This document shows, piece after piece, positions 1 through 64,000 of a stretch of 64,000 nucleotides of DNA. The notes below the pieces were generated by a model. That model saw only the letters and a list, made by a program, of their open reading frames with translations. It was not told the DNA's origin and did not search any database. Source of the DNA: Pelosinus fermentans (lineage in GTDB: Bacteria; Bacillota; Negativicutes; DSM-13327); assembly GCA_002434245.1 (NCBI GenBank), contig DJJR01000080.1, positions 15,132-79,131 on the forward strand. Reading direction: 5' to 3'. Each line of letters opens with the position of its first letter. The first letter of the stretch is position 1. Position numbers and translations under genes: made by a program.

Positions 1-73
1 AAGTTCAATACAGGGGATTTTAAAATCAAGGTACCATGGACACAAAGCCAGATTTATTGTCCCTCTTTGTCTG

Positions 74-2077
74 TTATTTTTCGAGAGAATGGGCTAAAAT
101 TTCTGCAATATCTAATGTACGGCTCTGCTCTTTGGTGTTATCAGCCTTAGTGCCGTCCAGAATCATTGTCAGGCAATAGGGACAGGCCGTAGCAATGACT
201 TCAGCTCCCGTCTCTAAGGCTTCTTTCGCTCGGACTTCATTGATACGCTGCCGGCCATGGCCGATTTCTTCTTCCATCCAGTTGCGGCCGCCACCGGCAC
301 CGCAGCAGAAGGCATTCTTTCTGTTGCGTCCCATCTCGGTTAGATTGATCCCAGGCACAGCCTGAAGGACAGTACGGGGCGCATCAAACACATCGTTGTG
401 ACGTCCGAGATAGCAGGCGTCGTGATAGACTACCTTAGCGTTAAATGAAGCATTAGCCTTAATCTTTCCGGACCCGATAAGTTCTGCGAGCAGCTCGGAG
501 TGATGGATGACTTCAAATTCACCACCAAAATCAGGATAATCGTTTCTAAGGGAGTTAAAACAGTGAGGGCAAAGAGTAATGATCTTCTTAACGCTCAGAT
601 TTTTGAACAATTCCACATTCTCTTCGGCCAATGACTGAAACTCATACTCATTTCCTATCCGGCGAATCGTCTCACCACAGCATGGTTCCTCGCTGCCGAG
701 GACGCCGAAATTTACGTCTGCCGCTTTTAGTACCTTTACTAATGCAGTACTGACCTGCTTAGCTCGGTCATCATAAGCACCGGCACACCCTACATATAGT
801 AGATATTCGGCATCTTCTGACCAAGCAGGAACATCCAGGCCTTTCATCCAGTCGCCGCGGCTGCCACGAGGAAGCTTCCACGGATTGCCGCTCTTGTAGC
901 AGTTCAAGACATTCTGCACATCTTTCGGCATTTTAGCTTCGGTCATCACCATGTAGCGGCGCAAATCAATAATTTTCTGCACATGTTCATTGGAAACAGG
1001 GCAAGCCTGTTCACAAGCACGGCAGGTCGTACAGGACCAGATAAATTCCTCGGAAAACACGCCATCAATAATCATCTTGTCGAGAATTGCCTGTTCGGCT
1101 TCAGTACATTCAGGTTTCTGGTCACCAGCAGCTTTCAATTTTTCCAGCAGCGGTATTTTCTCCTCCATATGGGCCCGCAGCTCAACATGCAGCGCACGGG
1201 GATCCAGGGGCTTGCCGGTCTGGAAGGCCGGGCATTGTTCCGTACATCTGCCGCAGCGTACACAGGTGTAGGTATCGAAAAGTTGTTTCCATGTGAATTC
1301 TTCCAATTTGTTGACACCAAAGGTCTCCGCCGTCTCGTCCTCAAAATCAACTTTTGTCAAGGAGCCTGAGGGGCGCAACGTATGCCAAATCGCATTGGCC
1401 GGTGCAAAGGCCAGATGCAGATGCTTGGAGCCGGGAATGAGCACACCCATCAAGCCCATTGCCAGAAAATGTATCCACCAAGCCGCAGTTGCCAATTGTT
1501 GAAGGGATTCAGGCGAATTTCCAACCAGCAGTCCTGATACAAAATTGGCAAAAAAGGCTGCATTACGGATGCCAGCATTCTCCCCAAGGGCAAAATTGGC
1601 GCCGTTATATAAAAGGTCCCCGGTAACAATAAGACTGATCAAGCCAAGAATGATAAATGCTTCGGCGGAATTCTCTATGCGATCCGGCTTCAGCACCGTT
1701 CGCCGCAGCACCGCCATGATAACACCGATATAAACCAACAGCAGAAATAGTTCCTTCAACCCGATAAAAAACGAATTATCACCAATGAAGGGCACCGGAA
1801 TACCGAATAACCCTTCCACCGCTAAATTAAGTGCGCCAAAACCGAGTACTATAAAGCCCCACATGATCATAACGTGGGACAAACCAGAAATCGGATCCTG
1901 CATCACCTTGTCCTGACCGACGACATTTGTCAGGAAATATTTAAGGCGGTCACCTATCCGGTCGTACCTATTATCGGGTTTCCCATGCAGCGTGTTCTTA
2001 TATCTGCGATAGATCATGTACGCCATGAAACCAAAGGTACTACCCATCCAGATTAGAAAGATTAGTATTTTTACCAT
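74..2077 (-). CDS. Membrane-bound HdrD-like Fe-S oxidoreductase (ETF:menaquinone oxidoreductase/EMO-like)
   Basis: Probable electron carrier between a soluble flavoprotein and the quinone pool. About five hydrophobic segments in the first ~230 residues resemble a NarI-type cytochrome b domain. Two [4Fe-4S] motifs follow (CVRCGRCTEQCP near residue 275 and CTTCRACEQACP near 355). Two CCG-type domains end the protein, marked by EEPCCGE and FCCGAGGG. The order matches the EMO/HdrD family linked to acyl-CoA dehydrogenase and EtfAB; no etf gene is visible here, but the window edge is only 73 bases away. The ATG at 2077 was chosen over one 15 codons upstream because GGGAGG lies 8 bases before it. 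The family is confident; the electron donor is inferred. Confidence 0.85.
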   Translation of the reverse strand: MVKILIFLIWMGSTFGFMAYMIYRRYKNTLHGKPDNRYDRIGDRLKYFLTNVVGQDKVMQDPISGLSHVMIMWGFIVLGFGALNLAVEGLFGIPVPFIGDNSFFIGLKELFLLLVYIGVIMAVLRRTVLKPDRIENSAEAFIILGLISLIVTGDLLYNGANFALGENAGIRNAAFFANFVSGLLVGNSPESLQQLATAAWWIHFLAMGLMGVLIPGSKHLHLAFAPANAIWHTLRPSGSLTKVDFEDETAETFGVNKLEEFTWKQLFDTYTCVRCGRCTEQCPAFQTGKPLDPRALHVELRAHMEEKIPLLEKLKAAGDQKPECTEAEQAILDKMIIDGVFSEEFIWSCTTCRACEQACPVSNEHVQKIIDLRRYMVMTEAKMPKDVQNVLNCYKSGNPWKLPRGSRGDWMKGLDVPAWSEDAEYLLYVGCAGAYDDRAKQVSTALVKVLKAADVNFGVLGSEEPCCGETIRRIGNEYEFQSLAEENVELFKNLSVKKIITLCPHCFNSLRNDYPDFGGEFEVIHHSELLAELIGSGKIKANASFNAKVVYHDACYLGRHNDVFDAPRTVLQAVPGINLTEMGRNRKNAFCCGAGGGRNWMEEEIGHGRQRINEVRAKEALETGAEVIATACPYCLTMILDGTKADNTKEQSRTLDIAEILAHSLEK

Positions 2078-2255
2078 AATAATCTGCCTCCCTTTTCCTT
2101 TTTTTGTATTGTACAACATCATTACCTTTATATTTATTCCTAATAGAGAAAGTAAATTACTTCCAATATATAAAGTATGAATATTTCGACTTTTTATGGA
2201 ATCTAGAATGCTTATGCTTTATCGTTCATCATCATTTCGTCGCTGTGTCAAATAG

Positions 2256-2312
2256 TAAGAGAAGATACCCATTAATCCACTAATAAAGTAGATTAATGGG
2301 TATCTTCTCTTA
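2256..2312. terminator. Long perfect inverted repeat, likely bidirectional terminator
   Basis: Two perfect 22-base arms (2256-2277 and 2291-2312) flank a 13-base loop. It lies just past the antiporter stop and upstream of the oxidoreductase gene, so it probably ends the antiporter transcript. Confidence 0.75.
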
Positions 2313-2378
2313 AGTAAAGCTAAATCCTGCTACGTTTTTCCACATATAAACATTTATTTTACGATTTGTGGAAAATGA

Positions 2379-3539
2379 TCAGTTCTGCCCAAACACTTTT
2401 TTAAGCATTGGCGGCGTTACCAGTGTGGTAAGAATAACCACAATAACAATAGGGGTAAAGTACTCTTCTTTCAACAAATTTGCTTCCAGACCAATTGCCG
2501 CTAAAATGAGCGCAACTTCTCCCCGGGATACCATACCCGCCCCAATTCCCAGGGCTGATCGGTTGTTAAACCCCGTTAACCTTGCCCCAAGCCCCGAACC
2601 AAATAATTTAGTAAAAATGGCAACCAGGGTAAGCCCGGCAATCATCCCGATTTGACTGCTGGTCCCAGCTAATGAAACGGAAAGTCCAATACTGACAAAA
2701 AATACTGGTACAAAAAAAGCATACGCAATCGGTTCAATTTTATGCTCCACTTCCTGTTTAAACCTGGTTTGCGAAATAGCAATACCAGCAGCAAATGCCC
2801 CGATAATCCCCGCCACTCCCAGCGTTTCGGCCATATAGGAAAAAAAGAAGCAGATGACCAATGCTGCACTGGTAACAGGCTCGGAAACACGTAAAGGTGC
2901 AAACTGTTTCAGCAACCAGGGTACACCCTTCCAGCCAAGCAATCCAATTGCAGCAAAAAACAAAAATTTCTTGCCAATGATCAGACTAAGGCTGATTTGT
3001 TCCGTTGTAAGGAAACTCATCATAACTGCTAATATAATGACGACCAAAATATCATCCAGCACTGCGGCACCCAATATCGTTGTGCTTTCACGAGTTTTAA
3101 GCTGTCCCAATTCTTTGAGAGTTTGAGCGGAAATACTTACTGATGTAGCTGACAGCAGCAAGCCTAAAAACAGAGCATGGGACTGCCCCATCCCTATTCC
3201 TAAACCGGCAAGGCTGCCCAATGTTAATGGTAGGATAATTCCACCTACCGCAACGGCAATAGAAGAATTGCGGTTTTTATTAAGGGCTTGAAGATCTGTT
3301 TCCAGCCCAGCCAGAAACATCAGCAGCAACACACCAATTTCACTGATCTGCATAATCATTTCTGATTTCGCAACCCACCCCAGCACTGCCGGACCAATCA
3401 GAATACCGCTGACCAGCTTGCCTAATACAGCTGGGTGCCCTAATCTGATACTTATTTCTCCCGCTAGTTTGGTTGTCAGCAAAATAATTAATATCTGTAA
3501 AAACAAGAACACCAGCATCCCACCTTTGTCTGCATTCAT
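2379..3539 (-). CDS. CPA2-family cation/proton antiporter (KefB/NapA-like)
   Basis: Integral membrane Na+/H+ or K+/H+ exchanger of about 12 hydrophobic segments. Family hallmarks are the early HPAVLGKLVSGILIGPAVLG stretch, FLAGLETD, and the EVALILAAIGLEANL region near the C-terminus. It stops after the membrane domain, with no cytosolic TrkA-N/RCK regulatory domain, so it is the short form. The start is uncertain: a TTG at 3587 has no separate ribosome site, the ATG at 3539 is used here, and an ATG at 3518 is also possible. It is transcribed alone, with a strong hairpin after the stop. The transported ion cannot be read from sequence. Confidence 0.85.
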   Translation of the reverse strand: MNADKGGMLVFLFLQILIILLTTKLAGEISIRLGHPAVLGKLVSGILIGPAVLGWVAKSEMIMQISEIGVLLLMFLAGLETDLQALNKNRNSSIAVAVGGIILPLTLGSLAGLGIGMGQSHALFLGLLLSATSVSISAQTLKELGQLKTRESTTILGAAVLDDILVVIILAVMMSFLTTEQISLSLIIGKKFLFFAAIGLLGWKGVPWLLKQFAPLRVSEPVTSAALVICFFFSYMAETLGVAGIIGAFAAGIAISQTRFKQEVEHKIEPIAYAFFVPVFFVSIGLSVSLAGTSSQIGMIAGLTLVAIFTKLFGSGLGARLTGFNNRSALGIGAGMVSRGEVALILAAIGLEANLLKEEYFTPIVIVVILTTLVTPPMLKKVFGQN

Positions 3540-3748
3540 ATCCAGGAAAATAAAAAGAAGAGCCCCTTTGTGCAGACTCCTCCTCAACTAATCCAATCAA
3601 TTTTAAGATAGCCGCGAAAATTTTTACTTGGATGTTATTTTTTCGACAAATATTTAATGTCGACTACCATATTTATTATTGTAACCGAATTTACCGATGA
3701 AAGTCAATTTTGCCTTGAAAAATCCCTTTAAAAAGAAGGATGTATTTT

Positions 3749-4249
3749 TTATTTTTTTTGTTCTTTGATTTTATCCAAAACATCTGTTTGTTTTAATATT
3801 TTATCTATTGTTTTCCATGGTTGATTAGCTTGAACTGCCAATACCATAGGTAATGATGCAATCTGTGCAAGGGGATCTAATGCCGTTGGATAATTATATT
3901 TGGTCGACCCATATGACGGTAACAATAATATATCCAAACTAGTTATGCCAAGTGTATACCCATCGGGATTAGCGACCGATAACTCATTCCAGCCAATTGT
4001 ACCTGCACCTCCCGGCTTATTCAGTATTACTAAGGGCTGTCTTAAATATTGAGGCGCAAACATTTCTAATGACCGGGCAGTTAAATCGATACCACCACCT
4101 ACACTAAAAGGTACGATCATAGTAATAGGCCTATCAGGGTATTGCAGTTTCGTCGATACCCTCTTATCTTGCATCGGGGAGCAACCTCCTATTAGCAGCA
4201 AGCTAAAGAATAAACACACGACCGTCCAAATAAGATTCTTTTTCCTCAA
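3749..4249 (-). pseudogene. Truncated TctC/Bug-type tricarboxylate-binding lipoprotein
   Basis: Resembles the N-terminal half of periplasmic solute receptors of tripartite tricarboxylate transporters. A lipoprotein signal ends in LLIGGC, followed by YPDRPITMIVPFSVGGGIDLTAR and the NKPGGAGTIG ligand loop typical of the family. Members are normally about 320 residues; this frame stops at 166 and lacks the second lobe. The start is a TTG at 4249 with AAGGAGG 9 bases upstream. No TctA/TctB membrane partner is in the window, which fits a decayed remnant. It lies just downstream of an SDR gene that is also broken. Confidence 0.7.
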
Positions 4250-4350
4250 TTTAAATTACCTCCTTCTCCCATTTTCAGACTTATTCTGGTACATAAATAT
4301 TAAATTCCCAATTACTACTTGGTCAGAAGTTCTGTCCTCATACTCCTACT

Positions 4351-5101
4351 TTACCTGCCACCACTTACGGTGATGATTTCACCCAAAATATAGTTAGCAG
4401 CGTCTGACGCGAGAAAGGCTATTACTTCCGCAATTTCTTTCGCTGTTCCGGCGCGTTTAAGAGGGATACCACCGAGAAATTTTGACAGCCGATCAACTGA
4501 TGAAAATTTGGCATGCCAAGGCGTGTCTATCATTCCCGGAGCCACTCCGTTAATGATAATTCCTTGTTCGGCAAATTCTTTGGACATGCCTAGGGTTAAT
4601 GTATTTACCGCACCTTTAGCAGAAGCGTAATGAATGCTTTCACCAGCTCCGCCAATGTGGGCCGCGCCAGATGAAACATTAATAATCTTGCCGCTCTTTC
4701 TTGGCAGCATATCTTTTAATGCTGCCTGTGAACAAAAGAGAATACTTTTTATATTGATATCATACGTTTTGTCCCATAATGCCTCGCTGATTTCCATGAA
4801 GGTGCTTGGCTTTACCCCAGAACCAGCGTTATTGACCAGAACATGAATCGAACCGTAAAGACAAAGTATCTTATCAAACATGGCATCGACTTGGTCTTTT
4901 TTCGTAACATCCGCCTGAATGACTACACCTTCGCCGCCATTTTTCTTAATACTTTGCCATGTTTCTTCTGCACCTTTTTTATTGGTATTATAATTGATAA
5001 CAACCGCTGCCCCCCCGAGATGCCATCAGTTCCGCCGTGGCACGCCCAATTCCTGAACTGGCGCCAGTGACAAGTACGATCTTTCCTTTCATATCAGTCA
5101 A
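4351..5101 (-). pseudogene. Frameshifted short-chain dehydrogenase/reductase (FabG-like)
   Basis: An NAD(P)-dependent oxidoreductase of the classical SDR family, split by one frameshift. The N-terminal part has the cofactor motif TGASSGIG. The remaining 176 residues carry NNAG, the catalytic Ser region NVSSGAA and YASAK. The two frames meet at a run of seven G on the coding strand (5010-5016). Six G would give one reading frame through MASRGAAVVINYNTNKKG and on to the C-terminus. A TTG at 5101, 7 bases after GGAGG, is the likely start. This could be a real mutation, slippage-based switching or a base-call error. The substrate is unknown. Confidence 0.8.
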
Positions 5102-5113
5102 AAAGATTCCTCC

Positions 5114-5362
5114 TTATTATTTCTCTCCTTCTTATATGACATGAAACATGTAATTACCTGGAACGCGGACATCAGTTGGAATATTATGGTAGATTCTCTT
5201 ATATAAACACTAATTCCTGCTATTTTTTTACATAATAATCATTATTTTCTTATTTTGTAAAAATAGGATTCTATTTTATGTTATTACAATGTCCGGTAAT
5301 TCTCTCAACCCCAACAAAACGCAGTGCAATAGACTCTTCGTCTGGAAGAATCCCTTTTTTAA
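5114..5362. other. AT-rich intergenic stretch with no recognised gene
   Basis: About 250 bases between the divergent SDR pseudogene and the chemoreceptor remnant. Stop codons interrupt all frames and no ribosome site, tRNA fold or repeat was recognised. It may hold the SDR promoter and the scar left by loss of the 5' part of the chemoreceptor gene. Confidence 0.4.
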
Positions 5363-5746
5363 AAGTGTATTTTTTTAGATCTGATTAAACGAAACCAAGA
5401 AACAGTCCAGGTTATGAGTTTCATACGGACGATAGCACAGCAAACCAATCTTCTTGGACTAAATGCAGCAATTAAAGCAGCCAGAGCCGGGGAACAGGGA
5501 CGAGGCTTCGCAGTGGTAGCAGAAGAAGTAAGAAAGCTTGCTGATCAGTCTCAGGAAGCAACAAAGCAGATACAGGCAACACTGCAAGAAATGAGTAAAG
5601 CTGTTTCTGATATCTATAAATCAATTGAAGTTACCAGCTCTGTTAGCCAGGAACAGGCAGCAGCCACACAAGAAATAGCTGCAAATTTGGAAGAAATTAA
5701 TAAAGGTGCCAGAAACCTAGAAAGTTATGTAGAACGTTATAAATAA
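5363..5746 (+). pseudogene. C-terminal remnant of a methyl-accepting chemotaxis protein
   Basis: Only the signalling hairpin tip and the returning helix of an MCP remain. [25 protein letters not shown] matches the CheA/CheW-binding tip, usually [11 protein letters not shown], so the usual Glu is Lys here. The frame opens after a TAA at 5360-5362 and reads conserved MCP sequence before the first ATG (5414), which has no ribosome site. No sensor, membrane or HAMP segment is present. This supports a 5'-deleted fragment rather than a small soluble receptor. A good terminator follows directly. Confidence 0.75.
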
Positions 5747-5749
5747 ATT

Positions 5750-5793
5750 AAAAAAAGAAGTGATACTCCAATGAATATCACTTCTTTTTTTAA
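5750..5793 (+). terminator. Rho-independent terminator after the MCP remnant
   Basis: 16-base arms (5750-5765 and 5776-5791) begin with an A run and end in seven T. The hairpin starts 3 bases past the TAA stop. Confidence 0.85.
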
Positions 5794-5937
5794 TTTTTCC
5801 ACAAGCTATTACCATTTGGCAGGACACGCAATCTGTCCCAGTATCTCTATGTTTAGTGGAACAAAGCAAATATTTTGAAGTCTCAACTTTATTTCAGCAG
5901 GGGGTCTATTGAGATTTCTCATTCAAACTCAAACGAA

Positions 5938-6387
5938 TTATTGAATAGGGATATTGCCCTGCTTTTCCTGAGCGTTATCTGATTTTAGCAAGATAACTGT
6001 AAGAACGCCGTGATCAAATTTGGCATCAATTTGATCCTCTTGAATATTGTCTATATAAAAGTTCCGTCGGAACTGACCAAACCGTCTTTCCCGGCGGACA
6101 TAATCTTTTTCACTTTTTACTTCTTGTGTCTCATTTCTGCTCGCGCTGATTGTTAAATAATTATTTTCATAACGCAGGCTTATATCTTCTTTATTAACAC
6201 CAGGCAGATCCGCTTCTAGCACATATTGCTTATCAGTTTCTCGCATATCTACTTGAAATGAACTGGAGAAGTTATCTCCATTCTCAAAGAGCGTTTCAAA
6301 GTCATCTCCTAAAAAATTGCGTGCAAACTTACTCAGTGCATTTTTTTGATGTCCATGATTTTGCCGATACGGGCGTAAGCTAAACAT
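5938..6387 (-). CDS. Hsp20/alpha-crystallin small heat-shock protein
   Basis: ATP-independent holdase chaperone that keeps unfolded proteins soluble in the cytoplasm. At 149 residues it has the usual length. The crystallin domain spans about residues 45-140, with VDMRETDKQYVLEADLPGV, the conserved RRFGQFRRNF strand and the GVLTVILLK motif. A short IPIQ C-terminus resembles the IxI oligomerisation tail. AAGGAGAG precedes the ATG at 6387. It appears to be monocistronic. No CIRCE-type operator was recognised upstream. Confidence 0.92.
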   Translation of the reverse strand: MFSLRPYRQNHGHQKNALSKFARNFLGDDFETLFENGDNFSSSFQVDMRETDKQYVLEADLPGVNKEDISLRYENNYLTISASRNETQEVKSEKDYVRRERRFGQFRRNFYIDNIQEDQIDAKFDHGVLTVILLKSDNAQEKQGNIPIQ

Positions 6388-6546
6388 ATGATTCTCTCCT
6401 TTCTTTGGTGTTTATATTATCCTTTAGTATGCTTACTCCGTCTAATTTTATTCAACTTGTTGTTTGGTATCTATCCACCATCACCAACGATCGGTTATTG
6501 CTTTTGGTGGGAAATGGAAGCAGCGAACAATGATATCTGATCCTAG

Positions 6547-7458
6547 TCACAATTCATACAGTTGTAATGCTTGTCGTAATCGTTCTGCAATGATTTTACG
6601 CATATATTCCGGTTCAATTACCTCCACGGAACTGCCAAATGATAGGATGTAACTGTAAAGCCATTCATCTTCAGGAAACTCTGCCACTAAAGTAAGACTT
6701 CCATCATCGTTTGGAATAAGAAACGAATCATCAAAATAATCATATACTCGATTTATGACTTGCGCCTTAAAGCAAAGTTTCAAAAGAGTTAACGATTGTG
6801 GAGCAGTATTCCATTTTTCCACTCTCGGTTTTGGCAGCACTTTTTTCTCAAAATGTTCTGCTAGGATATCCAGTTCTTTCAGTCTGGATATTCGAAAGGT
6901 TCTGTGCTCCTGATGCAGTCGGCAAAATGCTACCAGATACCATGCATTGTTTTTAAAAATAAGCTTTTCCGGTTCCGCCAGCCGGCTGCTCCGATGGCCT
7001 TCTGCGTTCACATATTCGAATTGAATGACATTTCGCTCCAGCATTGCCCGCTTGATGTCGTTAAATTTATTCTTTTCATTGGGTGAACTTGCCCAAGGAG
7101 AAAAATCGACTTCTACCCAATCATGATTGGAAGCATTCTTAAATATTACCCCCATTTTTTCAAGGGCAATATCTAATTCTGGGTATTGAGTTGCCTGCAG
7201 GGATTTGACCGCCATCAGCAGATTCTTGCTTTCCCGCTCCGAAAAAATCGCCCTGTTTAACGTATAATTCTCCAGGATATGTATGCCCCCGCCATTGCCT
7301 TTATTCATATACACAGGCACGCCAGAAGAGGAAAGCATGTCAATATCCCGATAAATTGTCCTTGTTGATACACCAAAACGGCTGGCAAGCTCTCTGGCCG
7401 TAATTGTTCCCTTATTAAGCAGTATGGTTGTAATTTCAAATATTCGATTGCTTCTCAT
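6547..7458 (-). CDS. YafY-type HTH/WYL-domain transcriptional regulator
   Basis: Predicted ligand-responsive DNA-binding protein. The N-terminus is a DeoR/HTH_11 winged helix (ARELASRFGVSTRTIYRDIDML, residues ~20-42). A WYL domain follows, with AWYLVAFCRLHQEHRTFRISRL near residue 175, and a WCX-like C-terminus. WYL domains are thought to sense nucleic acids or small ligands. The ATG at 7458 follows GGGTGAT; a GTG three codons upstream is the alternative. It has no obvious operon partner, so its target is unknown. Confidence 0.85.
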   Translation of the reverse strand: MRSNRIFEITTILLNKGTITARELASRFGVSTRTIYRDIDMLSSSGVPVYMNKGNGGGIHILENYTLNRAIFSERESKNLLMAVKSLQATQYPELDIALEKMGVIFKNASNHDWVEVDFSPWASSPNEKNKFNDIKRAMLERNVIQFEYVNAEGHRSSRLAEPEKLIFKNNAWYLVAFCRLHQEHRTFRISRLKELDILAEHFEKKVLPKPRVEKWNTAPQSLTLLKLCFKAQVINRVYDYFDDSFLIPNDDGSLTLVAEFPEDEWLYSYILSFGSSVEVIEPEYMRKIIAERLRQALQLYEL

Positions 7459-7540
7459 TTTTATCACCCAACTTAGTATGCAACTGATAAGACAAGTTAT
7501 GTCATATTTGCTGCATTTTTATTTTCTGCCTCTTCTATCT

Positions 7541-7570
7541 TTTGGGACAAACAACCTGTCCCCGTGTCCC
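7541..7570. repeat. Intergenic GGGACA...TGTCCC repeat, copy 1
   Basis: A 30-base unit containing TTTGGGACA, ACCTGTCCCC and GTGTCCC, followed by a second partial CCCCGTGTCCC at 7577-7587. It recurs almost unchanged at 59272-59301. The inverted GGGACA/TGTCCC halves can pair. Similar units are scattered between genes in many Firmicutes and resemble REP/RAYT-type elements; that link is from memory and untested here. Confidence 0.6.
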
Positions 7571-7888
7571 ATATCTCCCCGTGTCCCACACATGAGATGC
7601 GACGGCAGGTTCTTCACTAATCAAATTTCAAGGATATTAATAATAAATTACATTTTTGTTAAGTCAATTGTATTTTATATACAAATCCTTTACAGTAAAA
7701 ATATGGCTGGCAAATATTGTACAAATTCCCTGTGGGGAACTTAAACCAAAATAAAATGCAGAACCAGATCTAAAGTTGAGAATATTTTACTTATCAGACA
7801 AACATTTCTCAGGAAAGTTAAATGCCGGTCAGCTACGTAATTGGTTTATTTATAGCTATATTAAACCTAAGAATGGAGCGATGTATTC

Positions 7889-8899
7889 ATGTCAAAAGCT
7901 GGTTTGTATATTTTCACCAACATAAATCGGCCTCCCCAAAAACTAATTGATGCTTTTATCGGAATACCAGCAGCTACTCTCGCCGGCAATATGAACCGCA
8001 TGTCGTGTATGAACGCTACAATTCAGTCCATTAATCATCTACCGCTGCTTGGACCAGCTTTTACCGTTAAGTCCCATCCTGGTGATAATCTATTGTTTCA
8101 GAAAGCGCTTGATCTGGCACAACCTGGAGATGTTGTGGTCATGGACGCTGAAGGTGACTTGATTACCCCTGTTATGGGCAAATTACTGGCTTTATGGGCT
8201 AAACACAGAGGTCTAGGCGGGTTTATTATTGATGGTGCGGTGTGTAATATCGGGGCATTAAGAAAAATGGATATCCCCATCTACGCGGCAGGCACCGCAC
8301 TAGCAATGTCTTATAAAGACCGACCTGGGAAAATCAACGCACCAGTTACTTGTGGTGGAGTGGTTGTGAATCCTGGTGATATCCTGGTTGGCGACGAAGA
8401 TGGAGTTGTCGTCATAAATCCCCGTGATGCCGATGAATTGCTAAAAAAATCCAAGGATACGATTCGCATGGAACAAAAGATGATAGAGGACATCGAAGAT
8501 GGGACTTGGAACCGTATGTGGATTGAGGAAGCTCTTACATCAAGGCAAGCTGTTATCATACATGATAATCGAAATTCTCCTCGTGTCAATGTGGATGCAC
8601 CTGTAACTATTATTAATAAAGAATCTGCTGAACCAATACATGCCACTGCAATTAATATTAGTATGGAAGGAATATTACTGCAAGCAGAGCAGCCATTAGA
8701 AATTCATTCGCAAGTGCGACTGTATTTATCTAAAGAGCTAGGCAGTATTGATATTGCAGCAAATGTTAACTGGCAGCAGTATAACCACTTTGGTTGTGAG
8801 TTTGTAGACATGCCTGAGGATATACGAGTAATATTGGATCATGTAATCTACCGTCATTTACAGTTCGGAAGACTGGAAAATTTGGATATTGGGTATTAA
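7889..8899 (+). CDS. RraA-like aldolase-fold protein fused to a C-terminal PilZ c-di-GMP domain
   Basis: Residues ~20-210 match the RraA/HMG-CHA aldolase fold: GDNLLFQKALDLAQPGDVVVMDA, then GKLLALWAKHRGLGGFIIDGA, and VVNPGDILVGDEDGVVVI. The usual catalytic Arg-Asp after IDGAV is Cys119-Asn120, each explained by one transition (CGT to TGT, GAT to AAT). Aldolase activity is therefore doubtful. Residues ~225-325 form a PilZ domain with both c-di-GMP signatures, RNSPR (228-232) and NISMEG (256-261). The chemoreceptor 109 bases downstream on the same strand suggests a signalling role. I know of no described protein with this architecture, but could not search. Confidence 0.85.
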   Translation: MSKAGLYIFTNINRPPQKLIDAFIGIPAATLAGNMNRMSCMNATIQSINHLPLLGPAFTVKSHPGDNLLFQKALDLAQPGDVVVMDAEGDLITPVMGKLLALWAKHRGLGGFIIDGAVCNIGALRKMDIPIYAAGTALAMSYKDRPGKINAPVTCGGVVVNPGDILVGDEDGVVVINPRDADELLKKSKDTIRMEQKMIEDIEDGTWNRMWIEEALTSRQAVIIHDNRNSPRVNVDAPVTIINKESAEPIHATAINISMEGILLQAEQPLEIHSQVRLYLSKELGSIDIAANVNWQQYNHFGCEFVDMPEDIRVILDHVIYRHLQFGRLENLDIGY

Positions 8900-9007
8900 A
8901 GACTGGTATTTGTTAAGTTTGTAACAGTTTTAATACTTCGCCATTGTAATTTGATACACAATAATTATATTTATAGCAATTGATCAATTTTTTGGAGGTT
9001 TGAAACG

Positions 9008-11104
9008 ATGAAAAACTTGTCTTTTAAATTTAAGCTGCTGGCTATCATATTACCAGTAATTATTATTGGTTTACTCTCTTTGACCGGAGTTGCCTATTGG
9101 CAGTTCCACAAGGTCATTGAATCCGAATTAACTGACTCTATGGTACTTAGGACCAGTGAAGCGGCTGATCATATGAATACATGGCTGACCGGGCGGCTTG
9201 GCGAGGTACGTGAAACGGCTGAAAGTCCGATGGTCTCCCGGATATTACAAACGAATCCAAAGCTTGATCTTAAGCGGCAGGATGAATCCATAAAACTAAT
9301 TGATGAGCTTCTGCTATCCCGTTGGAAATTTATCAATGAAGCATATCCTAACCAATATGCAGCTCTGCATATTGTCAACTCTTTAGAACCTCAAGAATAC
9401 AGCAATCCTGAAGCTTTAAGTAAGCTGACAGCCCGTTATTATGATGTAAAAGCGGGAGTATTAAAAACGAATCCATGGGCAAAAGGTGGCGCATTAGAAG
9501 CAGGAGAACGATTTTCCCGTACCGGCGGTATTCCTTATGATGCTATTTATAAGCCGGCGTATTCTCAGGCATATGATAAAAATATGGTGCTTATGATTGC
9601 CTATCGAAAAGATAATCAAGGCAACGTAACTGCTGGCGCTGGTGCGAGTCTGACCATTGAAACGATTCAGCAAATAACCCAGCAGTTAAAGTATGGAGAA
9701 AAAGGATACGGGTTTCTTTTGGCACAAGACGGTACCTTCGTTGTTCATCCCAATTCAGAATGGGCTATGAAAGAAAAAATATCAAATGTTGATAACGAAA
9801 ATATCCGTAAACTTGGCGAACTGATTGCCGGAGGCAAACCCGGCGTATTCCGCTATACTGACGGAACAGATAAAAAAATTGTTTTCTATAACCCCATTCC
9901 AATAGCAGGCTGGACAGTAGCGAATGTTGTTTTCGAAGATGAGCTTTTCGCGTCAGCGAATAAAATACTCACCATGATGCTGTTGATCACAGTGGCTGTC
10001 ATTGTACTCATGTCTATCGTCATTTATTTGGCTATTGGCCGCCTTTTCAGCCAACTCAGCAAGTTTGCTGACCAAGTGGCTGCCGGAGATTTAACTGGCT
10101 CCCTCCAAATTGACTCAAAAGACGAAATTGGCAGGCTGGCTTACGCCTTCAGTAAGACCGTCTCAACCTTGCGGGGAGTGGTAAATAATATCACCGATGA
10201 ATCGGAAAAGATCAAGCGTCTTTCCCGTGACGTATCCGACGCTTGTCAGGATACAGGCAAAATGACAGAAGAAGTGGCCATGACAATGCAGGCGCTGGCT
10301 CAAGGTGCTGATCAACAGGCAGCCCATGTATCAGACGCCGCCAAAAAGACTAAGCAAGTCGGTGAATCTGGAAAAACAGTTACTGACAAATGTCATGAAA
10401 TGCTCCAAGTCGCTAAAAAGTCACAGGATGTAAGCTCCATCGGTCTTCAATCCGTAAAACAAACCGTGGACAGTATGAGCGTATTCGTAAAGCATAACAA
10501 CAGCAACTTACAAGAAAGCCAACTGCTATTAGCTCAGTCCTCTGAAATTGGCAACATTATTGAAGTCATTACCGGCATTGCCGGCCAGACGAATCTGTTA
10601 GCTCTTAACGCTGCTATTGAGGCAGCCAGAGCAGGTGAAGCCGGCCGCGGATTTGCCGTTGTTGCAGATGAAGTTAGAAAACTGGCCGAACAGTCAGGTG
10701 GCGCAGCCCAGCAAATAGCTCAGCTTATCAACGGTATTCAGGAACAGATTGCCTCCATAACCGAGAGTATGAATAAGGGTTCCCAGGAAATTACCGATAG
10801 TATGGAAATTGCCATTCAGGCTGGTACTCATTTTGACGATATCGAAAAGACCGTCGGTGAGATTATTGTGGTTGTGGATGATGTATCTTCCGCTGCAAGC
10901 ATCATGAATGAAGAGGTGCAATATACTATGGCAGATATAGAAAATGCTGCTGCAATTACAGAACAGACATCTGCTTCCACACAGCAAGTAGCAGCTGCCG
11001 TAGAAGAACAGGCTGCTGGAATGCAGGCAATTGTTGATTCTACCAAACAGTTGGTCGATATCTCCGATCGTCTATATAGTTTGGTATCGGAATTTAAAGT
11101 ATAG
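9008..11104 (+). CDS. Methyl-accepting chemotaxis protein with dCache sensor
   Basis: Transmembrane chemoreceptor of 698 residues. TM1 is at ~10-30, an extracytoplasmic double-Cache sensor covers ~35-310, and TM2 lies near 320-345. HAMP and the signalling hairpin follow, with the tip [21 protein letters not shown] near 525. Sensor features include [21 protein letters not shown] and [15 protein letters not shown], typical of Cache domains that bind small organic ligands. GGAGG lies 9 bases upstream of the ATG. The RraA-PilZ gene directly upstream may share its transcript. The ligand is unknown. Confidence 0.93.
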
Positions 11105-11244
11105 TAAAGATACAAGGAAATAATGTATTTCTATATTTCCTCAATAATGAATTATAAACGTGATGCCAGAATGAATGATCTGGAGTGTTAAGGTTAATGA
11201 AAGATCACATTCAAATTCCATATGATATAGCTTGGGAGGTATTT

Positions 11245-11982
11245 ATGAATATTGGGAATAAGCTGTCGACTATTGAATCCATCGTTCAAAGCGGATTAGA
11301 TGAGAAAAAAACCTGCACCATTTTAGAATTAATTAACGCAACCCATTTATTTCCCAAGGAATTATTTGATGAATTTAAATTATACGATGAATATTTGCCC
11401 CAAATTAAAGTTTTACCTCTTACACTGGAACAAAAATTCCTGCATTTACTTTGGGAGATATTTGACAAATTGCCGCTTAGTTTAATTACTAATTTTGCTG
11501 TCCCCTTTCGCCGCATTCTCGCTCAAAAATTATTTAAAAAATGCGGAAAAAATTTCATCGCCATGGAGGGTGTACGATTTAATTTTGGTCAAAACATCGA
11601 AGTAGGCGATGATGTTTTTCTAAATCGCGAAGTATTTTTAGATGGCAAAGGAGGGATTACTCTTGGTAATTTTGTGACATTAACTGAAAAGGTGGAAATT
11701 TACACCCATTCGCATCTTGAATACAATCACGGAAAAAGAATTTATGCACCGGTGAAAGTAGAGGACTTTGCTAAAGTTTTCTCTCATTCCATGTTATTGC
11801 CAGGTATAGTGGTGGGTGAACAAGCTGTAGTCGCTGCAAGATCGGTAGTAACCAAAAGTGTTGATCCAAACACGTTTGTAGCTGGAATTCCAGCAAAGCC
11901 CATACGAGAAAGAAAAACTCGAGGTAGAAGCAAGCAGCAGTTAGGACATGTATGGTTTCATAATGCAGCTTTCCAGGAATAG
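11245..11982 (+). CDS. Left-handed beta-helix (hexapeptide) acyltransferase
   Basis: Predicted O-acetyl/acyltransferase of the maltose/galactoside acetyltransferase type. Hexapeptide repeats occupy the C-terminal half (GQNIEVGDDVFLNREVFLDG, ITLGNFVTLTEKVEIYTHSH, PGIVVGEQAVVAARSVVTKS, TFVAGIPAKPIRE). The His in YTHSH is the expected catalytic base. The alpha-helical N-terminal ~90 residues are unusual for the family. The ATG at 11245 has GGGAGG 5 bases upstream; an ATG at 11197 has a weaker AAGG. It is probably cotranscribed with or follows the MCP gene. The acceptor is not predictable. Confidence 0.75.
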   Translation: MNIGNKLSTIESIVQSGLDEKKTCTILELINATHLFPKELFDEFKLYDEYLPQIKVLPLTLEQKFLHLLWEIFDKLPLSLITNFAVPFRRILAQKLFKKCGKNFIAMEGVRFNFGQNIEVGDDVFLNREVFLDGKGGITLGNFVTLTEKVEIYTHSHLEYNHGKRIYAPVKVEDFAKVFSHSMLLPGIVVGEQAVVAARSVVTKSVDPNTFVAGIPAKPIRERKTRGRSKQQLGHVWFHNAAFQE

Positions 11983-12005
11983 TAGTGCTTTGTAGTTTCT
12001 ATCTA

Positions 12006-14072
12006 TCATTGAGCAACATTCATGCTTTTTACAAGTTCGGCCAGTTTTTTTACTTCTCCCTGGGTCGTTTGATTTAATTGATTTAAGTCATAGATATAAT
12101 TCATTGAAGTTTCAACAGCATCGATGGTTTGAGTATTCTCAGTGATGATGGCAGTAAGCTCAACGCTGAACTGTTCCATTTGCTTTTCAAAATTGGTGGT
12201 AAATTCCTGACTTTCAGCCACTATTGTTTCTATGTTTTGCACACCGTCGACTAAGGTCTGAACCGACTGATTCGTTGCTTTCAGACTATCCTGGGTGTGA
12301 GTGGACAGCTTATTTACCTCGTTTGCCACTACAGTAAAACCACGGCCATGCTCCCCGGCACGGGCTGCTTCAATCGTTGCATTCAGCGATAATAGATTGG
12401 TTTGGGCGGCAATGGTGTTAATATCTGATAGTACGTTTCGCAGATCGTCTGTACTGTCGGATAGTACATGAGTCCGCGGTACAATCTGGTTGGTAATCTG
12501 AATTAAGTTTTTAATGCTGGTAATATTCTCACTAAAAAGCTGTGATAAGTTTCGGGTTTCCTCGCCAATGGCACGAACGCTTTGTCCTACTCCATCCACA
12601 TTACTGACAATGTCAGGGATGGTTTGCCGGTATTGTTCGAGCAGCTGGACAGTCTGGTTTTGTAATTCATTGATGATCGCCAATTGATTCAAGCGGCGTT
12701 TCAAAAAGTATTGTTCAAAATTGCTATAATAAACCGGGAATAAATCAAGATAATGGTCTTTAAATAGCTGCCCCGGTTCCGGCTTATAAAAAAATACAGC
12801 AGTCAAGGTTGCATTGATGTTTACTCCTAACATTTCACCAAAGCTGGAGTACCCAGCTACCGGGATCTGCGAAAATAATTTTATCCTTTCTACTTCCCGA
12901 ACATTTAACAATCGGCGTAATATACAATCATTCAGGATTCCCCCGATTGGCTCTGGTTTTTCCTTGCTAAACTCTGCCCAATCCTTGTTAAGCGTCTCGA
13001 GTAAACTGGTTTGTCTGACAACATACAATTTTTCCCCGGCAGCCAGATCACAATGAAAGTAAACATTGTCTGCGGCTTCATCAATACTGGAAATTGATCG
13101 GATGAATATTTCACCGTCAATTTCAATGGCAAAACTATAATCTTGCAGTTTTGCTGTGAGTTCGTCCAGTGTTGCGCAGCAGAAGTGTTTTTTCAATGCA
13201 TCAACGAAACTGATGCTATTAAGATTTTCATCGAGAACTTTACTAACGGAACGTAAACCTGAGTTGGCCTGAGCAATCACAAACTCGCCCTGCTCTTTCC
13301 TGTAACCTTGGGTTTTAAAAATGCCAATGCGATAAGCCGGATTCAGCTTGATGAAGCAAATTACAGCATGATTTTGCATTACATTTGTGCCATCGGCAAT
13401 ATACGTATTTTGAAAGTCAGTTTTACCGCCAGCTGATCCGCCAATAAACATACACGGATATTTCTTGCTGCGGTAAATGGCCTGCATAACAAATGTTTCA
13501 CTACTGGACAAACCATCAATGTAGGTTAAGGCTACTGTATCGCTGCTATTGATTAAAAATGGTATTTCCTGCTGTTCCAGTTCATGCTGAATTTTCCCTA
13601 TGCGTTCATCAATGGTTTGATTCGTCTGCTGCTGTTTAATATCACTATTAAATAATGGTATGGACATGGTATAGCAATCGGCGATCATTCGACGGGAAAA
13701 TGACTGTAGAACAATCATACCGCGATTATCCTCCACAGGCTGATATAATATAGGATTATTTTTATCGTTGTATAGTTCCCCATAGGTTGATACCAAAAGC
13801 AATTTTGTATCTGCCGGCAGCAATTCCTGGAGTACAGCTGCAAGGTCGTCAAACTGATGATCCGGTGACGCAAAACCTAAAATCAAGGCCGCTCCCCCGG
13901 GAAGTGCGCATAACTCGCTAAGCAATTCTTTTGTAATCTGCTTGGAAGGCAAATATTTTACCTTAATATCTTCTTTTGTTTCAGTAATTGCAGCGGTATT
14001 TTCTTCATGTAGAAAATCTGTTACAGATTGTTTTGTATGTTTTATAAGAAGTTTGCTTAGCCAATTGTACAT
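12006..14072 (-). CDS. Soluble chemoreceptor with FIST sensor domain
   Basis: A 688-residue cytoplasmic MCP without clear membrane segments. Residues ~55-260 resemble the FIST N-terminal domain (ALILGFASPDHQFDDLAAVLQELLP, VSTYGEL, CMFIGGSAGGKTDFQNTYI). The following ~180 residues resemble FIST_C, ending at the VAGYSSFGEMLG segment. A shortened MCP signalling region has the tip [29 protein letters not shown] domains are proposed small-ligand (amino-acid) sensors. Two small changes at the tip (SLNATIEAAR) are seen in other FIST-MCPs. AGAAGG precedes the ATG. A small conserved gene lies 48 bases upstream on the same strand. Confidence 0.88.
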   Translation of the reverse strand: MYNWLSKLLIKHTKQSVTDFLHEENTAAITETKEDIKVKYLPSKQITKELLSELCALPGGAALILGFASPDHQFDDLAAVLQELLPADTKLLLVSTYGELYNDKNNPILYQPVEDNRGMIVLQSFSRRMIADCYTMSIPLFNSDIKQQQTNQTIDERIGKIQHELEQQEIPFLINSSDTVALTYIDGLSSSETFVMQAIYRSKKYPCMFIGGSAGGKTDFQNTYIADGTNVMQNHAVICFIKLNPAYRIGIFKTQGYRKEQGEFVIAQANSGLRSVSKVLDENLNSISFVDALKKHFCCATLDELTAKLQDYSFAIEIDGEIFIRSISSIDEAADNVYFHCDLAAGEKLYVVRQTSLLETLNKDWAEFSKEKPEPIGGILNDCILRRLLNVREVERIKLFSQIPVAGYSSFGEMLGVNINATLTAVFFYKPEPGQLFKDHYLDLFPVYYSNFEQYFLKRRLNQLAIINELQNQTVQLLEQYRQTIPDIVSNVDGVGQSVRAIGEETRNLSQLFSENITSIKNLIQITNQIVPRTHVLSDSTDDLRNVLSDINTIAAQTNLLSLNATIEAARAGEHGRGFTVVANEVNKLSTHTQDSLKATNQSVQTLVDGVQNIETIVAESQEFTTNFEKQMEQFSVELTAIITENTQTIDAVETSMNYIYDLNQLNQTTQGEVKKLAELVKSMNVAQ

Positions 14073-14120
14073 ACCATTCGCCTTCTTTCGACTTTATTGT
14101 TTAGGTAGTATTGATCATCA

Positions 14121-14297
14121 TTATTTTGTATAAATATTTAAACCAATCTTTATATCATCATTTCCAGGTATGGATTGGTTTCCCTCTGTAGTGGCAATAA
14201 TGATTGATTTGCCACTACTTGACTTACCAAAACGTTTAGATAAATTTACCTTAATTGTTAAAACATCTCCTACAACGACCATATCAATATTTTTCAT
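14121..14297 (-). CDS. Small conserved protein of unknown function (58 aa)
   Basis: Short acidic-basic protein beginning MKNIDMVVVGDVLTIKV and containing LSKRFGKSSSGKSIIIATTEG. The pattern suggests a compact beta-sheet fold. GGAGG lies exactly 7 bases before the ATG at 14297, so translation is likely; a longer frame upstream has no ribosome site. I recall similar short proteins in other anaerobes but no assigned role. It immediately precedes the FIST chemoreceptor and may share its promoter. Confidence 0.65.
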   Translation of the reverse strand: MKNIDMVVVGDVLTIKVNLSKRFGKSSSGKSIIIATTEGNQSIPGNDDIKIGLNIYTK

Positions 14298-14428
14298 ATG
14301 TATACCTCCATTTTCACTAACGCTTTTCTTTGCTAACGATACTCGGGGAACTTTAAACATTTTTCACAAAAGCAATCGATAGCAAAAAAATCCCTATAGT
14401 TCTACTTTATTTACTATTAAGAGACAAA

Positions 14429-14459
14429 CTCCTGCAAGATTCATCCTGCAGGAGCTTTT
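14429..14459. terminator. Hairpin terminator beyond ftsH-like gene
   Basis: Eight-base arms CTCCTGCA (14429-14436) and TGCAGGAG (14447-14454), followed by five T on the plus strand and a TTTGTC tract on the minus strand. It separates the small conserved gene from the ftsH-like gene. Confidence 0.65.
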
Positions 14460-14547
14460 TGGATTTAAAATTTAAATACATTAACCCAGTTTGTAGAGTC
14501 ATTCCTTTGATTCCAGCATATTCACCTTTTTATTATTACCTTATATT

Positions 14548-16086
14548 TTATCTTCCCAGCAGCTGACTCAGTTCTTCGCCATCCAGCTTCTCTCTCTCTA
14601 GTAGAGTCGTTGCAATAAGCCGCAGCTTATCAAGATTGGATTTGATTATTTCTTCCGCCTTTTCATAAGCATTCTTTAGTATCTGATGTATTTCTTTATC
14701 TATCGTATAGTCCATTTCCTGGCTATTATTGGGTCCGCGAGCAATATCACGGCCCAAAAAAACCTGTTCCTGAGATCGTGATAAAGCGACTGGTCCCAAG
14801 GTCTCACTCATGCCGTATTCACAGACCATTTTACGTGCAAGTTCGGTAGCTTGTATTAGATCATTATGGACTCCAGTGCTCGTTTCATTGAAAATCAGGC
14901 TTTCAGATGCCCGGCCGCCCAGCAGAATTTTAATCTGATCAAAAATTTCCGATCTGGTAAGATAACAACGATCTTCCTTAGGCAAAGTAAGAGTATATCC
15001 GCCAGCCTGCCCCCGGGGAATAATAGACACCCTATGAATCGGATCAGCATGCCTTAGCAGCATTGCAACTAAAACATGCCCAGCCTCATGATACGCGGTA
15101 AGTTTTTTATCTCTAGCATTCATAAAGCGGCCTTTACGCTCCGGTCCTGCCACTACGCGCTCCACCGCTTCTTCCATGTCATTCATCTCTATGCATGTTT
15201 TACCTTGACGTACAGCAAGAATGGCAGCCTCATTTACTACATTGCTGAGATCTGCTCCTGTAAAACCTGGGGTACGCCGGGCGAGAACCTCAAGATCCAT
15301 CTCAGCAGCTAATGGTTTACGTCTAGTATGCACTTTTAATATGTTAAGACGACCCCTAAGATCTGGCCGATCCACTACAATACGGCGGTCAAAGCGTCCC
15401 GGCCGCAACAGTGCCGGATCGAGAATATCGGTTCGATTAGTCGCCGCCACAACAAAGATACCTTTATTGGCATCGAATCCATCCATTTCTACCAGCAATT
15501 GATTAAGAGTCTGCTCTCGTTCATCATTTCCGCCGCCTACACCAGCTCCACGCTGCCGTCCAACCGCATCAATCTCGTCAATGAAGATGATACATGGTGC
15601 TTTCTTCCTGCCCTCCTTAAATAAATCACGTACCCTGGAAGCACCAACACCAACATACATTTCTACGAATTCGGAACCACTCATACTCAAGAAGGGCACT
15701 CCTGCCTCACCTGCTAATGCTTTTGCCATTAGCGTTTTTCCCGTACCGGGAGGTCCGTACAGCAGAACACCTTTAGGAATTCGAGCACCCAAATCACTAA
15801 ATTTTCTGGGATGCTTGATAAACTCTAGAATTTCCTTAAGTTCCAGCTTGGCTTCATCATTACCTTCCACATCTTTGAAGGTAATGATATTCGACTGCTT
15901 ACGTAATTTAGCCTTTTTTTCATCATGGGGTATAGTAGGAGGTTTGCCTTTTTCAATCTGTTTCATTATATAAAGCCAATCGCCAATTGAAAGCAGCATA
16001 GGCAGATTGGCTATGGACAACACTGGAGCACTAGCTTTTTGTACCAGTCGTTTAAATCTCTTAAAGCTAAATCTGGAGTGTATCAC
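14548..16086 (-). CDS. Short FtsH-like AAA+ zinc metalloprotease
   Basis: ATP-dependent protease paralogue of FtsH. Walker A GPPGTGKT is near residue 115, Walker [16 protein letters not shown] near 170, [24 protein letters not shown] near 220, and the zinc site HEAGH near 345. The normal N-terminal pair of membrane helices and periplasmic domain is missing. Only ~85 basic residues with one weakly hydrophobic patch ([20 protein letters not shown]) precede the AAA domain, so it may be soluble or peripherally bound. The GTG at 16086 is preferred: AAGGAGA lies 6 bases before it, whereas the upstream ATG at 16110 overlaps that ribosome site. Confidence 0.88.
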
Positions 16087-16257
16087 GTTAAGTCTCCTTT
16101 CTTTTATCATGTCATACTATTTTATGCACACCAACGAACCATGTTACAATCGATAGGACTCACTTCCCTTAGGGCATGGAGGCAGGTTCTGACCTTATGA
16201 CATGAATTGCATATCTCCGCTGCCATGAGTGAATACTACGGTCAGGAGGTGATTTTT

Positions 16258-16389
16258 ATGAAGCAGCAGCAAGACAGCAGCGTTCAACAGCAAAGTATAA
16301 AAAATAAAAGTGAAAAAGAAAGAAAACAGGATATTAAGAATGCGGAATACATTGCTAAAAACAGTCAGCCAAATCACCCAAACACCTAG
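16258..16389 (+). CDS. Small hydrophilic protein (43 aa), unknown function
   Basis: Gln/Lys/Asn-rich peptide beginning MKQQQDSSVQQQSIKNKSEK, with no hydrophobic segment. CAGGAGGTGA lies 5-8 bases before the ATG at 16258, one of the best ribosome sites in the window, so it is probably expressed. I do not recognise the family. A mobile element is inserted within its stop codon: the TAG uses the first G of the element, and removing the element restores TAA, so the protein sequence is unchanged. Confidence 0.6.
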   Translation: MKQQQDSSVQQQSIKNKSEKERKQDIKNAEYIAKNSQPNHPNT

Positions 16390-16550
16390 GGCGTGTTTTC
16401 AAACTATCAAAACGTCCACTGGCAGTGCTTTTTGCACCATACTTCGTTAATTTTTTTTGAAATAAGACCCCATTATTCCTGCAAAAAATTGCCTCGTCTG
16501 GTACAAAAATCACTCGCCATTGACCATTCCGCTAGTTTGAAGACACACCC
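16389..16550. mobile_element. 162-bp MITE-like element with TA target duplication
   Basis: Ends are GGGCGTGTTTTCAAACTA (left) and, inverted on the right, GGGTGTGTCTTCAAACTA, matching at 16 of 18 positions. TA flanks both ends (16387-16388 and 16551-16552), as expected for a TA target-site duplication. No transposase frame is inside. It would depend on a transposase encoded elsewhere; ends of this kind occur in IS5/IS630-like families, which is an inference. No second copy was seen in this window. Confidence 0.75.
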
Positions 16551-16571
16551 TAAAAATATTTTCTGGGAAAT

Positions 16572-16620
16572 GAAGAGCTGCCGATAATCTACAATCAAGT
16601 AGACTGATCGGCAGCTCTTC
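16572..16620. terminator. Hairpin terminator next to decayed ABC binding protein
   Basis: 14-base arms (16572-16585 and 16607-16620) built around GAAGAGCTGCCGAT. It lies 32 bases past the stop of the decayed binding-protein gene on the minus strand and could also end the small plus-strand gene. Confidence 0.7.
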
Positions 16621-16651
16621 TTTACCTCGGCAAGATTCTGCTGCAAGTTTC

Positions 16652-17406
16652 TTATTTCAACTCTCCCGTGTAATATGAATTGAGTTCATTAGTATACAAC
16701 TCAGATGCCTTGATTTCACCCTGGGCGAAAAATTCATTGCTTTCACCCAGTTTCACCCAAAAGTCAATGTCTTCGTCTTTGAGCCATTTCTGCTTCGGAT
16801 AAATATTCCCAGCCATATCTTTAACGTCTACTTTCAGAAAATCCGCCGCAACTTCCAATGACTCTTCATAATGTTCATTAATATATTACTGTGCCTTTAA
16901 GTCAGCAACAATGTAAGTCTTCACTACATCCGGATATTGCTTGATAAGTCTTCGCTAAAAGCCCGTACTGCCAGTCCGCTGAGGGCTCCATTTCCGGCAA
17001 GTTCACCAATTTGATAGCTGGTTGTTAACACATCCAGCCCGCCACGGTTTCTGGCAATTTTATTATAAGGAGGATGCACAATGGCAGCGGCAATGTTGGA
17101 AGGATGACCAGAACCAAATAAATGGTTATCGCCTTTGATAACTGATTGGGCCAAACTTCCGCTGGGAACCGATCCCGTATATTCAGGAATAATGCCGACT
17201 TCTTTAAAAAATCCTTTCTTATCTGCAATGATCATTTCGTTAAAATCCGTAGGAGTCACTACTTTCAAATGAAACGCCTTGGTTAACCTGCCATTAACGG
17301 ATTTAGGCTTATCATCATCAGCCGTTTTCTGGGTAGCTGCCGAGCAGCCTGCAAGAAATACCAGCATGACTATACTCATTAATCCGGTTAGCAATATCTT
17401 TTTCAT
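16652..17406 (-). pseudogene. Decayed NMT1/SsuA-type substrate-binding lipoprotein
   Basis: Broken paralogue of nitrate/sulfonate/pyrimidine-precursor binding proteins, which usually have ~330 residues. The N-terminal ~145 residues remain, with lipobox VFLAGC, then VVTPTDFNEMIIADKKGFFKEVGI and FGSGHPSNIAAAI. The frame then shifts and jumps to C-terminal sequence (LIKQYPDVVKTYIVADLKAQ), where a TAA interrupts it before YINEHYEES and a final ~68 residues. Thus there is a large internal deletion, a frameshift and an in-frame stop. An intact relative is at 41225-42226. GGAGG lies 9 bases before the ATG at 17406. Confidence 0.85.
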
Positions 17407-17451
17407 TACCAATGACCTCCTGAATTATATATTATTGTTATCAAAAAATAA

Positions 17452-17484
17452 AAGGCCTGTGCGGAAATTCTCCGTACAGGCCTT
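17452..17484 (-). terminator. Terminator-like hairpin between PNPOx-like gene and decayed binding protein
   Basis: 14-base arms with one mismatch (17452-17465 and 17471-17484), followed on the minus strand by TTTTATTTTTTG. It ends 45 bases before the ATG of the decayed binding protein and may terminate the PNPOx-like transcript or sit in a leader. Confidence 0.75.
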
Positions 17485-17577
17485 CAGCGGTCAGCTGATC
17501 GGCTTGTGTTATGATGGGCAAGCTAATTATAAAAGAACACCGCATCTATTTTCTTAGCTCTGATAAAACATCGCTTT

Positions 17578-18027
17578 TTAAAATTTAATTATTCCGCTGG
17601 CACCAGGTCCCTTACTAAGATCAACTACTTTTATTTCTTGTGGATCAATTCGGAAGAAGGCAGTACCATTAAGTTCTTTTTTATCTGCCCTTTCTTTAAA
17701 CCTCGGACTTCTGGCGGACAGCAGAGCAATGGCCTTGCTGCGCTCAGCATCTTCATCCAATTCATGTGCTGTACCGGAAATGGTAACGTTAACAAAGGAT
17801 GGAATCTTTTGATTTTCATGTTGAAATAAAATAGCTACCTGCTGATTGGACCGTAGTTGCCCAACTTTAGCAGTCGTCTCTCCTGTAGAAAAATAAACCT
17901 TAAACTCATCAGGTGCAAAAGATCCTAATGTTCTAAGTGCCGGTGCTTGTTTTTCATTCACAGTTGCTAGTGCAATATACGGGGTTTTCTGCAAATATTG
18001 TTGTATGGTTTCTTTACTGACAGCCAT
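17578..18027 (-). CDS. Pyridoxamine 5'-phosphate oxidase-like FMN-binding protein
   Basis: Split-barrel flavin-binding protein of 149 residues. Features are the N-terminal IALATVNEKQAPALRTLGSF strand pair, the VYFSTGETTAKVGQLRSNQQVAILF segment that forms the flavin pocket, and a C-terminal FRIDPQEIKVVDLSKG. Family members include PNPOx and general stress or F420/FMN/heme-binding proteins, so the substrate is not assigned. The ATG at 18027 follows GGGAG by 8 bases; a GTG three codons upstream overlaps that site. It is likely monocistronic. Confidence 0.8.
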   Translation of the reverse strand: MAVSKETIQQYLQKTPYIALATVNEKQAPALRTLGSFAPDEFKVYFSTGETTAKVGQLRSNQQVAILFQHENQKIPSFVNVTISGTAHELDEDAERSKAIALLSARSPRFKERADKKELNGTAFFRIDPQEIKVVDLSKGPGASGIIKF

Positions 18028-18082
18028 GCTGCACACTCCCTTTTATAAACGTTATCGCTTTCTGGTATTATTTTTTTATACA

Positions 18083-18120
18083 AAAAGACCCTATCTCGTA
18101 TTTCTCGAGATAAGGCCTCT
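18083..18120 (-). terminator. Stem-loop with T run upstream of PNPOx-like gene
   Basis: TATCTCG (18092-18098) pairs with CGAGATA (18106-18112), extended by imperfect flanking pairs and followed on the minus strand by TTTTT. It lies ~60 bases before the PNPOx-like start, so it is either a late adhE terminator or a leader structure. Confidence 0.5.
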
Positions 18121-18260
18121 GATTCGTTAACCAGTCAGCAATTTTATTCCATTATTTTACAACGAAATTATACATTTGTCAATGCTATCACTACCGAAGA
18201 CTTCCCAGAATCACATTACATCCAACTGCCTCTTCGACATAATATAACAATGATAGTTAT

Positions 18261-18298
18261 GCCACTTCTTCGGCGTGAAAATAGCAGGAAGAAGTGGC
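18261..18298 (-). terminator. Hairpin past adhE
   Basis: Ten-base perfect arms GCCACTTCTT (18261-18270) and AAGAAGTGGC (18289-18298), 37 bases downstream of the adhE stop. There is no clear T run, so it may stabilise the 3' end rather than terminate. Confidence 0.5.
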
Positions 18299-18334
18299 CA
18301 GACAGGAATAATTTCACAGCTGTTTTTTGATTAT

Positions 18335-20932
18335 CTACACCTTGATGTTTGTTCCTTCAAAAGCGTTAATATACATTTGCTTGATTTCACTAATTAGAGG
18401 ATATCTTGGATTTGCTCCAGTACATTGGTCATCGAAGGCTCTTTCCGACATTTGATCAAGGGTTGCATAGAAACTTTGTTCAGTAACTTTCGCTTCTTTA
18501 ATCGTTTTAGGCAAATTGACTTTTCCCTTTAATTCATCAATCGCCTGAATCAGGCGTTCGACTTTTTCCTCATTGTTTCTTCCTCCAAGGTTAAGAGCAT
18601 CCGCTATTTCAGCATAGTCTGCTGTGGCGTTTGGATATTTATACTGCGCAAAGCTAATTTGTTTTACCGGGTTATCTTGCGCATTGAATCGAATCGTCTG
18701 ATTAATTAATAGGGCATTGGCGACTCCATGAGGAATATGATGCTGGGCACCCAGCTTATGAGCCATAGAGTGGCATACACCTAAGAAAGCATTTGCAAAA
18801 GCCATCCCTGCCAAGGTTGATGCATTCGCCATCTTTTCTCTGGCTTCGATATTTGTCTGACCTTCATTGTATGCAGTTGGCAAATATTTAAAAATAAGTT
18901 TAATTGCTTCCAGACACAAACCATTCGTATACTCCGTGGCTAGACCTGAGACTCTTGCCTCCAGCGCATGGGTTAAAGCATCCAAACCAGAAGCAGCAGT
19001 TAGGCCTTTCGGCATTTTCATCATCATTTCGGCATCAATCACAGCCATGTCAGGAGTCAATTCATAATCTGCAAGTGGATACTTATTGCCTGTCGACTCA
19101 TCCGTAATAACGGCAAAAGGAGTTACTTCCGAACCCGTACCTGATGAAGTAGGGATCGCAATCAACATCGCCTTTACCCCTAGTTTCGGGAAAGAATAAA
19201 TTCGCTTTCTGATATCCATAAAGCGTAAAGCGAGATCCTCAAACTTTTCCTCTGGATGCTCGTACAACACCCACATAATTTTAGCTGCATCCATTGCCGA
19301 ACCACCACCTACGGCAATAATCGTATCCGGCTTATAGGTCAGCATTTCTGCAGCTCCTCTATGAGCTATCTTCAGAGTAGGATCAGGCTCCACATCGCTG
19401 AATACTTTATAATCTATATTCATTTCTTTTAGAACTTCTTCAATCTTCTTTAGGAAACCCAAATCATACAGCACTTGGTCTGTAACGATGAACACTCTTT
19501 TTTTCTTCAGCCCGCTAAGTTCTCTCAATGCAATGGGGATACAACCATATTTAAAATAAATCTTTTCCGGTACTCTGAACCAAAGCATATTTTCTCTCCT
19601 CTCAGCTACACTCTTAATGTTCAGCAAATGAAAGGGCCCTACATTTGTTGAAACTGAATTTCCGCCCCATGATCCGCAGCCCAGAGTTAAAGATGGTTCC
19701 AGCCTAAAGTTGTAAATATCTCCAATTGCACCTTGAGAGGAAGGTGTATTGATTAAGATTCGGCAAGTTTTTAAGGCTATACTCATTTCTTCAATTCGAT
19801 CCCGAGACCGATCAGCATCGGTATATAAAATAGAGGTATGTCCATAGCCACCTAATGCAACTAATCTGGACGCCTTCGTAAGAGCATCTGAAAAGTCGCT
19901 GGCTTTGTACATACCTAATACTGGTGATAGTTTTTCATGTGAGAAGGGTTCTTCTAATTCAACAGATTCGATTTCACCGATCAGTACCTTGGCTTTTTCC
20001 GGCACTACAACCCCAGCCATCTCTGCGATTGTATAGGCACTTTGCCCGACAATATCAGCATTCAATCGGCCTGACTTTAAAATGACAGCTCCAACTTTCG
20101 ATATTTCATCGTCCTTAAGTATGTAAGCTCCCCGAGCCTGCAATTCCTCTTTTACTGCATCATAAACCGTATCCATTACAATAATGGATTGCTCAGATGC
20201 ACAAATCATACCATTATCAAAAGATTTTGATAATAATACCGAGCTTACAGCCATCTTAATATCAGCTGTGTCATCAATAATGGCTGGTGAATTGCCAGGA
20301 CCAACTCCGATAGCTGGTTTTCCGGAAGAATATGCTGCCTGTACCATTCCCGGTCCGCCAGTAGCAAGAATAACATCGCACTCTTTCATGACGATATTGG
20401 ATAATTCAATGGAAGGTTCATCAATCCAGCCAATAATTCCAGCAGGCGCACCGGCCTTCACAGCAGCATCAAGCACTACTCTTGCTGCAGCGATTGTGCA
20501 TTTTTTGGCTCTGGGATGCGGTGAAAAAATAATTCCGTTTCGCGTTTTCAGCGCAATCAAGGATTTAAAAATAGCCGTTGAAGTAGGATTTGTTGTCGGA
20601 ATGACGGCCGCGATAATCCCGAGGGGCTCTGCCACCTTACTTAATCCAAATGTAGCATCTTTTTCAATAATACCGCAGGTTTTCGCATCTTTAAATTTAT
20701 TGTAAATTAACTCTGATGCAAAATGGTTTTTAATTACTTTGTCCTCGACAATTCCCATTCCAGTTTCTTCAACTGCCAGCTTAGCAAGTTCAATCCTAGC
20801 ACCATTTGCTGCCAATGCAGCCTGACGAAAAATTTGATCAACTTTCTCTTGAGTAAAAGTAGCAAACTCTTGCTGAGCAGTTCTTAGCTGCTGCAATCTC
20901 TCACGCAATTCTTCATCATTAGTAACCTTCAT
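18335..20932 (-). CDS. adhE: Bifunctional acetaldehyde-CoA/alcohol dehydrogenase
   Basis: Converts acetyl-CoA to ethanol in two NADH-dependent steps. The N-terminal ~440 residues are a CoA-acylating aldehyde dehydrogenase with cofactor loop GVGPGNSPAIID and the Cys in GMICASEQS near 245. The C-terminal ~400 residues are an iron-dependent alcohol dehydrogenase with GGGSAMDAAK, DALTHALEARVS and HSMAHKLGAQHHIPHG carrying Fe ligands. At 865 residues it has the normal AdhE length. AGGGGG lies 7 bases before the ATG at 20932; another ATG two codons upstream sits too close to it. It has a strong promoter of its own. Confidence 0.97.
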   Translation of the reverse strand: MKVTNDEELRERLQQLRTAQQEFATFTQEKVDQIFRQAALAANGARIELAKLAVEETGMGIVEDKVIKNHFASELIYNKFKDAKTCGIIEKDATFGLSKVAEPLGIIAAVIPTTNPTSTAIFKSLIALKTRNGIIFSPHPRAKKCTIAAARVVLDAAVKAGAPAGIIGWIDEPSIELSNIVMKECDVILATGGPGMVQAAYSSGKPAIGVGPGNSPAIIDDTADIKMAVSSVLLSKSFDNGMICASEQSIIVMDTVYDAVKEELQARGAYILKDDEISKVGAVILKSGRLNADIVGQSAYTIAEMAGVVVPEKAKVLIGEIESVELEEPFSHEKLSPVLGMYKASDFSDALTKASRLVALGGYGHTSILYTDADRSRDRIEEMSIALKTCRILINTPSSQGAIGDIYNFRLEPSLTLGCGSWGGNSVSTNVGPFHLLNIKSVAERRENMLWFRVPEKIYFKYGCIPIALRELSGLKKKRVFIVTDQVLYDLGFLKKIEEVLKEMNIDYKVFSDVEPDPTLKIAHRGAAEMLTYKPDTIIAVGGGSAMDAAKIMWVLYEHPEEKFEDLALRFMDIRKRIYSFPKLGVKAMLIAIPTSSGTGSEVTPFAVITDESTGNKYPLADYELTPDMAVIDAEMMMKMPKGLTAASGLDALTHALEARVSGLATEYTNGLCLEAIKLIFKYLPTAYNEGQTNIEAREKMANASTLAGMAFANAFLGVCHSMAHKLGAQHHIPHGVANALLINQTIRFNAQDNPVKQISFAQYKYPNATADYAEIADALNLGGRNNEEKVERLIQAIDELKGKVNLPKTIKEAKVTEQSFYATLDQMSERAFDDQCTGANPRYPLISEIKQMYINAFEGTNIKV

Positions 20933-20973
20933 TGTCATGCCCCCTTAGTTGTTATTTAGATGCATCCCATTAA

Positions 20974-21002
20974 ATTATACCATTTATGGTACCATTTTGC
21001 AA
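20974..21002 (-). promoter_or_regulatory. Sigma-A promoter of adhE with internal palindrome
   Basis: On the minus strand, TTGCAA (20997-21002) and TATAAT (20974-20979) are separated by exactly 17 bases. The spacer contains the palindrome ATGGTACCAT, and ATGGTA repeats next to the -10. A repressor such as Rex could bind here, but the sequence does not match a Rex box well enough to claim it. Confidence 0.7.
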
Positions 21003-21224
21003 TTCATGCATAAATATACAAATACGGCATTTCTATAATACATAGCTTACTATTGAAATTTGCTAAAGCAGGATTTAGCACAACTGCTCCTGCTCCTTGG
21101 CAAATGAACAAGAGTTCTGGTTCCAAAATCCCTTCAACATAAGAATACTAAACAGCATATAAAAGAATAGTTTCTAAAGCCTTGTTTATACTAAAGTTAT
21201 AGCTTGTGAAGGAGAAGAATCATT

Positions 21225-21749
21225 ATGAGAGATAAATTTACCAGAGGTTTTATTGCAGGGATAACGGGGGGATTGGCCGCGAATATCGCGAGTCTACTGA
21301 TTGGTTTTCTCGGTCTCACCACTCTTCGATTTGCAGATTGGACTGCAATCATCATTTTGGGTCAGACTCCACCATTCAGCACAGGAGAAATCTTGTTTGC
21401 ACTAGCGGTAAATATTGGTTTTACGGGCATTCTCGGAATTGTTTTCATCTACCTGATTCCTTTAATCAAAAGTACAAATCTTCTGTTCAAGGGATGGATT
21501 TTTTCAACATTTATATGGTTTTTCATTTACTCCGCTACTTCCTTATTTAAAGTGGAGGGAACGATGCCCATCCCTCTTACTACGGCATTGGCAAACGTTG
21601 TAACTACATCGATATACGGTTTAGTTCTGGCTCAGGTTTCGGAAAAAGAGTTTGTAAAGAACATAGCTTCTGAACAAGCAGGAAATGTATTTAGACTGGT
21701 AAAACCAGCTATGAAACCATTAAAGAAAAATGACGATGATCCTGAATAA
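21225..21749 (+). CDS. Small integral membrane protein (YqhR-like)
   Basis: A 174-residue protein with four predicted membrane helices (about residues 7-30, 55-80, 88-105 and 118-140) and a charged cytosolic tail ending KKNDDDPE. Segments such as GFIAGITGGLAANIASLL and FKVEGTMPIPLTTALANVV resemble a family of uncharacterised Firmicutes membrane proteins. GAAGGAGAAG precedes the ATG. It stands alone between adhE and a regulator pseudogene. No function is assigned. Confidence 0.7.
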   Translation: MRDKFTRGFIAGITGGLAANIASLLIGFLGLTTLRFADWTAIIILGQTPPFSTGEILFALAVNIGFTGILGIVFIYLIPLIKSTNLLFKGWIFSTFIWFFIYSATSLFKVEGTMPIPLTTALANVVTTSIYGLVLAQVSEKEFVKNIASEQAGNVFRLVKPAMKPLKKNDDDPE

Positions 21750-21932
21750 AAATTTATTTGCAGCATTAAAAAACCTATGAAGCAGACACTTAAGTATAAT
21801 CTCTACCTGTATTTATTATACTACGTGAAGAATTGATACTTCAGCAGTCAGTAACCGTGACACAGCAGTTGACGTAAAATTACCAATGCAATCTCCCAAG
21901 ACACGGGCTCAAAAAGTTCTCTAAGATTCTAT

Positions 21933-21978
21933 AAAAAGGTAGAAGACAGCAGACTACCTCCGCTGTCTTCTACTTTTT
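21933..21978. terminator. Bidirectional terminator
   Basis: Twelve-base perfect arms GTAGAAGACAGC (21939-21950) and GCTGTCTTCTAC (21962-21973), with five A before and five T after. It serves the plus-strand membrane protein and the minus-strand PucR-like locus. Confidence 0.85.
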
Positions 21979-21994
21979 GCTTTGCAAAGAGCTT

Positions 21995-23155
21995 TCATTC
22001 ATCCTCACCAAATACCTGCCGAAATTTAAGCGCCATCCCCAGGGCCAGCCTGGTTTCAAAATCATCCAAGGATACACCCAGTACCGTTTCAATTCGCCGC
22101 TTGCGGAACAAAACAGTCTGTCGATGTACATAAAACTGCTTGGCGACCATTTTCAAATTATCCGTCTGAAGAATCTTTTCCAGAGTATGCATCAGCTCTG
22201 TACCTTGGATTCGGTCATATTCTGCCAGTTTACCCAACGTCCGTTGCACAAAATCTTTTACATGGTCACTATCTAAAACAGCCGGTAAAAACTGAAAAAC
22301 GCCGATCTCCCCATAGTTAGCTCCAACAGTTTCTTCGTGCGCTTCTGATCGGTAACATCCGTCCAGTACCGTCCAGTAGCACGCCGCCGTTGCCTTGCCC
22401 TCCTGCCGATAGCTCAGCGGTGCAATTCGCACCTCAAACATCCGCCTGCCCCGGTCTAGCTCCAGCGTGTACTCACCAAACCGCAGCATATCCTGATCAA
22501 TGGCATAACCAATTTCCTGCACAAGCTGCCGTGCGGGCTCCATGGGCAGCAGATTGAAGAAAGACTGTCCCAGCCAGTTCGTCGCCGAATCCTTACTTAG
22601 CAGTTGATTATCATCAAACACTTCGACAATCTTTCCCGAAGAATCAACAATCATCCCGACACCGGGCATTGTTCGCGAAAATTCTCGCAGTCTAAGCGCC
22701 GCCTCCCGTTCGGCCTCCTCCAGTGCCCGCCGCTCAGTAATATCGGTAACCGTACCGTAAATTTCTGACGGCTGCCCGTCAGAATCGGTTCTCACATTTC
22801 CATAGCGGAGATGATCTTTTCTACCTGACCGTCCGCCGCAAAAATTGGCTCGTACTTGCCGTAAACCCAACAGTCACGGTTTGAACCACCAGGTCGGTAT
22901 TGATCTAAAAACTCCACTGTCTGGCCTGTCAGGCACTCGGCAAATATCTGTTCATGCTTTTTGTGAAGTTCAGGATCATCAGGCAGGAGAGCTCTGTCAT
23001 CATATGAAAATACCTTTCCTGCCGGCGCAGCTCATCGACTCTGTCTATATTCTTAATGTCATAACCTATTATCTGCTGATCTCTGTCCTTCACAAACCAC
23101 ACCGCCTTCCACAAAAGCAATTCTTTGTATTATTTCCTGTCCAACGTAATTCCAT
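21995..23155 (-). pseudogene. Frameshifted PAS-PucR-type transcriptional regulator
   Basis: Remnant of a multi-PAS activator with a PucR/CdaR-type HTH at the C-terminus (KMVAKQFYVHRQTVLFRKRRIE near the end). Two PAS segments lie in the longest frame (IYGTVTDITERRALEEAER and MPGVGMIVDSSGKIVEVFDD). Upstream, PAS-like sequence continues in other frames: WFVKDRDQQIIGYDIKNIDR, then LPDDPELHKKHEQIFAECLT. At least two frameshifts are needed, near 22806 and near 22985. Proteins of this kind often control neighbouring catabolic genes; no clear target is adjacent. Confidence 0.7.
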
Positions 23156-23308
23156 CATCAATCGGACTAAAGTCCGCCCCTGTCTCACAGTATAATCCAG
23201 ACTATTCCTTCTTATACTGGCAGCAGAATTGACGTTCTTTCATTTTCTGATTAACATTACTATGTACATAAACATAAATTAGAAACATAATCGGAGGTCC
23301 TACAAACA

Positions 23309-25033
23309 ATGAAATTTCTTACAAACATGAAAGTACTGTACAAGCTGAACCTGCTCATCATTATAGCCTTCTTCGCACTGACCATCGTCGGTTATACTAG
23401 TTTCTCCGCCCTTTACCAGTCCAATACCACAGTCGCCGATATTTATGCTAATCAGTTAGCCCCCACCGAATACTTAGGGGACCTCAGAGCAACTTTCCTC
23501 CGTATAAACAGTGCCATTTTACAAAGCATGCTCAATGTAGACTCTAAAAAACAGGCCGATCTGGATCAAAGCCTTATCAAGGATACCCAGCGTATTGCAG
23601 CACTTCTAGAGAAGCTTGAAAACATAAACCAAGATCCCCAGGCCAAAGCCCTATTTGTGACACTAAAAGAAACTCGAAAAGAATACATAGAGATCAAGGA
23701 TCAAGTACATTCTTTAACACTCCAAAACGATCCTAGTAAAAACGCACAAGCCTACCAGCTTTATCTAAGCAGTCTGGAGCCTCTGACTCACTCCTACATC
23801 CGAGATACTCAGGCACTAACGGATTACTATATAGCACAGTCTGCTAAAAGTCATCATGAAAACGATATAGCCTTTGACCAAGTGACTTACCAAACGATTG
23901 CCATTATCATCACCGCCTGTCTGCTCCTCGCAGTCAGCGGCCTCGCCATTACCAGAAGCATCACTGCCCCTTTGCAGAGCATGGTAACCATTTGTCATGA
24001 TCTCGCTAGTGGCGATTTTCGCGGTACCAAAGCCATCCTACACCGTCGTGACGAACTCGGTCAGTTATCTGAAGCATTAACAGATATGCGTACCAGTCTC
24101 CGCTCTCTCCTATTGCAAGTTAATCAATCCGTCGAGCAAGTAGCCGCTTCATCTGAAGAGCTAACTGCCAGCGCTGATCAGGTCGCCAAAAATGCTAACA
24201 GCGTTGCCACCGCCGTTGATAGTGTCGCCAACGGTATCCAGACACAGTTGTCCAGCACTTCAATAACCGCCACTGCCACTGAGCAAATGTCGGTAACAGT
24301 TAGACAAATATCAGCCAATACGCAAGCTGCTGCCAGCAGCTCGGCCCATACCGCCTGTCAGGCTGAACAAGGAAAAGTAGCTATCGACAAATCCGTTGTT
24401 CAAATGACAGCCTTAGAGCAGAGCGTTACAGAGTCTGCTGATGTTATCATCAAACTAGGAGAACGCTCTAAGGAAATCAGTCAGATCATCGTTACTATAT
24501 CTGGCATAGCCGGGCAGACTAACCTCCTCGCTCTAAACGCCGCTATTGAAGCCGCCCGCGCAGGCGATCAGGGTCGCGGGTTCGCCGTCGTTGCAGAAGA
24601 AGTCAGAAAACTTGCCGAACAATCCCAGGATGCCACTAAAAAAATTGCTGCTCTGCTCGGCGGAATCCAGGAGGATACAGAAAAAGCCGTACTCGCCATG
24701 CAGACTGGTACAGTTGAAGTTAAGCAAGGCGTCCAGACTGTAAAAGCCTCTGGTCAAGCGTTTCAAGCCATCGTTCAAGCCACCGGCCAGGAATCGAAAC
24801 TGATCAATGAAATTGCCCACTCCGTTGAAGAAATGGCCGCAAGCATCTCTCAAGTTGCCCACTCTGCTAAACAAGTAGAACAATTAAGCAAGGAAGCGGC
24901 CTTTCAAACTCAGTCTATCGCAGCAGCCACCGAAGAACAGTTAGCATCGATGCAGGAAATCGCCGCCTCTGGCAATGCACTGGCCAAGCTGGGCGAAGCC
25001 TTGCAGGATGAAACCCGAAAATTTCAAATTTAA
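23309..25033 (+). CDS. Methyl-accepting chemotaxis protein with 4HB sensor
   Basis: 574-residue chemoreceptor. TM1 is at ~11-32, a four-helix-bundle periplasmic sensor covers ~33-185, TM2 lies near 190-212, then HAMP ([20 protein letters not shown]) and the signalling domain with tip [25 protein letters not shown] near 400. CGGAGGTCC lies 9 bases before the ATG. It heads a plus-strand cluster with GGDEF, EAL-HDOD and CheW-pseudoreceiver genes, suggesting linked control of taxis and c-di-GMP. Confidence 0.93.
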
Positions 25034-25112
25034 TGCAATGGTACAAGCACAACAGAACTCACAAATTCCCCCCCTCTGAAATCTCATGGCTTAGGTCAAA
25101 GGAGGTGTCGTC

Positions 25113-26102
25113 ATCATAAAGCTGAATAACCAAGAAGCCTCCGATATTATCGAATCAATCGTCCAATTTCTAGATCATATTCATAGTGGACTCTATATTG
25201 CCAATCTCAGCCGCCAAATTATCTATTGGAATCACGCCGCCGAACAAATATCCGGCTACAATTGGAAAGATGTAACAGGCACGGATTCCCGCTCTTGTCT
25301 TGATACACTGGCGCACATTAACGCCGCTTGCGGCCAGCTCTGCTTTCATGGTTGTCCACTTGAGCAAACGCTGAAAGACGGTCAAATCAGGGATGCCCAG
25401 GTCTATCTCCATCATAAACAAGGTCATCTAGTAGAAGTGTTCATCCGTATTTTTCCTATCCGCAACGAAGCCGGCGACATCATCGCTGCTGGCGAATCCT
25501 TCAGCTTAGCATCTCAATTCTTGGATCCAATTTGCAACCAGTCTGAATTCAGCAAATTAATCGCCAAAAGTCAGACTGACACCTTAACTGGACTAAAAAA
25601 TCGGTGTTTCGGTGAATCCTTTCTTACCTCTAAACTGCAAAAAGCCCGGGAAAGCAAAATCCCCTTCGCCCTGCTGTTCTTTGACATCGACAATTTCAAA
25701 TTTGTTAATGACCAATATGGACATGACACTGGTGATCTTGTACTCAAAACCATAAGCAGTGCGCTCTTAGGTCAGTTGCGTCCCAGTGATACCTTCATTC
25801 GCTGGGGCGGTGATGAATTCATCATCGTACTTGGCGGTCAGCTCTCCAAAGATGTACTTAAGACCATCGCCAACCACCTGTGCTGCCAGACCGCAGAACT
25901 GCAAATCCCAATACCAGATACATCTCCCCCTTTTTCCCTAACCATTTCCTTAGGTGCCACTTGGTCCCATCCTGGCGATTCGGTAATAAGCCTAGTTAAA
26001 CGAGCTGACCAGAGCATGTATATCAGCAAACGAAACGGAGGAAACCAAGCTACCCTTCGTTTATCCACTAAGCGTAGTGATAACAGACATCTTAAAAAGT
26101 GA
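25113..26102 (+). CDS. PAS-GGDEF diguanylate cyclase with apparent non-ATG start
   Basis: Makes c-di-GMP from two GTP. A PAS-like domain occupies the first ~120 residues (LDHIHSGLYIANLSRQIIYW, AAEQISGYNWKDVTG) with a Cys-containing stretch INAACGQLCFHGCPL. The GGDEF domain has an intact RWGGDEF site and RPSD five residues before it, a product-inhibition I-site. The frame opens after TAG at 25092-25094. A perfect AAAGGAGGTG lies at 25098-25107, yet the next codons are GTC GTC ATC ATA AAG and no ATG, GTG or TTG occurs in frame until 25437. The start is placed at ATC 25113, ~7 bases after the ribosome site. It precedes the EAL-HDOD gene by 9 bases. Confidence 0.8.
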   Translation: MIKLNNQEASDIIESIVQFLDHIHSGLYIANLSRQIIYWNHAAEQISGYNWKDVTGTDSRSCLDTLAHINAACGQLCFHGCPLEQTLKDGQIRDAQVYLHHKQGHLVEVFIRIFPIRNEAGDIIAAGESFSLASQFLDPICNQSEFSKLIAKSQTDTLTGLKNRCFGESFLTSKLQKARESKIPFALLFFDIDNFKFVNDQYGHDTGDLVLKTISSALLGQLRPSDTFIRWGGDEFIIVLGGQLSKDVLKTIANHLCCQTAELQIPIPDTSPPFSLTISLGATWSHPGDSVISLVKRADQSMYISKRNGGNQATLRLSTKRSDNRHLKK

Positions 26103-26111
26103 GATTAAAAT

Positions 26112-27326
26112 ATGAATCGTTTTCTTGCAAGACAACCAATTTTTGATTGTCGTGAAAAAGTTGTTGCCTACGAATTACTTTTTCGCTCTGCCGGATCAAC
26201 AGACTATACCGCCGTTGATCATGATGCTGCTACAATCAATGTGCTTTTCAACGCCTTTTTGCTGTTTGGAATTGATAAAATAACAAATAGTAAACCAGCT
26301 TTTATCAATTTTACCCGTAATATATTACGACAAGCAATCGATACTTGCTTACCGGTTCAATCCATTGTCATTGAAATACTGGAAGATATCGAACCAGATG
26401 AAGAAGTCATCACCATATGCAAACAGTTAAAACAGCGCGGTTATGTCATTGCCCTTGACGACTTTGTCTTTTCCGACAAATATCGTGATTTAATTGAATT
26501 GGCTGATATTATCAAAATTGATTTTCTTACTACATCCGTTCGAGAACGCCAGGCAGTTATATCCAGAATCCGGAATCCTCGCATTGATTTTTTGGCTGAA
26601 AAGGTAGAAACGCGAAGGGATTTTGAACAGGCAGTTATCTGGGGATACAGCTATTTTCAAGGCTACTTTTTCAGTAAGCCCGAAACCTTATCAGAAAAAG
26701 ATCTCCCTAGTTATAATCTGCAATATCACCGAATTCTACAGGAGATCCAAAAGCCGAATCTAGATTTCAATCGTCTGGAAGAGATTATTAAGAACGATAT
26801 TTCTTTTTTTTATAAATTGCTAAAATACATAAACTCCGTTCATTTTGGTCTCAAATCCCCTGTCTCTTCCGTCCGGCAGGCACTTGTTCTATTAGGACAG
26901 CGTCAAATTGAGCAATGGGTCACCTTGTTAATCATGAGAGACCTAAGCCAGGAAAAACCAGAGGAGGTAATGACAGTATCTGTTATGCGGGCTAAATTTG
27001 GAGAATTACTGGCTCAGAAAATGAACAAGCCCGAGCTAGCTTCCCAGGCTTTCTTAATGGGGCTGTTTTCCCTGATTGATTGTTTGTTGCACCGTCCTCT
27101 GCCTACCATTTTGCAGGAACTTCCGATTGCCGATGCGGTCAAGCAAGCTCTGCTGGGTGCCGACACAATTCTAGGCGATATTCTATCCTTAATACTCGCC
27201 TATGAAAAAGGTGACTGGCATACAGCATTTTTTTATGCCGGTAATTGCTCGATTCCTAATAAAACTCTTCCCGGCTTGTATTTGCAGGCTCTAAATGACG
27301 CTATGGTCATCTTAAATAAATGTTGA
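26112..27326 (+). CDS. EAL-HDOD signalling protein (YuxH-like)
   Basis: 404-residue two-domain regulator. The N-terminal EAL-type domain starts FLARQPIFDCREKVVAYELLFR, with Glu-Leu-Leu instead of EAL. It has IALDDFVFSDKY where active enzymes have DDFGTG, and LAEKVET in place of AEGVE. Catalysis is therefore unlikely, but c-di-GMP binding is possible. Residues ~205-400 form an HDOD domain (FYKLLKYINSVHFGLKSPVSSVRQALVLLG). Related proteins regulate motility. It lies directly after the diguanylate cyclase and upstream of a CheW-containing protein in one cluster. Confidence 0.88.
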   Translation: MNRFLARQPIFDCREKVVAYELLFRSAGSTDYTAVDHDAATINVLFNAFLLFGIDKITNSKPAFINFTRNILRQAIDTCLPVQSIVIEILEDIEPDEEVITICKQLKQRGYVIALDDFVFSDKYRDLIELADIIKIDFLTTSVRERQAVISRIRNPRIDFLAEKVETRRDFEQAVIWGYSYFQGYFFSKPETLSEKDLPSYNLQYHRILQEIQKPNLDFNRLEEIIKNDISFFYKLLKYINSVHFGLKSPVSSVRQALVLLGQRQIEQWVTLLIMRDLSQEKPEEVMTVSVMRAKFGELLAQKMNKPELASQAFLMGLFSLIDCLLHRPLPTILQELPIADAVKQALLGADTILGDILSLILAYEKGDWHTAFFYAGNCSIPNKTLPGLYLQALNDAMVILNKC

Positions 27327-27409
27327 GAAAACGATTTATTGGACAGAATCCGACAATTAGTCATGGCAAAATCAATGGTTTTAAAATGCAACAAAAAGGA
27401 GCTCTCCTC

Positions 27410-28291
27410 ATGAACAGGCGCATTACTAACATGTCCTTAAACGATTCTATCAATGAAGAATCTGTCATAAACAAAACGCCGTTAAATGCAGTCCTTGTTT
27501 TTAGCATTGGCGTACATCACTATGGCATTGATACTGACCAGGTCTGCTGCTTCATCCCTCCTATGTCTCTCACTCTTGCCGAGGAGATTCCTCTCGGGCT
27601 AAATGGCCTATTCGTATGGAAAGACAAAAACATTCCCTTGCTTAACATTGCAAAGCTGCTAGGCAAAAAAGAACCGATTCACACTGAAACAATTATTTTT
27701 TGCAAATTAAATCAATTCTATTTTTGTTTTAAAGTTGATAACATTATAGGCTTCTATGACCTTTCTACCTCTAACCCACCGCCAGTTTTTGATGGCCATG
27801 GAAAATTTCCCAGTATTGTCTTGGGAGACCATCAAGTGCTGTTGCCAGACTTTGCAACTCTGACCCGCGGAACCATTCTGGCACTCCGCCATAAACAAAT
27901 CACCGATCGGCAGCGAAAGAACATTCTCCTCATTCATAATTCCTCTTTGCTGCGAGAGATGCTGACTATCGCCCTCCAAACCAGCGGCTATATTAATCTG
28001 ATTGAGTTAGATAACAGCAACAGCGCATGGCATTATTTAATAAAAAAATATGCAATTGACGACCTCCCGGATCTCATTATTATTGGCAGCACTGATCAGC
28101 ATACCCTAGCTCATCTACAATCCTTCATTTTTGACCTTAAGACATGCCTGCACTTTTGCTTACTGCCGGTCATATTACTTGCAAACCAATATGATTTTGT
28201 CAAATCTTCAAAGGTTGATGCCTGTATTAATCCTTTTGATCTCAACGGCCTCATCGAAAGGATCGATGATTTAGTTTGCATAACCTATTAA
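27410..28291 (+). CDS. CheV-like protein: CheW domain plus degenerate receiver
   Basis: Residues ~30-165 resemble CheW (VLVFSIGVHHYGIDTDQVCCFI ... LFVWKDKNIPLLNIAKLLG), a scaffold coupling receptors to CheA. Residues ~175-290 keep a receiver outline (NILLIHNSSLLREML) but have lost every phosphorylation residue. The acidic pair is His-Asn, the acceptor Asp is Gly (PDLIIIGSTDQ), and the conserved Lys is Asn (INPFD). It is thus a pseudo-receiver, unlike ordinary CheV. The ATG at 27410 has AGGAG 8 bases upstream, better than a start at 27320 that overlaps the previous gene. Confidence 0.8.
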   Translation: MNRRITNMSLNDSINEESVINKTPLNAVLVFSIGVHHYGIDTDQVCCFIPPMSLTLAEEIPLGLNGLFVWKDKNIPLLNIAKLLGKKEPIHTETIIFCKLNQFYFCFKVDNIIGFYDLSTSNPPPVFDGHGKFPSIVLGDHQVLLPDFATLTRGTILALRHKQITDRQRKNILLIHNSSLLREMLTIALQTSGYINLIELDNSNSAWHYLIKKYAIDDLPDLIIIGSTDQHTLAHLQSFIFDLKTCLHFCLLPVILLANQYDFVKSSKVDACINPFDLNGLIERIDDLVCITY

Positions 28292-28347
28292 AGAGAAGCC
28301 CCCCATAATCTACCGTAGTGGTAACATCATGGATGACTTCTCTTTTT
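28290..28347 (+). terminator. Terminator of the chemosensory/c-di-GMP cluster
   Basis: AAAGAGAAG (28290-28298) pairs with CTTCTCTTT (28337-28345) and is followed by T residues. Internal bases pair further. It begins inside the stop codon of the CheW-like gene. Confidence 0.7.
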
Positions 28348-28381
28348 AAAAAGGCTGTATTTTGCTAGTTCCCTCCTGCTA

Positions 28382-29611
28382 TCAATCCTCGATATTTTCA
28401 TTAATCCACAGATTCACCAGATGAACAGCACCGCGAAAGCCCATAAAGGGAGGCTCATAGGGATGCAACCGCCATTTTGTGTCGGGATTGGAAATTTGCA
28501 GCTCTGTATTGCGGCCCGCCCATTCCAGCGCCTCACCGCTGGCCATGAGATAGCCTTTTTGATGTTTCTGTACCGCTTGCGTCCATTGTTCTTCCGAAAA
28601 ATAGGGGATATCCTCACTGGTCATATCAGGACAGTCGCACCAGCAGGTTCCTTTGCCAAGGGAAAACTCACCGCAGCCAAAAGAAAGAATGCCCCTGACC
28701 ACATCGGCATGTCCGCCCAAGGACAAAACGGCTTCCTCCGGGTGTGCTCTTATGATATGCCGGAAGGATGGCATTACGGCTGCAAGCTGCTGCCGGGAGA
28801 TTTCCCGCTGAGCCTTGAGGAAAGCGGCATCAGCAGTCAAACCGGCTATTTGCGCAATTTGGTCAAGCCACCGGGTAGTTCCGTCAATACCGTATGGCCG
28901 CCCCAAAAGATAGGGTGTGCCAAAGCACTGTTGCAAGTGCTTCGCAGCAGGTTCGCCTTCGCCCCGTATGACAAGGTTGATATGTGCGCCGCCCATATTC
29001 TCAATTTCTGTAATGGATGTATCCGAGGTCATCACACACAGCGGCTTTATGCCGAATGTACCCTCCATTATACGGACCAGCTCCATAGCATCCGCCTGAA
29101 AGCGAAACAGATCAGCGCAGGAGCCGATGATATTAAAGGTCGGTTCCTGCGTCCGTTTCACACCCACCGCCAGCGTTTTGGCAAGCAGCAGAAGGGCTTC
29201 TTGTACACCGCGATGCTGAGTGACATTAAAACCACCATAACCGAAGGGCAGCAGACGAACACCGGGATATTCCTGCTGCAATTCCGCGCAGAGAGCGGGA
29301 AGATCTGTCCCGATCACCTCAGGAATCGACGAGGGTAAAAGAAAAATCACACGAGGATGATCGCGCATTACCACATTGTCAATGGTATGGTTAAGCCTCT
29401 CTGTACCGCCAAGGGCGATATCTGTTTCGTCTATGTGAGTGGAATAAAGCTTGCAGGCATTATGTACACCTGCACGTTTGAGGGTTACACCACTGTAGAG
29501 CATGTGTCCCATGCAGCCAAATTCCACAAGCGCAGCACCACGAATGGAAGCAAGTGTCCAAAGAATACCCATACGTCCCGAAGGCAGCGGCTTAAATCGA
29601 TGCAGCCCCAT
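28382..29611 (-). CDS. Nitrogenase component 1-like protein, beta-type (NifK/NifN/BchB-like)
   Basis: 409-residue member of the oxidored_nitro family. The N-terminus has FGCMGHMLYSG (Cys33), matching the one bridging-cluster Cys retained. The other two NifK cluster positions appear lost: RFKPLPSG where CxPLGA is usual, and LLPSSIPEVIG with Ser94/95 where TTC is usual. THIDETDIALGGTERL is a NifE/D-like signature. An unusual C-terminal Cys group, Cys313 and Cys323/325/327 (TCWCDCPDM), could bind an extra metal. The ATG at 29611 has AAAGGAGGG upstream and overlaps the previous gene by 20 bases, implying translational coupling and a heteromeric complex. Confidence 0.85.
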   Translation of the reverse strand: MGLHRFKPLPSGRMGILWTLASIRGAALVEFGCMGHMLYSGVTLKRAGVHNACKLYSTHIDETDIALGGTERLNHTIDNVVMRDHPRVIFLLPSSIPEVIGTDLPALCAELQQEYPGVRLLPFGYGGFNVTQHRGVQEALLLLAKTLAVGVKRTQEPTFNIIGSCADLFRFQADAMELVRIMEGTFGIKPLCVMTSDTSITEIENMGGAHINLVIRGEGEPAAKHLQQCFGTPYLLGRPYGIDGTTRWLDQIAQIAGLTADAAFLKAQREISRQQLAAVMPSFRHIIRAHPEEAVLSLGGHADVVRGILSFGCGEFSLGKGTCWCDCPDMTSEDIPYFSEEQWTQAVQKHQKGYLMASGEALEWAGRNTELQISNPDTKWRLHPYEPPFMGFRGAVHLVNLWINENIED

Positions 29612-30881
29612 GTACAGTCCCTCCTTTCTCTGCTATGCTGATTTCATTCAATATACTTAGGATTCTTTTTAACAGGTGATTCGTACGGGCATAACCCACC
29701 TGTCCGTAGAAATCAAATAAGTCCGGTACGCAGGGAATGGTTTTGTTAGGTTCCGGCAAATAACCAAAACATAAATCCGGAGCCAGCTTTTTTAAAATCG
29801 GCAAATCTGCTTGTGCATTCACCATCCGGCAAATCCAGGGATTATACCCCATGTCAGTTAGTTCCTTGGCATACTCCCTGTCTTCGGGATAATATTCCTC
29901 CAAATGCAAAAGCAGAGGCTCCATGCCAAGTTTAGTGAGATAAACCGCTAGTGGAAGGGGTATATCAATTCTAGGAAAGAATATATACTGAAGCCCGCCC
30001 AGCCTTTTTTCTGCCTGCTTCTGCAGAGTGAGGGCTTCCTGACGTTCCTTATCAAATGCACCGTCCCAGGAATAGCCGAAGCGCTCGCCAAGAGCTCTAT
30101 AAGCCTTGTCGATGCTTTCTACATCATATAGCGTGTGCAGGGAGATATATGGAACGCCAAATTCCTGCTCCATCCTGGCAGCCAACGGCTGCATAAAGGG
30201 AGAAACCACCAAATTTAGTACAGCATCCGGCGCGCTTTGAAAATCCTCCAGGGAAGAGCCTGGCGCCAGATAGCGTAAAGCAATGCCGCGTCCCGTGAGA
30301 GCGGGCAGCAAAGACGGCAGGGGGATATGTTCTTCTTCTGGAGCACGGCCCAGCACATTAATGCGATTAGAATCTGTTGCTTTCCCGTCCATCAGCATGC
30401 CTAATGCCTCCATTGTTTTCCACGAACCGGGAGGATAACTGATGTTTTTGAACTGTCCCAGCATCACAAAGGTGATACGCGCAGACAATTCCGGCTGTAC
30501 TTCATTAAGAATTGCCTGGATGTCCTCCCCAATCAGCTCCGGTATACAGGTGACAATCATTAAAATCGCCTTTGCTCCGGCGTTATCCATCTTTCTGAGG
30601 GCATCTATCAGCCCATTCCGGCAGCCGAACACCACCTCCTGAGCATCCAGTACATACAGCCAATGCAGCTCGCCATTCCTGCCTTCCGGCTTGGGGTTAT
30701 AAAGCCGCGAATGGGTGGCGCATTCCGGCATTCCAACCAGCAAAGAAGACAGACCTTTGATTTTTTCTACATTTACTGACGCGATACGCATAGGGCAATG
30801 GTTGCCGGGAGAAACTGCAGGGGTCAGAAATTTTATGCCATTGTTAGATTTCACTGCCGACAGGCGCTTTACGTGTTTCAA
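29592..30881 (-). CDS. Nitrogenase component 1-like protein, alpha-type (NifD/NifE/BchN-like)
   Basis: Partner of the NifK-like protein. Three cysteines correspond to the NifD bridging-cluster ligands: NHCPMR (Cys29 from the TTG), VGMPEC (Cys54) and IVTCIPELIGEDI (Cys112). The FeMo-co ligand Cys of NifD (NLVHCYRS) is replaced in NLVVSPFMQPLA, and no counterpart of its homocitrate-side His is evident. A FeMo-co enzyme is therefore unlikely. The start is uncertain. A TTG at 30881 is 6 bases past the NifH-like stop but 18 bases from GGAGG. An in-frame ATA at 30890 sits 9 bases from GGAGG and overlaps the stop. Confidence 0.85.
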   Translation of the reverse strand: MKHVKRLSAVKSNNGIKFLTPAVSPGNHCPMRIASVNVEKIKGLSSLLVGMPECATHSRLYNPKPEGRNGELHWLYVLDAQEVVFGCRNGLIDALRKMDNAGAKAILMIVTCIPELIGEDIQAILNEVQPELSARITFVMLGQFKNISYPPGSWKTMEALGMLMDGKATDSNRINVLGRAPEEEHIPLPSLLPALTGRGIALRYLAPGSSLEDFQSAPDAVLNLVVSPFMQPLAARMEQEFGVPYISLHTLYDVESIDKAYRALGERFGYSWDGAFDKERQEALTLQKQAEKRLGGLQYIFFPRIDIPLPLAVYLTKLGMEPLLLHLEEYYPEDREYAKELTDMGYNPWICRMVNAQADLPILKKLAPDLCFGYLPEPNKTIPCVPDLFDFYGQVGYARTNHLLKRILSILNEISIAEKGGTVHGAASI

Positions 30882-30886
30882 CTCGT

Positions 30887-31642
30887 TTATGTTGCTTCGC
30901 CTCCTTCCAGCAGCAGCTTGGCAAGTGCCTTGTAATGGACCGCCATGGTGCAATCGGGAAAAGCTTCCACCACGGTTTTTCCCTGGGCCTCGGCCTCCTG
31001 AACAAAAGGATCGCGGGGCAGACGATAAATAACCGGCGCCTCAATCTCCGCCGCTGCCTTATCCACCAGTTCATTTTCGCCTTCAATGTTCTTGGCATTG
31101 AGGATCAGCCCCCGCAGGGAGGCGTAGCCCCGCTTGCCAAAACTCTTGACCGCGTGGGCGATATTCGCCGCTGCATAGAGGGCCATCATCTCACCCGAGG
31201 TGACAATGCACACCTCGTCAGCATAGCCGCCCCGGATGGGCATGGCAAAGCCGCCGCAGACCACATCACCCAGCACGTCGTAAAGCACCACATCTGGTTT
31301 GTAAATTTCGTAGGCATCCAGTTCTTCCAGCTTTTCAAAAGCCGTGATGATGCCACGCCCGGCACAGCCCACCCCGGGAACCGGGCCGCCGGATTCCACA
31401 CACAGCACGCCTGTGCTGCTTTTTACCACAAGGTCGTCAAGCTCTGCGTCGCCCTTTTTCCGCAGGGTATCCAGCACTGTGGGAATGTTTTTCCCGCCGG
31501 TCAGCGTGCGGCTGGAATCGGCCTTAGGGTCACAGCCGATTTGCAGTACAATCAATCCCAGCGCTGCCATGGCTGCCGATACGTTGGATACGGTGGTCGA
31601 TTTTCCGATACCGCCCTTGCCGTAGATTGCAATTTTTTTCAT
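30887..31642 (-). CDS. NifH/BchL-like Fe protein (ATP-dependent reductase)
   Basis: Homodimeric ATP-driven electron donor to the NifD/NifK-like pair. The P-loop GKGGIGKST (residues 8-16) and GCDPKADS are intact. The two [4Fe-4S] ligands are present as GVGCAGRG (Cys93) and [14 protein letters not shown] (Cys129). At 251 residues it is shorter than true NifH, closer to the CfbC/BchL size class. AAGAAGG lies upstream of the ATG. It follows the FecE-like ATPase by 13 bases in the same operon. No nifB, nifE/N, nifV or P-II genes are present, against dinitrogen fixation. Confidence 0.9.
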
Positions 31643-31655
31643 TTGGCACCTTCTT

Positions 31656-32489
31656 TCATGTAGAATCTGTCTTTAAACTAGCACTCGGTTTATTGTCTTT
31701 AATGAGGTCATAGGAAATACAGGTAGGCCTGCCTGTGCGGGGTTCGATTATGATCTGTGCGTCGATGCGAAACGTTTCCCGCAGCACCTTAGTGGTCATT
31801 ATTTCTTCTGGTGCACCGTGGCAGATAATGTCCCCGCAGCGGATCGCTACCATGTAGTCGGCAAAGCGGGCGGCAAGGTTTAAGTCGTGGAGCACCATCA
31901 CAATGGTTCGGCCCTGCTCCCGGTTCAGACGGTAGAGCAGTTCCAATACTTCCAGCTGGTAGGACAAATCGAGATAGGTAGTCGGCTCGTCCAGCAGAAT
32001 CAAATCGGTTTGCTGTGCAAGGGCCATGGCGATCCAGACCCGCTGACGCTGCCCGCCGGAAAGGTTGTCTACCGCCGTGATTTCCAACTCTGTGAGTTTG
32101 GTAACTTCCAGTGCCCAGGCAATAATTTTTTTATCCTCGGGCTTTAATTTGTCCAAGCCCCGCTGATAGGGAAAGCGGCCATAGGCCACCAGCTCGCCCA
32201 CCGTCAAACCGGCCGGAGCCTGGGGAGACTGGGGCAGGATTGCCATTTTTTGAGCCACTTCTTTGGTCGTTAAGCGCCGGATATCATCCCCATTCAAGTA
32301 TACCATGCCGTTTTTCGGTTTCAGGATCCGCCCCACAGTCTTTAACACCGTAGACTTGCCGCAGCCGTTTGGACCAATGATGGCCGTAATTTTCCCCTGG
32401 GGAATCTGCATATTCAAACTGTTTACTACAAGATTGTCTTCGTAGGAGACGGCTAAATTCTCTGTTGCAATGCTGCTCAGATTCATCAT
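31656..32489 (-). CDS. FecE/BtuD-type ABC transporter ATPase
   Basis: ATP-binding subunit of an iron-chelate or cobalamin-type importer. It has Walker [11 protein letters not shown]-loop [10 protein letters not shown], signature LSGGQRQR, Walker [13 protein letters not shown] and the switch His in [23 protein letters not shown] begins the conserved domain. The frame extends 33 codons further into the permease gene, but the ATG at 32489 just past the permease stop, after GAAAGG, is more likely; an ATG three bases later is also possible. Its position between permease and NifH-like genes ties the importer to the reductase. Confidence 0.9.
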
Positions 32490-32496
32490 CCTTTCG

Positions 32497-33537
32497 TTAG
32501 TATCTGCTTCTCGCCAAAAGATAAAGGAAGTACGGCGCGCCAATGATCGCCACCATAATACCGGTAGGAATTCCCGCAGGCTGCGCAACCACCCGTGCGA
32601 TGGTATCTGCCGCCGAAACCAATACTGCTCCCGTAAGCGCGCAGGTAGGCAACAGAATCCGATGCCTCGGTCCCACCAGCCGACGCGCCAGATGAGGCGC
32701 GATCAGTCCCACAAAACTGATGCTGCCGCTGACCGCTACGCAGGAAGCCGCCAGCGCGACGGAGGCTGCAAGCAGCCTGCGCCGTTCCCGCTCCACGGTC
32801 GCGCCCAGGCTGTGAGCTACGTCATCCCCCAGATTCAGCACATCCAGCACCCGGGATTTAGACAGTACATAGGGAGTTAAGAGCAGCAGCCACGGCAGCA
32901 GGGCCAGCACGAATTTCCAGTTGCTTGCCCAGATGCTCCCTGCCTGCCACGTCGTCACAAAATCAAACTGGGTGTCAGCCAGCTTGACCACCAGCACGGT
33001 TGTCAAAGAAGAAAGCCCCGCCTGCACTGCCACACCGGTTAAAATCAGGCGCAGGGGCGCGACGCCTTCTCCTTTTTTGAAGGCCAAAGCATAAATGATC
33101 CCCGCCGTTACGCCTGCGCCAAATAGCGCCAGAAACGGCAGAGTGAATACGGACAGGAAGGAATGTGCCCCAAAGAACAGCACATATAAGATCACCATCA
33201 GTCCCGCGCCGGCATTAATACCAAGCAGGCCTGGATCAGCCAGCGCATTTTTGGCGACGCCCTGTATGATGCAGCCGGATAGCGCGAGACCTGCCCCCAC
33301 TAGAATGGAAACCACAATACGAGGCAGCCGAAAATCGAACAAAATGAGATTTTCCCTGGTCGTACCCCCGCCGAACAAAGTGCGGAGCGTATCTGACGGA
33401 GGCAGTTTTGTATATCCGGTGTTCATGCTGATGATAAAGGAAAGCATGAGCAGCAACGCGCATCCGATGACAATGACCGTGTTGCGCAAAGCGATTTTTC
33501 TTTTATGGGCTTCGTTTTTCTGCAGTTGGTTCATCAT
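32497..33537 (-). CDS. FecCD-family ABC permease (second)
   Basis: Integral membrane permease of about ten helices. It has FDFRLPRIVVSILVGAGLALSG, LADPGLLGINAGAGL and the coupling region LNLGDDVAHSLGATVER. SFVGLIAPHLARRLVGP is the classic BtuC/FecCD C-terminal signature. Its start overlaps the end of the preceding permease, and GTG/ATG choices at 33540, 33537 and 33534 are equivalent apart from spacing to AAAGGATGG. Base composition is clearly more GC-rich than the 42-43 kb genes. Confidence 0.92.
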   Translation of the reverse strand: MMNQLQKNEAHKRKIALRNTVIVIGCALLLMLSFIISMNTGYTKLPPSDTLRTLFGGGTTRENLILFDFRLPRIVVSILVGAGLALSGCIIQGVAKNALADPGLLGINAGAGLMVILYVLFFGAHSFLSVFTLPFLALFGAGVTAGIIYALAFKKGEGVAPLRLILTGVAVQAGLSSLTTVLVVKLADTQFDFVTTWQAGSIWASNWKFVLALLPWLLLLTPYVLSKSRVLDVLNLGDDVAHSLGATVERERRRLLAASVALAASCVAVSGSISFVGLIAPHLARRLVGPRHRILLPTCALTGAVLVSAADTIARVVAQPAGIPTGIMVAIIGAPYFLYLLARSRY

Positions 33538-34574
33538 CACAGTGCCATCCTTTGCTTATGAACAAGATACAAAAAGAAGGGAACGCCGACAAGCCCAATC
33601 AGCGCGCCGATGGGAGTTTCAAAAGGCGGGTTGAGCGTTCGCGCGCCCAAATCCGCCAGCACCATGAGCAGCGCGCCCAACACGGCTGAGGAAGGAATTA
33701 CCCAGCGGTAATCCACGCCTACAAAATACCGTGCCAGATGGGGGATGATAAGTCCCACAAACCCCACAGCGCCCACAACGGAAACGGAAGCACCCGCCAG
33801 TATCAGCACGATCAGGAAGCATAGTACATTGCCCACCGTCGTATTCAGCCCCAATCCCTTGGCTACATCCTCGCCAAGGCTCAGCAGAGAGACAGAACGA
33901 GCAAGGGTGATGGCTCCCAAGAGCGCGCCAAGTATCCACGGCGCCATAATTCTAATTTGCTCCCAGTTGGAACCGGCCACGCCGCCCGCGGTCCAGAACA
34001 TCATATCCTGGGCTACTCCGAAGTATAGGGCAATGCCCTGACTAAGCGCTGCCAGCAGCGCGCTGACAGCGGCACCTGCTAATACCAGCCGTATGGGGGT
34101 AGCGCCCCCACGCCGCAGGGAAGCAATGCCTCCTACCAGCGCCGCGCCAAATGCCGCGCCCAAAAAGGAAAAAAGAATGATCTGCATATATACCAGATCC
34201 GGGAATAAGGCAAAGCAGATGGACAAGGCAAAACCCGCTCCGGCATTCAGACCCATCAGCCCTGAATCTGCCATGGGATTTCTGGTCGTGCCCTGCATAA
34301 TGGCTCCCGCTACAGCGAAAGCAGCGCCAACTAAGGCGCTTGCAATAACACGGGGAAGACGGAGGTCAACAACAATTAAATGCTGGGTATTCTTCGCATC
34401 AAAGCGAAACAGGGCGTCCCATACCGAGGACAGCGGAATTTCCGCCGCACCCACGGTGATGGAAAACGCCATGATCAGTGTGAGCAGCCCGGTCCCCGCT
34501 ATGATAATGAACCAAGCTGTCCAGGCGTGACTTTTTTTTCTGCTTTGAATCGGCGGTTTGTTTGTCTGATTCAT
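33537..34574 (-). CDS. FecCD-family ABC permease (first)
   Basis: Ten-helix permease pairing with the second FecCD protein to form a heterodimeric channel. Signatures are VDLRLPRVIASALVGAAFAVAG, MADSGLMGLNAGAGFALS, LSLGEDVAKGLGLN and GFVGLIIPHLARYFVG. The N-terminal ~15 residues are charged (NQTNKPPIQSRKKS). GGGAGG lies about 11 bases before the ATG. A 128-base gap separates it from the binding-protein gene upstream. Confidence 0.92.
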   Translation of the reverse strand: MNQTNKPPIQSRKKSHAWTAWFIIIAGTGLLTLIMAFSITVGAAEIPLSSVWDALFRFDAKNTQHLIVVDLRLPRVIASALVGAAFAVAGAIMQGTTRNPMADSGLMGLNAGAGFALSICFALFPDLVYMQIILFSFLGAAFGAALVGGIASLRRGGATPIRLVLAGAAVSALLAALSQGIALYFGVAQDMMFWTAGGVAGSNWEQIRIMAPWILGALLGAITLARSVSLLSLGEDVAKGLGLNTTVGNVLCFLIVLILAGASVSVVGAVGFVGLIIPHLARYFVGVDYRWVIPSSAVLGALLMVLADLGARTLNPPFETPIGALIGLVGVPFFLYLVHKQRMAL

Positions 34575-34702
34575 TCTGGTGGTTCCTCCCTTCTGCTACG
34601 CCCCGGCCTGTATCTGGTATCGCTCCAGCATATCCACCGCCTTCGTGCAAAATCAGAAAAACAAACCTTTATAGGAGCGGTACTACTGTGTTTTTCCCAT
34701 TA

Positions 34703-35671
34703 CTACTCTGGAAATATCTGCATCAGTTTGTCAGCGGTAATCCGCATGGCAAGAGGTCCAAATGTATTAAGAGAATCATCAAAATAGAGTACTTGTCCAT
34801 TTTCTACTGCGCCTAATGAGTGCCATACAGAAGAAGATTCCTGAGCCTTCACAAATGTTTGTGCATTTTGGACAGAGTCCTGAAAGACAATATAGTCCGG
34901 CTTCATCTCAGCAACCGCCTCTAAGGATAAGGTTTGATAATAATCCGGATAACCAGTTGGCTTAGAAATTCCGAAAGTTTCGTAATACTCCTTAGTCCCC
35001 CGTGAAATGAATGATTTTCCATCTGTACGGAAAAGGGCAATGGTTTTGCCCTTATGTTTACTCAACTTATTCTTTGCAGAGGAAATGATTGTCTCTGTTT
35101 CTTTAATAAACTCTTGGGCAAAGGCTTCTTTCCCGACAATTTCAGCGCAGGCTAATGTCTGATCCTGCCAAGAGTCGCTAAAATCCACTTGAATGACAGG
35201 AGCAATCTGCACTAGTTGATCGTACATTTCAGCTAGATGACCTTGCCCTTTAAATGTAACAATGACATCCGGCTTCGCTGCTAGAATTGCCTCTAAATTC
35301 AAATCCCGGGAACTGCCTAAGTCCATAATGTCTGCAGTTCCTGCATAGGGTTTAAGAGTTTCCCATTCTTGCAAAGCCTTCATCGCATTCCCTGTCGAAG
35401 CTCCCATAGACGCAATGGGAGGCATCCCCAGGGCAAGAAAGTATTCCAAATATAAGGAGTGAAGAATTGCTATCCTTTGCGGCTGTTTTGCTAAAACAAC
35501 TTTATTCCCTGCTGCGTCTGTAATTGTCCTCGGCCACACGGCTTTGCCGCTTGTTGTCTCTGGTGTACTCACGGCAGTGCTTGCACTATTTCCCGCAGGA
35601 TTTCCGGTGCAGCCAGTCAGCAGCCCTGTCAAAAGCGCGAGTGAGACGATAAGCCCCATTAGTCTTTTCAT
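34703..35671 (-). CDS. FecB/FhuD-type substrate-binding lipoprotein
   Basis: Delivers a metal chelate or tetrapyrrole to the FecCD permeases. A lipoprotein signal ends at LLTGC. The mature part has TITDAAGNKVVLAKQPQRIAIL, a class III binding-protein start, and KPDVIVTFKGQG and MKPDYIVFQDS in the two lobes. SRGTKEYYETFGISKPTGYPDYYQTLSLEAV resembles iron-siderophore receptors. GGAGGAG lies 4-8 bases before the ATG. It sits 26 bases downstream of the TonB receptor gene. Confidence 0.9.
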   Translation of the reverse strand: MKRLMGLIVSLALLTGLLTGCTGNPAGNSASTAVSTPETTSGKAVWPRTITDAAGNKVVLAKQPQRIAILHSLYLEYFLALGMPPIASMGASTGNAMKALQEWETLKPYAGTADIMDLGSSRDLNLEAILAAKPDVIVTFKGQGHLAEMYDQLVQIAPVIQVDFSDSWQDQTLACAEIVGKEAFAQEFIKETETIISSAKNKLSKHKGKTIALFRTDGKSFISRGTKEYYETFGISKPTGYPDYYQTLSLEAVAEMKPDYIVFQDSVQNAQTFVKAQESSSVWHSLGAVENGQVLYFDDSLNTFGPLAMRITADKLMQIFPE

Positions 35672-35697
35672 TCTAACTCCTCCAATAGGAATATGGT

Positions 35698-37965
35698 CTA
35701 AAAATGCATGGTCGCCGACAGCTTAACGGTGCGGGGACCGCCTAATGTGGCGAAGCCTTCCATGCTGAAAGCACCTGCCCAGTATTGTTTGTCAAACAGG
35801 TTTTCCACACTAAGCCGGTAGGTAACCGGGACGTTCTTGATCTCGGTTGTGTAGCGCGCGCCGATGTCATAGCGCACCCAGCTCGGTATTTTGATGGTGT
35901 TGGCATTGTTAATATATTGAGAATCCGTATATACTGCCCGCAGTGAAAGCGTTAAATCATGATTCCACGGCGTGTCCCACTCGACGCCGGCATTCATCGT
36001 CCATTTGGGTACGCCAAAGGGGGTGTTGCCTTTCGTTGCGGTCGCGGTTGCATTGTTTATTTCAGCCTTAAGATAGCTGATGCCGCCCAACAAGCGCAGG
36101 TTCTTGCCTATTTCGCCAAAAGTGCTCCATTCAACGCCGCGGCTTTCCTGTTCGCCGTCATAGGTCTGGGTTTTTTCATTTAGGCTATTTGTGACAACCA
36201 TTGTGTTGGGCCGGTTAATTTGAAATAAAGACAGCGTATTCGCGAATTTCCCTCTATCCCATTTGATGCCAATTTCTTTTTGTTTACTGGTATACGGCGC
36301 CATTAACTGACCGGAGTTGGTATAGCCCAAGGTGGCTCCGACCTCCGCTCCAGGGGAAAGTGCTTCAATGTAGTTGCCATAAAGCGCAACCGAGTTGCCC
36401 CAGGGTTTGACTACAAAACCGACTAGAGGCAGCGTTTTATCCGCATCATGCTGTGCAGTCTGGGTGCCAGTGATGGCGTTAAAATTTTTCGTTTTCACAC
36501 TGTGCCGGCTTGCCCCTAACGTTAACTGCACTTTTTCCTCGTTGAAGGAAAGTGTGTCAGCCAAAAGATAACTGGACAGCTTCGTGGTAGATGTCTTGCC
36601 GCCCTTGCCCTTCCAGGCCACACTATTAAAATAGTCGGCAAATGAGAACGAGTCATCATAAATACTGATGGGGAAACCGCTCATGTAAGGAGTAGCGACA
36701 TAACGGTTGAACGTGCTGGAATACTCATTATCGAGAAAGCTGGAGCTTAAGACCAATTGATGCTTGACCGAACCAGTCTGGTACGTGCCGCGCAGTCCCA
36801 GTTCGGCTGAAGTGGCGTCATTCCAGAAGTTTTGTTTAAAAAGATTGCGGGGATAAGCCGTTCCGTCGGCTTGGACAAGTAAAATATGATTGCCGTTGAT
36901 GAAGCCGGTAGCCCTGGAAGCGGCTTTGCCGAAGCCGGCGTAGGCGGTTAGGTTTTCCTGAATGTCATATTCACCTTTAAACAGAATCCCGTTATTCCGG
37001 GCGGCGCCCGAGGTGCCTTTAAACAGATTGGTTGAGCCATGAGGCGCTTTAATAGTATTGCTTTGCAGCTGATACATGGAAATGAGGCCGTTTTCATAAT
37101 TCTCCTGGGAACCGTAAGCATCCAGAGACAGCCGCCAGCGGTCGTGGCGGTAATCCACGCCCAGGGAGCCCAGCAGTCGTTCCTTCGACTGGCCGTCAGT
37201 TTCGGTGTCACCATCCGCGTACAGACCATTGAAACGAATGCCCCATTCTTTGTTTTTTCCGAAGCGCCGGCCAATATCAAGATGCCCTCCAAAGTGGGAC
37301 GAAGAGGTATAACTTGTCGTAAAACTGGTTACGTCCTCTTCACCGGCCCGCTTGGGCACCAGGTTGATCGATCCGCCCACCGAGGCATTCACGCCGCCGT
37401 AGAGCAGGGAACTGGGCCCCTTGAGCACTTCTACCCGTTCGAGAAATTCAACAGGAACACGATAGTATGGCGCCAAACCTTGCATGCCGTTAAAATAAAG
37501 ATGTTCCATCGCAACGTCCAGGCCGCGAATCTTGTAATATTCAGCGGCTTGCCCGGTAGGGGTAGTGAAGCGGACGGATGGATCGTTGATGAGTACATCG
37601 TACAGCGTATTGGCCTGCTGATCTTCCATGATCTGGGACGTATAGCTGGTGACATGAAAAGGCGCATCCATAAAATCTCTGTTACCCAGTACGCCGAGAT
37701 TGGCGCCGCGGGCCACCTGTCCACCAGCGTAGGCCGGGGGAAAAGCTGCACGGCTGGCAGTCACTTCAACTCCTTCCAGGATGAATTCCCCCTGACCGAC
37801 AGTCGCTTTAGCGGAAGAAACTGGTTGAGTATCGGCCTGGCTGGCAGCAGTAACTATTTCTGCCGTATCCTCAGCATAGACAATTGCCGACGTATTCCAG
37901 AGCAGGCTGCTGCCGACCAAGACGTAAAGCAGGCGGTTTTTGGCAGGGAACAATGTTTTCTTCAT
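35698..37965 (-). CDS. TonB-dependent outer-membrane siderophore receptor
   Basis: 755-residue outer-membrane gated channel. A signal peptide (MKKTLFPAKNRLLYVLVGSS ... VYA) is followed by a plug domain with DVLINDPSVRFTTPTGQAAEYYKIRG and VEVLKGPSSLLYGGVNASVGGSINLVPKR, then a ~22-strand barrel ending in an aromatic Phe (KLSATMHF). FhuE/FpvA-type receptors are the closest kind I recognise; the ligand is unknown. AAAGGAG precedes the ATG at 37965; the upstream in-frame ATG lacks one. Its presence shows a diderm cell envelope. The regulatory region upstream holds a Fur palindrome and three tandem repeats. Confidence 0.93.
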   Translation of the reverse strand: MKKTLFPAKNRLLYVLVGSSLLWNTSAIVYAEDTAEIVTAASQADTQPVSSAKATVGQGEFILEGVEVTASRAAFPPAYAGGQVARGANLGVLGNRDFMDAPFHVTSYTSQIMEDQQANTLYDVLINDPSVRFTTPTGQAAEYYKIRGLDVAMEHLYFNGMQGLAPYYRVPVEFLERVEVLKGPSSLLYGGVNASVGGSINLVPKRAGEEDVTSFTTSYTSSSHFGGHLDIGRRFGKNKEWGIRFNGLYADGDTETDGQSKERLLGSLGVDYRHDRWRLSLDAYGSQENYENGLISMYQLQSNTIKAPHGSTNLFKGTSGAARNNGILFKGEYDIQENLTAYAGFGKAASRATGFINGNHILLVQADGTAYPRNLFKQNFWNDATSAELGLRGTYQTGSVKHQLVLSSSFLDNEYSSTFNRYVATPYMSGFPISIYDDSFSFADYFNSVAWKGKGGKTSTTKLSSYLLADTLSFNEEKVQLTLGASRHSVKTKNFNAITGTQTAQHDADKTLPLVGFVVKPWGNSVALYGNYIEALSPGAEVGATLGYTNSGQLMAPYTSKQKEIGIKWDRGKFANTLSLFQINRPNTMVVTNSLNEKTQTYDGEQESRGVEWSTFGEIGKNLRLLGGISYLKAEINNATATATKGNTPFGVPKWTMNAGVEWDTPWNHDLTLSLRAVYTDSQYINNANTIKIPSWVRYDIGARYTTEIKNVPVTYRLSVENLFDKQYWAGAFSMEGFATLGGPRTVKLSATMHF

Positions 37966-38076
37966 TGGTATCAACTCCTTTACTGGTGCAATGCATTGCC
38001 ACATAGCTGCTTTCAGCCACAAGACCGTAAGTCATTGAGCTTCAAGGCCCTGCGCAAAACTAGTACTTATAGAATA

Positions 38077-38184
38077 CCAAGTAAAAAAGTTTGAGTAAAT
38101 GGACATAGTTCCAAAGAAAAAAGTGGCGTAAATCAACATCATTCCAAGTAGAAAAGGTTGAATAAATGGACAGAATTCCAAAAC
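38077..38184. promoter_or_regulatory. Three tandem ~34-bp repeats, candidate AraC-regulator operators
   Basis: Units begin CCAA at 38077, 38111 and 38144 with a partial start at 38178. Units 1 and 3 share CCAAGTA, AAAAG, TTGA, TAAATGGACA and a final TTCC; unit 2 is degenerate. The period of 33-34 bases is about three helical turns, fitting direct-repeat binding by an AraC-type activator. They lie just upstream of the TonB receptor gene. Confidence 0.6.
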
Positions 38185-38277
38185 ATCCTATTTTTATTCT
38201 TGAAAATACGAATGATTTTCCCTTGAATATCATGACAGAACAGTTTGGCGAAAGGTTTGACATCCAATAGTAAAATT

Positions 38278-38312
38278 ATTATAATAATGATAATCAATAT
38301 CATTATTATAAT
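38278..38312. promoter_or_regulatory. Fur-type iron box between receptor and regulator genes
   Basis: Perfect 15-base arms ATTATAATAATGATA and TATCATTATTATAAT flank ATCAA. The core AATGATAATCAATATCATT closely follows the Fur consensus of interleaved GATAAT units. It is positioned to repress the AraC gene and possibly the receptor operon under iron repletion. Confidence 0.8.
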
Positions 38313-38423
38313 GCAACTTATATTTTTAATAAAGCAGTATCTGTTATTTTATCGCCTATGACAATGATTTATAAGCGCATGAAGCCGGGAGCTTTCTGCA
38401 CAGGTGAGTGGGGAGGACCGAAA

Positions 38424-39254
38424 ATGCACGTGGATATCAATCAACTGGCGGGAAACTTTTCCCGAACCGAATTCCAAATCATTGATGTGATCAGAGCGAA
38501 CGTGCCGCCGGGGAAAAAATGTTTTGGTGTCTTCACTCCGCCGTTCTCGGGTCTCATTTTTCCCATAAAAGGACGGGCGAGGATGTCTTTTGACGGTGTG
38601 CCTTACGAAATGGAGCCGGGGAAAATTTTTCACGGCGGTCCCAATATCCCTCTGGACAAAGAAGTGGTGGGGTGCACTGAGTGGGATTATATGATCATCC
38701 ATTATCAAGTTGACGACAATGCCAAAATCGAGTTTCCCCAGGCATTTTCCCATTATCAGATTAATTCGGGTTACAGCACCCGCATCAATGATTTGCTGCA
38801 CCGTCTGTATAACGTCTGCATCACGCCGGGCAATTTGTCCGCCCTGCAGGCCAAATTGCTGTTTTTCAGTATTCTGGATGAAAGTTTGACCTGCGCTGAC
38901 AGTCGTCACAGCGAATGGGGCCGGGAACTGGTGGAGCAGGCCGTAGAATATATGAAGACTCACTACATGGAACCACTTACAGTAGCCAAATTGGCTGGCC
39001 AGTATGGCTTAAACAGCAAACAGTTCTCCTATCTGTTTCAAAAGCATACCGGTATGGCACCCCTTGAATATTTGATCGAACACCGATTGCGGCGCGCCCG
39101 GGAACTATTGTGCACCACAGCTCGCTCAATATCGGAGATTTCCTCTTGCATAGGTTACTCTGACCCCTATTATTTCAGTAAGTTATTTAAAAAACGTACA
39201 GGCTTTTGCCCTACTTCACTGCGCGGAAATTTCACCTCGCGTAAGGCACTCTGA
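38424..39254 (+). CDS. AraC-family regulator divergent from the TonB/nif-like operon
   Basis: Likely activator of the metallophore-uptake operon. The N-terminal ~150 residues form a cupin-like sensor (FGVFTPPFSGLIFPIKGRARMSF). The C-terminal ~100 residues have two AraC HTHs: VAKLAGQYGLNSKQFSYLFQKHTGM and ISEISSCIGYSDPYYFSKLFKKRTG. The ATG at 38424 has GGGAGG 7 bases upstream; an ATG at 38358 adds 22 residues but lacks a ribosome site. A Fur box lies ~110 bases upstream, as in PchR/Btr-like regulators that sense their siderophore. Confidence 0.88.
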   Translation: MHVDINQLAGNFSRTEFQIIDVIRANVPPGKKCFGVFTPPFSGLIFPIKGRARMSFDGVPYEMEPGKIFHGGPNIPLDKEVVGCTEWDYMIIHYQVDDNAKIEFPQAFSHYQINSGYSTRINDLLHRLYNVCITPGNLSALQAKLLFFSILDESLTCADSRHSEWGRELVEQAVEYMKTHYMEPLTVAKLAGQYGLNSKQFSYLFQKHTGMAPLEYLIEHRLRRARELLCTTARSISEISSCIGYSDPYYFSKLFKKRTGFCPTSLRGNFTSRKAL

Positions 39255-39405
39255 CTCCAATTTCAATCAATTACTTAACTTTTCCATCAGTAAATTACGG
39301 TAAGCAACATTAGCTGTTTCACCGATTACACACCAGTATCGCCGTCTATCCAGCAGCTCAAATACGAATTTATTTCCAGTTTATTGTTTAAATGTTAAAG
39401 AAAAG

Positions 39406-39431
39406 CGACTCACGTTTATAAACATGAGTCG
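39406..39431. terminator. Hairpin in the 267-base gap after the AraC gene
   Basis: CGACTCA (39406-39412) pairs with TGAGTCG (39425-39431) around a self-complementary loop. No T run follows. The rest of the 39255-39521 gap shows no gene. Confidence 0.5.
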
Positions 39432-39521
39432 ACACTATACTAAATATAAGAAAAAACCCTGCTCTGATTAATTCTACTGCTGAAAGAAAACCAGTAATGA
39501 CCTCTGCCCTTACTGTTATTT

Positions 39522-40304
39522 TTACTCACCAACTGCAACGCCTTGCTTCCAGCTGCTAAAGGATTTTTCAATCAGCTTTAGGGCATAGTTTATTCCCAAT
39601 CCCATAATGGCTAACCCCACAATGCCTGCATACATATCAGGGATATTAAATGTTTCCTGGGAATATAAGATTAGATATCCCAATCCAGAGGTAGCACCGA
39701 TCATTTCTGCTGCAACAAGGGACATGACGCAGTAAGATCCTCCTAAGCGAATCCCTGTGAAAATATCGGGAGCTGCCGCAGGTAATATAACCCGTAAGAA
39801 AATAAATTTTTGTGATGCTCCCATGGATTTAGCCGATTGTACCAGTAATGTATCCACATTTTTGACCCCATTAATGGTATTTAATAAAATAGGCCACAGA
39901 GAAGCCCAAAAAATAATAATGGTCTTGGAAAGCTCGCCCACTCCAAATAAAAGAATAAACACAGGAAAAAGTGCAAACGCCGACATTTGCCTAAAAGACT
40001 GAAACAAAGCATCTAAATAGCCTTCAATCTTTTTGAAATAGCCAATAAATAACCCGAAAATCATACCAAAAGAAACAGCAACCGCCATGCCCACCAAAGC
40101 TCTTTGGAGACTGATTAATAGATGCTTAATCAGATCCCCGCTTTTTAGCAGGGCTATTAGTGCAGATACGACTGCCGATGGCGGACTTAAATAGGTAGAA
40201 TTGACCCAACCTGCCCGAGGCGCCAGTTCCCATAATGCAATAAATAAGATTAGGCCAATCGTCTTTTCCAAAGAACCGGTAAAGAAATTAGCCAATTTTC
40301 TCAT
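39522..40304 (-). CDS. NMT1/SsuC-type ABC transporter permease
   Basis: 260-residue inner-membrane permease of the nitrate/sulfonate/taurine/pyrimidine-precursor family, with six helices. The EAA coupling loop is VQSAKSMGASQKFIFLRVILPAAAPDIFTGIRLG; RAGWVNSTYLSPPSAVVSAL near residue 30 is a typical periplasmic loop. The ATG at 40304 follows AGGTGG; a GTG at 40313 lies within that site. It overlaps the 3' end of the ATPase gene, and the three transporter genes form one operon. Confidence 0.9.
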   Translation of the reverse strand: MRKLANFFTGSLEKTIGLILFIALWELAPRAGWVNSTYLSPPSAVVSALIALLKSGDLIKHLLISLQRALVGMAVAVSFGMIFGLFIGYFKKIEGYLDALFQSFRQMSAFALFPVFILLFGVGELSKTIIIFWASLWPILLNTINGVKNVDTLLVQSAKSMGASQKFIFLRVILPAAAPDIFTGIRLGGSYCVMSLVAAEMIGATSGLGYLILYSQETFNIPDMYAGIVGLAIMGLGINYALKLIEKSFSSWKQGVAVGE

Positions 40305-41196
40305 TGTGTCCACCTATCCTTTTCTGAATCATGTCCTTAAATTTTTGTTGCAGTGAAAGAATAGGCTGAACCATTATCCTTCCCTGATCGTTTTCTATAC
40401 TTTCTTGCAATCCTTGGGCTTTCGTAACTTCATTTTTAATCAGACTCCAGGCATATTGTCTAATTTGAGCAAACTCAGATGAATTGCGAATCTCTTCTGA
40501 GCGAGGCCTCGGCAAGGAAACATCAATAATTTCTTTTACTTTGCCTGGTCTTGCTGTCATTACGGCTACACGATCAGAGAGCAAAATTGCCTCATCAATG
40601 CTATGGGTAATGAAGACAATGGTTTTCTTATCGGCTTCCCAAATTCGAATTAGCTCCAGCTGCAGGGTTTCTCTTGTTTGAGCATCTAAGGCAGCAAAGG
40701 GTTCGTCCATCAGCATGATATCCGGTTGATAAGCCAGTACACGGGCAATGGCGACTCTTTGCTTCATTCCTCCTGACAGTTGATGAGGGTAACGATTGGC
40801 AAAAGCTGTCAAGCCAACCATTGCTAAGTAATACCTGGCAATTTCCTCCCGTTCCTTTTTCTCTAATCCACGAATTTGCAGTCCGATCTCCACATTTTCC
40901 AGAACTGTACGCCAGGGAAAAAGTGCATATCCCTGAAAGACCATGCCACGGTCAAAACTTCTATCACTTACGAGCTTACCATCAATCAATATTTGTCCGC
41001 CATCTTGTTTATCCAACCCGGCTAGCATGTTTAGAAAGGTAGATTTACCGCAGCCACTGGGTCCTAGTATAGAAAGAAACTCTCCCTCACGGACCTGCAA
41101 GTTAAAATCATCCAAGACCGTTAATTTTGTCTTTTTTCCAAAATCATTGTTCACTTGGAATTGGCGATGAATCTTGCTAGCTTGTATTTTACTCAT
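40288..41196 (-). CDS. NMT1/SsuB-type ABC transporter ATPase
   Basis: 302-residue ATPase. It has Walker A GPSGCGKST, VFQGYALFPWRTVLENVEIGL, signature LSGGMKQR, Walker B IMLMDEPFAALD and switch His in FITHSIDEA. A C-terminal extension of ~45 residues after the core ends RIGGHNEKIG and overlaps the permease start. AAAGGTGAG lies upstream of the ATG. It energises the adjacent permease for a substrate delivered by the 41225 lipoprotein. Confidence 0.92.
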   Translation of the reverse strand: MSKIQASKIHRQFQVNNDFGKKTKLTVLDDFNLQVREGEFLSILGPSGCGKSTFLNMLAGLDKQDGGQILIDGKLVSDRSFDRGMVFQGYALFPWRTVLENVEIGLQIRGLEKKEREEIARYYLAMVGLTAFANRYPHQLSGGMKQRVAIARVLAYQPDIMLMDEPFAALDAQTRETLQLELIRIWEADKKTIVFITHSIDEAILLSDRVAVMTARPGKVKEIIDVSLPRPRSEEIRNSSEFAQIRQYAWSLIKNEVTKAQGLQESIENDQGRIMVQPILSLQQKFKDMIQKRIGGHNEKIG

Positions 41197-41224
41197 GGTA
41201 GACTTCTCACCTTTCTACTGTAAT

Positions 41225-42226
41225 TTATTTTTTATAGTTAGGATTGTACTCATTGGTATAAATTTGTTCCAGTTTCACCTGACCTGGTGCCAGCTTATTG
41301 ACTTCAACCAGTCTGTCAATCCAATATTGCACTCCTGCTTCCGGTACCAGCTGATCTTCTGAAAAATTATAAAGTTCCACTTGATCCGCTTTCATATTAA
41401 AGCGCTTAGCCATAATATCTTTTGCTTCCTGAGGATGTGCATTACTCCATTTAGCCGTTTTAATCAGAATTTCCGTTAATTCTTTTACTGCTTCGGGATG
41501 TTCTTTCAGGAATTTACCGTTCACAGAATAAGGGCACATACCGCTGAGACCTTGGTCAATATCATAATCGCTGAATAGCATTTTAAATTTAGGATCATTG
41601 CTGGCACGTCCTGAAGCAGGCGGATGAATAATGGCAATATCCGTGTGTCCTTCTGCCAATGCCATTTCATGCTGGTCATCTGGTGCTGTCTTGAAATTAA
41701 TACTGCTGGGATCGCCGCCATTTTCCTGCAGATATTTTTTCGTTACATATTCGGCGCAGGCCCCAAAACTATTAAGACCAATGGTTTTACCGCTAAAGTC
41801 TTTGATTGATTTAATATCAGAGTCCGCACGGACAAAGTATTTCATATGAGGCCACTGTTTGGTGGAGCTGCTGCCAGAGGTAAAAATTTTAATGTCTGCA
41901 CCGCTGGCAATGGCCGCAATAACGACGGGGGTATGCCTGGTGGCAACATCAATTGAACCATTTACCAGTGAAGGGATTACTTGTCCAGCGCCCATTTTTC
42001 CTACAAACTTAGGCCGAACGTTAGCGTCTTTAAAATATCCTAATTCATCTGCTAAATAGATATAGTCAAAATAAACAAGTTCTGGATACTTGAATTCTAC
42101 CACCTCTTTGGCAGACTTTGCCACTGACGGCTGTGCCGTATTACTACTGCCGCAACCTGCTGCCACTGCTGCAATAAACATCATAGTAACTAGTAAAATA
42201 AGTGCTTTAACGTTTTTAACAATCAT
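41225..42226 (-). CDS. NMT1/SsuA-type substrate-binding lipoprotein
   Basis: 333-residue receptor of the ABC importer. The lipobox is AAVAAGC, then YPELVYFDYIYLADELGYFKDANVRPKFVG. FVRADSDIKSIKDFSGKTIGLNSFGACAEYVTKKYL and IIHPPASGRASNDPKF resemble aliphatic sulfonate, nitrate or thiamine-precursor receptors. It is the intact relative of the decayed gene at 16652-17406. AAGGA lies about 8 bases before the ATG. The mRNA leader carries a strong terminator hairpin directly before the gene. Confidence 0.9.
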   Translation of the reverse strand: MIVKNVKALILLVTMMFIAAVAAGCGSSNTAQPSVAKSAKEVVEFKYPELVYFDYIYLADELGYFKDANVRPKFVGKMGAGQVIPSLVNGSIDVATRHTPVVIAAIASGADIKIFTSGSSSTKQWPHMKYFVRADSDIKSIKDFSGKTIGLNSFGACAEYVTKKYLQENGGDPSSINFKTAPDDQHEMALAEGHTDIAIIHPPASGRASNDPKFKMLFSDYDIDQGLSGMCPYSVNGKFLKEHPEAVKELTEILIKTAKWSNAHPQEAKDIMAKRFNMKADQVELYNFSEDQLVPEAGVQYWIDRLVEVNKLAPGQVKLEQIYTNEYNPNYKK

Positions 42227-42254
42227 TTCCTCATTCCTTTCTTTTTCTAAGACA

Positions 42255-42440
42255 AATCAAAAAAGGCTAAAGAAGCGCACGGGTACGCATCTTTAGCCTT
42301 CATTTATTATGACCAGCTTAGAGTAAATCATCCTATGTTCATCAATTTATCGATTAGCCGTTTTTGACCCTGCTAATCAAAATTAATTATGATCTTAATC
42401 ATGCCATATGTTTATTATTATTGTCAAGCACAAAAAATAA
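42255..42440 (-). promoter_or_regulatory. Leader of the NMT1-type ABC operon with promoter and intrinsic terminator
   Basis: On the minus strand, TTGACA (42419-42424) has a weak -10, CATGAT, 18 bases later. The ~170-base leader can form GATTAGC/GCTAATC (42353-42379). It ends in a terminator: AAGGCTAAAGA pairs with TCTTTAGCCTT (around 42262-42300) and is followed by TTTTTT, about 30 bases before the ATG. This layout implies attenuation, perhaps by a riboswitch. I could not match it to a known class. Confidence 0.55.
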
Positions 42441-42471
42441 ATACTTTTTGCCATCTTTAAGCATAAGAATG

Positions 42472-43683
42472 CTAAAAGTAATCGGAAAAATAAAGAGTCT
42501 GCTGAGAAATCGCATCTTCCAGCATCTTAACGGTCTCCAAACTACAGGAAAGGCGGCCTATCTTATGAAGATAGCTGGGGCTTTTATAACTGAGCAGCAT
42601 GGTTGTCATGGTTTGGATATCGATCTGGGATTTGCTGCGCTCTCCTACCCGCGCTACCTCACCTTTTCCATTAGGATGAATACATATGGTAAAGGTTCCT
42701 TGATTCCACGGCAGGAGGGGATCATCAAGGGTAAACGTCCACACACGTTTCTCAGTATTAGGCTTAAAGGGATATTGCGTAATAAACTGCTCCAAATCTA
42801 CAATCCGAGCCATGAAATACGGGGAAATCGTTTCTTTGATATCCCCATCTTCCAGCAGAAAAGCTAACGGTTCATCCGTATAAATATTGCCTACAACCTT
42901 TGAAATCATAGAAAAGTGGGCGCTGATAAAGTTCCACAGTCCGCTGCGGGCTTCTTCATTAATGAATATCATATCTTTAATGTGAAACACTTCATCTGAA
43001 ATCCAATAAAGCACATATCCATCAGGCTGCCTGCTTTCATTGTAATAAATTGCGGCTGTCAGATCATCCGTATCCCACCGCCAATATTCATCCCAGGCTA
43101 ACTCGTTGCGCAGCATCGCTCCATGGCTTTGATAGGCAAAGCGCTCATAAACTGCCTTTAAGTCATTATTTTCAATATCAATGCGTTCAACCTCTCCGAA
43201 CACTTGTTTATTTTTTGGCAATTGATAATCCTTGACTTCAAATGTTATTTTATCTGAAATAATTTCCCACCCCTTGCGGCGGTAGTACGGGATCGAATAG
43301 GGATACAGGTAAGAAATCGACTGTTTCTTATCCCGCATATTTGCCAGTGCCTGGCGGAGCAGCTTGTGCATCAAGCCCTGATTGGAGTATTCGGGAAAAG
43401 TTCCAACCCCCGTAAGCCCTCCCATATCATAAATCGCATTGAAAATTCTCACTTGAAAAGGATAGACAGCCACCTGAGACACCAGTTTTTCTCCATCAAA
43501 CCATCCAAGAACATCCGCTTGTTCCAGCACCGGAGATTTAGCAAGGATTATATCTCTTTCTTTCCAGCCTATCCTGTGTAAATCATTATCAGTCACCTGA
43601 AAGACATACCGCAGCAGTTGGTTATATTGCTCTAAATGTTCTACGCCAACCTTTTTTATTTTCAATCTTTTTTCTCGACTCAT
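42472..43683 (-). CDS. Eis-like GNAT acetyltransferase
   Basis: 403-residue protein with tandem GNAT folds and an SCP2-like C-terminus. Acetyl-CoA-binding features are YDMGGLTGVGTFPEYSNQGLMHKLLRQAL (residues ~85-115) and the ISYLYPYSIPYYRRKGWE segment characteristic of Eis proteins. The free C-terminal group is a Phe (YFSDYF), as often required in Eis-type active sites. Family members acetylate aminoglycosides or other amines; the native substrate is unknown. AAGGCGGG precedes the ATG. It is monocistronic. Confidence 0.85.
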   Translation of the reverse strand: MSREKRLKIKKVGVEHLEQYNQLLRYVFQVTDNDLHRIGWKERDIILAKSPVLEQADVLGWFDGEKLVSQVAVYPFQVRIFNAIYDMGGLTGVGTFPEYSNQGLMHKLLRQALANMRDKKQSISYLYPYSIPYYRRKGWEIISDKITFEVKDYQLPKNKQVFGEVERIDIENNDLKAVYERFAYQSHGAMLRNELAWDEYWRWDTDDLTAAIYYNESRQPDGYVLYWISDEVFHIKDMIFINEEARSGLWNFISAHFSMISKVVGNIYTDEPLAFLLEDGDIKETISPYFMARIVDLEQFITQYPFKPNTEKRVWTFTLDDPLLPWNQGTFTICIHPNGKGEVARVGERSKSQIDIQTMTTMLLSYKSPSYLHKIGRLSCSLETVKMLEDAISQQTLYFSDYF

Positions 43684-43894
43684 AAGAACCCGCCTTCACT
43701 GCATTAAACTTTGGAATTTTTTCTCATTTTAAACCCTAGCCGGTTTTAAGTCATTGTATCGAGTCACACCTCGTCATCTTCAAAAATCTTTTTTTGAAAC
43801 CGATTATTTATAGAATATCCCTAAAGCGATTTTGCCATTCTATCCTACCGCATTTTTTGTATTCGCCAATACGCTGCTGATCTGACTCAGCAGC

Positions 43895-43928
43895 AAGGGG
43901 ACTCTCGTAAAAATACGAGAGTCCCCTT
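43895..43928. terminator. Strong bidirectional terminator
   Basis: Fifteen-base perfect arms AAGGGGACTCTCGTA (43895-43909) and TACGAGAGTCCCCTT (43914-43928) with a four-base loop, then ATTTTG. The surrounding 43684-43950 gap has no recognisable gene. Confidence 0.85.
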
Positions 43929-43953
43929 ATTTTGTCCTGATGCTATATTAATT

Positions 43954-44775
43954 TGAAGGAATACCAGGATGTATCTGCTGTTCGTTAAGTTAAAGGGTGA
44001 ATTTACAAAAGTGCTACAACAAGCAATTTCCGAAATAAGGCCAGAAAGAATTTTAATTGAGCCGACGGGGATAGGAAAGTTATCTGAGGTGCTTCAGATT
44101 GTGAAGCAGCCTTGTTTTCATGATGTTATAAGCCTTGATCACGTTATAACAGTAGTTGACGTCCATCATGCCCATTCTTTTTTAGTAAATTTCGGCGAAT
44201 TTTATAAAGATCAAATTGCTTATACACAAACAATTATCTGCAATAAAACCCAGGACGTTTCACCCCAGGAAATCGAAGAAGTCGTAAAAATGATTCGTCG
44301 GTATAATGCTTCATCGAAAATTGTAACGACTCCTTGGAATCAGTTATCGATTCAGCAGATTTTAGCAAAAGATCCGTTATATGAAAACCAAAGTGCTAGT
44401 GAACCTGCCAGCAATATAAGGAAAAGATTTTCCTCAGGCGCAAAACAACTACAAGTTCTAAATCATGTGAAGAGACATTCGGGAGCAGACATTTTTCAGA
44501 ATGTTTCCTGGAAAGGTTCTCGCGTATTTTCTGTTTCCATATTAAAGAAAATGTTAGACCATATAAGCACAGGGCAATATGGTCAGATTGTGCGAGCTAA
44601 AGGGCTCGTTGCCGGGGAAAAAAGTTGGTTTCATTTTGAATATGTTAATGGCAGATGGGAATATAAGTCAGCAAAACCACATACTATTGGCCAGGCTGTA
44701 TTTATTGGTCAGAATTTGCTTTCAGAGCAGTTATTAAAGACATTAGAGGGACATAATGCTGATAGTGGTTGACTC
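43954..44775 (+). pseudogene. Truncated, frameshifted CobW/G3E-family GTPase
   Basis: Remnant of a metal- or corrinoid-linked G3E GTPase. In one frame the bases at 43960-43986 read GIPGCICCSL, the CxCC metal motif. The frame then shifts to KGEFTKVLQQAISEIRPERILIEPTGIGKLSEVL, with the conserved EPTG. VITVVDV and ICNKTQDVS (NKxD region, with one extra residue) follow, and a CobW C-terminal domain ends the frame at 44772. Walker A is missing at the N-terminus. An equivalent Walker A is found just downstream in a second fragment, suggesting deletion within a tandem pair. Confidence 0.8.
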
Positions 44776-44970
44776 GTTCAGGGATTTCTTGGTTCGGGGA
44801 AAACGTCTCTGATCAATCATCTCATTCAACATGTTTTTGAGGATGAGACGATTCTGGTTATTTTGACGGAATGGGGCAAAGCGACAGGCGGTGATTGGGC
44901 TGATTGGTACACAAGAATTTTAAAAGGGCAAAAGAAAACAATCGTGCAGCAACTTGCCCCCTATATTACG
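44756..44970 (+). pseudogene. N-terminal fragment of a second CobW/G3E GTPase
   Basis: Begins ATG CTG ATA GTG GTT (MLIVV) overlapping the previous remnant. After a one-base shift it reads LVQGFLGSGKTSLINHLIQH, a textbook G3E Walker A, then VFEDETILVILTEWGKATG. Sequence similar to the family fades after ~60 residues and stops appear. Together with the preceding remnant it marks decay of a two-gene GTPase locus. Confidence 0.7.
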
Positions 44971-45110
44971 TGCCTTACAGTTATATATTTAATCTATTTT
45001 TATTTATTGCGACTAACAAGATGATGGTATGCAAAAATAGGACAAAGTATCTACTTCTTCCTCCAAAGTACTCAAAATTGCTGTTTATTGTTCAATTTGT
45101 GGGCTAAAAT

Positions 45111-45821
45111 TCAAAATCCTGCAAATTTCACAACATGAAAACCTTGATGTACGATCTCTTTCGGGTCAATCTGCTGATCTAAATGCATACAGTAAACCTG
45201 ATTCCGTAAGTCTGAGTGAATTGTCTCTTTCAACTTTCTTAATGACATATGGCTGTTCCCCTCATAATCAAGTCCACAGGTATCTTGATAGATCCGATCG
45301 AGCTCCCCATTCTTAAGTCTAATAATAATTTCATCCTCTATATGATTTGAATCTCCGCTATAGTAAAACACACCTTCTATTTGTCTCATAACAAAGCCAT
45401 ATGCCGGAATGGTTTTTACATGTGAGACTGGCAAAAATTCAACACTTATCTCTCCCAAGTTTTCATCTGCAAAACCGACTTTGCTGCTGCTTTCCAGCAA
45501 ATACATTTCCTGGCTGACTCCTATACTCGTCAGGAAGCTCTTCATGAGTTCCTCATTTGGAAAAAATATGGTTGGTTTATGCCTTAGAATGTAATAGGAA
45601 TAAAAAATTACTTCTCCAAGACTTCCTACATGGTCAGGATGGGTATGAGTAATAATAATGTATATCTTTTTTAGTCCTTCAAGTATATTTAATTCTCGAA
45701 GCCTGTGAAAAACTGTCCCACCGCTGTCAATAAGCAATAGACTATCCTTTTTCTTTATAAAAGCGCTTGTATTTCCTAATTGAGTATTAAAAGCACTTCC
45801 GATACCAATGAAGCTGATCAT
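45111..45821 (-). CDS. Metallo-beta-lactamase-fold hydrolase
   Basis: 236-residue MBL-fold protein with the metal motif THTHPDHVGS near residue 75, a distal Asp/His set (YYSGDSNHIE, SHMSLRKLKE) and a C-terminal CMHLD. It is related to RNase Z/arylsulfatase-type MBL enzymes; the substrate cannot be told. The ATG at 45821 (MISFIGIGSAFNTQLGNTSA) matches family N-termini and has GGAGG 11 bases upstream. A longer TTG-initiated frame to 45905 lacks support. It lies downstream of the small Spo0E-like gene. Confidence 0.8.
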   Translation of the reverse strand: MISFIGIGSAFNTQLGNTSAFIKKKDSLLLIDSGGTVFHRLRELNILEGLKKIYIIITHTHPDHVGSLGEVIFYSYYILRHKPTIFFPNEELMKSFLTSIGVSQEMYLLESSSKVGFADENLGEISVEFLPVSHVKTIPAYGFVMRQIEGVFYYSGDSNHIEDEIIIRLKNGELDRIYQDTCGLDYEGNSHMSLRKLKETIHSDLRNQVYCMHLDQQIDPKEIVHQGFHVVKFAGF

Positions 45822-45961
45822 CTGCAAAGTATCCTCCAGAATTTTCTTATAGCTTGTCCAAAAATTTTTGAAATGGATCATCCATTTTTCCCAATATGAA
45901 GACAAATGAGACCTACAGTCTAGCTAGTAAAATCAAATAAGACCTACTAGTAGAACTAGCA

Positions 45962-46129
45962 TTATCTCTTATATTGATAATAATCTTTTATTCTATTATC
46001 TAAATCTCTGCTTATCTTGATTGCCTCCGTTGATACGGGTCCTTTTTTAGCAACGATATGAATCAAATTTAAACGCATCCGTTCTATTTCTTCCTGCAGC
46101 TCTTTTAAATTTATCTCTGAAATAACCAA
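45962..46129 (-). CDS. Spo0E-like aspartyl-phosphate phosphatase (55 aa)
   Basis: Tiny two-helix protein expected to dephosphorylate Spo0A~P or another response regulator. It shows the family signature SRDLDNRI near residue 40, preceded by a first helix INLKELQEEIERMRLNLIHI. The ribosome site AGGAGG at 46132-46137 is only 2 bases from the TTG annotated here. An in-frame ATT at 46123 has ideal 8-base spacing and may be the real start, giving 53 residues. Its presence points to a spore-forming organism. Confidence 0.8.
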   Translation of the reverse strand: MVISEINLKELQEEIERMRLNLIHIVAKKGPVSTEAIKISRDLDNRIKDYYQYKR

Positions 46130-46275
46130 CGCCTCCTATATTCGATATAACATATCATCGAATAAAAGAATTTAAATTTCATTTGATTTATGATAATAAA
46201 GAATAAAAGTATAACAAAGCACCCATAGGACGCTAACGTATCTATGTAGACTTCAAAAGAGCTGTTCTTGGTCTG

Positions 46276-46611
46276 TTACGAATGCCTGGATAGTAACTGG
46301 AACTGGTATCCGAATGCTTCAATTTCATCACGAGAGAGGATGATTCCCTCAGGAGGCCGCCTGTTGAGCTTGAACACCAGTGCCTGCTGCCCCGCTTCTT
46401 GGTGAAAGTCAATTCGATTCAAAGCGACTTCTGTATCTAAAAGATCGGTAATTATTTCTGCTGTTGCCTTATGCCCTACTGCAGAAATAATTTCAGGTGC
46501 AGACTGAATCAATTTTTTGCACTCTTCCAAACTGATTGTTCGACAGGAATATTCTCCATCCGCTGTAATAATAGCACCATTCAGGATCGCAATGGGTTGC
46601 CTATTATCCAT
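46276..46611 (-). CDS. DUF1874 protein, AcrIII-1/Crn2-like cA4 ring nuclease candidate
   Basis: 111-residue protein closely matching the DUF1874 (STIV B116-like) family. Members degrade cyclic tetra-adenylate, the second messenger of type III CRISPR. The core ISAVGHKATAEIITDLL is intact, with His47 at the position of the catalytic His of viral AcrIII-1, followed by NRIDF and RRPPEG with Arg85 and Glu88. AAGGAGAATAATA precedes the ATG. No CRISPR array, cas or phage gene is visible nearby, so the protein stands alone. Activity is inferred from conserved residues. Confidence 0.82.
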   Translation of the reverse strand: MDNRQPIAILNGAIITADGEYSCRTISLEECKKLIQSAPEIISAVGHKATAEIITDLLDTEVALNRIDFHQEAGQQALVFKLNRRPPEGIILSRDEIEAFGYQFQLLSRHS

Positions 46612-46698
46612 TATTATTCTCCTTCCTAACGTTAGTTTTCCACTATTATATTTATTATCTTTCTGCCAAGCCTCTTAAAAGCCCTGCATGTACTGCAA

Positions 46699-46729
46699 AT
46701 AATCCCGGCAGTCAAGCTGCCGGGATTAT
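46699..46729. terminator. Terminator after the MFS gene
   Basis: Perfect 13-base arms around ATAATCCCGGCAG (46699-46711) and its complement (46717-46729), with a five-base loop. It lies ~47 bases beyond the MFS stop on the minus strand. Confidence 0.75.
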
Positions 46730-46775
46730 ACTAGTCGTGATCACCTAGCTGGGTAAGAAAAAGAAGAACTTGGAT

Positions 46776-48086
46776 TTATACTTCCTTTTTACTTGTGTCT
46801 GCTGAATCTAATAGTCCGAGTTCCTCAACAAGAGACAATTCCGGATTGATCTTAGTCCAAAGAAACGTCCCAATGATAAGAATCCCACTGGCAAGTATAA
46901 AGGGATACACCCAAGATCCAGTACGTTGTACAATAAAGCCAAAGATCAACGGGGTCATTGCTGATCCTATTGCACCGATAGAATTCATTGTTGCTGATAC
47001 AGTACCTGCATAATCATGTCCAATATCAAGACAGGTTGCCCAAAATACTCCCACAGTCATCTCAAGACCAAACAAGGCACAAGCGAGCAAAAATACGGAG
47101 AGATATTGAGATTCCGTCATGGCTCCCGGAATCATACAAAAGGCTGCAATGAGAAAACCAGCCATAGCCACACCACGGCGAGCAATTTTACCATTTTTAG
47201 TATGTTTCCAAATCTTATCCGATAGCCAGCCCCCTAACGTATCACCAATTGTACCAGCAAAAAGCGGCAAGCTTGCAAATATTCCCATTGTCATAATAGC
47301 GAAACCACGAGCGTCCACCAAGTAAGTAGGAAGCCAAGTTAAGAAAATCCATAGTGTATAATTATAGCAAATATATGCTAAGCAAAGGCACCAAAGATTT
47401 TTGCTCTTAATGAGTGTGCGGAAGGGTAATTTTTGAGTCACTTTTTTCTTAACTTGTCCTTGATAAATCAGATCAATTTCTGCCTGATTAATACCGCCCC
47501 ACTTAGCTTGCAATTCTTCTGGTTTATTCCGATACCAAATGAACCAAATGATGGCCCAAGCCAAAGCAATAGCGCCTCCGAAATAAAAGGCTGGTCGCCA
47601 GCCAAACTGGCTCATAATCCCTACCATAAGAATCGGAGTAATCGCCCCGCCAAGCCTTGAACAGGCATGAGTTAAACCTTGTACAAAGCCACGTTCTGTT
47701 GCAGGAATCCAATGAGAAAAAGCCCGAGTGGCAGTAGGAAATGCACCGGATTCGCATATTCCAAATAAAAAACGAATAACAATTAAAGACGTAAAACTCC
47801 AGGCTAAACCAGTCATAACATCTACGGCCGCCCACAAAACAACGAGTACCGTTAACACTTTATGCGGACCATATTTATCTCCCAGAATGCCAACGGGGAT
47901 CTGGAATATGGAATATGCCCAGGAAAAGGCGGCAAAGACGACTCCAAGCTCAACCTTGCTAATATTAAATTCTTTCATGATGAGTGGAGCTGCTACCGAA
48001 ATATTAACCCGATCCACATAGGTTATAAAATAGAGTATACATACAATAAGCAATACCCAATACCGCGTTTTAGTTGGCTTTTCCAT
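46776..48086 (-). CDS. MFS transporter, anion:cation symporter family
   Basis: 436-residue, 12-helix major facilitator of the ACS type (hexuronate, galactonate, phthalate and related acids). ITYVDRVNISVAAPLIMKEF in helix 1 and GDKYGPHKV in loop 2-3 are ACS hallmarks; RFLFGICESGAFPTATRAFSHWIPATERG follows. AAGGAG lies 10 bases before the ATG. It is 33 bases after the dehydrogenase stop and so is the second gene of a sigma-54-controlled operon. A sugar acid or polyol-derived acid is a reasonable guess. Confidence 0.9.
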   Translation of the reverse strand: MEKPTKTRYWVLLIVCILYFITYVDRVNISVAAPLIMKEFNISKVELGVVFAAFSWAYSIFQIPVGILGDKYGPHKVLTVLVVLWAAVDVMTGLAWSFTSLIVIRFLFGICESGAFPTATRAFSHWIPATERGFVQGLTHACSRLGGAITPILMVGIMSQFGWRPAFYFGGAIALAWAIIWFIWYRNKPEELQAKWGGINQAEIDLIYQGQVKKKVTQKLPFRTLIKSKNLWCLCLAYICYNYTLWIFLTWLPTYLVDARGFAIMTMGIFASLPLFAGTIGDTLGGWLSDKIWKHTKNGKIARRGVAMAGFLIAAFCMIPGAMTESQYLSVFLLACALFGLEMTVGVFWATCLDIGHDYAGTVSATMNSIGAIGSAMTPLIFGFIVQRTGSWVYPFILASGILIIGTFLWTKINPELSLVEELGLLDSADTSKKEV

Positions 48087-48119
48087 TAGTATTTTTCTCC
48101 TTTATTGCATAGTCTGGCA

Positions 48120-49106
48120 TTATGGTCTTAAAACAACTTTAATGGCGCTCTCGTCTTCTACTGCAGTTTCGAAAGCGTCTTTTATATGATCCAGCTTAAA
48201 TTCATGAGTAATCAATGATTTGATATCGATCATATTTTTAACTACTGGACGCAATGCCCAAGGAGTCCAAACTTCACGCTGCTGACGAGTATGATGGACA
48301 AGACAAGTGTTACGAAATTCCAATCCATCATCGTGCCAACGGCTAATATTCAGGTTTACTGGTTTGGTCATCCAACTATAGAAAACAAATATGCCGTTAT
48401 GCTTAATTAATTCTGATGCTGCATTAAAAGAAGATTCAACACCAGCAGCTTCTACAACAACATCTGCACCAATTCCATCTGTAAGGTCTTTTACAAAATC
48501 AACAACATCCACTTTTCTGCTATTAATGGTTACATCTGCTCCAAGTTTCTTAGCAATTGCCAATTTACCATCTTCAACATCGGCGACAATCACTTGGGAT
48601 GCCCCCTGTCTTTTTGCACACTGAGCAATAATTTGTCCTGCAAATCCACCACCCATTACCACTACAGTATCACCAATATTGGTGCCAGTTGTAAGGCCTG
48701 AGAACATTCCACAGGCAATTGGTTCTCCTAAACTTGCTAAATCCATATCCAACCCTTCAGGAGCGAGCTGCAATTCCCAAACCTTAGCTTTGAAGTATTC
48801 AGCAAAATTATTATTCCAGCCAAAGCACATGACTTTGTCGCCGGGTTTTACTTCACGTACCTTTGAGCCGATTTCTACAACTGTACCGCCGCTTTCATGA
48901 CCAAGATAAAAAGGAAATTTTGGATCCTGGCGAAATTCTGCCGTTTTCGGAGGAAGCTGTCCAAGATAAAAATTCTTATCCGATCCGCAGATACCCATAA
49001 GATGGTTTCGGACAATTACTTCATCCTCTCCCACAACCAATTCTTTTTCAATTAATTCAATATCACGCTGTCCTTTTAATAAAGCTGCTTTCGTAATTAC
49101 GCTCAT
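48120..49106 (-). CDS. Zinc-dependent medium-chain alcohol/polyol dehydrogenase
   Basis: 328-residue MDR-family enzyme. The catalytic zinc site includes GICGSDKNFY and GHESGGTVVEIG; the NAD-binding motif is GGGFAGQI near 165. The structural-zinc loop (four Cys) typical of sorbitol/threonine dehydrogenases is missing, with FGWNNNFAEYF in its place. AGGAG lies 8 bases before the ATG at 49106; an ATG at 49109 is equally plausible. It is the first gene of the operon with the MFS transporter, probably oxidising the imported substrate. Confidence 0.88.
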   Translation of the reverse strand: MSVITKAALLKGQRDIELIEKELVVGEDEVIVRNHLMGICGSDKNFYLGQLPPKTAEFRQDPKFPFYLGHESGGTVVEIGSKVREVKPGDKVMCFGWNNNFAEYFKAKVWELQLAPEGLDMDLASLGEPIACGMFSGLTTGTNIGDTVVVMGGGFAGQIIAQCAKRQGASQVIVADVEDGKLAIAKKLGADVTINSRKVDVVDFVKDLTDGIGADVVVEAAGVESSFNAASELIKHNGIFVFYSWMTKPVNLNISRWHDDGLEFRNTCLVHHTRQQREVWTPWALRPVVKNMIDIKSLITHEFKLDHIKDAFETAVEDESAIKVVLRP

Positions 49107-49218
49107 CATTAACACTCCTATTTTTTATAAATTTAAACTCTTACAAAAATACATAATCTGTAATCCTTCTTCCTTTGCGATCCTCACCTCACAATATATC
49201 CGAGTCGACTTCATCTTT

Positions 49219-49244
49219 AGCTTTCTGCACATTTACAGAAAGCT
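49219..49244. promoter_or_regulatory. Palindrome in the 5' leader of the sigma-54 operon
   Basis: Perfect nine-base arms AGCTTTCTG and CAGAAAGCT separated by CACATTTA. It sits about 10-35 bases downstream of the predicted transcription start, so it is either a repressor site or an mRNA hairpin. Confidence 0.5.
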
Positions 49245-49263
49245 TTCGTCCTTTACCGTTAAA

Positions 49264-49280
49264 TGCAATAATTATGCCAA
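49264..49280 (-). promoter_or_regulatory. Sigma-54 (-24/-12) promoter
   Basis: On the minus strand TTGGCATAATTATTGCA keeps GG and GC separated by exactly ten bases, matching the YTGGCAC-N5-TTGCW consensus except for one base. It faces the dehydrogenase-MFS operon, ~160 bases upstream of its first ATG. Confidence 0.8.
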
Positions 49281-49311
49281 TCTTTAATAAATTTAGTAAA
49301 TAATTATAAAA

Positions 49312-49330
49312 GGCAGGCTTTTAGCCTGCC
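49312..49330 (-). terminator. Terminator of the PrpR-type activator gene
   Basis: GGCAGGC and GCCTGCC arms with a five-base loop, followed on the minus strand by TTTTAT. It isolates the regulator transcript from the sigma-54 promoter just downstream. Confidence 0.8.
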
Positions 49331-49386
49331 CGTAAGGATAGATTCTCCTTTTCATTTTTTTAATCGACTGACCAGAATACCCTTGC

Positions 49387-49403
49387 TGAACAAAAATTGT
49401 TCA
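49387..49403. promoter_or_regulatory. Candidate upstream activator site for the sigma-54 promoter
   Basis: Perfect palindrome TGAACAA-AAA-TTGTTCA about 110 bases upstream of the -24 element, within the distance range usual for enhancer-binding proteins. A related GTTCAAAACG follows it. Assignment to the adjacent PrpR-type protein is an inference. Confidence 0.5.
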
Positions 49404-49427
49404 TTTCGTTCAAAACGTTTATCTTTT

Positions 49428-51302
49428 TTATTTGATCTCATCAAACTGCTTTAAACGTTTCCACAATGTGGTACGACTTATGCCTAATTTAGCCGCTGCC
49501 TTACCATAATGATAATCAGTCTCTTCTAAAGCTTGATATAAGCATTCCCGATCCAAGCTGCCATTGCTTCTAATTGCATCCTTTGCTGCCTTTTCCCGAT
49601 TAGGCAGTACAGCTTCAACCTCTTGAAGGTCAACACAGCTGTTTTTACTAAGTACTGCTAGGCGTTCCGCAATGTTCTTTAATTCTCTTACGTTGCCTAA
49701 CCAAGAATATTGAAGCAGTTTGCTTTTAGCCTCCTGGTTCATTTTTTTGCATTCTTTTTTGTTCTTTATACAATACCGCTTATAGAAATGGTTCATTAAT
49801 AACATAATATCTTCTCCACGCTCCCGCAGGGCTGGAATGCTAAGTTGTAATATATCAAGACGATAATATAGATCTTCACGGAATAATCCCTGTTTTACAA
49901 GGTCATACAAATCTTTATTGGTAGCTGCTATTATGCGAACATCGATGGGAATCACTCGATCACCACCCAGACGCATAATTTCACGTTCCTGCAAGACCCT
50001 TAGCAATCGTCCCTGCATCTTTGGCGAAATCTCAGACACTTCATCCAATAAGATGGTACCACGATGAGCAAGCTCAAATAAGCCAAATTTTCCCCCACGA
50101 GATGCCCCGGTAAATGCTCCTTCCACATATCCGAAAAGTTCACTTTCCAATAAATTTTCCGGCAAGGCTGCACAGTTTACAGCAACAAAAGGTCCTTTAT
50201 AGCGGTTACTCCCGTTATGTATGCTCTGAGCAAATACCTCTTTACCGGTACCCGTTTCTCCTACAATAAGAACATTGGAATTCACTTGACTAAATTCACG
50301 AGCAACAGAAATAGTCTCTTTAATCGCTTTACTGCTTCCCAAAATATCCTCGAATTTCAGCTTGGCTACATGTCCGCGGTTATGTATTTTTTCACGGATT
50401 TTTCCTTCAAGCTCTTGAATGGCACCAACCGGTTTAAATGTTGCGACAACCCCAACCGTTTCACCGGCAATAAGAATCGGCACCGTATTAATTGCTATTT
50501 GTTGATCACCTACTGTCTGTACCTCTCCTATTTCGGATTTTCCTGTAACTAAGACCTTGCCCAAATCAAGCTGCGGCAAAAGGTCTCTAACGTTTCTTCC
50601 AATAACTTCATTATCAAGACTGGTAATATGAATGGCCGCCATATTCATTAAATTAATTTTCCCTTGCGTATCTACAGCAATGATTCCTTCATCAGAATAA
50701 TTTAATATTGCCCGAAACTGCTCTGTCCGTTCCTGTTCCTGCCGTCTTACTGCTGCCACCCGTTTGGCTTCTTGCAATGCAAAATAAACACCTTCTCTGC
50801 CGGATTCTATAAACAAGCTATTCATCCCGATTCGCCGAGCTATATCGCTTGACATTACACCACCAATTACTGTCTGAATCCCATCTTCTTTTAATTTCGC
50901 TATACTTAATTCAGCATCGTCTTCATTATTTACTTCGACAGTAACCAGCTCAATATCCATAATGCTTTCTATGCTCTTCGCTCCGCAGATCATATCGTAA
51001 GAGCCTACTATACCAATTTTTCGGTCCTGAAAGCGAACTAAGCACTCCTTAACAGAACGCAGGATATCATAACCGCTTACCAAAAGGTCAACTACCGGCG
51101 TATTCGGCAAGAATTTTTTCAGCGCACTGGCAGTAACCCCCCTGGCAATCACAACATCCGATTTAATATCTTGACTGACAATAGACCGGACTCCTATATT
51201 CACAAGGATCTCATATTCCCATTCCTTGTCGTCTTGTTCTTGTATAATCGTCTTGATAAATTCAGCAACACTTAAATAAGGTACAACAATAAGGATCTTC
51301 AT
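49428..51302 (-). CDS. PrpR-type sigma-54-dependent transcriptional activator
   Basis: 624-residue enhancer-binding protein. An N-terminal PrpR_N sensor (~1-190) has VVIARGVTASALKKFLPNTPVVDL. A PAS domain (~200-300) has NYSDEGIIAVDTQGKINLMN. The AAA+ core (~325-560) has GETGTGKE, the sigma-54 contact loop GAFTGA and LFREDLYYRLDILQL. A Fis-type HTH ends it (YGKAAAKLGISRTTLWKRLKQF). GAGGTGG precedes the ATG. It presumably activates the downstream -24/-12 promoter of the dehydrogenase-MFS operon in response to the substrate. Confidence 0.93.
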   Translation of the reverse strand: MKILIVVPYLSVAEFIKTIIQEQDDKEWEYEILVNIGVRSIVSQDIKSDVVIARGVTASALKKFLPNTPVVDLLVSGYDILRSVKECLVRFQDRKIGIVGSYDMICGAKSIESIMDIELVTVEVNNEDDAELSIAKLKEDGIQTVIGGVMSSDIARRIGMNSLFIESGREGVYFALQEAKRVAAVRRQEQERTEQFRAILNYSDEGIIAVDTQGKINLMNMAAIHITSLDNEVIGRNVRDLLPQLDLGKVLVTGKSEIGEVQTVGDQQIAINTVPILIAGETVGVVATFKPVGAIQELEGKIREKIHNRGHVAKLKFEDILGSSKAIKETISVAREFSQVNSNVLIVGETGTGKEVFAQSIHNGSNRYKGPFVAVNCAALPENLLESELFGYVEGAFTGASRGGKFGLFELAHRGTILLDEVSEISPKMQGRLLRVLQEREIMRLGGDRVIPIDVRIIAATNKDLYDLVKQGLFREDLYYRLDILQLSIPALRERGEDIMLLMNHFYKRYCIKNKKECKKMNQEAKSKLLQYSWLGNVRELKNIAERLAVLSKNSCVDLQEVEAVLPNREKAAKDAIRSNGSLDRECLYQALEETDYHYGKAAAKLGISRTTLWKRLKQFDEIK

Positions 51303-51646
51303 TCTGCCACCTCTAACAATATACTATTCATCACCATATTCTCCATTTTTCCATTCATAAAAATAACGTTATACAAATGGTTCGATTTCTGTAAGCGTTC
51401 ATGCCTAACTTCTCTTTAAAAATTCTGAATCCTGCAGACCTTTATACTATAGCATTATTTCTTCAAAACAATGGAATGAGACGACGGCTTCACTCCCGAA
51501 AGGCATACATCGACGCATTAAAATATACACTCCATTTTTTGTCTTCCCACTGGTATAGCAGGAAACAGCGGTAAGTATCTGGAATAGTTACAAGAAATAC
51601 AACGCCTTAATGGCGATTATGTCAATATTGAGACAATGATGGTAGG
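51303..51646. other. Intergenic stretch with no recognised gene
   Basis: About 340 bases between the divergent activator and the gpsA-like gene. No frame with a ribosome site, no tRNA fold and no clear repeat was seen. It probably contains both promoters. Confidence 0.4.
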
Positions 51647-51658
51647 ATGGTGATACAG

Positions 51659-52621
51659 GTGAAGATTTCAGTTTTAGGATGCGGTCGTTGGGGAACATTT
51701 CTAGCTTGGTATGCAAATCGGGTTGGGCATGAGGTAATGTTATGGGGCAGAGAGTCTTCGAAACATTATTTACAATTAAAAGAATCTAGAACAAATGATT
51801 ATGTGACCTTGCCCCAAGATATCATGTTAAATAATTCTTTAGAGGCAGCAGTCTCTTTCGGTGAGATTATTATTATCTCCATTAGCGCTCAGGAACTGCG
51901 CTCCTTTGCACATAGCATAAGCTTACAAAAAGGATTAAAAGATAAAATATTTGTCTTATGCATGAAAGGTATCGAAGCGAATAGCGGCAAGCGGTTATCC
52001 CAAGTGTTCAGCGAGGAAATGGGGATAAGTTCCAATATAGGGATTTGGGTAGGGCCAGGACATGTACAGGATTTTGTTAGGGAAATACCTAATTGTATGG
52101 TTATCGGTTCTGATCATATTGAAGTAACAAAAAAAATAGTTGAATCCCTTAACAGCTCTTTAATACGATTTTATTATGGTCAAGATCTGATTGGAAATGA
52201 AATCGGAGCTGCTGCCAAAAATGTGATAGGAATCGCTGCAGGAATGTTAGATGGGCTATGCTATAGCAGCTTAAAGGGCGCACTTATGGCAAGGGGTACA
52301 CGAGAAATTTCACGTCTTGTGAGAGCCATGGGCGGAAACGATACAACGATATACGGATTAAGCCATCTGGGAGATTATGAGGCAACCCTCTTTTCCCTGC
52401 ACAGCCACAATAGAAGATTTGGACAGGCTTTAATAGCTGGTGAACCCTTTGATAAATTAGCGGAAGGTGTTTCTACCGTAAAAGCATTACAATATCTAGG
52501 ACAAAAATATGAAGTGGAACTTCCCATTTGTAATGCTGTATACGAAATTATATTTGAAAATGCCGACCCAAAAGAAAAATTAATTGATTTGTTTTTAAGA
52601 CCGATTAAGTTTGAGTTTTAA
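51659..52621 (+). CDS. gpsA: NAD(P)H-dependent glycerol-3-phosphate dehydrogenase
   Basis: Reduces dihydroxyacetone phosphate to sn-glycerol 3-phosphate for phospholipid synthesis. The N-terminus MKISVLGCGRWGTFLAW carries the Rossmann GxGxxG. The catalytic Lys region is NEIGAAAKNVIGIAAGMLDG, and GLSHLGDYEATLFSLHSHNRRFG matches the GpsA substrate-binding motif loosely. The GTG at 51659 starts the conserved fold and lies 8 bases after AGGATGG; an ATG four codons upstream is less well placed. It is divergent enough to be a second paralogue. It is monocistronic. Confidence 0.85.
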   Translation: MKISVLGCGRWGTFLAWYANRVGHEVMLWGRESSKHYLQLKESRTNDYVTLPQDIMLNNSLEAAVSFGEIIIISISAQELRSFAHSISLQKGLKDKIFVLCMKGIEANSGKRLSQVFSEEMGISSNIGIWVGPGHVQDFVREIPNCMVIGSDHIEVTKKIVESLNSSLIRFYYGQDLIGNEIGAAAKNVIGIAAGMLDGLCYSSLKGALMARGTREISRLVRAMGGNDTTIYGLSHLGDYEATLFSLHSHNRRFGQALIAGEPFDKLAEGVSTVKALQYLGQKYEVELPICNAVYEIIFENADPKEKLIDLFLRPIKFEF

Positions 52622-52779
52622 AAGAAGATCGCGAGAATCTTTCGCTGACTGGTAAGGTTCTTCTTAAGGTATCCCTTTGGGTAGTATCTGACTAAAAAGT
52701 GCATACTATCTTTTTCCGAAGAATACTATATTATATAGGTAAGAGTAAGCAGTGAAGAATTTAAGAATGGAGTGGTAAC

Positions 52780-53544
52780 GTGAAGCTACGATTGTATTTG
52801 TTAATTACTTCTATTTGTTTAGGATTTAGTTTTAACGGTGCGAATACCGTTTTCGCGGAAAGCAGTGTCATCCCTTACCCTTCTGGCTATGACCTTACTA
52901 GTGAAGGTGCATCTTCGTATAACGGCCTGGGCAATGTGACAGACTCTCCCTATTACAAAGCTGTCGATTTTTTCAATATGAAATCGACAGATACATTAAC
53001 AATTTTACCAAAGTATAAAACCTATCAGCAAACAACAGAAATCACTTGCGGTCCTGCGGCTGCGTTAACGGTACTGCATCATTCCGGGAATACAAAGTGG
53101 GATGAACTGAAAATTGCTGAAATAATGAAAACAAAACCAGGAACCGGCACGGATACAAGCGGAATGGCTGCGTTCTTTAAGAGCATTGGCTGGGATGTTA
53201 AATCCAGTCTAACGACTGCTAAGAAGGATGGCAATACTTTCGCAGACGTTACTGATTTCAAAGAATTCGTAATCTCAAACTTAAAAAATAATACTCCTAT
53301 CATGGTGGAAAATATTGATTGGGGCGGACATTGGAGAGTGATTATCGGTTATGACACTATGGGGACGGTGGCTACAGCGGATGATGTCCTCATTTTGGCA
53401 GATCCCTATGATACAGGGGATCACCTCCAAGACGGATATGTTATTAATCCAGTAGAAAAATTTTATTATATGTGGTTTGATGCCCATATGCTGCCAAAAG
53501 GTCAAAAAACACAGCAATGGTTGACAGTGAAAGCACCTCACTAA
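52780..53544 (+). CDS. Secreted C39-like (papain-fold) cysteine peptidase
   Basis: 254-residue exported protein with a signal peptide (~25 residues ending NTVFA). The Cys of TEITCGPAAALTVLHHSG near 90, the His of GGHWRVIIGYD near 185 and the Asp of LADPYD near 210 form the expected catalytic set of C39_2-type peptidases. It lacks an ABC transporter domain, so it is not a bacteriocin exporter. The GTG start has GGAG 7 bases upstream. A nitroreductase gene follows 22 bases downstream and may be cotranscribed. The substrate is unknown. Confidence 0.8.
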   Translation: MKLRLYLLITSICLGFSFNGANTVFAESSVIPYPSGYDLTSEGASSYNGLGNVTDSPYYKAVDFFNMKSTDTLTILPKYKTYQQTTEITCGPAAALTVLHHSGNTKWDELKIAEIMKTKPGTGTDTSGMAAFFKSIGWDVKSSLTTAKKDGNTFADVTDFKEFVISNLKNNTPIMVENIDWGGHWRVIIGYDTMGTVATADDVLILADPYDTGDHLQDGYVINPVEKFYYMWFDAHMLPKGQKTQQWLTVKAPH

Positions 53545-53566
53545 AAAATAGAATGGAGGCGTTACT

Positions 53567-54097
53567 ATGAATTTTTTAGAATTGGCAAAAGCAAGATATT
53601 CCGTTAGAAAATTTAGTCAGCAGCAGGTAGAGCCAGGCAAGCTGGACCGCATTCTAGAAGCCGGCCGCCTTGCCCCAACTGCAGCCAATGCACAGCCACA
53701 ACGTATCCTTGTGCTCAACAGCGAGGCTAGCTTAAGCAAATTGAAAACCTGCACAACCTATCATTTCAATGCACCTTTAGTGCTGCTTATTGGCTATGAC
53801 ACTACCGCAAGCTGGAAAAGGCCCTATGACAACAACGACAGCGGTTATGTGGACGCCAGCATTGTCACAACCCATATCATGCTAGAAGCGGCCAATTTAG
53901 GTCTGGGAAGCACCTGGGTCGGACACTTTGATCCAGCCGTAATCCGAAAGACCTTCGCCATACCGCCTGCGATTGTTCCTGTTGCTTTATTGCCCATTGG
54001 CTATCCGGATAAAGCTTCAGTACCAAATCCAAATCACGACAAACGATATGAGAAAGACAAAACCATATTCTATAATACGTTCGCTGACAGTGAATAA
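53567..54097 (+). CDS. Nitroreductase-family FMN oxidoreductase
   Basis: 176-residue flavoprotein. RYSVRKFSQQQVEPGKLDRILEAGRLAPTAANAQPQRILV is the classic N-terminal FMN-binding region, and ANLGLGSTWVGHFDP the C-terminal one. Family enzymes reduce nitroaromatics, quinones or flavins with NAD(P)H. GGAGGCGTTACT precedes the ATG. It follows the C39-like peptidase with little gap and ends at a terminator. Confidence 0.88.
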   Translation: MNFLELAKARYSVRKFSQQQVEPGKLDRILEAGRLAPTAANAQPQRILVLNSEASLSKLKTCTTYHFNAPLVLLIGYDTTASWKRPYDNNDSGYVDASIVTTHIMLEAANLGLGSTWVGHFDPAVIRKTFAIPPAIVPVALLPIGYPDKASVPNPNHDKRYEKDKTIFYNTFADSE

Positions 54098-54101
54098 AAT
54101 T

Positions 54102-54143
54102 AGCTACCCATACATCTACTACTGAAGTAGATCACGGGTAGCT
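54102..54143 (+). terminator. Terminator after the nitroreductase gene
   Basis: AGCTACCC (54102-54109) pairs with GGGTAGCT (54136-54143), with an inner ATCTACT/AGTAGAT pair, then TTCTCTTT. Confidence 0.8.
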
Positions 54144-54241
54144 TTCTCTTTACTTCATGCCTGATGTCTTCAACATCTACAATATACTATTTTTCCGCTG
54201 CAGCAATAGACACCGTCTTCATCACGGTGACATCAGGCAGC

Positions 54242-55927
54242 CTACAATTTAAATCGCCGGACGGCTATTTGCATGTCTTCAGCAAGTTTAGCCAGGGATT
54301 GGCTGGCTGAGGCCACTTCTTCCATGGATGCCGACTGTTCCTCAGTGGCCGCTGAAGCTGCCTGTGTTTCACCGACGGAGGTTTTACTAAAATCATCAAT
54401 TTTTCGAACGGAACTTACCATTTGCTGGCTGCCTCTTGCCATTTGATCAATGGCGGCTGAAATTTCCTTGATCTGCTCGGATACCTGATCAACAAGATCA
54501 CTAATTTGGCCGAAGGATATTCCGGCCTGATTGACCACTTCAGTTCCCACTTTGACTTCATGAAATCCTTCACTCATCGCTGTAACGGCTTGGGCGGTAT
54601 CTTGCTGGATCTCACCGATGAGGGAGGCAATCTGTTTGGCTGCCTCTTGTGACTGTTCAGCTAATTTCCGCACTTCCTCAGCTACAACTGCAAAACCCCG
54701 CCCCTGCTCACCTGCGCGGGCAGCCTCAATGGCTGCATTGAGGGCTAGTAGATTAGTCTGTCCGGCAATTCCAGCAATAGTATCAACAATAGTCCCAATC
54801 TGCTGCGACTGAGAACTGAGCTTATCCACAGTTCCAGCAACAGCCTGTACCGATTTCTCGATCTCTGCCATTTGATTGACTGCTTTAGCCACTGCTTGAC
54901 CGCCAGCTCTAGCCTGATTAGCAGCTTCGGCAGATTGTGCCGTAACCTGAGTAGTACTAGCTGCTATTTGCTGTAAATTGGCAGTCGATTGTTCAACAAT
55001 TGCTGCGGTTTCGTCCGCCGCTTGGTTGGAAGCCTCAGCCCCTTTTGCAACTTCGGTAATGGAGGCTGCGATTTGGTTAGCTGCCTGAGCAGACTGATCG
55101 GCGCTAGCTGTCAATTCCTCGGATGAAGCGGCAACCTGCTCGGCATTCGTTGCCACCTGCAGTACCAGATCGCGCAGATTGGTTACGGCAATGCCTAAAG
55201 CAGCAGCTAATTGCCCAACTTCATCTTTCGTTTGAGGCTGTACATTTATGGTTAAATCGCCGGTAGCCAGTTTTTCGGCTGCCTGAGCCATTTGTTTTAC
55301 GGGGTTTGCTATACTGCGGGCGGTAAAAAAGCCAATCGCAATCCCTAATACTGCAGTCAGAAGAGCAACTATGACTGAGGTATTTCGGGCGGTTTTGACA
55401 GAGCTTTGCATAGTATCAAGAGACTGATCAATCGCTGCATTGCGGAAGGTTCTCGCTTCGTTAATCTTGCTTTGCAATGCTTCAGTAGCCGGTATGACTT
55501 CATTCATCATGACACGGGTCGCTTCCTCCTTGTTACCAGATTGAAGCAAGGGAAGTATTTTATTCTCTATTAGAGCTGTATATTTTTCGTTGGATGTCCT
55601 GAGCTCTGTCGCCAACTGTTTAGCGGCTTCTGTGCCGGACTTTTGTATAAGCTCTTCCTCAGCCTGCATATTTAAATCCTTTAAATTCTTATATTCCTTC
55701 AGCATCTGTTCATTGCCGCTGATCCAATAACCCCGCATAGCTGCAACCTGACCCGTTGCATTGTGAGCGATTTCATTACTTAAAGCCAATCTTGGAAGAT
55801 CGGTCGTTTTAAATTTTTCAGTAATACTATCAATATTGTTTATTTCATAGATAATATAGATAAATCCAAGCGAAGCTACCAATACCACTGCAATAAAGTA
55901 AGCCACCATTTTCCCTGTCAGTTTCAT
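54242..55927 (-). CDS. Methyl-accepting chemotaxis protein with 4HB sensor
   Basis: 561-residue chemoreceptor. TM1 is at ~8-28, a four-helix-bundle sensor at ~30-180 includes [25 protein letters not shown]2 is near 185-205, followed by HAMP and the signalling tip [25 protein letters not shown] near 390. The ATG at 55927 ([15 protein letters not shown]) has GAGGAG 9 bases upstream; the frame extends to 56005 without support. The signalling half is very similar to the 23309 receptor, suggesting a recent common origin. Confidence 0.92.
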
Positions 55928-56092
55928 GATATCCATCTCCTCGTATATGTTAACTACTATGGATTGCTGCCTTTGTGCACCTCTATAATGTAGATACGTC
56001 TGCAAATATCGACAGTGAGAAGGAACATGTTTACTAATGTCGAATATTTTAGAACAATAGGGGTTAGTTTAGTATTAAATCTTCCCCTTTTT

Positions 56093-56290
56093 TCAAGCTG
56101 CCATCGCAGGCCATATTTCCTCTACCGTCTTGCCGATAATGTCCGCAATTTCTTTTTGAACCTTGCGGCTCTTAGAACGTCCATAAATAACATTGCTGAT
56201 AGCACTGCGTCCGATCTTTAATTTTCTTGCAATTTCAACAGGTCGGTGATTCTTCAAAAGTAACGCTGCCAAAATTTCATTAGGTTTCAT
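56093..56290 (-). CDS. Small HTH DNA-binding protein (Ner/XRE-like, 65 aa)
   Basis: Almost entirely one helix-turn-helix: ILAALLLKNHRPVEIARKLKIGRSAISNVIYGRSKSRKV. The C-terminus, IADIIGKTVEEIWP, resembles phage Ner/Nlp and short XRE proteins. GGGAGGG precedes the ATG. It is divergent from a second HTH gene across a 130-base region with two palindromes, an arrangement like a phage lysis-lysogeny switch. No other phage genes are present. Confidence 0.75.
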   Translation of the reverse strand: MKPNEILAALLLKNHRPVEIARKLKIGRSAISNVIYGRSKSRKVQKEIADIIGKTVEEIWPAMAA

Positions 56291-56326
56291 TTTTACCCTC
56301 CCATGAGTATTTTTATCGGCCTTTTC

Positions 56327-56347
56327 ACCACGTCTGTCATACGTGGT
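56327..56347. promoter_or_regulatory. Palindromic operator 1 between divergent HTH genes
   Basis: ACCACGT and ACGTGGT arms (seven bases each) flank CTGTCAT. It lies 37 bases upstream of the small HTH gene's ATG. Confidence 0.5.
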
Positions 56348-56378
56348 AATTTTTAGGAATAATAAGTATACAAGTTCA

Positions 56379-56400
56379 TTATAGTACGATCATACTATAA
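56379..56400. promoter_or_regulatory. Palindromic operator 2 between divergent HTH genes
   Basis: A 22-base palindrome, TTATAGTACGA/TCATACTATAA, with one mismatched pair. It lies 22 bases upstream of the XRE gene start and contains TACTATA-like -10 sequence, so binding there would block that promoter. Confidence 0.6.
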
Positions 56401-56421
56401 CGTCAAGAAGGAATGTGTCAT

Positions 56422-56832
56422 ATGTACGATTTTTCTGCATTTTCTAGTCGATTAAAGAAAAGTATTGACGAAAAGGGATATACGCAGGTTGAAGTAGCGC
56501 AACATTTAGGTATTTCAAAGCATACGCTTACTAAGTATCTCGGTGGCCGACTTCCTGAAACCACAATCTTATATGCCTTATCAAAATTCTTTAATAAATC
56601 CATGGAATGGTTTTTAACGGGTGAAGACAACATCCATAGTACAATCGAACCATCTAAAGACATCCAAAAAATCGAGGCCATTTTCGACCCCGATTTGAAA
56701 CGTATGGTAGATGTTTTGAAATGCCTCATGGAAAATGATAACCAAAATCTCCGCGGCTGGGCAATCATCCAGTTTGAAGAGGCTTTTAAGCAGCACTGCG
56801 CTACACACGATGAAAAAAAACTGCATGCATAG
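56422..56832 (+). CDS. XRE-family transcriptional regulator (Cro/CI-type)
   Basis: 136-residue repressor-like protein. The N-terminal HTH is GYTQVEVAQHLGISKHTLTKYLGGRLPETTIL (residues ~20-55); the C-terminal half (KIEAIFDPDLKRMVDVLKCLMENDNQ) is probably for dimerisation. The ATG at 56422 lies 9 bases after AGAAGG; an ATG three codons earlier sits too close. It faces the small HTH gene across two palindromes that either protein could bind. Confidence 0.82.
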   Translation: MYDFSAFSSRLKKSIDEKGYTQVEVAQHLGISKHTLTKYLGGRLPETTILYALSKFFNKSMEWFLTGEDNIHSTIEPSKDIQKIEAIFDPDLKRMVDVLKCLMENDNQNLRGWAIIQFEEAFKQHCATHDEKKLHA

Positions 56833-57024
56833 CCTCTTTTGGCAGCAGAAACTGGCGAGAGACTGCCGCTCGCCTAGGAATAGGAATCGTAAAGTGTCTT
56901 TAGTAAGTATAATGATGATAACATCAAATGTTACCTGAGGGAAGAATCATTTTGTTATAAGTTGCCTTAAGGCAATCATGAGTATCACCAAATTCTGCTA
57001 TAATTTCAAGGATTCAATAATAAG

Positions 57025-57055
57025 AGACCAGTACTGCATCTAACAGTACTGGTCT
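57025..57055 (-). terminator. Terminator after the YitT-family gene
   Basis: Twelve-base perfect arms AGACCAGTACTG and CAGTACTGGTCT with a seven-base loop, 17 bases past the stop on the minus strand. The rest of the 56833-57071 gap shows no gene. Confidence 0.75.
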
Positions 57056-57071
57056 TCTCTATATTGTACTT

Positions 57072-57938
57072 TTAATGAATGGCTTTCTTTTTAAACGTGC
57101 CACCCATTACATCATGCACATCGTTAATCGTTATAAAAGCATCCTCATCAATCTCTGAAACAAGCGATTTAAATTTTGCCATCTCGAGTCTGGTAATCAC
57201 GGTATAGAGAATATGTTTTTCGTCGCCTTTATAGGCACCTTCTCCGTGCAAAATAGTCACACCCCTACCCAGACGGGCCATGAGGGCCTCGGCAATAGAT
57301 GCCGAATGATCTGAAACAATAATAACAGCTTTTGATTCATCCAAGCCTTCAATGACGATATCAATTACTTTCGAAGCAATAAAATAGGTAACCAGGGAAT
57401 ACATGGCTCGATCCCAGCCAAATACCAGTCCGGCTGCACTTAAGATAAATAGGTTGATAATCATGACAATTTCGCCTACAGAAAAGCTGCTTTGCTTGTC
57501 CATTAAGATGGCTACAATTTCCGAACCGTCCAATGAACCGCCATAACGTACAATGAGTCCTACACCGACTCCCAGAATGATACCGCCGAAGATTGACGCT
57601 AAAAATAAATCATCTGTGAAACCGGGAACCGGCAAGAACATTTTGGTGAAATAGGACAAGACTAAAATAGAAAATATCGTTGATAATGTAAAAGTTTTAC
57701 CAATTTGCTTATATCCCAAATAAATGAACGGTATATTTATGGTAATTAAGAATATTCCCAGCGGCAAGCCCGTCAGATGACTGGCCATAATCGCAATACC
57801 AACCACACCACCATCAATAACGTTGTTGGGAACTAAGAATATTTCCAGACCAGCAGCATAGATAACAGAACCAATAAACAGGATAATATATCGCTGTATT
57901 TCTTTCCAGACCCGTTGTTTTTGTTGTTTTTTTGGCAT
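57072..57938 (-). CDS. YitT-family membrane protein with DUF2179 domain
   Basis: 288-residue protein with five to six membrane helices (residues ~15-200). It contains the YitT repeats VPNNVIDGGVVGIAIMASHLTGLPLGIFL and RYGGSLDGSEIVAILMDKQSSFSVGEIVM. A soluble C-terminal DUF2179 domain has GRGVTILHGEGAYKGDEKHILYTVITRLE. Function is not established for most members; transport or small-molecule sensing is suspected. It is monocistronic. Confidence 0.88.
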   Translation of the reverse strand: MPKKQQKQRVWKEIQRYIILFIGSVIYAAGLEIFLVPNNVIDGGVVGIAIMASHLTGLPLGIFLITINIPFIYLGYKQIGKTFTLSTIFSILVLSYFTKMFLPVPGFTDDLFLASIFGGIILGVGVGLIVRYGGSLDGSEIVAILMDKQSSFSVGEIVMIINLFILSAAGLVFGWDRAMYSLVTYFIASKVIDIVIEGLDESKAVIIVSDHSASIAEALMARLGRGVTILHGEGAYKGDEKHILYTVITRLEMAKFKSLVSEIDEDAFITINDVHDVMGGTFKKKAIH

Positions 57939-58182
57939 GTATAAACCTCACTTTATATAGATTGAGCCGCAGAAACGAAGATTGCCTCTTGTTGCATAGC
58001 GGCATTTGACATATTAATTACATCGCAGACAACCAATCAATTCAACATTATCTTTTGTATTCCGAAGTATGATTTCAAACCTCCTCCTATTGGCAGTCTG
58101 ATTATGTATTTTTTATTTTGTTCATTAATTATAATTTCATCCTCTCATAAGACAAGAAGGGTGACTACATTGCAGATTTTTT

Positions 58183-58521
58183 TCATTTTAAGGATTTTAT
58201 ATTGCTTAAATAAACAGTTCCCCATTCGCATACGACGTTTAAGACAGGTATAAAGCTTTGACCGATTTCAGTTAATGAATACTCAACCTTAGGTGGTACT
58301 TCCTTATAGACCTCTCTATGAACGAGTCTATCCTGTTCTAATTCCCGCAATTGGTGAGTAAGTATTCCTTGTGAAATATCAGGCAGCAGCTTTTGCAGCT
58401 CATTAAACCGTTTCGTTCCCTGACTCAGCTGCCATAAAATCAGAAGCTTCCATTTTCCAGTAATGAGATTTTGAACGGCGAGCACTGGGCAAGTTCCTTC
58501 TTGAAAATGAAATTTTGCCAT
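58183..58521 (-). CDS. HxlR-family transcriptional regulator
   Basis: 112-residue winged-helix protein. [57 protein letters not shown] is the HxlR core, and a Cys at residue 11 is the usual redox or electrophile-reactive position in this family. It is divergent from a nitroreductase gene with a 135-base intergenic region, so it likely controls that gene in response to quinones or aldehydes. Confidence 0.88.
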
Positions 58522-58656
58522 AATTCATGTATCCCTCTCAATAGTATTGTTTTTAGTAGTATATCATATAAATGTGCGTACTTGCAAAAATATTCATATA
58601 AAGATACTATTGAACTCAAAGAAATAGGATAAAAAATGAATAGGAGTGAAATTATC

Positions 58657-59244
58657 ATGGAATTCTTTGAGGTAATACATAAAAGAAGATCTATTCGCAA
58701 GTATAAGACAGATCCGGTAAAAAAGGAAGATATACTCAAAATATTAGATGCTGCCAATTGGGCCCCGTCGGCATTAAACCTACAACCCTGGGATTTCTTA
58801 GTAGTATCCGGTGATACCAAAAATAAAATGGGGGAAAATTACGGAAGAATTGTCGATGAATATACAAAAGATTGGGATGCTGCACCCGACAAAGCATTTA
58901 TGCCACGCAATGAGTTTATTAAATTCGCTAATGTCTATGGAGATGCTCCCATTGTAATTGTAGTTTTGACCGAAGCCAGCAGTGATCCAGCTTATCGAAA
59001 GGCATATTTGGAAAGCACTAGTGGGGCCATAGAAAACATGCTGCTGGCAGCTGCCGCCTTAGGATTAGGAGGTTGCTGGATGACTGGTCCCTTGGACGAT
59101 GAGAAACATCTGCGGGATTTGTTAGAAATCCCTGAAACTAAAGAAATTGTCGCCATTACTCCATTGGGTTATCCAGCAGTTACTCCTCAGCCCAGACCAC
59201 GACAAGATCCGGATTTGACCAAAAAAGTCAAATGGCTGGATTAG
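58657..59244 (+). CDS. Nitroreductase-family FMN oxidoreductase
   Basis: 195-residue flavoprotein. RRSIRKYKTDPVKKEDILKILDAANWAPSALNLQPWDFLV forms the N-terminal FMN site, and AAALGLGGCWMTGPLDDEKHLRDLL the C-terminal one; it ends in KVKWLD. AGGAGTG precedes the ATG at 58657; a start seven codons upstream overlaps that site. Divergence from HxlR suggests electrophile-inducible expression. A GGGACA repeat unit lies just downstream. Confidence 0.88.
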   Translation: MEFFEVIHKRRSIRKYKTDPVKKEDILKILDAANWAPSALNLQPWDFLVVSGDTKNKMGENYGRIVDEYTKDWDAAPDKAFMPRNEFIKFANVYGDAPIVIVVLTEASSDPAYRKAYLESTSGAIENMLLAAAALGLGGCWMTGPLDDEKHLRDLLEIPETKEIVAITPLGYPAVTPQPRPRQDPDLTKKVKWLD

Positions 59245-59271
59245 TTCGATGCAAAGCAGCAGGCTAGATTG

Positions 59272-59301
59272 TTTGGGACAAGGAACCTGTCCCCGTGTCC
59301 C
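59272..59301. repeat. Intergenic GGGACA...TGTCCC repeat, copy 2
   Basis: Differs from 7541-7570 at about two bases (AAGGAACC versus AAACAACC between the GGGACA and TGTCCC halves). It lies 27 bases past the nitroreductase stop. A degenerate third version may exist at 5820-5840. Confidence 0.6.
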
Positions 59302-59314
59302 GGATAGCAGAAAA

Positions 59315-59340
59315 CAGGTTTGGCAAAAGAGCCAAACCTG
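59315..59340. terminator. Hairpin between nitroreductase and small peptide genes
   Basis: Ten-base perfect arms CAGGTTTGGC and GCCAAACCTG with a six-base loop, placed between convergent genes. No long T run. Confidence 0.55.
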
Positions 59341-59384
59341 CCAAATTTCTATTATTTTGTAGTGCAAATACAACAAGAACGATT

Positions 59385-59528
59385 TTATGACATTACTGCC
59401 TGATCCCAAAACCATTGCTGTTGTGTGATATCCACAACTTTCACTTCATCTTTTTTAACTTCAGCAGAAGATTCTTCTTCCGGCTTATCAAAGATTCTCT
59501 GATCTAGAACATTGATTGAACTGCTCAT
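59385..59528 (-). CDS. 47-aa peptide sharing a C-terminal WFWD motif with the adjacent LysR protein
   Basis: Starts MSSSINVLDQRIFDKPEEE, has an acidic/Lys-rich middle and ends VVDITQQQWFWDQAVMS. AGGAGG lies 6 bases before the ATG at 59528, so expression is likely. The tail matches the last residues of the LysR protein upstream (DITRHQWFWDTAAPS), pattern DITxxQWFWDxAxxS, including 15 identical bases, CAATGGTTTTGGGAT. It has no signal peptide or membrane helix. I do not recognise the family. It could be a peptide partner, a modified-peptide precursor or a product of local duplication. Confidence 0.65.
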   Translation of the reverse strand: MSSSINVLDQRIFDKPEEESSAEVKKDEVKVVDITQQQWFWDQAVMS

Positions 59529-59699
59529 AATATCCCTCCTAATCCTATGTTGGCTGCTTAGCATACTTATAACGCCTGCCTTGATCTTATTGTATTCCTC
59601 TTACAATCGGAAGTGAAATACGGATTCGGCATATATTGCATTTAGATTCGGAATAAGTAGCCTAAAAGCAGTCATCACAGGATAGGGTTAGTGTAATTT

Positions 59700-59715
59700 C
59701 CTATGTATACATAGG
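59700..59715. promoter_or_regulatory. Perfect 16-bp palindrome between LysR and peptide genes
   Basis: CCTATGTATACATAGG, 26 bases after the LysR stop and ~170 bases upstream of the peptide ATG on the same strand. It could be an operator for the peptide gene. Confidence 0.45.
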
Positions 59716-59740
59716 TGAAACATGAAATTCATGTCTTTAT

Positions 59741-60688
59741 TTAGGACGGAGCAGCAGTATCCCAAAACCATTGATGCCGCGTAATATCAGGTTTTTTATC
59801 ATCGAAATCGATCTTATCTTTTACAAACTGCAGCCATGCTTTTGTGGCATGAGAAACATATCGTTCTTTTTTCCAGGCTACTCCTAACTGTAAATAGATT
59901 GGCGGATCAGCTAATGGAAGGGACGTAAGTGCATTAGCATCCAAGTGTTGACAAACGGTACTCGGCAATAGAGCTACGCCAAAATGATCTGCTACCAGTT
60001 GGGTCATCAGTTCAAGCTGCAGCGTTTCAAAAATAACATTAGGGCGAAAGCCGGCTTGCATGCACCGGTCGATAATGAGATCATTTAAACTAAAGTCATT
60101 ACTATACAGCACAAAGGACTCATTGATCAGATTCCCATAATCAATGATTTCACATTTGGCAAAAGGGTGCTCTGGATGAACGACGAGTCGCAGGGGATCT
60201 TGGATACTGCAAATCATTTCATAAAGCTCCTGATCACTAGGTGGAATACATATTATGCCTACGTCTAGTGTCCCGTCTAAAATGCCAGTTTCAATTTTCT
60301 TCGATCCGAACTCAAATAGCTGTATATTAATATTCGGATAGGCCCTTTTAAAAGGGCCAAACAAACGGGAAAATGATGTCAGACCCGTAATTGGCGGGAT
60401 ACCGATCCGTATTTTCCCTGATTTTAAATTAGATCCTCCAACTAAATTAGCACTTATATTTTGAAAAGATGAAACAATATTCTCTGCTTGTTCTAAAATA
60501 ATTTCACCTGCGTCAGTCAATTCCACATACTTTGTAGTACGATAAAATAGTACCACTCCAAAATGACCCTCAATCTCTTTAATTATTTTACTAATCGACG
60601 GCTGGGAAATATGCATTTGGTCAGCCGCCTTGCTAAAACTCTTTTGCCGCGCCACCTCTATGAAATATTCCAGATGTCGTATCTCCAT
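59741..60688 (-). CDS. LysR-family transcriptional regulator with unusual C-terminal tail
   Basis: 315-residue regulator. The HTH is residues ~1-60 (MEIRHLEYFIEVARQKSFSK, AADQMHISQPSISKIIKEIE), then a periplasmic-binding-like effector domain (IRIGIPPITGL ... LDVGIICIPP). AAAGGAGG precedes the ATG. The domain normally ends near residue 295; here FDDKKPDITRHQWFWDTAAPS is added and recurs in the small peptide gene downstream. It points away from the DcuC-type transporter, separated by a terminator, so its target may be the peptide or itself. Confidence 0.9.
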   Translation of the reverse strand: MEIRHLEYFIEVARQKSFSKAADQMHISQPSISKIIKEIEGHFGVVLFYRTTKYVELTDAGEIILEQAENIVSSFQNISANLVGGSNLKSGKIRIGIPPITGLTSFSRLFGPFKRAYPNINIQLFEFGSKKIETGILDGTLDVGIICIPPSDQELYEMICSIQDPLRLVVHPEHPFAKCEIIDYGNLINESFVLYSNDFSLNDLIIDRCMQAGFRPNVIFETLQLELMTQLVADHFGVALLPSTVCQHLDANALTSLPLADPPIYLQLGVAWKKERYVSHATKAWLQFVKDKIDFDDKKPDITRHQWFWDTAAPS

Positions 60689-60814
60689 TTGGACCTCCTT
60701 TACAAAAAGGTTCTAACTTAAACCGTAGCAATAAACAACTCTTTTCAAAGCAATTATAATCGCTATTCCATGATATGGCAACTCACGAAAAAATGTAACA
60801 GGCAGCATAATAAT

Positions 60815-60862
60815 AGGGCTCATTTACCACGTCTTGTACAGCGATTGTGGTAAATAAGCCCT
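60815..60862 (-). terminator. Terminator after the DcuC-type gene
   Basis: Sixteen-base arms with one mismatch (60815-60830 and 60847-60862) built on AGGGCT and GTGGTAAAT, 44 bases past the transporter stop. Confidence 0.7.
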
Positions 60863-60905
60863 GTTTCCATGATAAATCATGTTCGGCATTGAATCAGGCA
60901 GCAAC

Positions 60906-62165
60906 CTAGTTAAATGAGAAAACAATTAGGACAGCAACTAGGGCACAAAACATTCCCGGGGCGGTACGTTTAGCGATCTCCATCGGATTTACACCAGCTA
61001 TTGTTGCACATACAATGGCGCCGCCAGCAACGGGAGACATTGTGCGTCCTAAACCACCAGATATTGTAGCAAGGGAGCCCATATCTGTAATTTTAAACCC
61101 AAACTGCGCAGCATGCGGAGTAACTGCACCATTGAAAGCAAGGGCAGCCGCATCACCTGATCCACTTAAAACTGCGAGAAAAAATGGACCGATGGATGCC
61201 GCGTATCTTGCAACATCCTGTGATTCTTTCATATTTTCAATCAGTGCGCCCGTAAGTCCAATGGTATCCATTCCCTGGGTGAACACAGCTGCTGCAATAA
61301 TAATACCCATTATTTCTCCATAGGAGTCCCCCATGCCCTTAAAAAAGCTTTTGGATATTTCTTGTGCATTGCCCCATGTTACGACAAAGCCAAGCATGGC
61401 ACCTATAATCATAGCTTGAGGAACTGTAACCTCAGGAATCAGAGCAACCATTTTGCTCCCTAGTACCAACAAGACCAGAGGAATGACAGGAACTACAGCT
61501 TTTACAACGTTAATCTTAAATTTTTCCCCATTATTAACAATTTCAGTAGATCGCTCAGCACTGGCACCTTCTTTTCGCAAATGACAAACAATCGTTAGCA
61601 TCGTTGCTGCAACAGCAAGAGAAATAAGGGCAGGAATCGTATGACCAGCGATCACTGTCATCACATCAACATTGGCTAATTTCGCCACAAATGGATTATG
61701 TGCAAGACCAGGACTCATGACACTGCCAATCGTACCAGACATGACGCAAGCAGCAGCCATCGCAGGGTGTACGCCAGATACGATCAATGTAGGTATTAAT
61801 ACGGCACCAACAGCAGCAGCACAGCCAGCGGTACTCGGTAAAGCAATATTAATGATCCATGTTACGATAACCGCTCCTGGTATCAGGATAAACTTAGCTT
61901 GTTTTAGTAAACTCGTTAATAAGTTTACCAGATGGCTATCACAGCCAGTTAGTTTCATTACATAAGAAAAGCCCATCACTGTACAGATCGTTGTTACAAG
62001 TCCTCCGCTAACCATTGTTTTAGCGAAAGCATCTATGGCTACTAAAGGCTTGCCAACAACTAAAGCCATTGCCACGCCAGCTACAAATAGAACCAGCCTG
62101 GTTTCATAACGTTTGATGATAGCAAGAAATGTTAAAGCTACAATTAAAATACCAATCCAAATCAT
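60906..62165 (-). CDS. DcuC-family C4-dicarboxylate transporter
   Basis: 419-residue membrane protein with 11-12 helices. NIALPSTAGCAAAVGAVLIPTLIVSGVHPAMAAACVMSGTIGS and VLSGSGDAAALAFNGAVTPHAAQFG are repeated re-entrant loops typical of the DcuC/Ion-transporter superfamily. Members exchange or export succinate and related acids in anaerobes. GGAGGTG lies upstream of the ATG. The GntR regulator and the PGDH_C-type dehydrogenase upstream on the same strand suggest a shared acid-sugar or dicarboxylate pathway. Confidence 0.85.
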   Translation of the reverse strand: MIWIGILIVALTFLAIIKRYETRLVLFVAGVAMALVVGKPLVAIDAFAKTMVSGGLVTTICTVMGFSYVMKLTGCDSHLVNLLTSLLKQAKFILIPGAVIVTWIINIALPSTAGCAAAVGAVLIPTLIVSGVHPAMAAACVMSGTIGSVMSPGLAHNPFVAKLANVDVMTVIAGHTIPALISLAVAATMLTIVCHLRKEGASAERSTEIVNNGEKFKINVVKAVVPVIPLVLLVLGSKMVALIPEVTVPQAMIIGAMLGFVVTWGNAQEISKSFFKGMGDSYGEIMGIIIAAAVFTQGMDTIGLTGALIENMKESQDVARYAASIGPFFLAVLSGSGDAAALAFNGAVTPHAAQFGFKITDMGSLATISGGLGRTMSPVAGGAIVCATIAGVNPMEIAKRTAPGMFCALVAVLIVFSFN

Positions 62166-62364
62166 GAATTACACCTCCTATTTTTCACCTTGACCTTATG
62201 CACTCAGATCATTTGAGCAATGTGCATTACCTTGAATTTCCACCACGTTGCACTGGCACTTTATTAACTGGATATGCAAAAATATTTAATTGCTTTATAA
62301 TGCAAGGCTCTCTAGCAATATCTTCATCAATATATTTTTTAAAATGACTTTTTATTACTATAAA

Positions 62365-62406
62365 AAGATACTCATAACCTACACTTCTGTAAGGTATGAG
62401 TATCTT
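62365..62406. terminator. Hairpin terminator between GntR and DcuC-type genes
   Basis: Twelve-base perfect arms AAGATACTCATA (62365-62376) and TATGAGTATCTT (62395-62406), in a ~420-base gap (62166-62585) that shows no convincing gene. Confidence 0.65.
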
Positions 62407-62585
62407 CTCTTCATCAAACACTAATTCCTGCTTTATGGCTGCCATACATGGGATGCGGCAGCTGTTTCTCCCCGTTTCCATCGGCTGAATGAAGATTATT
62501 TTGCAACATTATCTTCATTCTATCCCAAGCTGAATCTTCGGGATTCAGTTGTATCCAGCTAGTATGACCATTTCATTGCTACACC

Positions 62586-63326
62586 TTATTTAAAAATGAG
62601 ATTTTTCCATACTTCAACCGAGTCTTCCACAGCTTTTTCTGCCGTAACAAAGTCTCTTTTTTCAATGGCTTCTAAAATATTCTTATGGGTTTGCTTCGAT
62701 TCCAAACTAAAATACGTATGCTTCCGAATACTTTGTGCAATAAACGGTTTAAAATACTCCATCACAAAATTATATATTTTTTCTAACAGTTTATTTCTTG
62801 TGATCTTGCCAAGAATACGATGAAATTCCAAGTCACATTCTAAAACCTTGTCATACCTTTGTTCATTATTATTTTTAAGAACTTCCATGATTTCATAACA
62901 CTTTCGCAAAGCTTGAACATCATCATCATTGGCATTTTTTATTACAAGGCGAATGACATCTTTCTCCAACAGCAGGCGTAATTCTTTTAACTCTTCAAAT
63001 TCAGGCTGAGAAAGTATAAAACTAAACAGCAGCGGATCAAATAAAACTTTACCTTCAATATCAGAGGACACATACGTACCGTCGCCGCGTCTTATTTCAA
63101 TAATGCCAAAAGCGGCCAGTATCTTCATTGCTTCTCGAATCGACCCTCTGCTAACGGATAATAACTTAGCCAGTTCCATTTCAGGAGGCAGCCTGTCACC
63201 AGGTATTATCTTTTTAGTTAACAGCAATTCTTTAATATTATTTATAACATAATCAACAGATGATTCATTTGGCTTTGGCATTAATAATATTGAAAAATCA
63301 AATTCATTACTTTGCTTTACATTCAC
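62586..63326 (-). CDS. GntR/FadR-family transcriptional regulator
   Basis: 246-residue regulator. The winged helix is DRLPPEMELAKLLSVSRGSIREAMKILAAFGIIEIRRGDGTYV (residues ~43-85). An all-helical FCD ligand domain follows, with metal-binding-type residues in ECDLEFHRILGKI and ILEAIEKRDFVTAEKAV. FadR/DgoR-type proteins typically respond to sugar acids. The GTG at 63326 is used, with GAGGGG 10 bases upstream. It lies between the dehydrogenase and transporter genes, which are the likely targets. Confidence 0.9.
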   Translation of the reverse strand: MNVKQSNEFDFSILLMPKPNESSVDYVINNIKELLLTKKIIPGDRLPPEMELAKLLSVSRGSIREAMKILAAFGIIEIRRGDGTYVSSDIEGKVLFDPLLFSFILSQPEFEELKELRLLLEKDVIRLVIKNANDDDVQALRKCYEIMEVLKNNNEQRYDKVLECDLEFHRILGKITRNKLLEKIYNFVMEYFKPFIAQSIRKHTYFSLESKQTHKNILEAIEKRDFVTAEKAVEDSVEVWKNLIFK

Positions 63327-63455
63327 CTTGCATCTACCCCTCTGTCCGCTTAATTAAACATGTATCAATATTTCCTATATTATAACATTTTATTAGTTTA
63401 TTTGTTATTTTTAGCAAACAGATGATGACAATAAATAAAAAGACATGTAATGAAT

Positions 63456-63497
63456 GAAATATGTGATTGTCTCTCTCTCAGGACAATCACATATTTC
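63456..63497 (-). terminator. Very long perfect hairpin after the dehydrogenase
   Basis: Sixteen-base perfect arms GAAATATGTGATTGTC (63456-63471) and its complement (63482-63497), extendable to 21 with one mismatch. It starts 8 bases past the stop. Confidence 0.75.
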
Positions 63498-63504
63498 ACT
63501 CACT

Positions 63505-64000
63505 TTAAATTTGGGGGTTATGGGGATGAAGCATTGTCGCAATCACATTATCTAAGACTTCATCATCCCAAATTCTCTTCCAGTCATCTCGAAGTACCAG
63601 GCGATTACCAAGATCAATTGCAACAAGGCAGGCATCTGAAACCTTCGTATTACCCAGCTTGCCGAGGAAATTAGCCGAAAGATTATATACATGACCGGCT
63701 AGAAAGGATTCGGCAGCAGCTCTTGGAATGCCGCGCCTTTCCGCCTCTTTTACCGTTTCTGCCATTGCATACAAGGTCGTTGCTCCTAAAATTTCCACTA
63801 AAGTTGGTTCTAAAAAAGCAATATCTCGAATCCCCATAACATAGCTATTTACAACAGGTGCAAACATGATTTCGCTCACCATTCTGGCTTTTGTGAAGTT
63901 TTCATCAGAGCCTTGAATTTTGGCAATCACAATGTCCTGTTTCCCAGCAATTCCGCCAAAATAGTCATGTCGTGCCTCATAGGTGTCCTGGTCTAAGAAA
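63505..64000 (-). CDS. C-terminal part of a PGDH_C-type NAD-dependent dehydrogenase (partial)
   Basis: The frame runs off the window edge; ~165 residues are visible. FGGIAGKQDIVIAKIQGSDENFTKARMVSEIMFAPVVNSYVM and FLEPTLVEILGATTLYAMAETVKEAERRGIPRAAAESFLAGHVYNLSANF match the C-terminal domain of phosphogluconate dehydrogenase-like proteins. This family is found in acid-sugar or branched-acid catabolic clusters. The Rossmann domain should lie beyond position 64000. A GTG at 63930 is internal, not the start. Confidence 0.8.
   Translation of the reverse strand, partial: FLDQDTYEARHDYFGGIAGKQDIVIAKIQGSDENFTKARMVSEIMFAPVVNSYVMGIRDIAFLEPTLVEILGATTLYAMAETVKEAERRGIPRAAAESFLAGHVYNLSANFLGKLGNTKVSDACLVAIDLGNRLVLRDDWKRIWDDEVLDNVIATMLHPHNPQI

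Follow-up and report, generated by a model that had tools for sequence, protein, structure and literature searches.

We found that a nitrogenase-like system of Pelosinus fermentans, consisting of NifH-, NifD-, and NifK-like proteins (H, D, and K; together HDK), is encoded in one operon with a TonB-dependent siderophore receptor and a FecBCDE-type importer. Judged from sequence comparisons, HDK is probably (rough probability, 0.6) an ATP-driven reductase of the DPOR type that removes the iron of imported ferric siderophores. A sequence-only reading of the window, by which we mean the whole stretch of 64,000 nucleotides analyzed, had proposed that an imported metal chelate is the substrate of an ATP-driven two-component reductase. 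This remained the best-supported reading in view of the gene linkage, the shared phyletic profile, the Fur motifs, the siderophore class of the receptor, and an esterase found in the place of HDK. The tetrapyrroles that it had also offered as ligands are less likely here, since the receptor scored far below the cutoffs for B12 and hemin receptors and its best solved relatives are FemA and BauA. A narrower version, in which the cluster would be a His-ligated [4Fe-4S] center, the siderophore would sit in the protochlorophyllide site of DPOR, and the siderophore would be left intact, is put forward tentatively, at slightly short of even odds.

Open reading frame and family calls confirmed the eight same-strand genes reported before (28382-37965, all on the minus strand; Table 1), and the order of transcription, TonB receptor-FecB-FecC-FecD-FecE-H-D-K, corrects the picture given earlier. 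Intergenic gaps were small or negative throughout, with the exception of the 128 bp between FecC and FecB. PF01032 was matched twice, with 330.2 and 302 bits. The H sequence contains a 10-residue loop motif and both [4Fe-4S] cysteines. D lacks an ordinary start codon and begins either at AUA 30890-30888 (432 aa, overlapping the stop of H) or at TTG 30881 (429 aa); its cluster cysteines are residues 21, 46, and 104 in the numbering of the stretch 29592-30857 (11 higher when counted from AUA). The alignment of K revealed four invariant residues, namely, His36, Cys165, His301, and Cys325; in D, Cys343 is invariant.

Table 1. Features of the operon and its promoter region
Feature	Position	Strand	Remarks
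K-like subunit, BchB-like nitrogenase component 1	28382..29611	-	409 aa; PF00148, 178.9 bits
D-like subunit	29592..30890	-	PF00148, 237.7 bits
H-like Fe protein	30887..31642	-	251 aa; PF00142, 313.1 bits
FecE-type ABC ATPase	31656..32489	-	PF00005
FecD-type permease	32497..33540	-	PF01032
FecC-type permease	33537..34574	-	PF01032
FecB-type siderophore-binding protein	34703..35671	-	PF01497
TonB-dependent siderophore receptor	35698..37965	-	Plug and TonB barrel; TIGR01783
AraC-family regulator, divergent from operon	38358..39254	+	shares promoter region with operon
Overlapping Fur-box motifs TAATAATGATAATCAATATCATTATT	38282..38307	.	motif match; predicted
Sigma-70-like promoter TTGACA-17-TATAAT, 12/12	38257..38285	+	upstream of AraC gene; overlaps Fur motif

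No nif maturation genes were detected among the immediate neighbors or by PF00148. A profile search of the same genome gave 32 PF00148 matches, including nif-type genes on contig C78, alternative-nitrogenase-type genes on contig C36, and many group IV pairs; these type labels are our assignment and are in line with the superfamily tree. A second copy of the HDK system is located on contig C72 (D, 45% identical; K, 61% identical).

The linkage of HDK to the importer extends well beyond this operon. We analyzed 33 D/K loci (the window, L009-L021, L030-L045, L052, L058, and L059), 13 of which came from one contig scan and the others from genome searches; seven distant matches (27-30% identity) lie outside this set. 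Close FecCD homologues were present within 5.2 kb of D/K at 22 loci, and these 21 loci besides the window, 7 of them headed by a TonB gene, place the linkage first noticed in the window beyond chance. In 18 of the 22, the genes form a same-strand run FecD-(FecE)-H-D-K, and in 4 (L041, L042, L043, and L052) importer and HDK diverge around a shared AraC region. A TonB gene heads the run at 8 of the 22 (window, L010, and L030-L035) and lies nearby on the opposite strand at L039; none was seen in the stretch read at the other linked loci. Individual genes may be missing: L035 lacks H, L040 retains only an H remnant, and L033 and L058 lack FecE. Three of the 33 loci (L015, L019, and L020) are cut by contig ends. 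L009, which starts at a contig end, is probably linked as well, because a second contig from its genome (L067) breaks off within H.

The sequence-only reading had named homologues without linked importer genes as an observation that would speak against it, and 7 of the 33 loci (L011-L014 and L016-L018) are of this kind, next to the 22 linked ones. Five of these seven are gut/termite loci, and their H proteins share one clade. The L011 genome encodes elsewhere (L056) FecB (64% identical), FecC (54 and 70% in two frames), FecD (69%), and FecE (73%). FecC searches of the genomes with unlinked loci gave at best 39% identity (L012) and at most 33% in the five gut/termite genomes. One search of 391 genomes returned 5 matches, corresponding to the known unlinked loci L011, L013, L014, and L016 and to the linked locus L058.

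Both parts of the operon share a phyletic pattern. A class-wide search with D (E ≤ 1e-60, with at most 4 candidates scored per genome) identified 11 of 380 genomes, and one with FecC (E ≤ 1e-75) identified 33 of 379. All 11 genomes that hold D also hold FecC at 65% identity or above. FecC at 59% or above was present in 14 genomes, and the remaining FecC matches listed did not exceed 51%; the 3 genomes with FecC and without D were G477, G490, and G687. The importer occurs without HDK in these three genomes and in several paralogous operons of D-holding genomes (L060, L061, and L066), so transport does not require HDK.

The genes that accompany HDK-free importers provide a comparative argument. 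At L063 (G687), a PF00756 esterase gene follows the TonB-FecBCDE operon in the place of HDK. Among solved structures, this esterase is most closely related to an IroE-like hydrolase, BES, and IroE-like siderophore esterases, with ferric enterobactin esterase and feruloyl esterases next in rank. Esterase and HDK occur together at L038 and L039, where K is followed by an IroE-like esterase. The importer at L066 has a PepSY_TM gene and a TonB_C gene nearby; PepSY_TM proteins include siderophore reductases, and the family member PA1909 adjoins FemA (PMC10866019). The esterases and the PepSY gene of HDK-free operons suggest, from few loci, that HDK may serve in iron release. L060 and L061 contain an ABC protein of MsbA-like size within the importer operon, and at L062 no release enzyme was evident among the genes scanned. 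Esterase neighbors were found at three loci and a PepSY neighbor at one. PF00756 also covers feruloyl and other esterases, which are present among the matches, and the esterases scored far below the NCBIfam enterochelin-esterase cutoff.

The operon is predicted to be under iron (Fur) control. The motif TGATAATNATTATCA had two overlapping matches at 38282-38302, and the window contained 3 in total, compared with 0.5 expected. The 19-base form of the motif had 4 matches, compared with 0.07 expected, three of them at the operon site and extending to 38307. A Fur motif scoring 12 or 13 of 14 was present at 15 of the 22 linked loci, namely, all 8 TonB-headed ones (window, L010, and L030-L035), L038, L039, L041, L042, L043, L052, and L059, and L067 scored 13. 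No motif of at least 12 was found at the other 7 linked loci (L036, L037, L040, L044, L045, L058, and L021, of which 61 bp were read). The HDK-free importers scored 13 at L056 and L060-L064 and 12 at L066, with none of at least 12 at L065. Likewise, no such motif was found at the unlinked loci L011 and L012 or at the gut/termite loci L013, L014, and L016-L020. Positive scores were reached in 0 to 6 of 200 shuffles, and 0 of 325 400-bp tiles from other loci of the same genome reached 13.

The importer has the characteristics of ferric-siderophore TonB/ABC uptake. The receptor passed the TIGR01783 model for TonB-dependent siderophore receptors (352.6; cutoff, 223.5) and fell far short of the TonB-B12 (48.7; cutoff, 599.7) and TonB-hemin (57.2; cutoff, 316.85) models, and its FecCD and PF01497 partners are present. 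Its best solved relatives were FemA, which ranked top, and BauA; together with the esterase neighbors, they weakly suggest phenolate or catecholate ligands.

H, D, and K did not reach the cutoff of any NCBIfam nitrogenase-superfamily model; the best-scoring model for both D and K was NifE, far short of its cutoff. H scored 326.1 with nifH (cutoff, 394.35), and the nifD and nifK cutoffs were likewise missed. In the superfamily tree, which was built without Cfb sequences and named Mar sequences, D and K each form a clade of their own, and among the families placed they fall in no clade of known substrate. The search for K-like proteins gave 456 at E ≤ 1e-3, not all of them from the present branch. 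The structural model of K was nearest to DPOR BchB, in accordance with a BchB-type fold. The FeMo-cofactor ligand Cys275 has no counterpart in D, where the aligned position 219 is S in 53, T in 1, and C in 1 of 55 sequences. Only three of the six P-cluster cysteines typical of Nif/Vnf/Anf and Mar/Isr are present, all in D, and K has Ser11 (52/52), Ser94 (52/52), and His36 at P-cluster positions. Since His36 aligns without gaps to the BchB cluster ligand Asp36, it probably ligates the cluster. The alignment to Mar D-type chains places Cys33, not His36, at the cluster position.

These features distinguish HDK from the described systems. Compared with DPOR (BchL-BchN-BchB), K has His36 for Asp36 and 409 aa versus 514 in BchB, HDK is linked to an iron importer and forms its own clade, and the scores were far below the cutoffs (K, 88.1 versus 509 for B; D, 33.0 versus 419.95 for N; H, 201.7 versus 345.15 for L). 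COR differs in that BchZ has Cys at position 36. As for CfbCD, H scored best with the CfbC model (328.6 bits), yet under its cutoff of 402, and HDK includes both D and K, whereas Cfb is without a K subunit (PMC11423573). An H, D, and K gene cluster is shared with the group IV systems MarBHDK and IsrBHDK (C-S cleavage, isethionate), and IsrBHDK also has transporter genes nearby (PMC11423573). In contrast to Mar/Isr, with ligand positions taken from PMC12552129, HDK lacks the six-cysteine P-cluster pattern and the Cys275 equivalent, has no radical-SAM B gene among the operon genes, and is associated with another transporter class.

We propose ATP-driven reductive release because siderophore potentials are low, ATP enables a nitrogenase-type Fe protein to supply electrons of lower potential, and the DPOR-like cavity appears able to take a chelate. 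Iron starvation would relieve Fur repression, so that the TonB receptor and FecBCDE are made and bring the intact ferric siderophore to the cytoplasm. The Fe protein H2 would spend ATP there and push electrons into D2K2, a DPOR-like component predicted to hold a single [4Fe-4S] cluster where D and K meet, bound by three D cysteines and probably His36 of K. With no FeMo-type cofactor, the chelate itself may occupy the substrate cavity, where either Fe(III) would be reduced to Fe(II) or the chelator would be reduced, and the iron released; ATP coupling would supply a low potential beyond the reach of NAD(P)H. The proposed role, post-uptake iron release, would be analogous to that of the Fes/IroE/BesA esterases and the SIP/FhuF and PepSY (FoxB) ferric-siderophore reductases, and in related operons an IroE-like esterase is found either instead of HDK or alongside it. 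The folds of these enzymes are unrelated to HDK, and they are not known to be ATP driven. Ferric siderophores have potentials of -350 to -750 mV at pH 7, compared with about -320 mV for NAD(P)H, and catecholates lie furthest beyond NAD(P)H, with -790 mV for ferric enterobactin at pH 7.4 (PMC9727729). The release routes described comprise esterase hydrolysis, potential shift, and reduction (PMC11965169). If true, our reading would give strict anaerobes a new solution to iron release, explain what a functionally unassigned nitrogenase-superfamily branch does, and extend this superfamily, known for its N2, tetrapyrrole, and C-S chemistry, to the reduction of metal chelates. Direct tests are feasible, as Pelosinus and Sporomusa are culturable.

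HDK might instead reduce an organic bond of the chelator, such as a hydroxamate N-O bond or an oxazoline ring, with iron release as a consequence or the ligand as a nutrient, which we consider unlikely. It would fit the receptor relatives, as FemA bears the name of a ferric-mycobactin receptor, acinetobactin is taken up through BauA, and the ligands of both carry hydroxamate and oxazoline groups. Reduction of C=C bonds and of C-S bonds is also known within the superfamily (PMC12552129). However, the operon contains no catabolic genes, and the Fur motif suggests iron rather than carbon or nitrogen. By sequence, chelator breakdown is hard to separate from iron reduction.

Rather improbable is the reduction of an imported tetrapyrrole (heme, a corrinoid, or another metallo-tetrapyrrole), after which the metal would be released or the ring reused. 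The receptor scores and the FemA/BauA relationship argue against it, and the Fur motifs and IroE-like esterase neighbors indicate iron siderophores, although DPOR, COR, and CfbCD are precedents, the K fold is closest to BchB, and the single-cluster ligand pattern is DPOR-like. Heme and B12 are further cargoes of FecCD/PF01497 systems, and another BchB-like gene of this genome (L053), separate from the operon, adjoins cobaltochelatase-like and B12-receptor-like genes. A DPOR-like structure is equally suited to a tetrapyrrole.

A NifEN-like scaffold that builds a metallocofactor from imported metal is a suggestion from earlier studies. Dos Santos et al. (2012; PMC3464626) described a nitrogenase-like clade of Firmicutes whose genes lie downstream of those for NifH and an ABC ATPase; in this C. 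botulinum/Alkaliphilus NifHEN-like clade, the NifE-like subunit conserves three P-cluster cysteines and the NifN-like subunit conserves none. Passages of that article also report nitrogenase-like genes colocated with ABC transporters, suggest metal transport coupled to cofactor assembly, and consider that a non-Cys residue might bind the cluster in some of these clades. The clade is probably the present family, because C. botulinum encodes proteins 65-68% identical to K. A scaffold would agree with the top rank of NifE for D and K, though far below cutoff, and with the adjoining ABC transporter. It is nevertheless quite improbable, given the missing cofactor-binding Cys at D position 219, an operon that encodes neither an assembly partner nor a target enzyme, and the esterase in the place of HDK at one locus. 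The word siderophore does not occur in PMC3464626, and TonB, Fur, and a His ligand are absent from its section 11 and from other passages of it. As far as these passages go, the dedicated siderophore importer, TonB receptor, Fur motif, esterase replacement, DPOR-like K fold, and His36 are new, and the literature searched contained no siderophore role for nitrogenase relatives.

Finally, that HDK is a mere passenger beside an iron importer and serves some unrelated purpose, as gut/termite HDK without importer and importers without HDK could indicate, is very improbable, considering the 22 linked loci across great sequence distance, the two arrangements (same-strand and divergent with AraC), the paralogues within one genome that both keep the linkage, and the co-occurrence in 11 of 11 genomes.

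The NifD-like protein (D) of the window seems, as read from the sequence, to start at an AUA codon that overlaps the stop codon of the NifH-like gene (H) in the tetranucleotide AUAA (30887-30890), and a GGAGG motif is located 9 nt upstream of this apparent start. Three of the compared loci (L010, L030 and L032) likewise have an apparent AUA start of D that overlaps the H stop, and the same overlap holds GTG in L034 and ATG in L036.

The composition of the operon varied among the compared loci. In two distant genomes (L033 and L058), FecE was absent between FecD and H, with a short N-terminal FecE remnant kept in L033. Another genome harbors two copies (L035 and L040), both devoid of an intact H, of which L040 holds a broken remnant; D and its NifK-like partner (K) may therefore be served by another Fe protein in this genome. 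Five loci of gut and termite bacteria (L013, L014, L016, L017 and L018) retained H-D-K and lacked the importer, and the neighbors scanned included none common to all five. In L013, the opposite strand encodes a FecB-type protein and a NIR_SIR protein. A paralogous importer-HDK-esterase operon (L055) is present on plasmid pSPTER of Sporomusa termitida, with transposase genes nearby.

The genome to which the window belongs contains 32 matches to PF00148, the family of D and K, including nif-type and alternative-nitrogenase-type clusters; group IV D/K pairs are numerous on contigs C21, C49 and C11. A further locus of this genome, L053, is perhaps a tetrapyrrole or corrinoid system. Its nitrogenase-like gene is accompanied by genes with CbiK cobaltochelatase, CbiS and a B12 TonB receptor as their best models and by an importer of the FecB/D/E type; these matches all score below the cut-off.

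Additional features of the window and its genome
Feature	Location	Strand	Description
SsuABC-like transporter	window 39522-42226	-	past the AraC-family gene
L053	C40:19000-31222		nitrogenase-like gene distinct from window HDK, 452 aa; best model BchB, below cut-off
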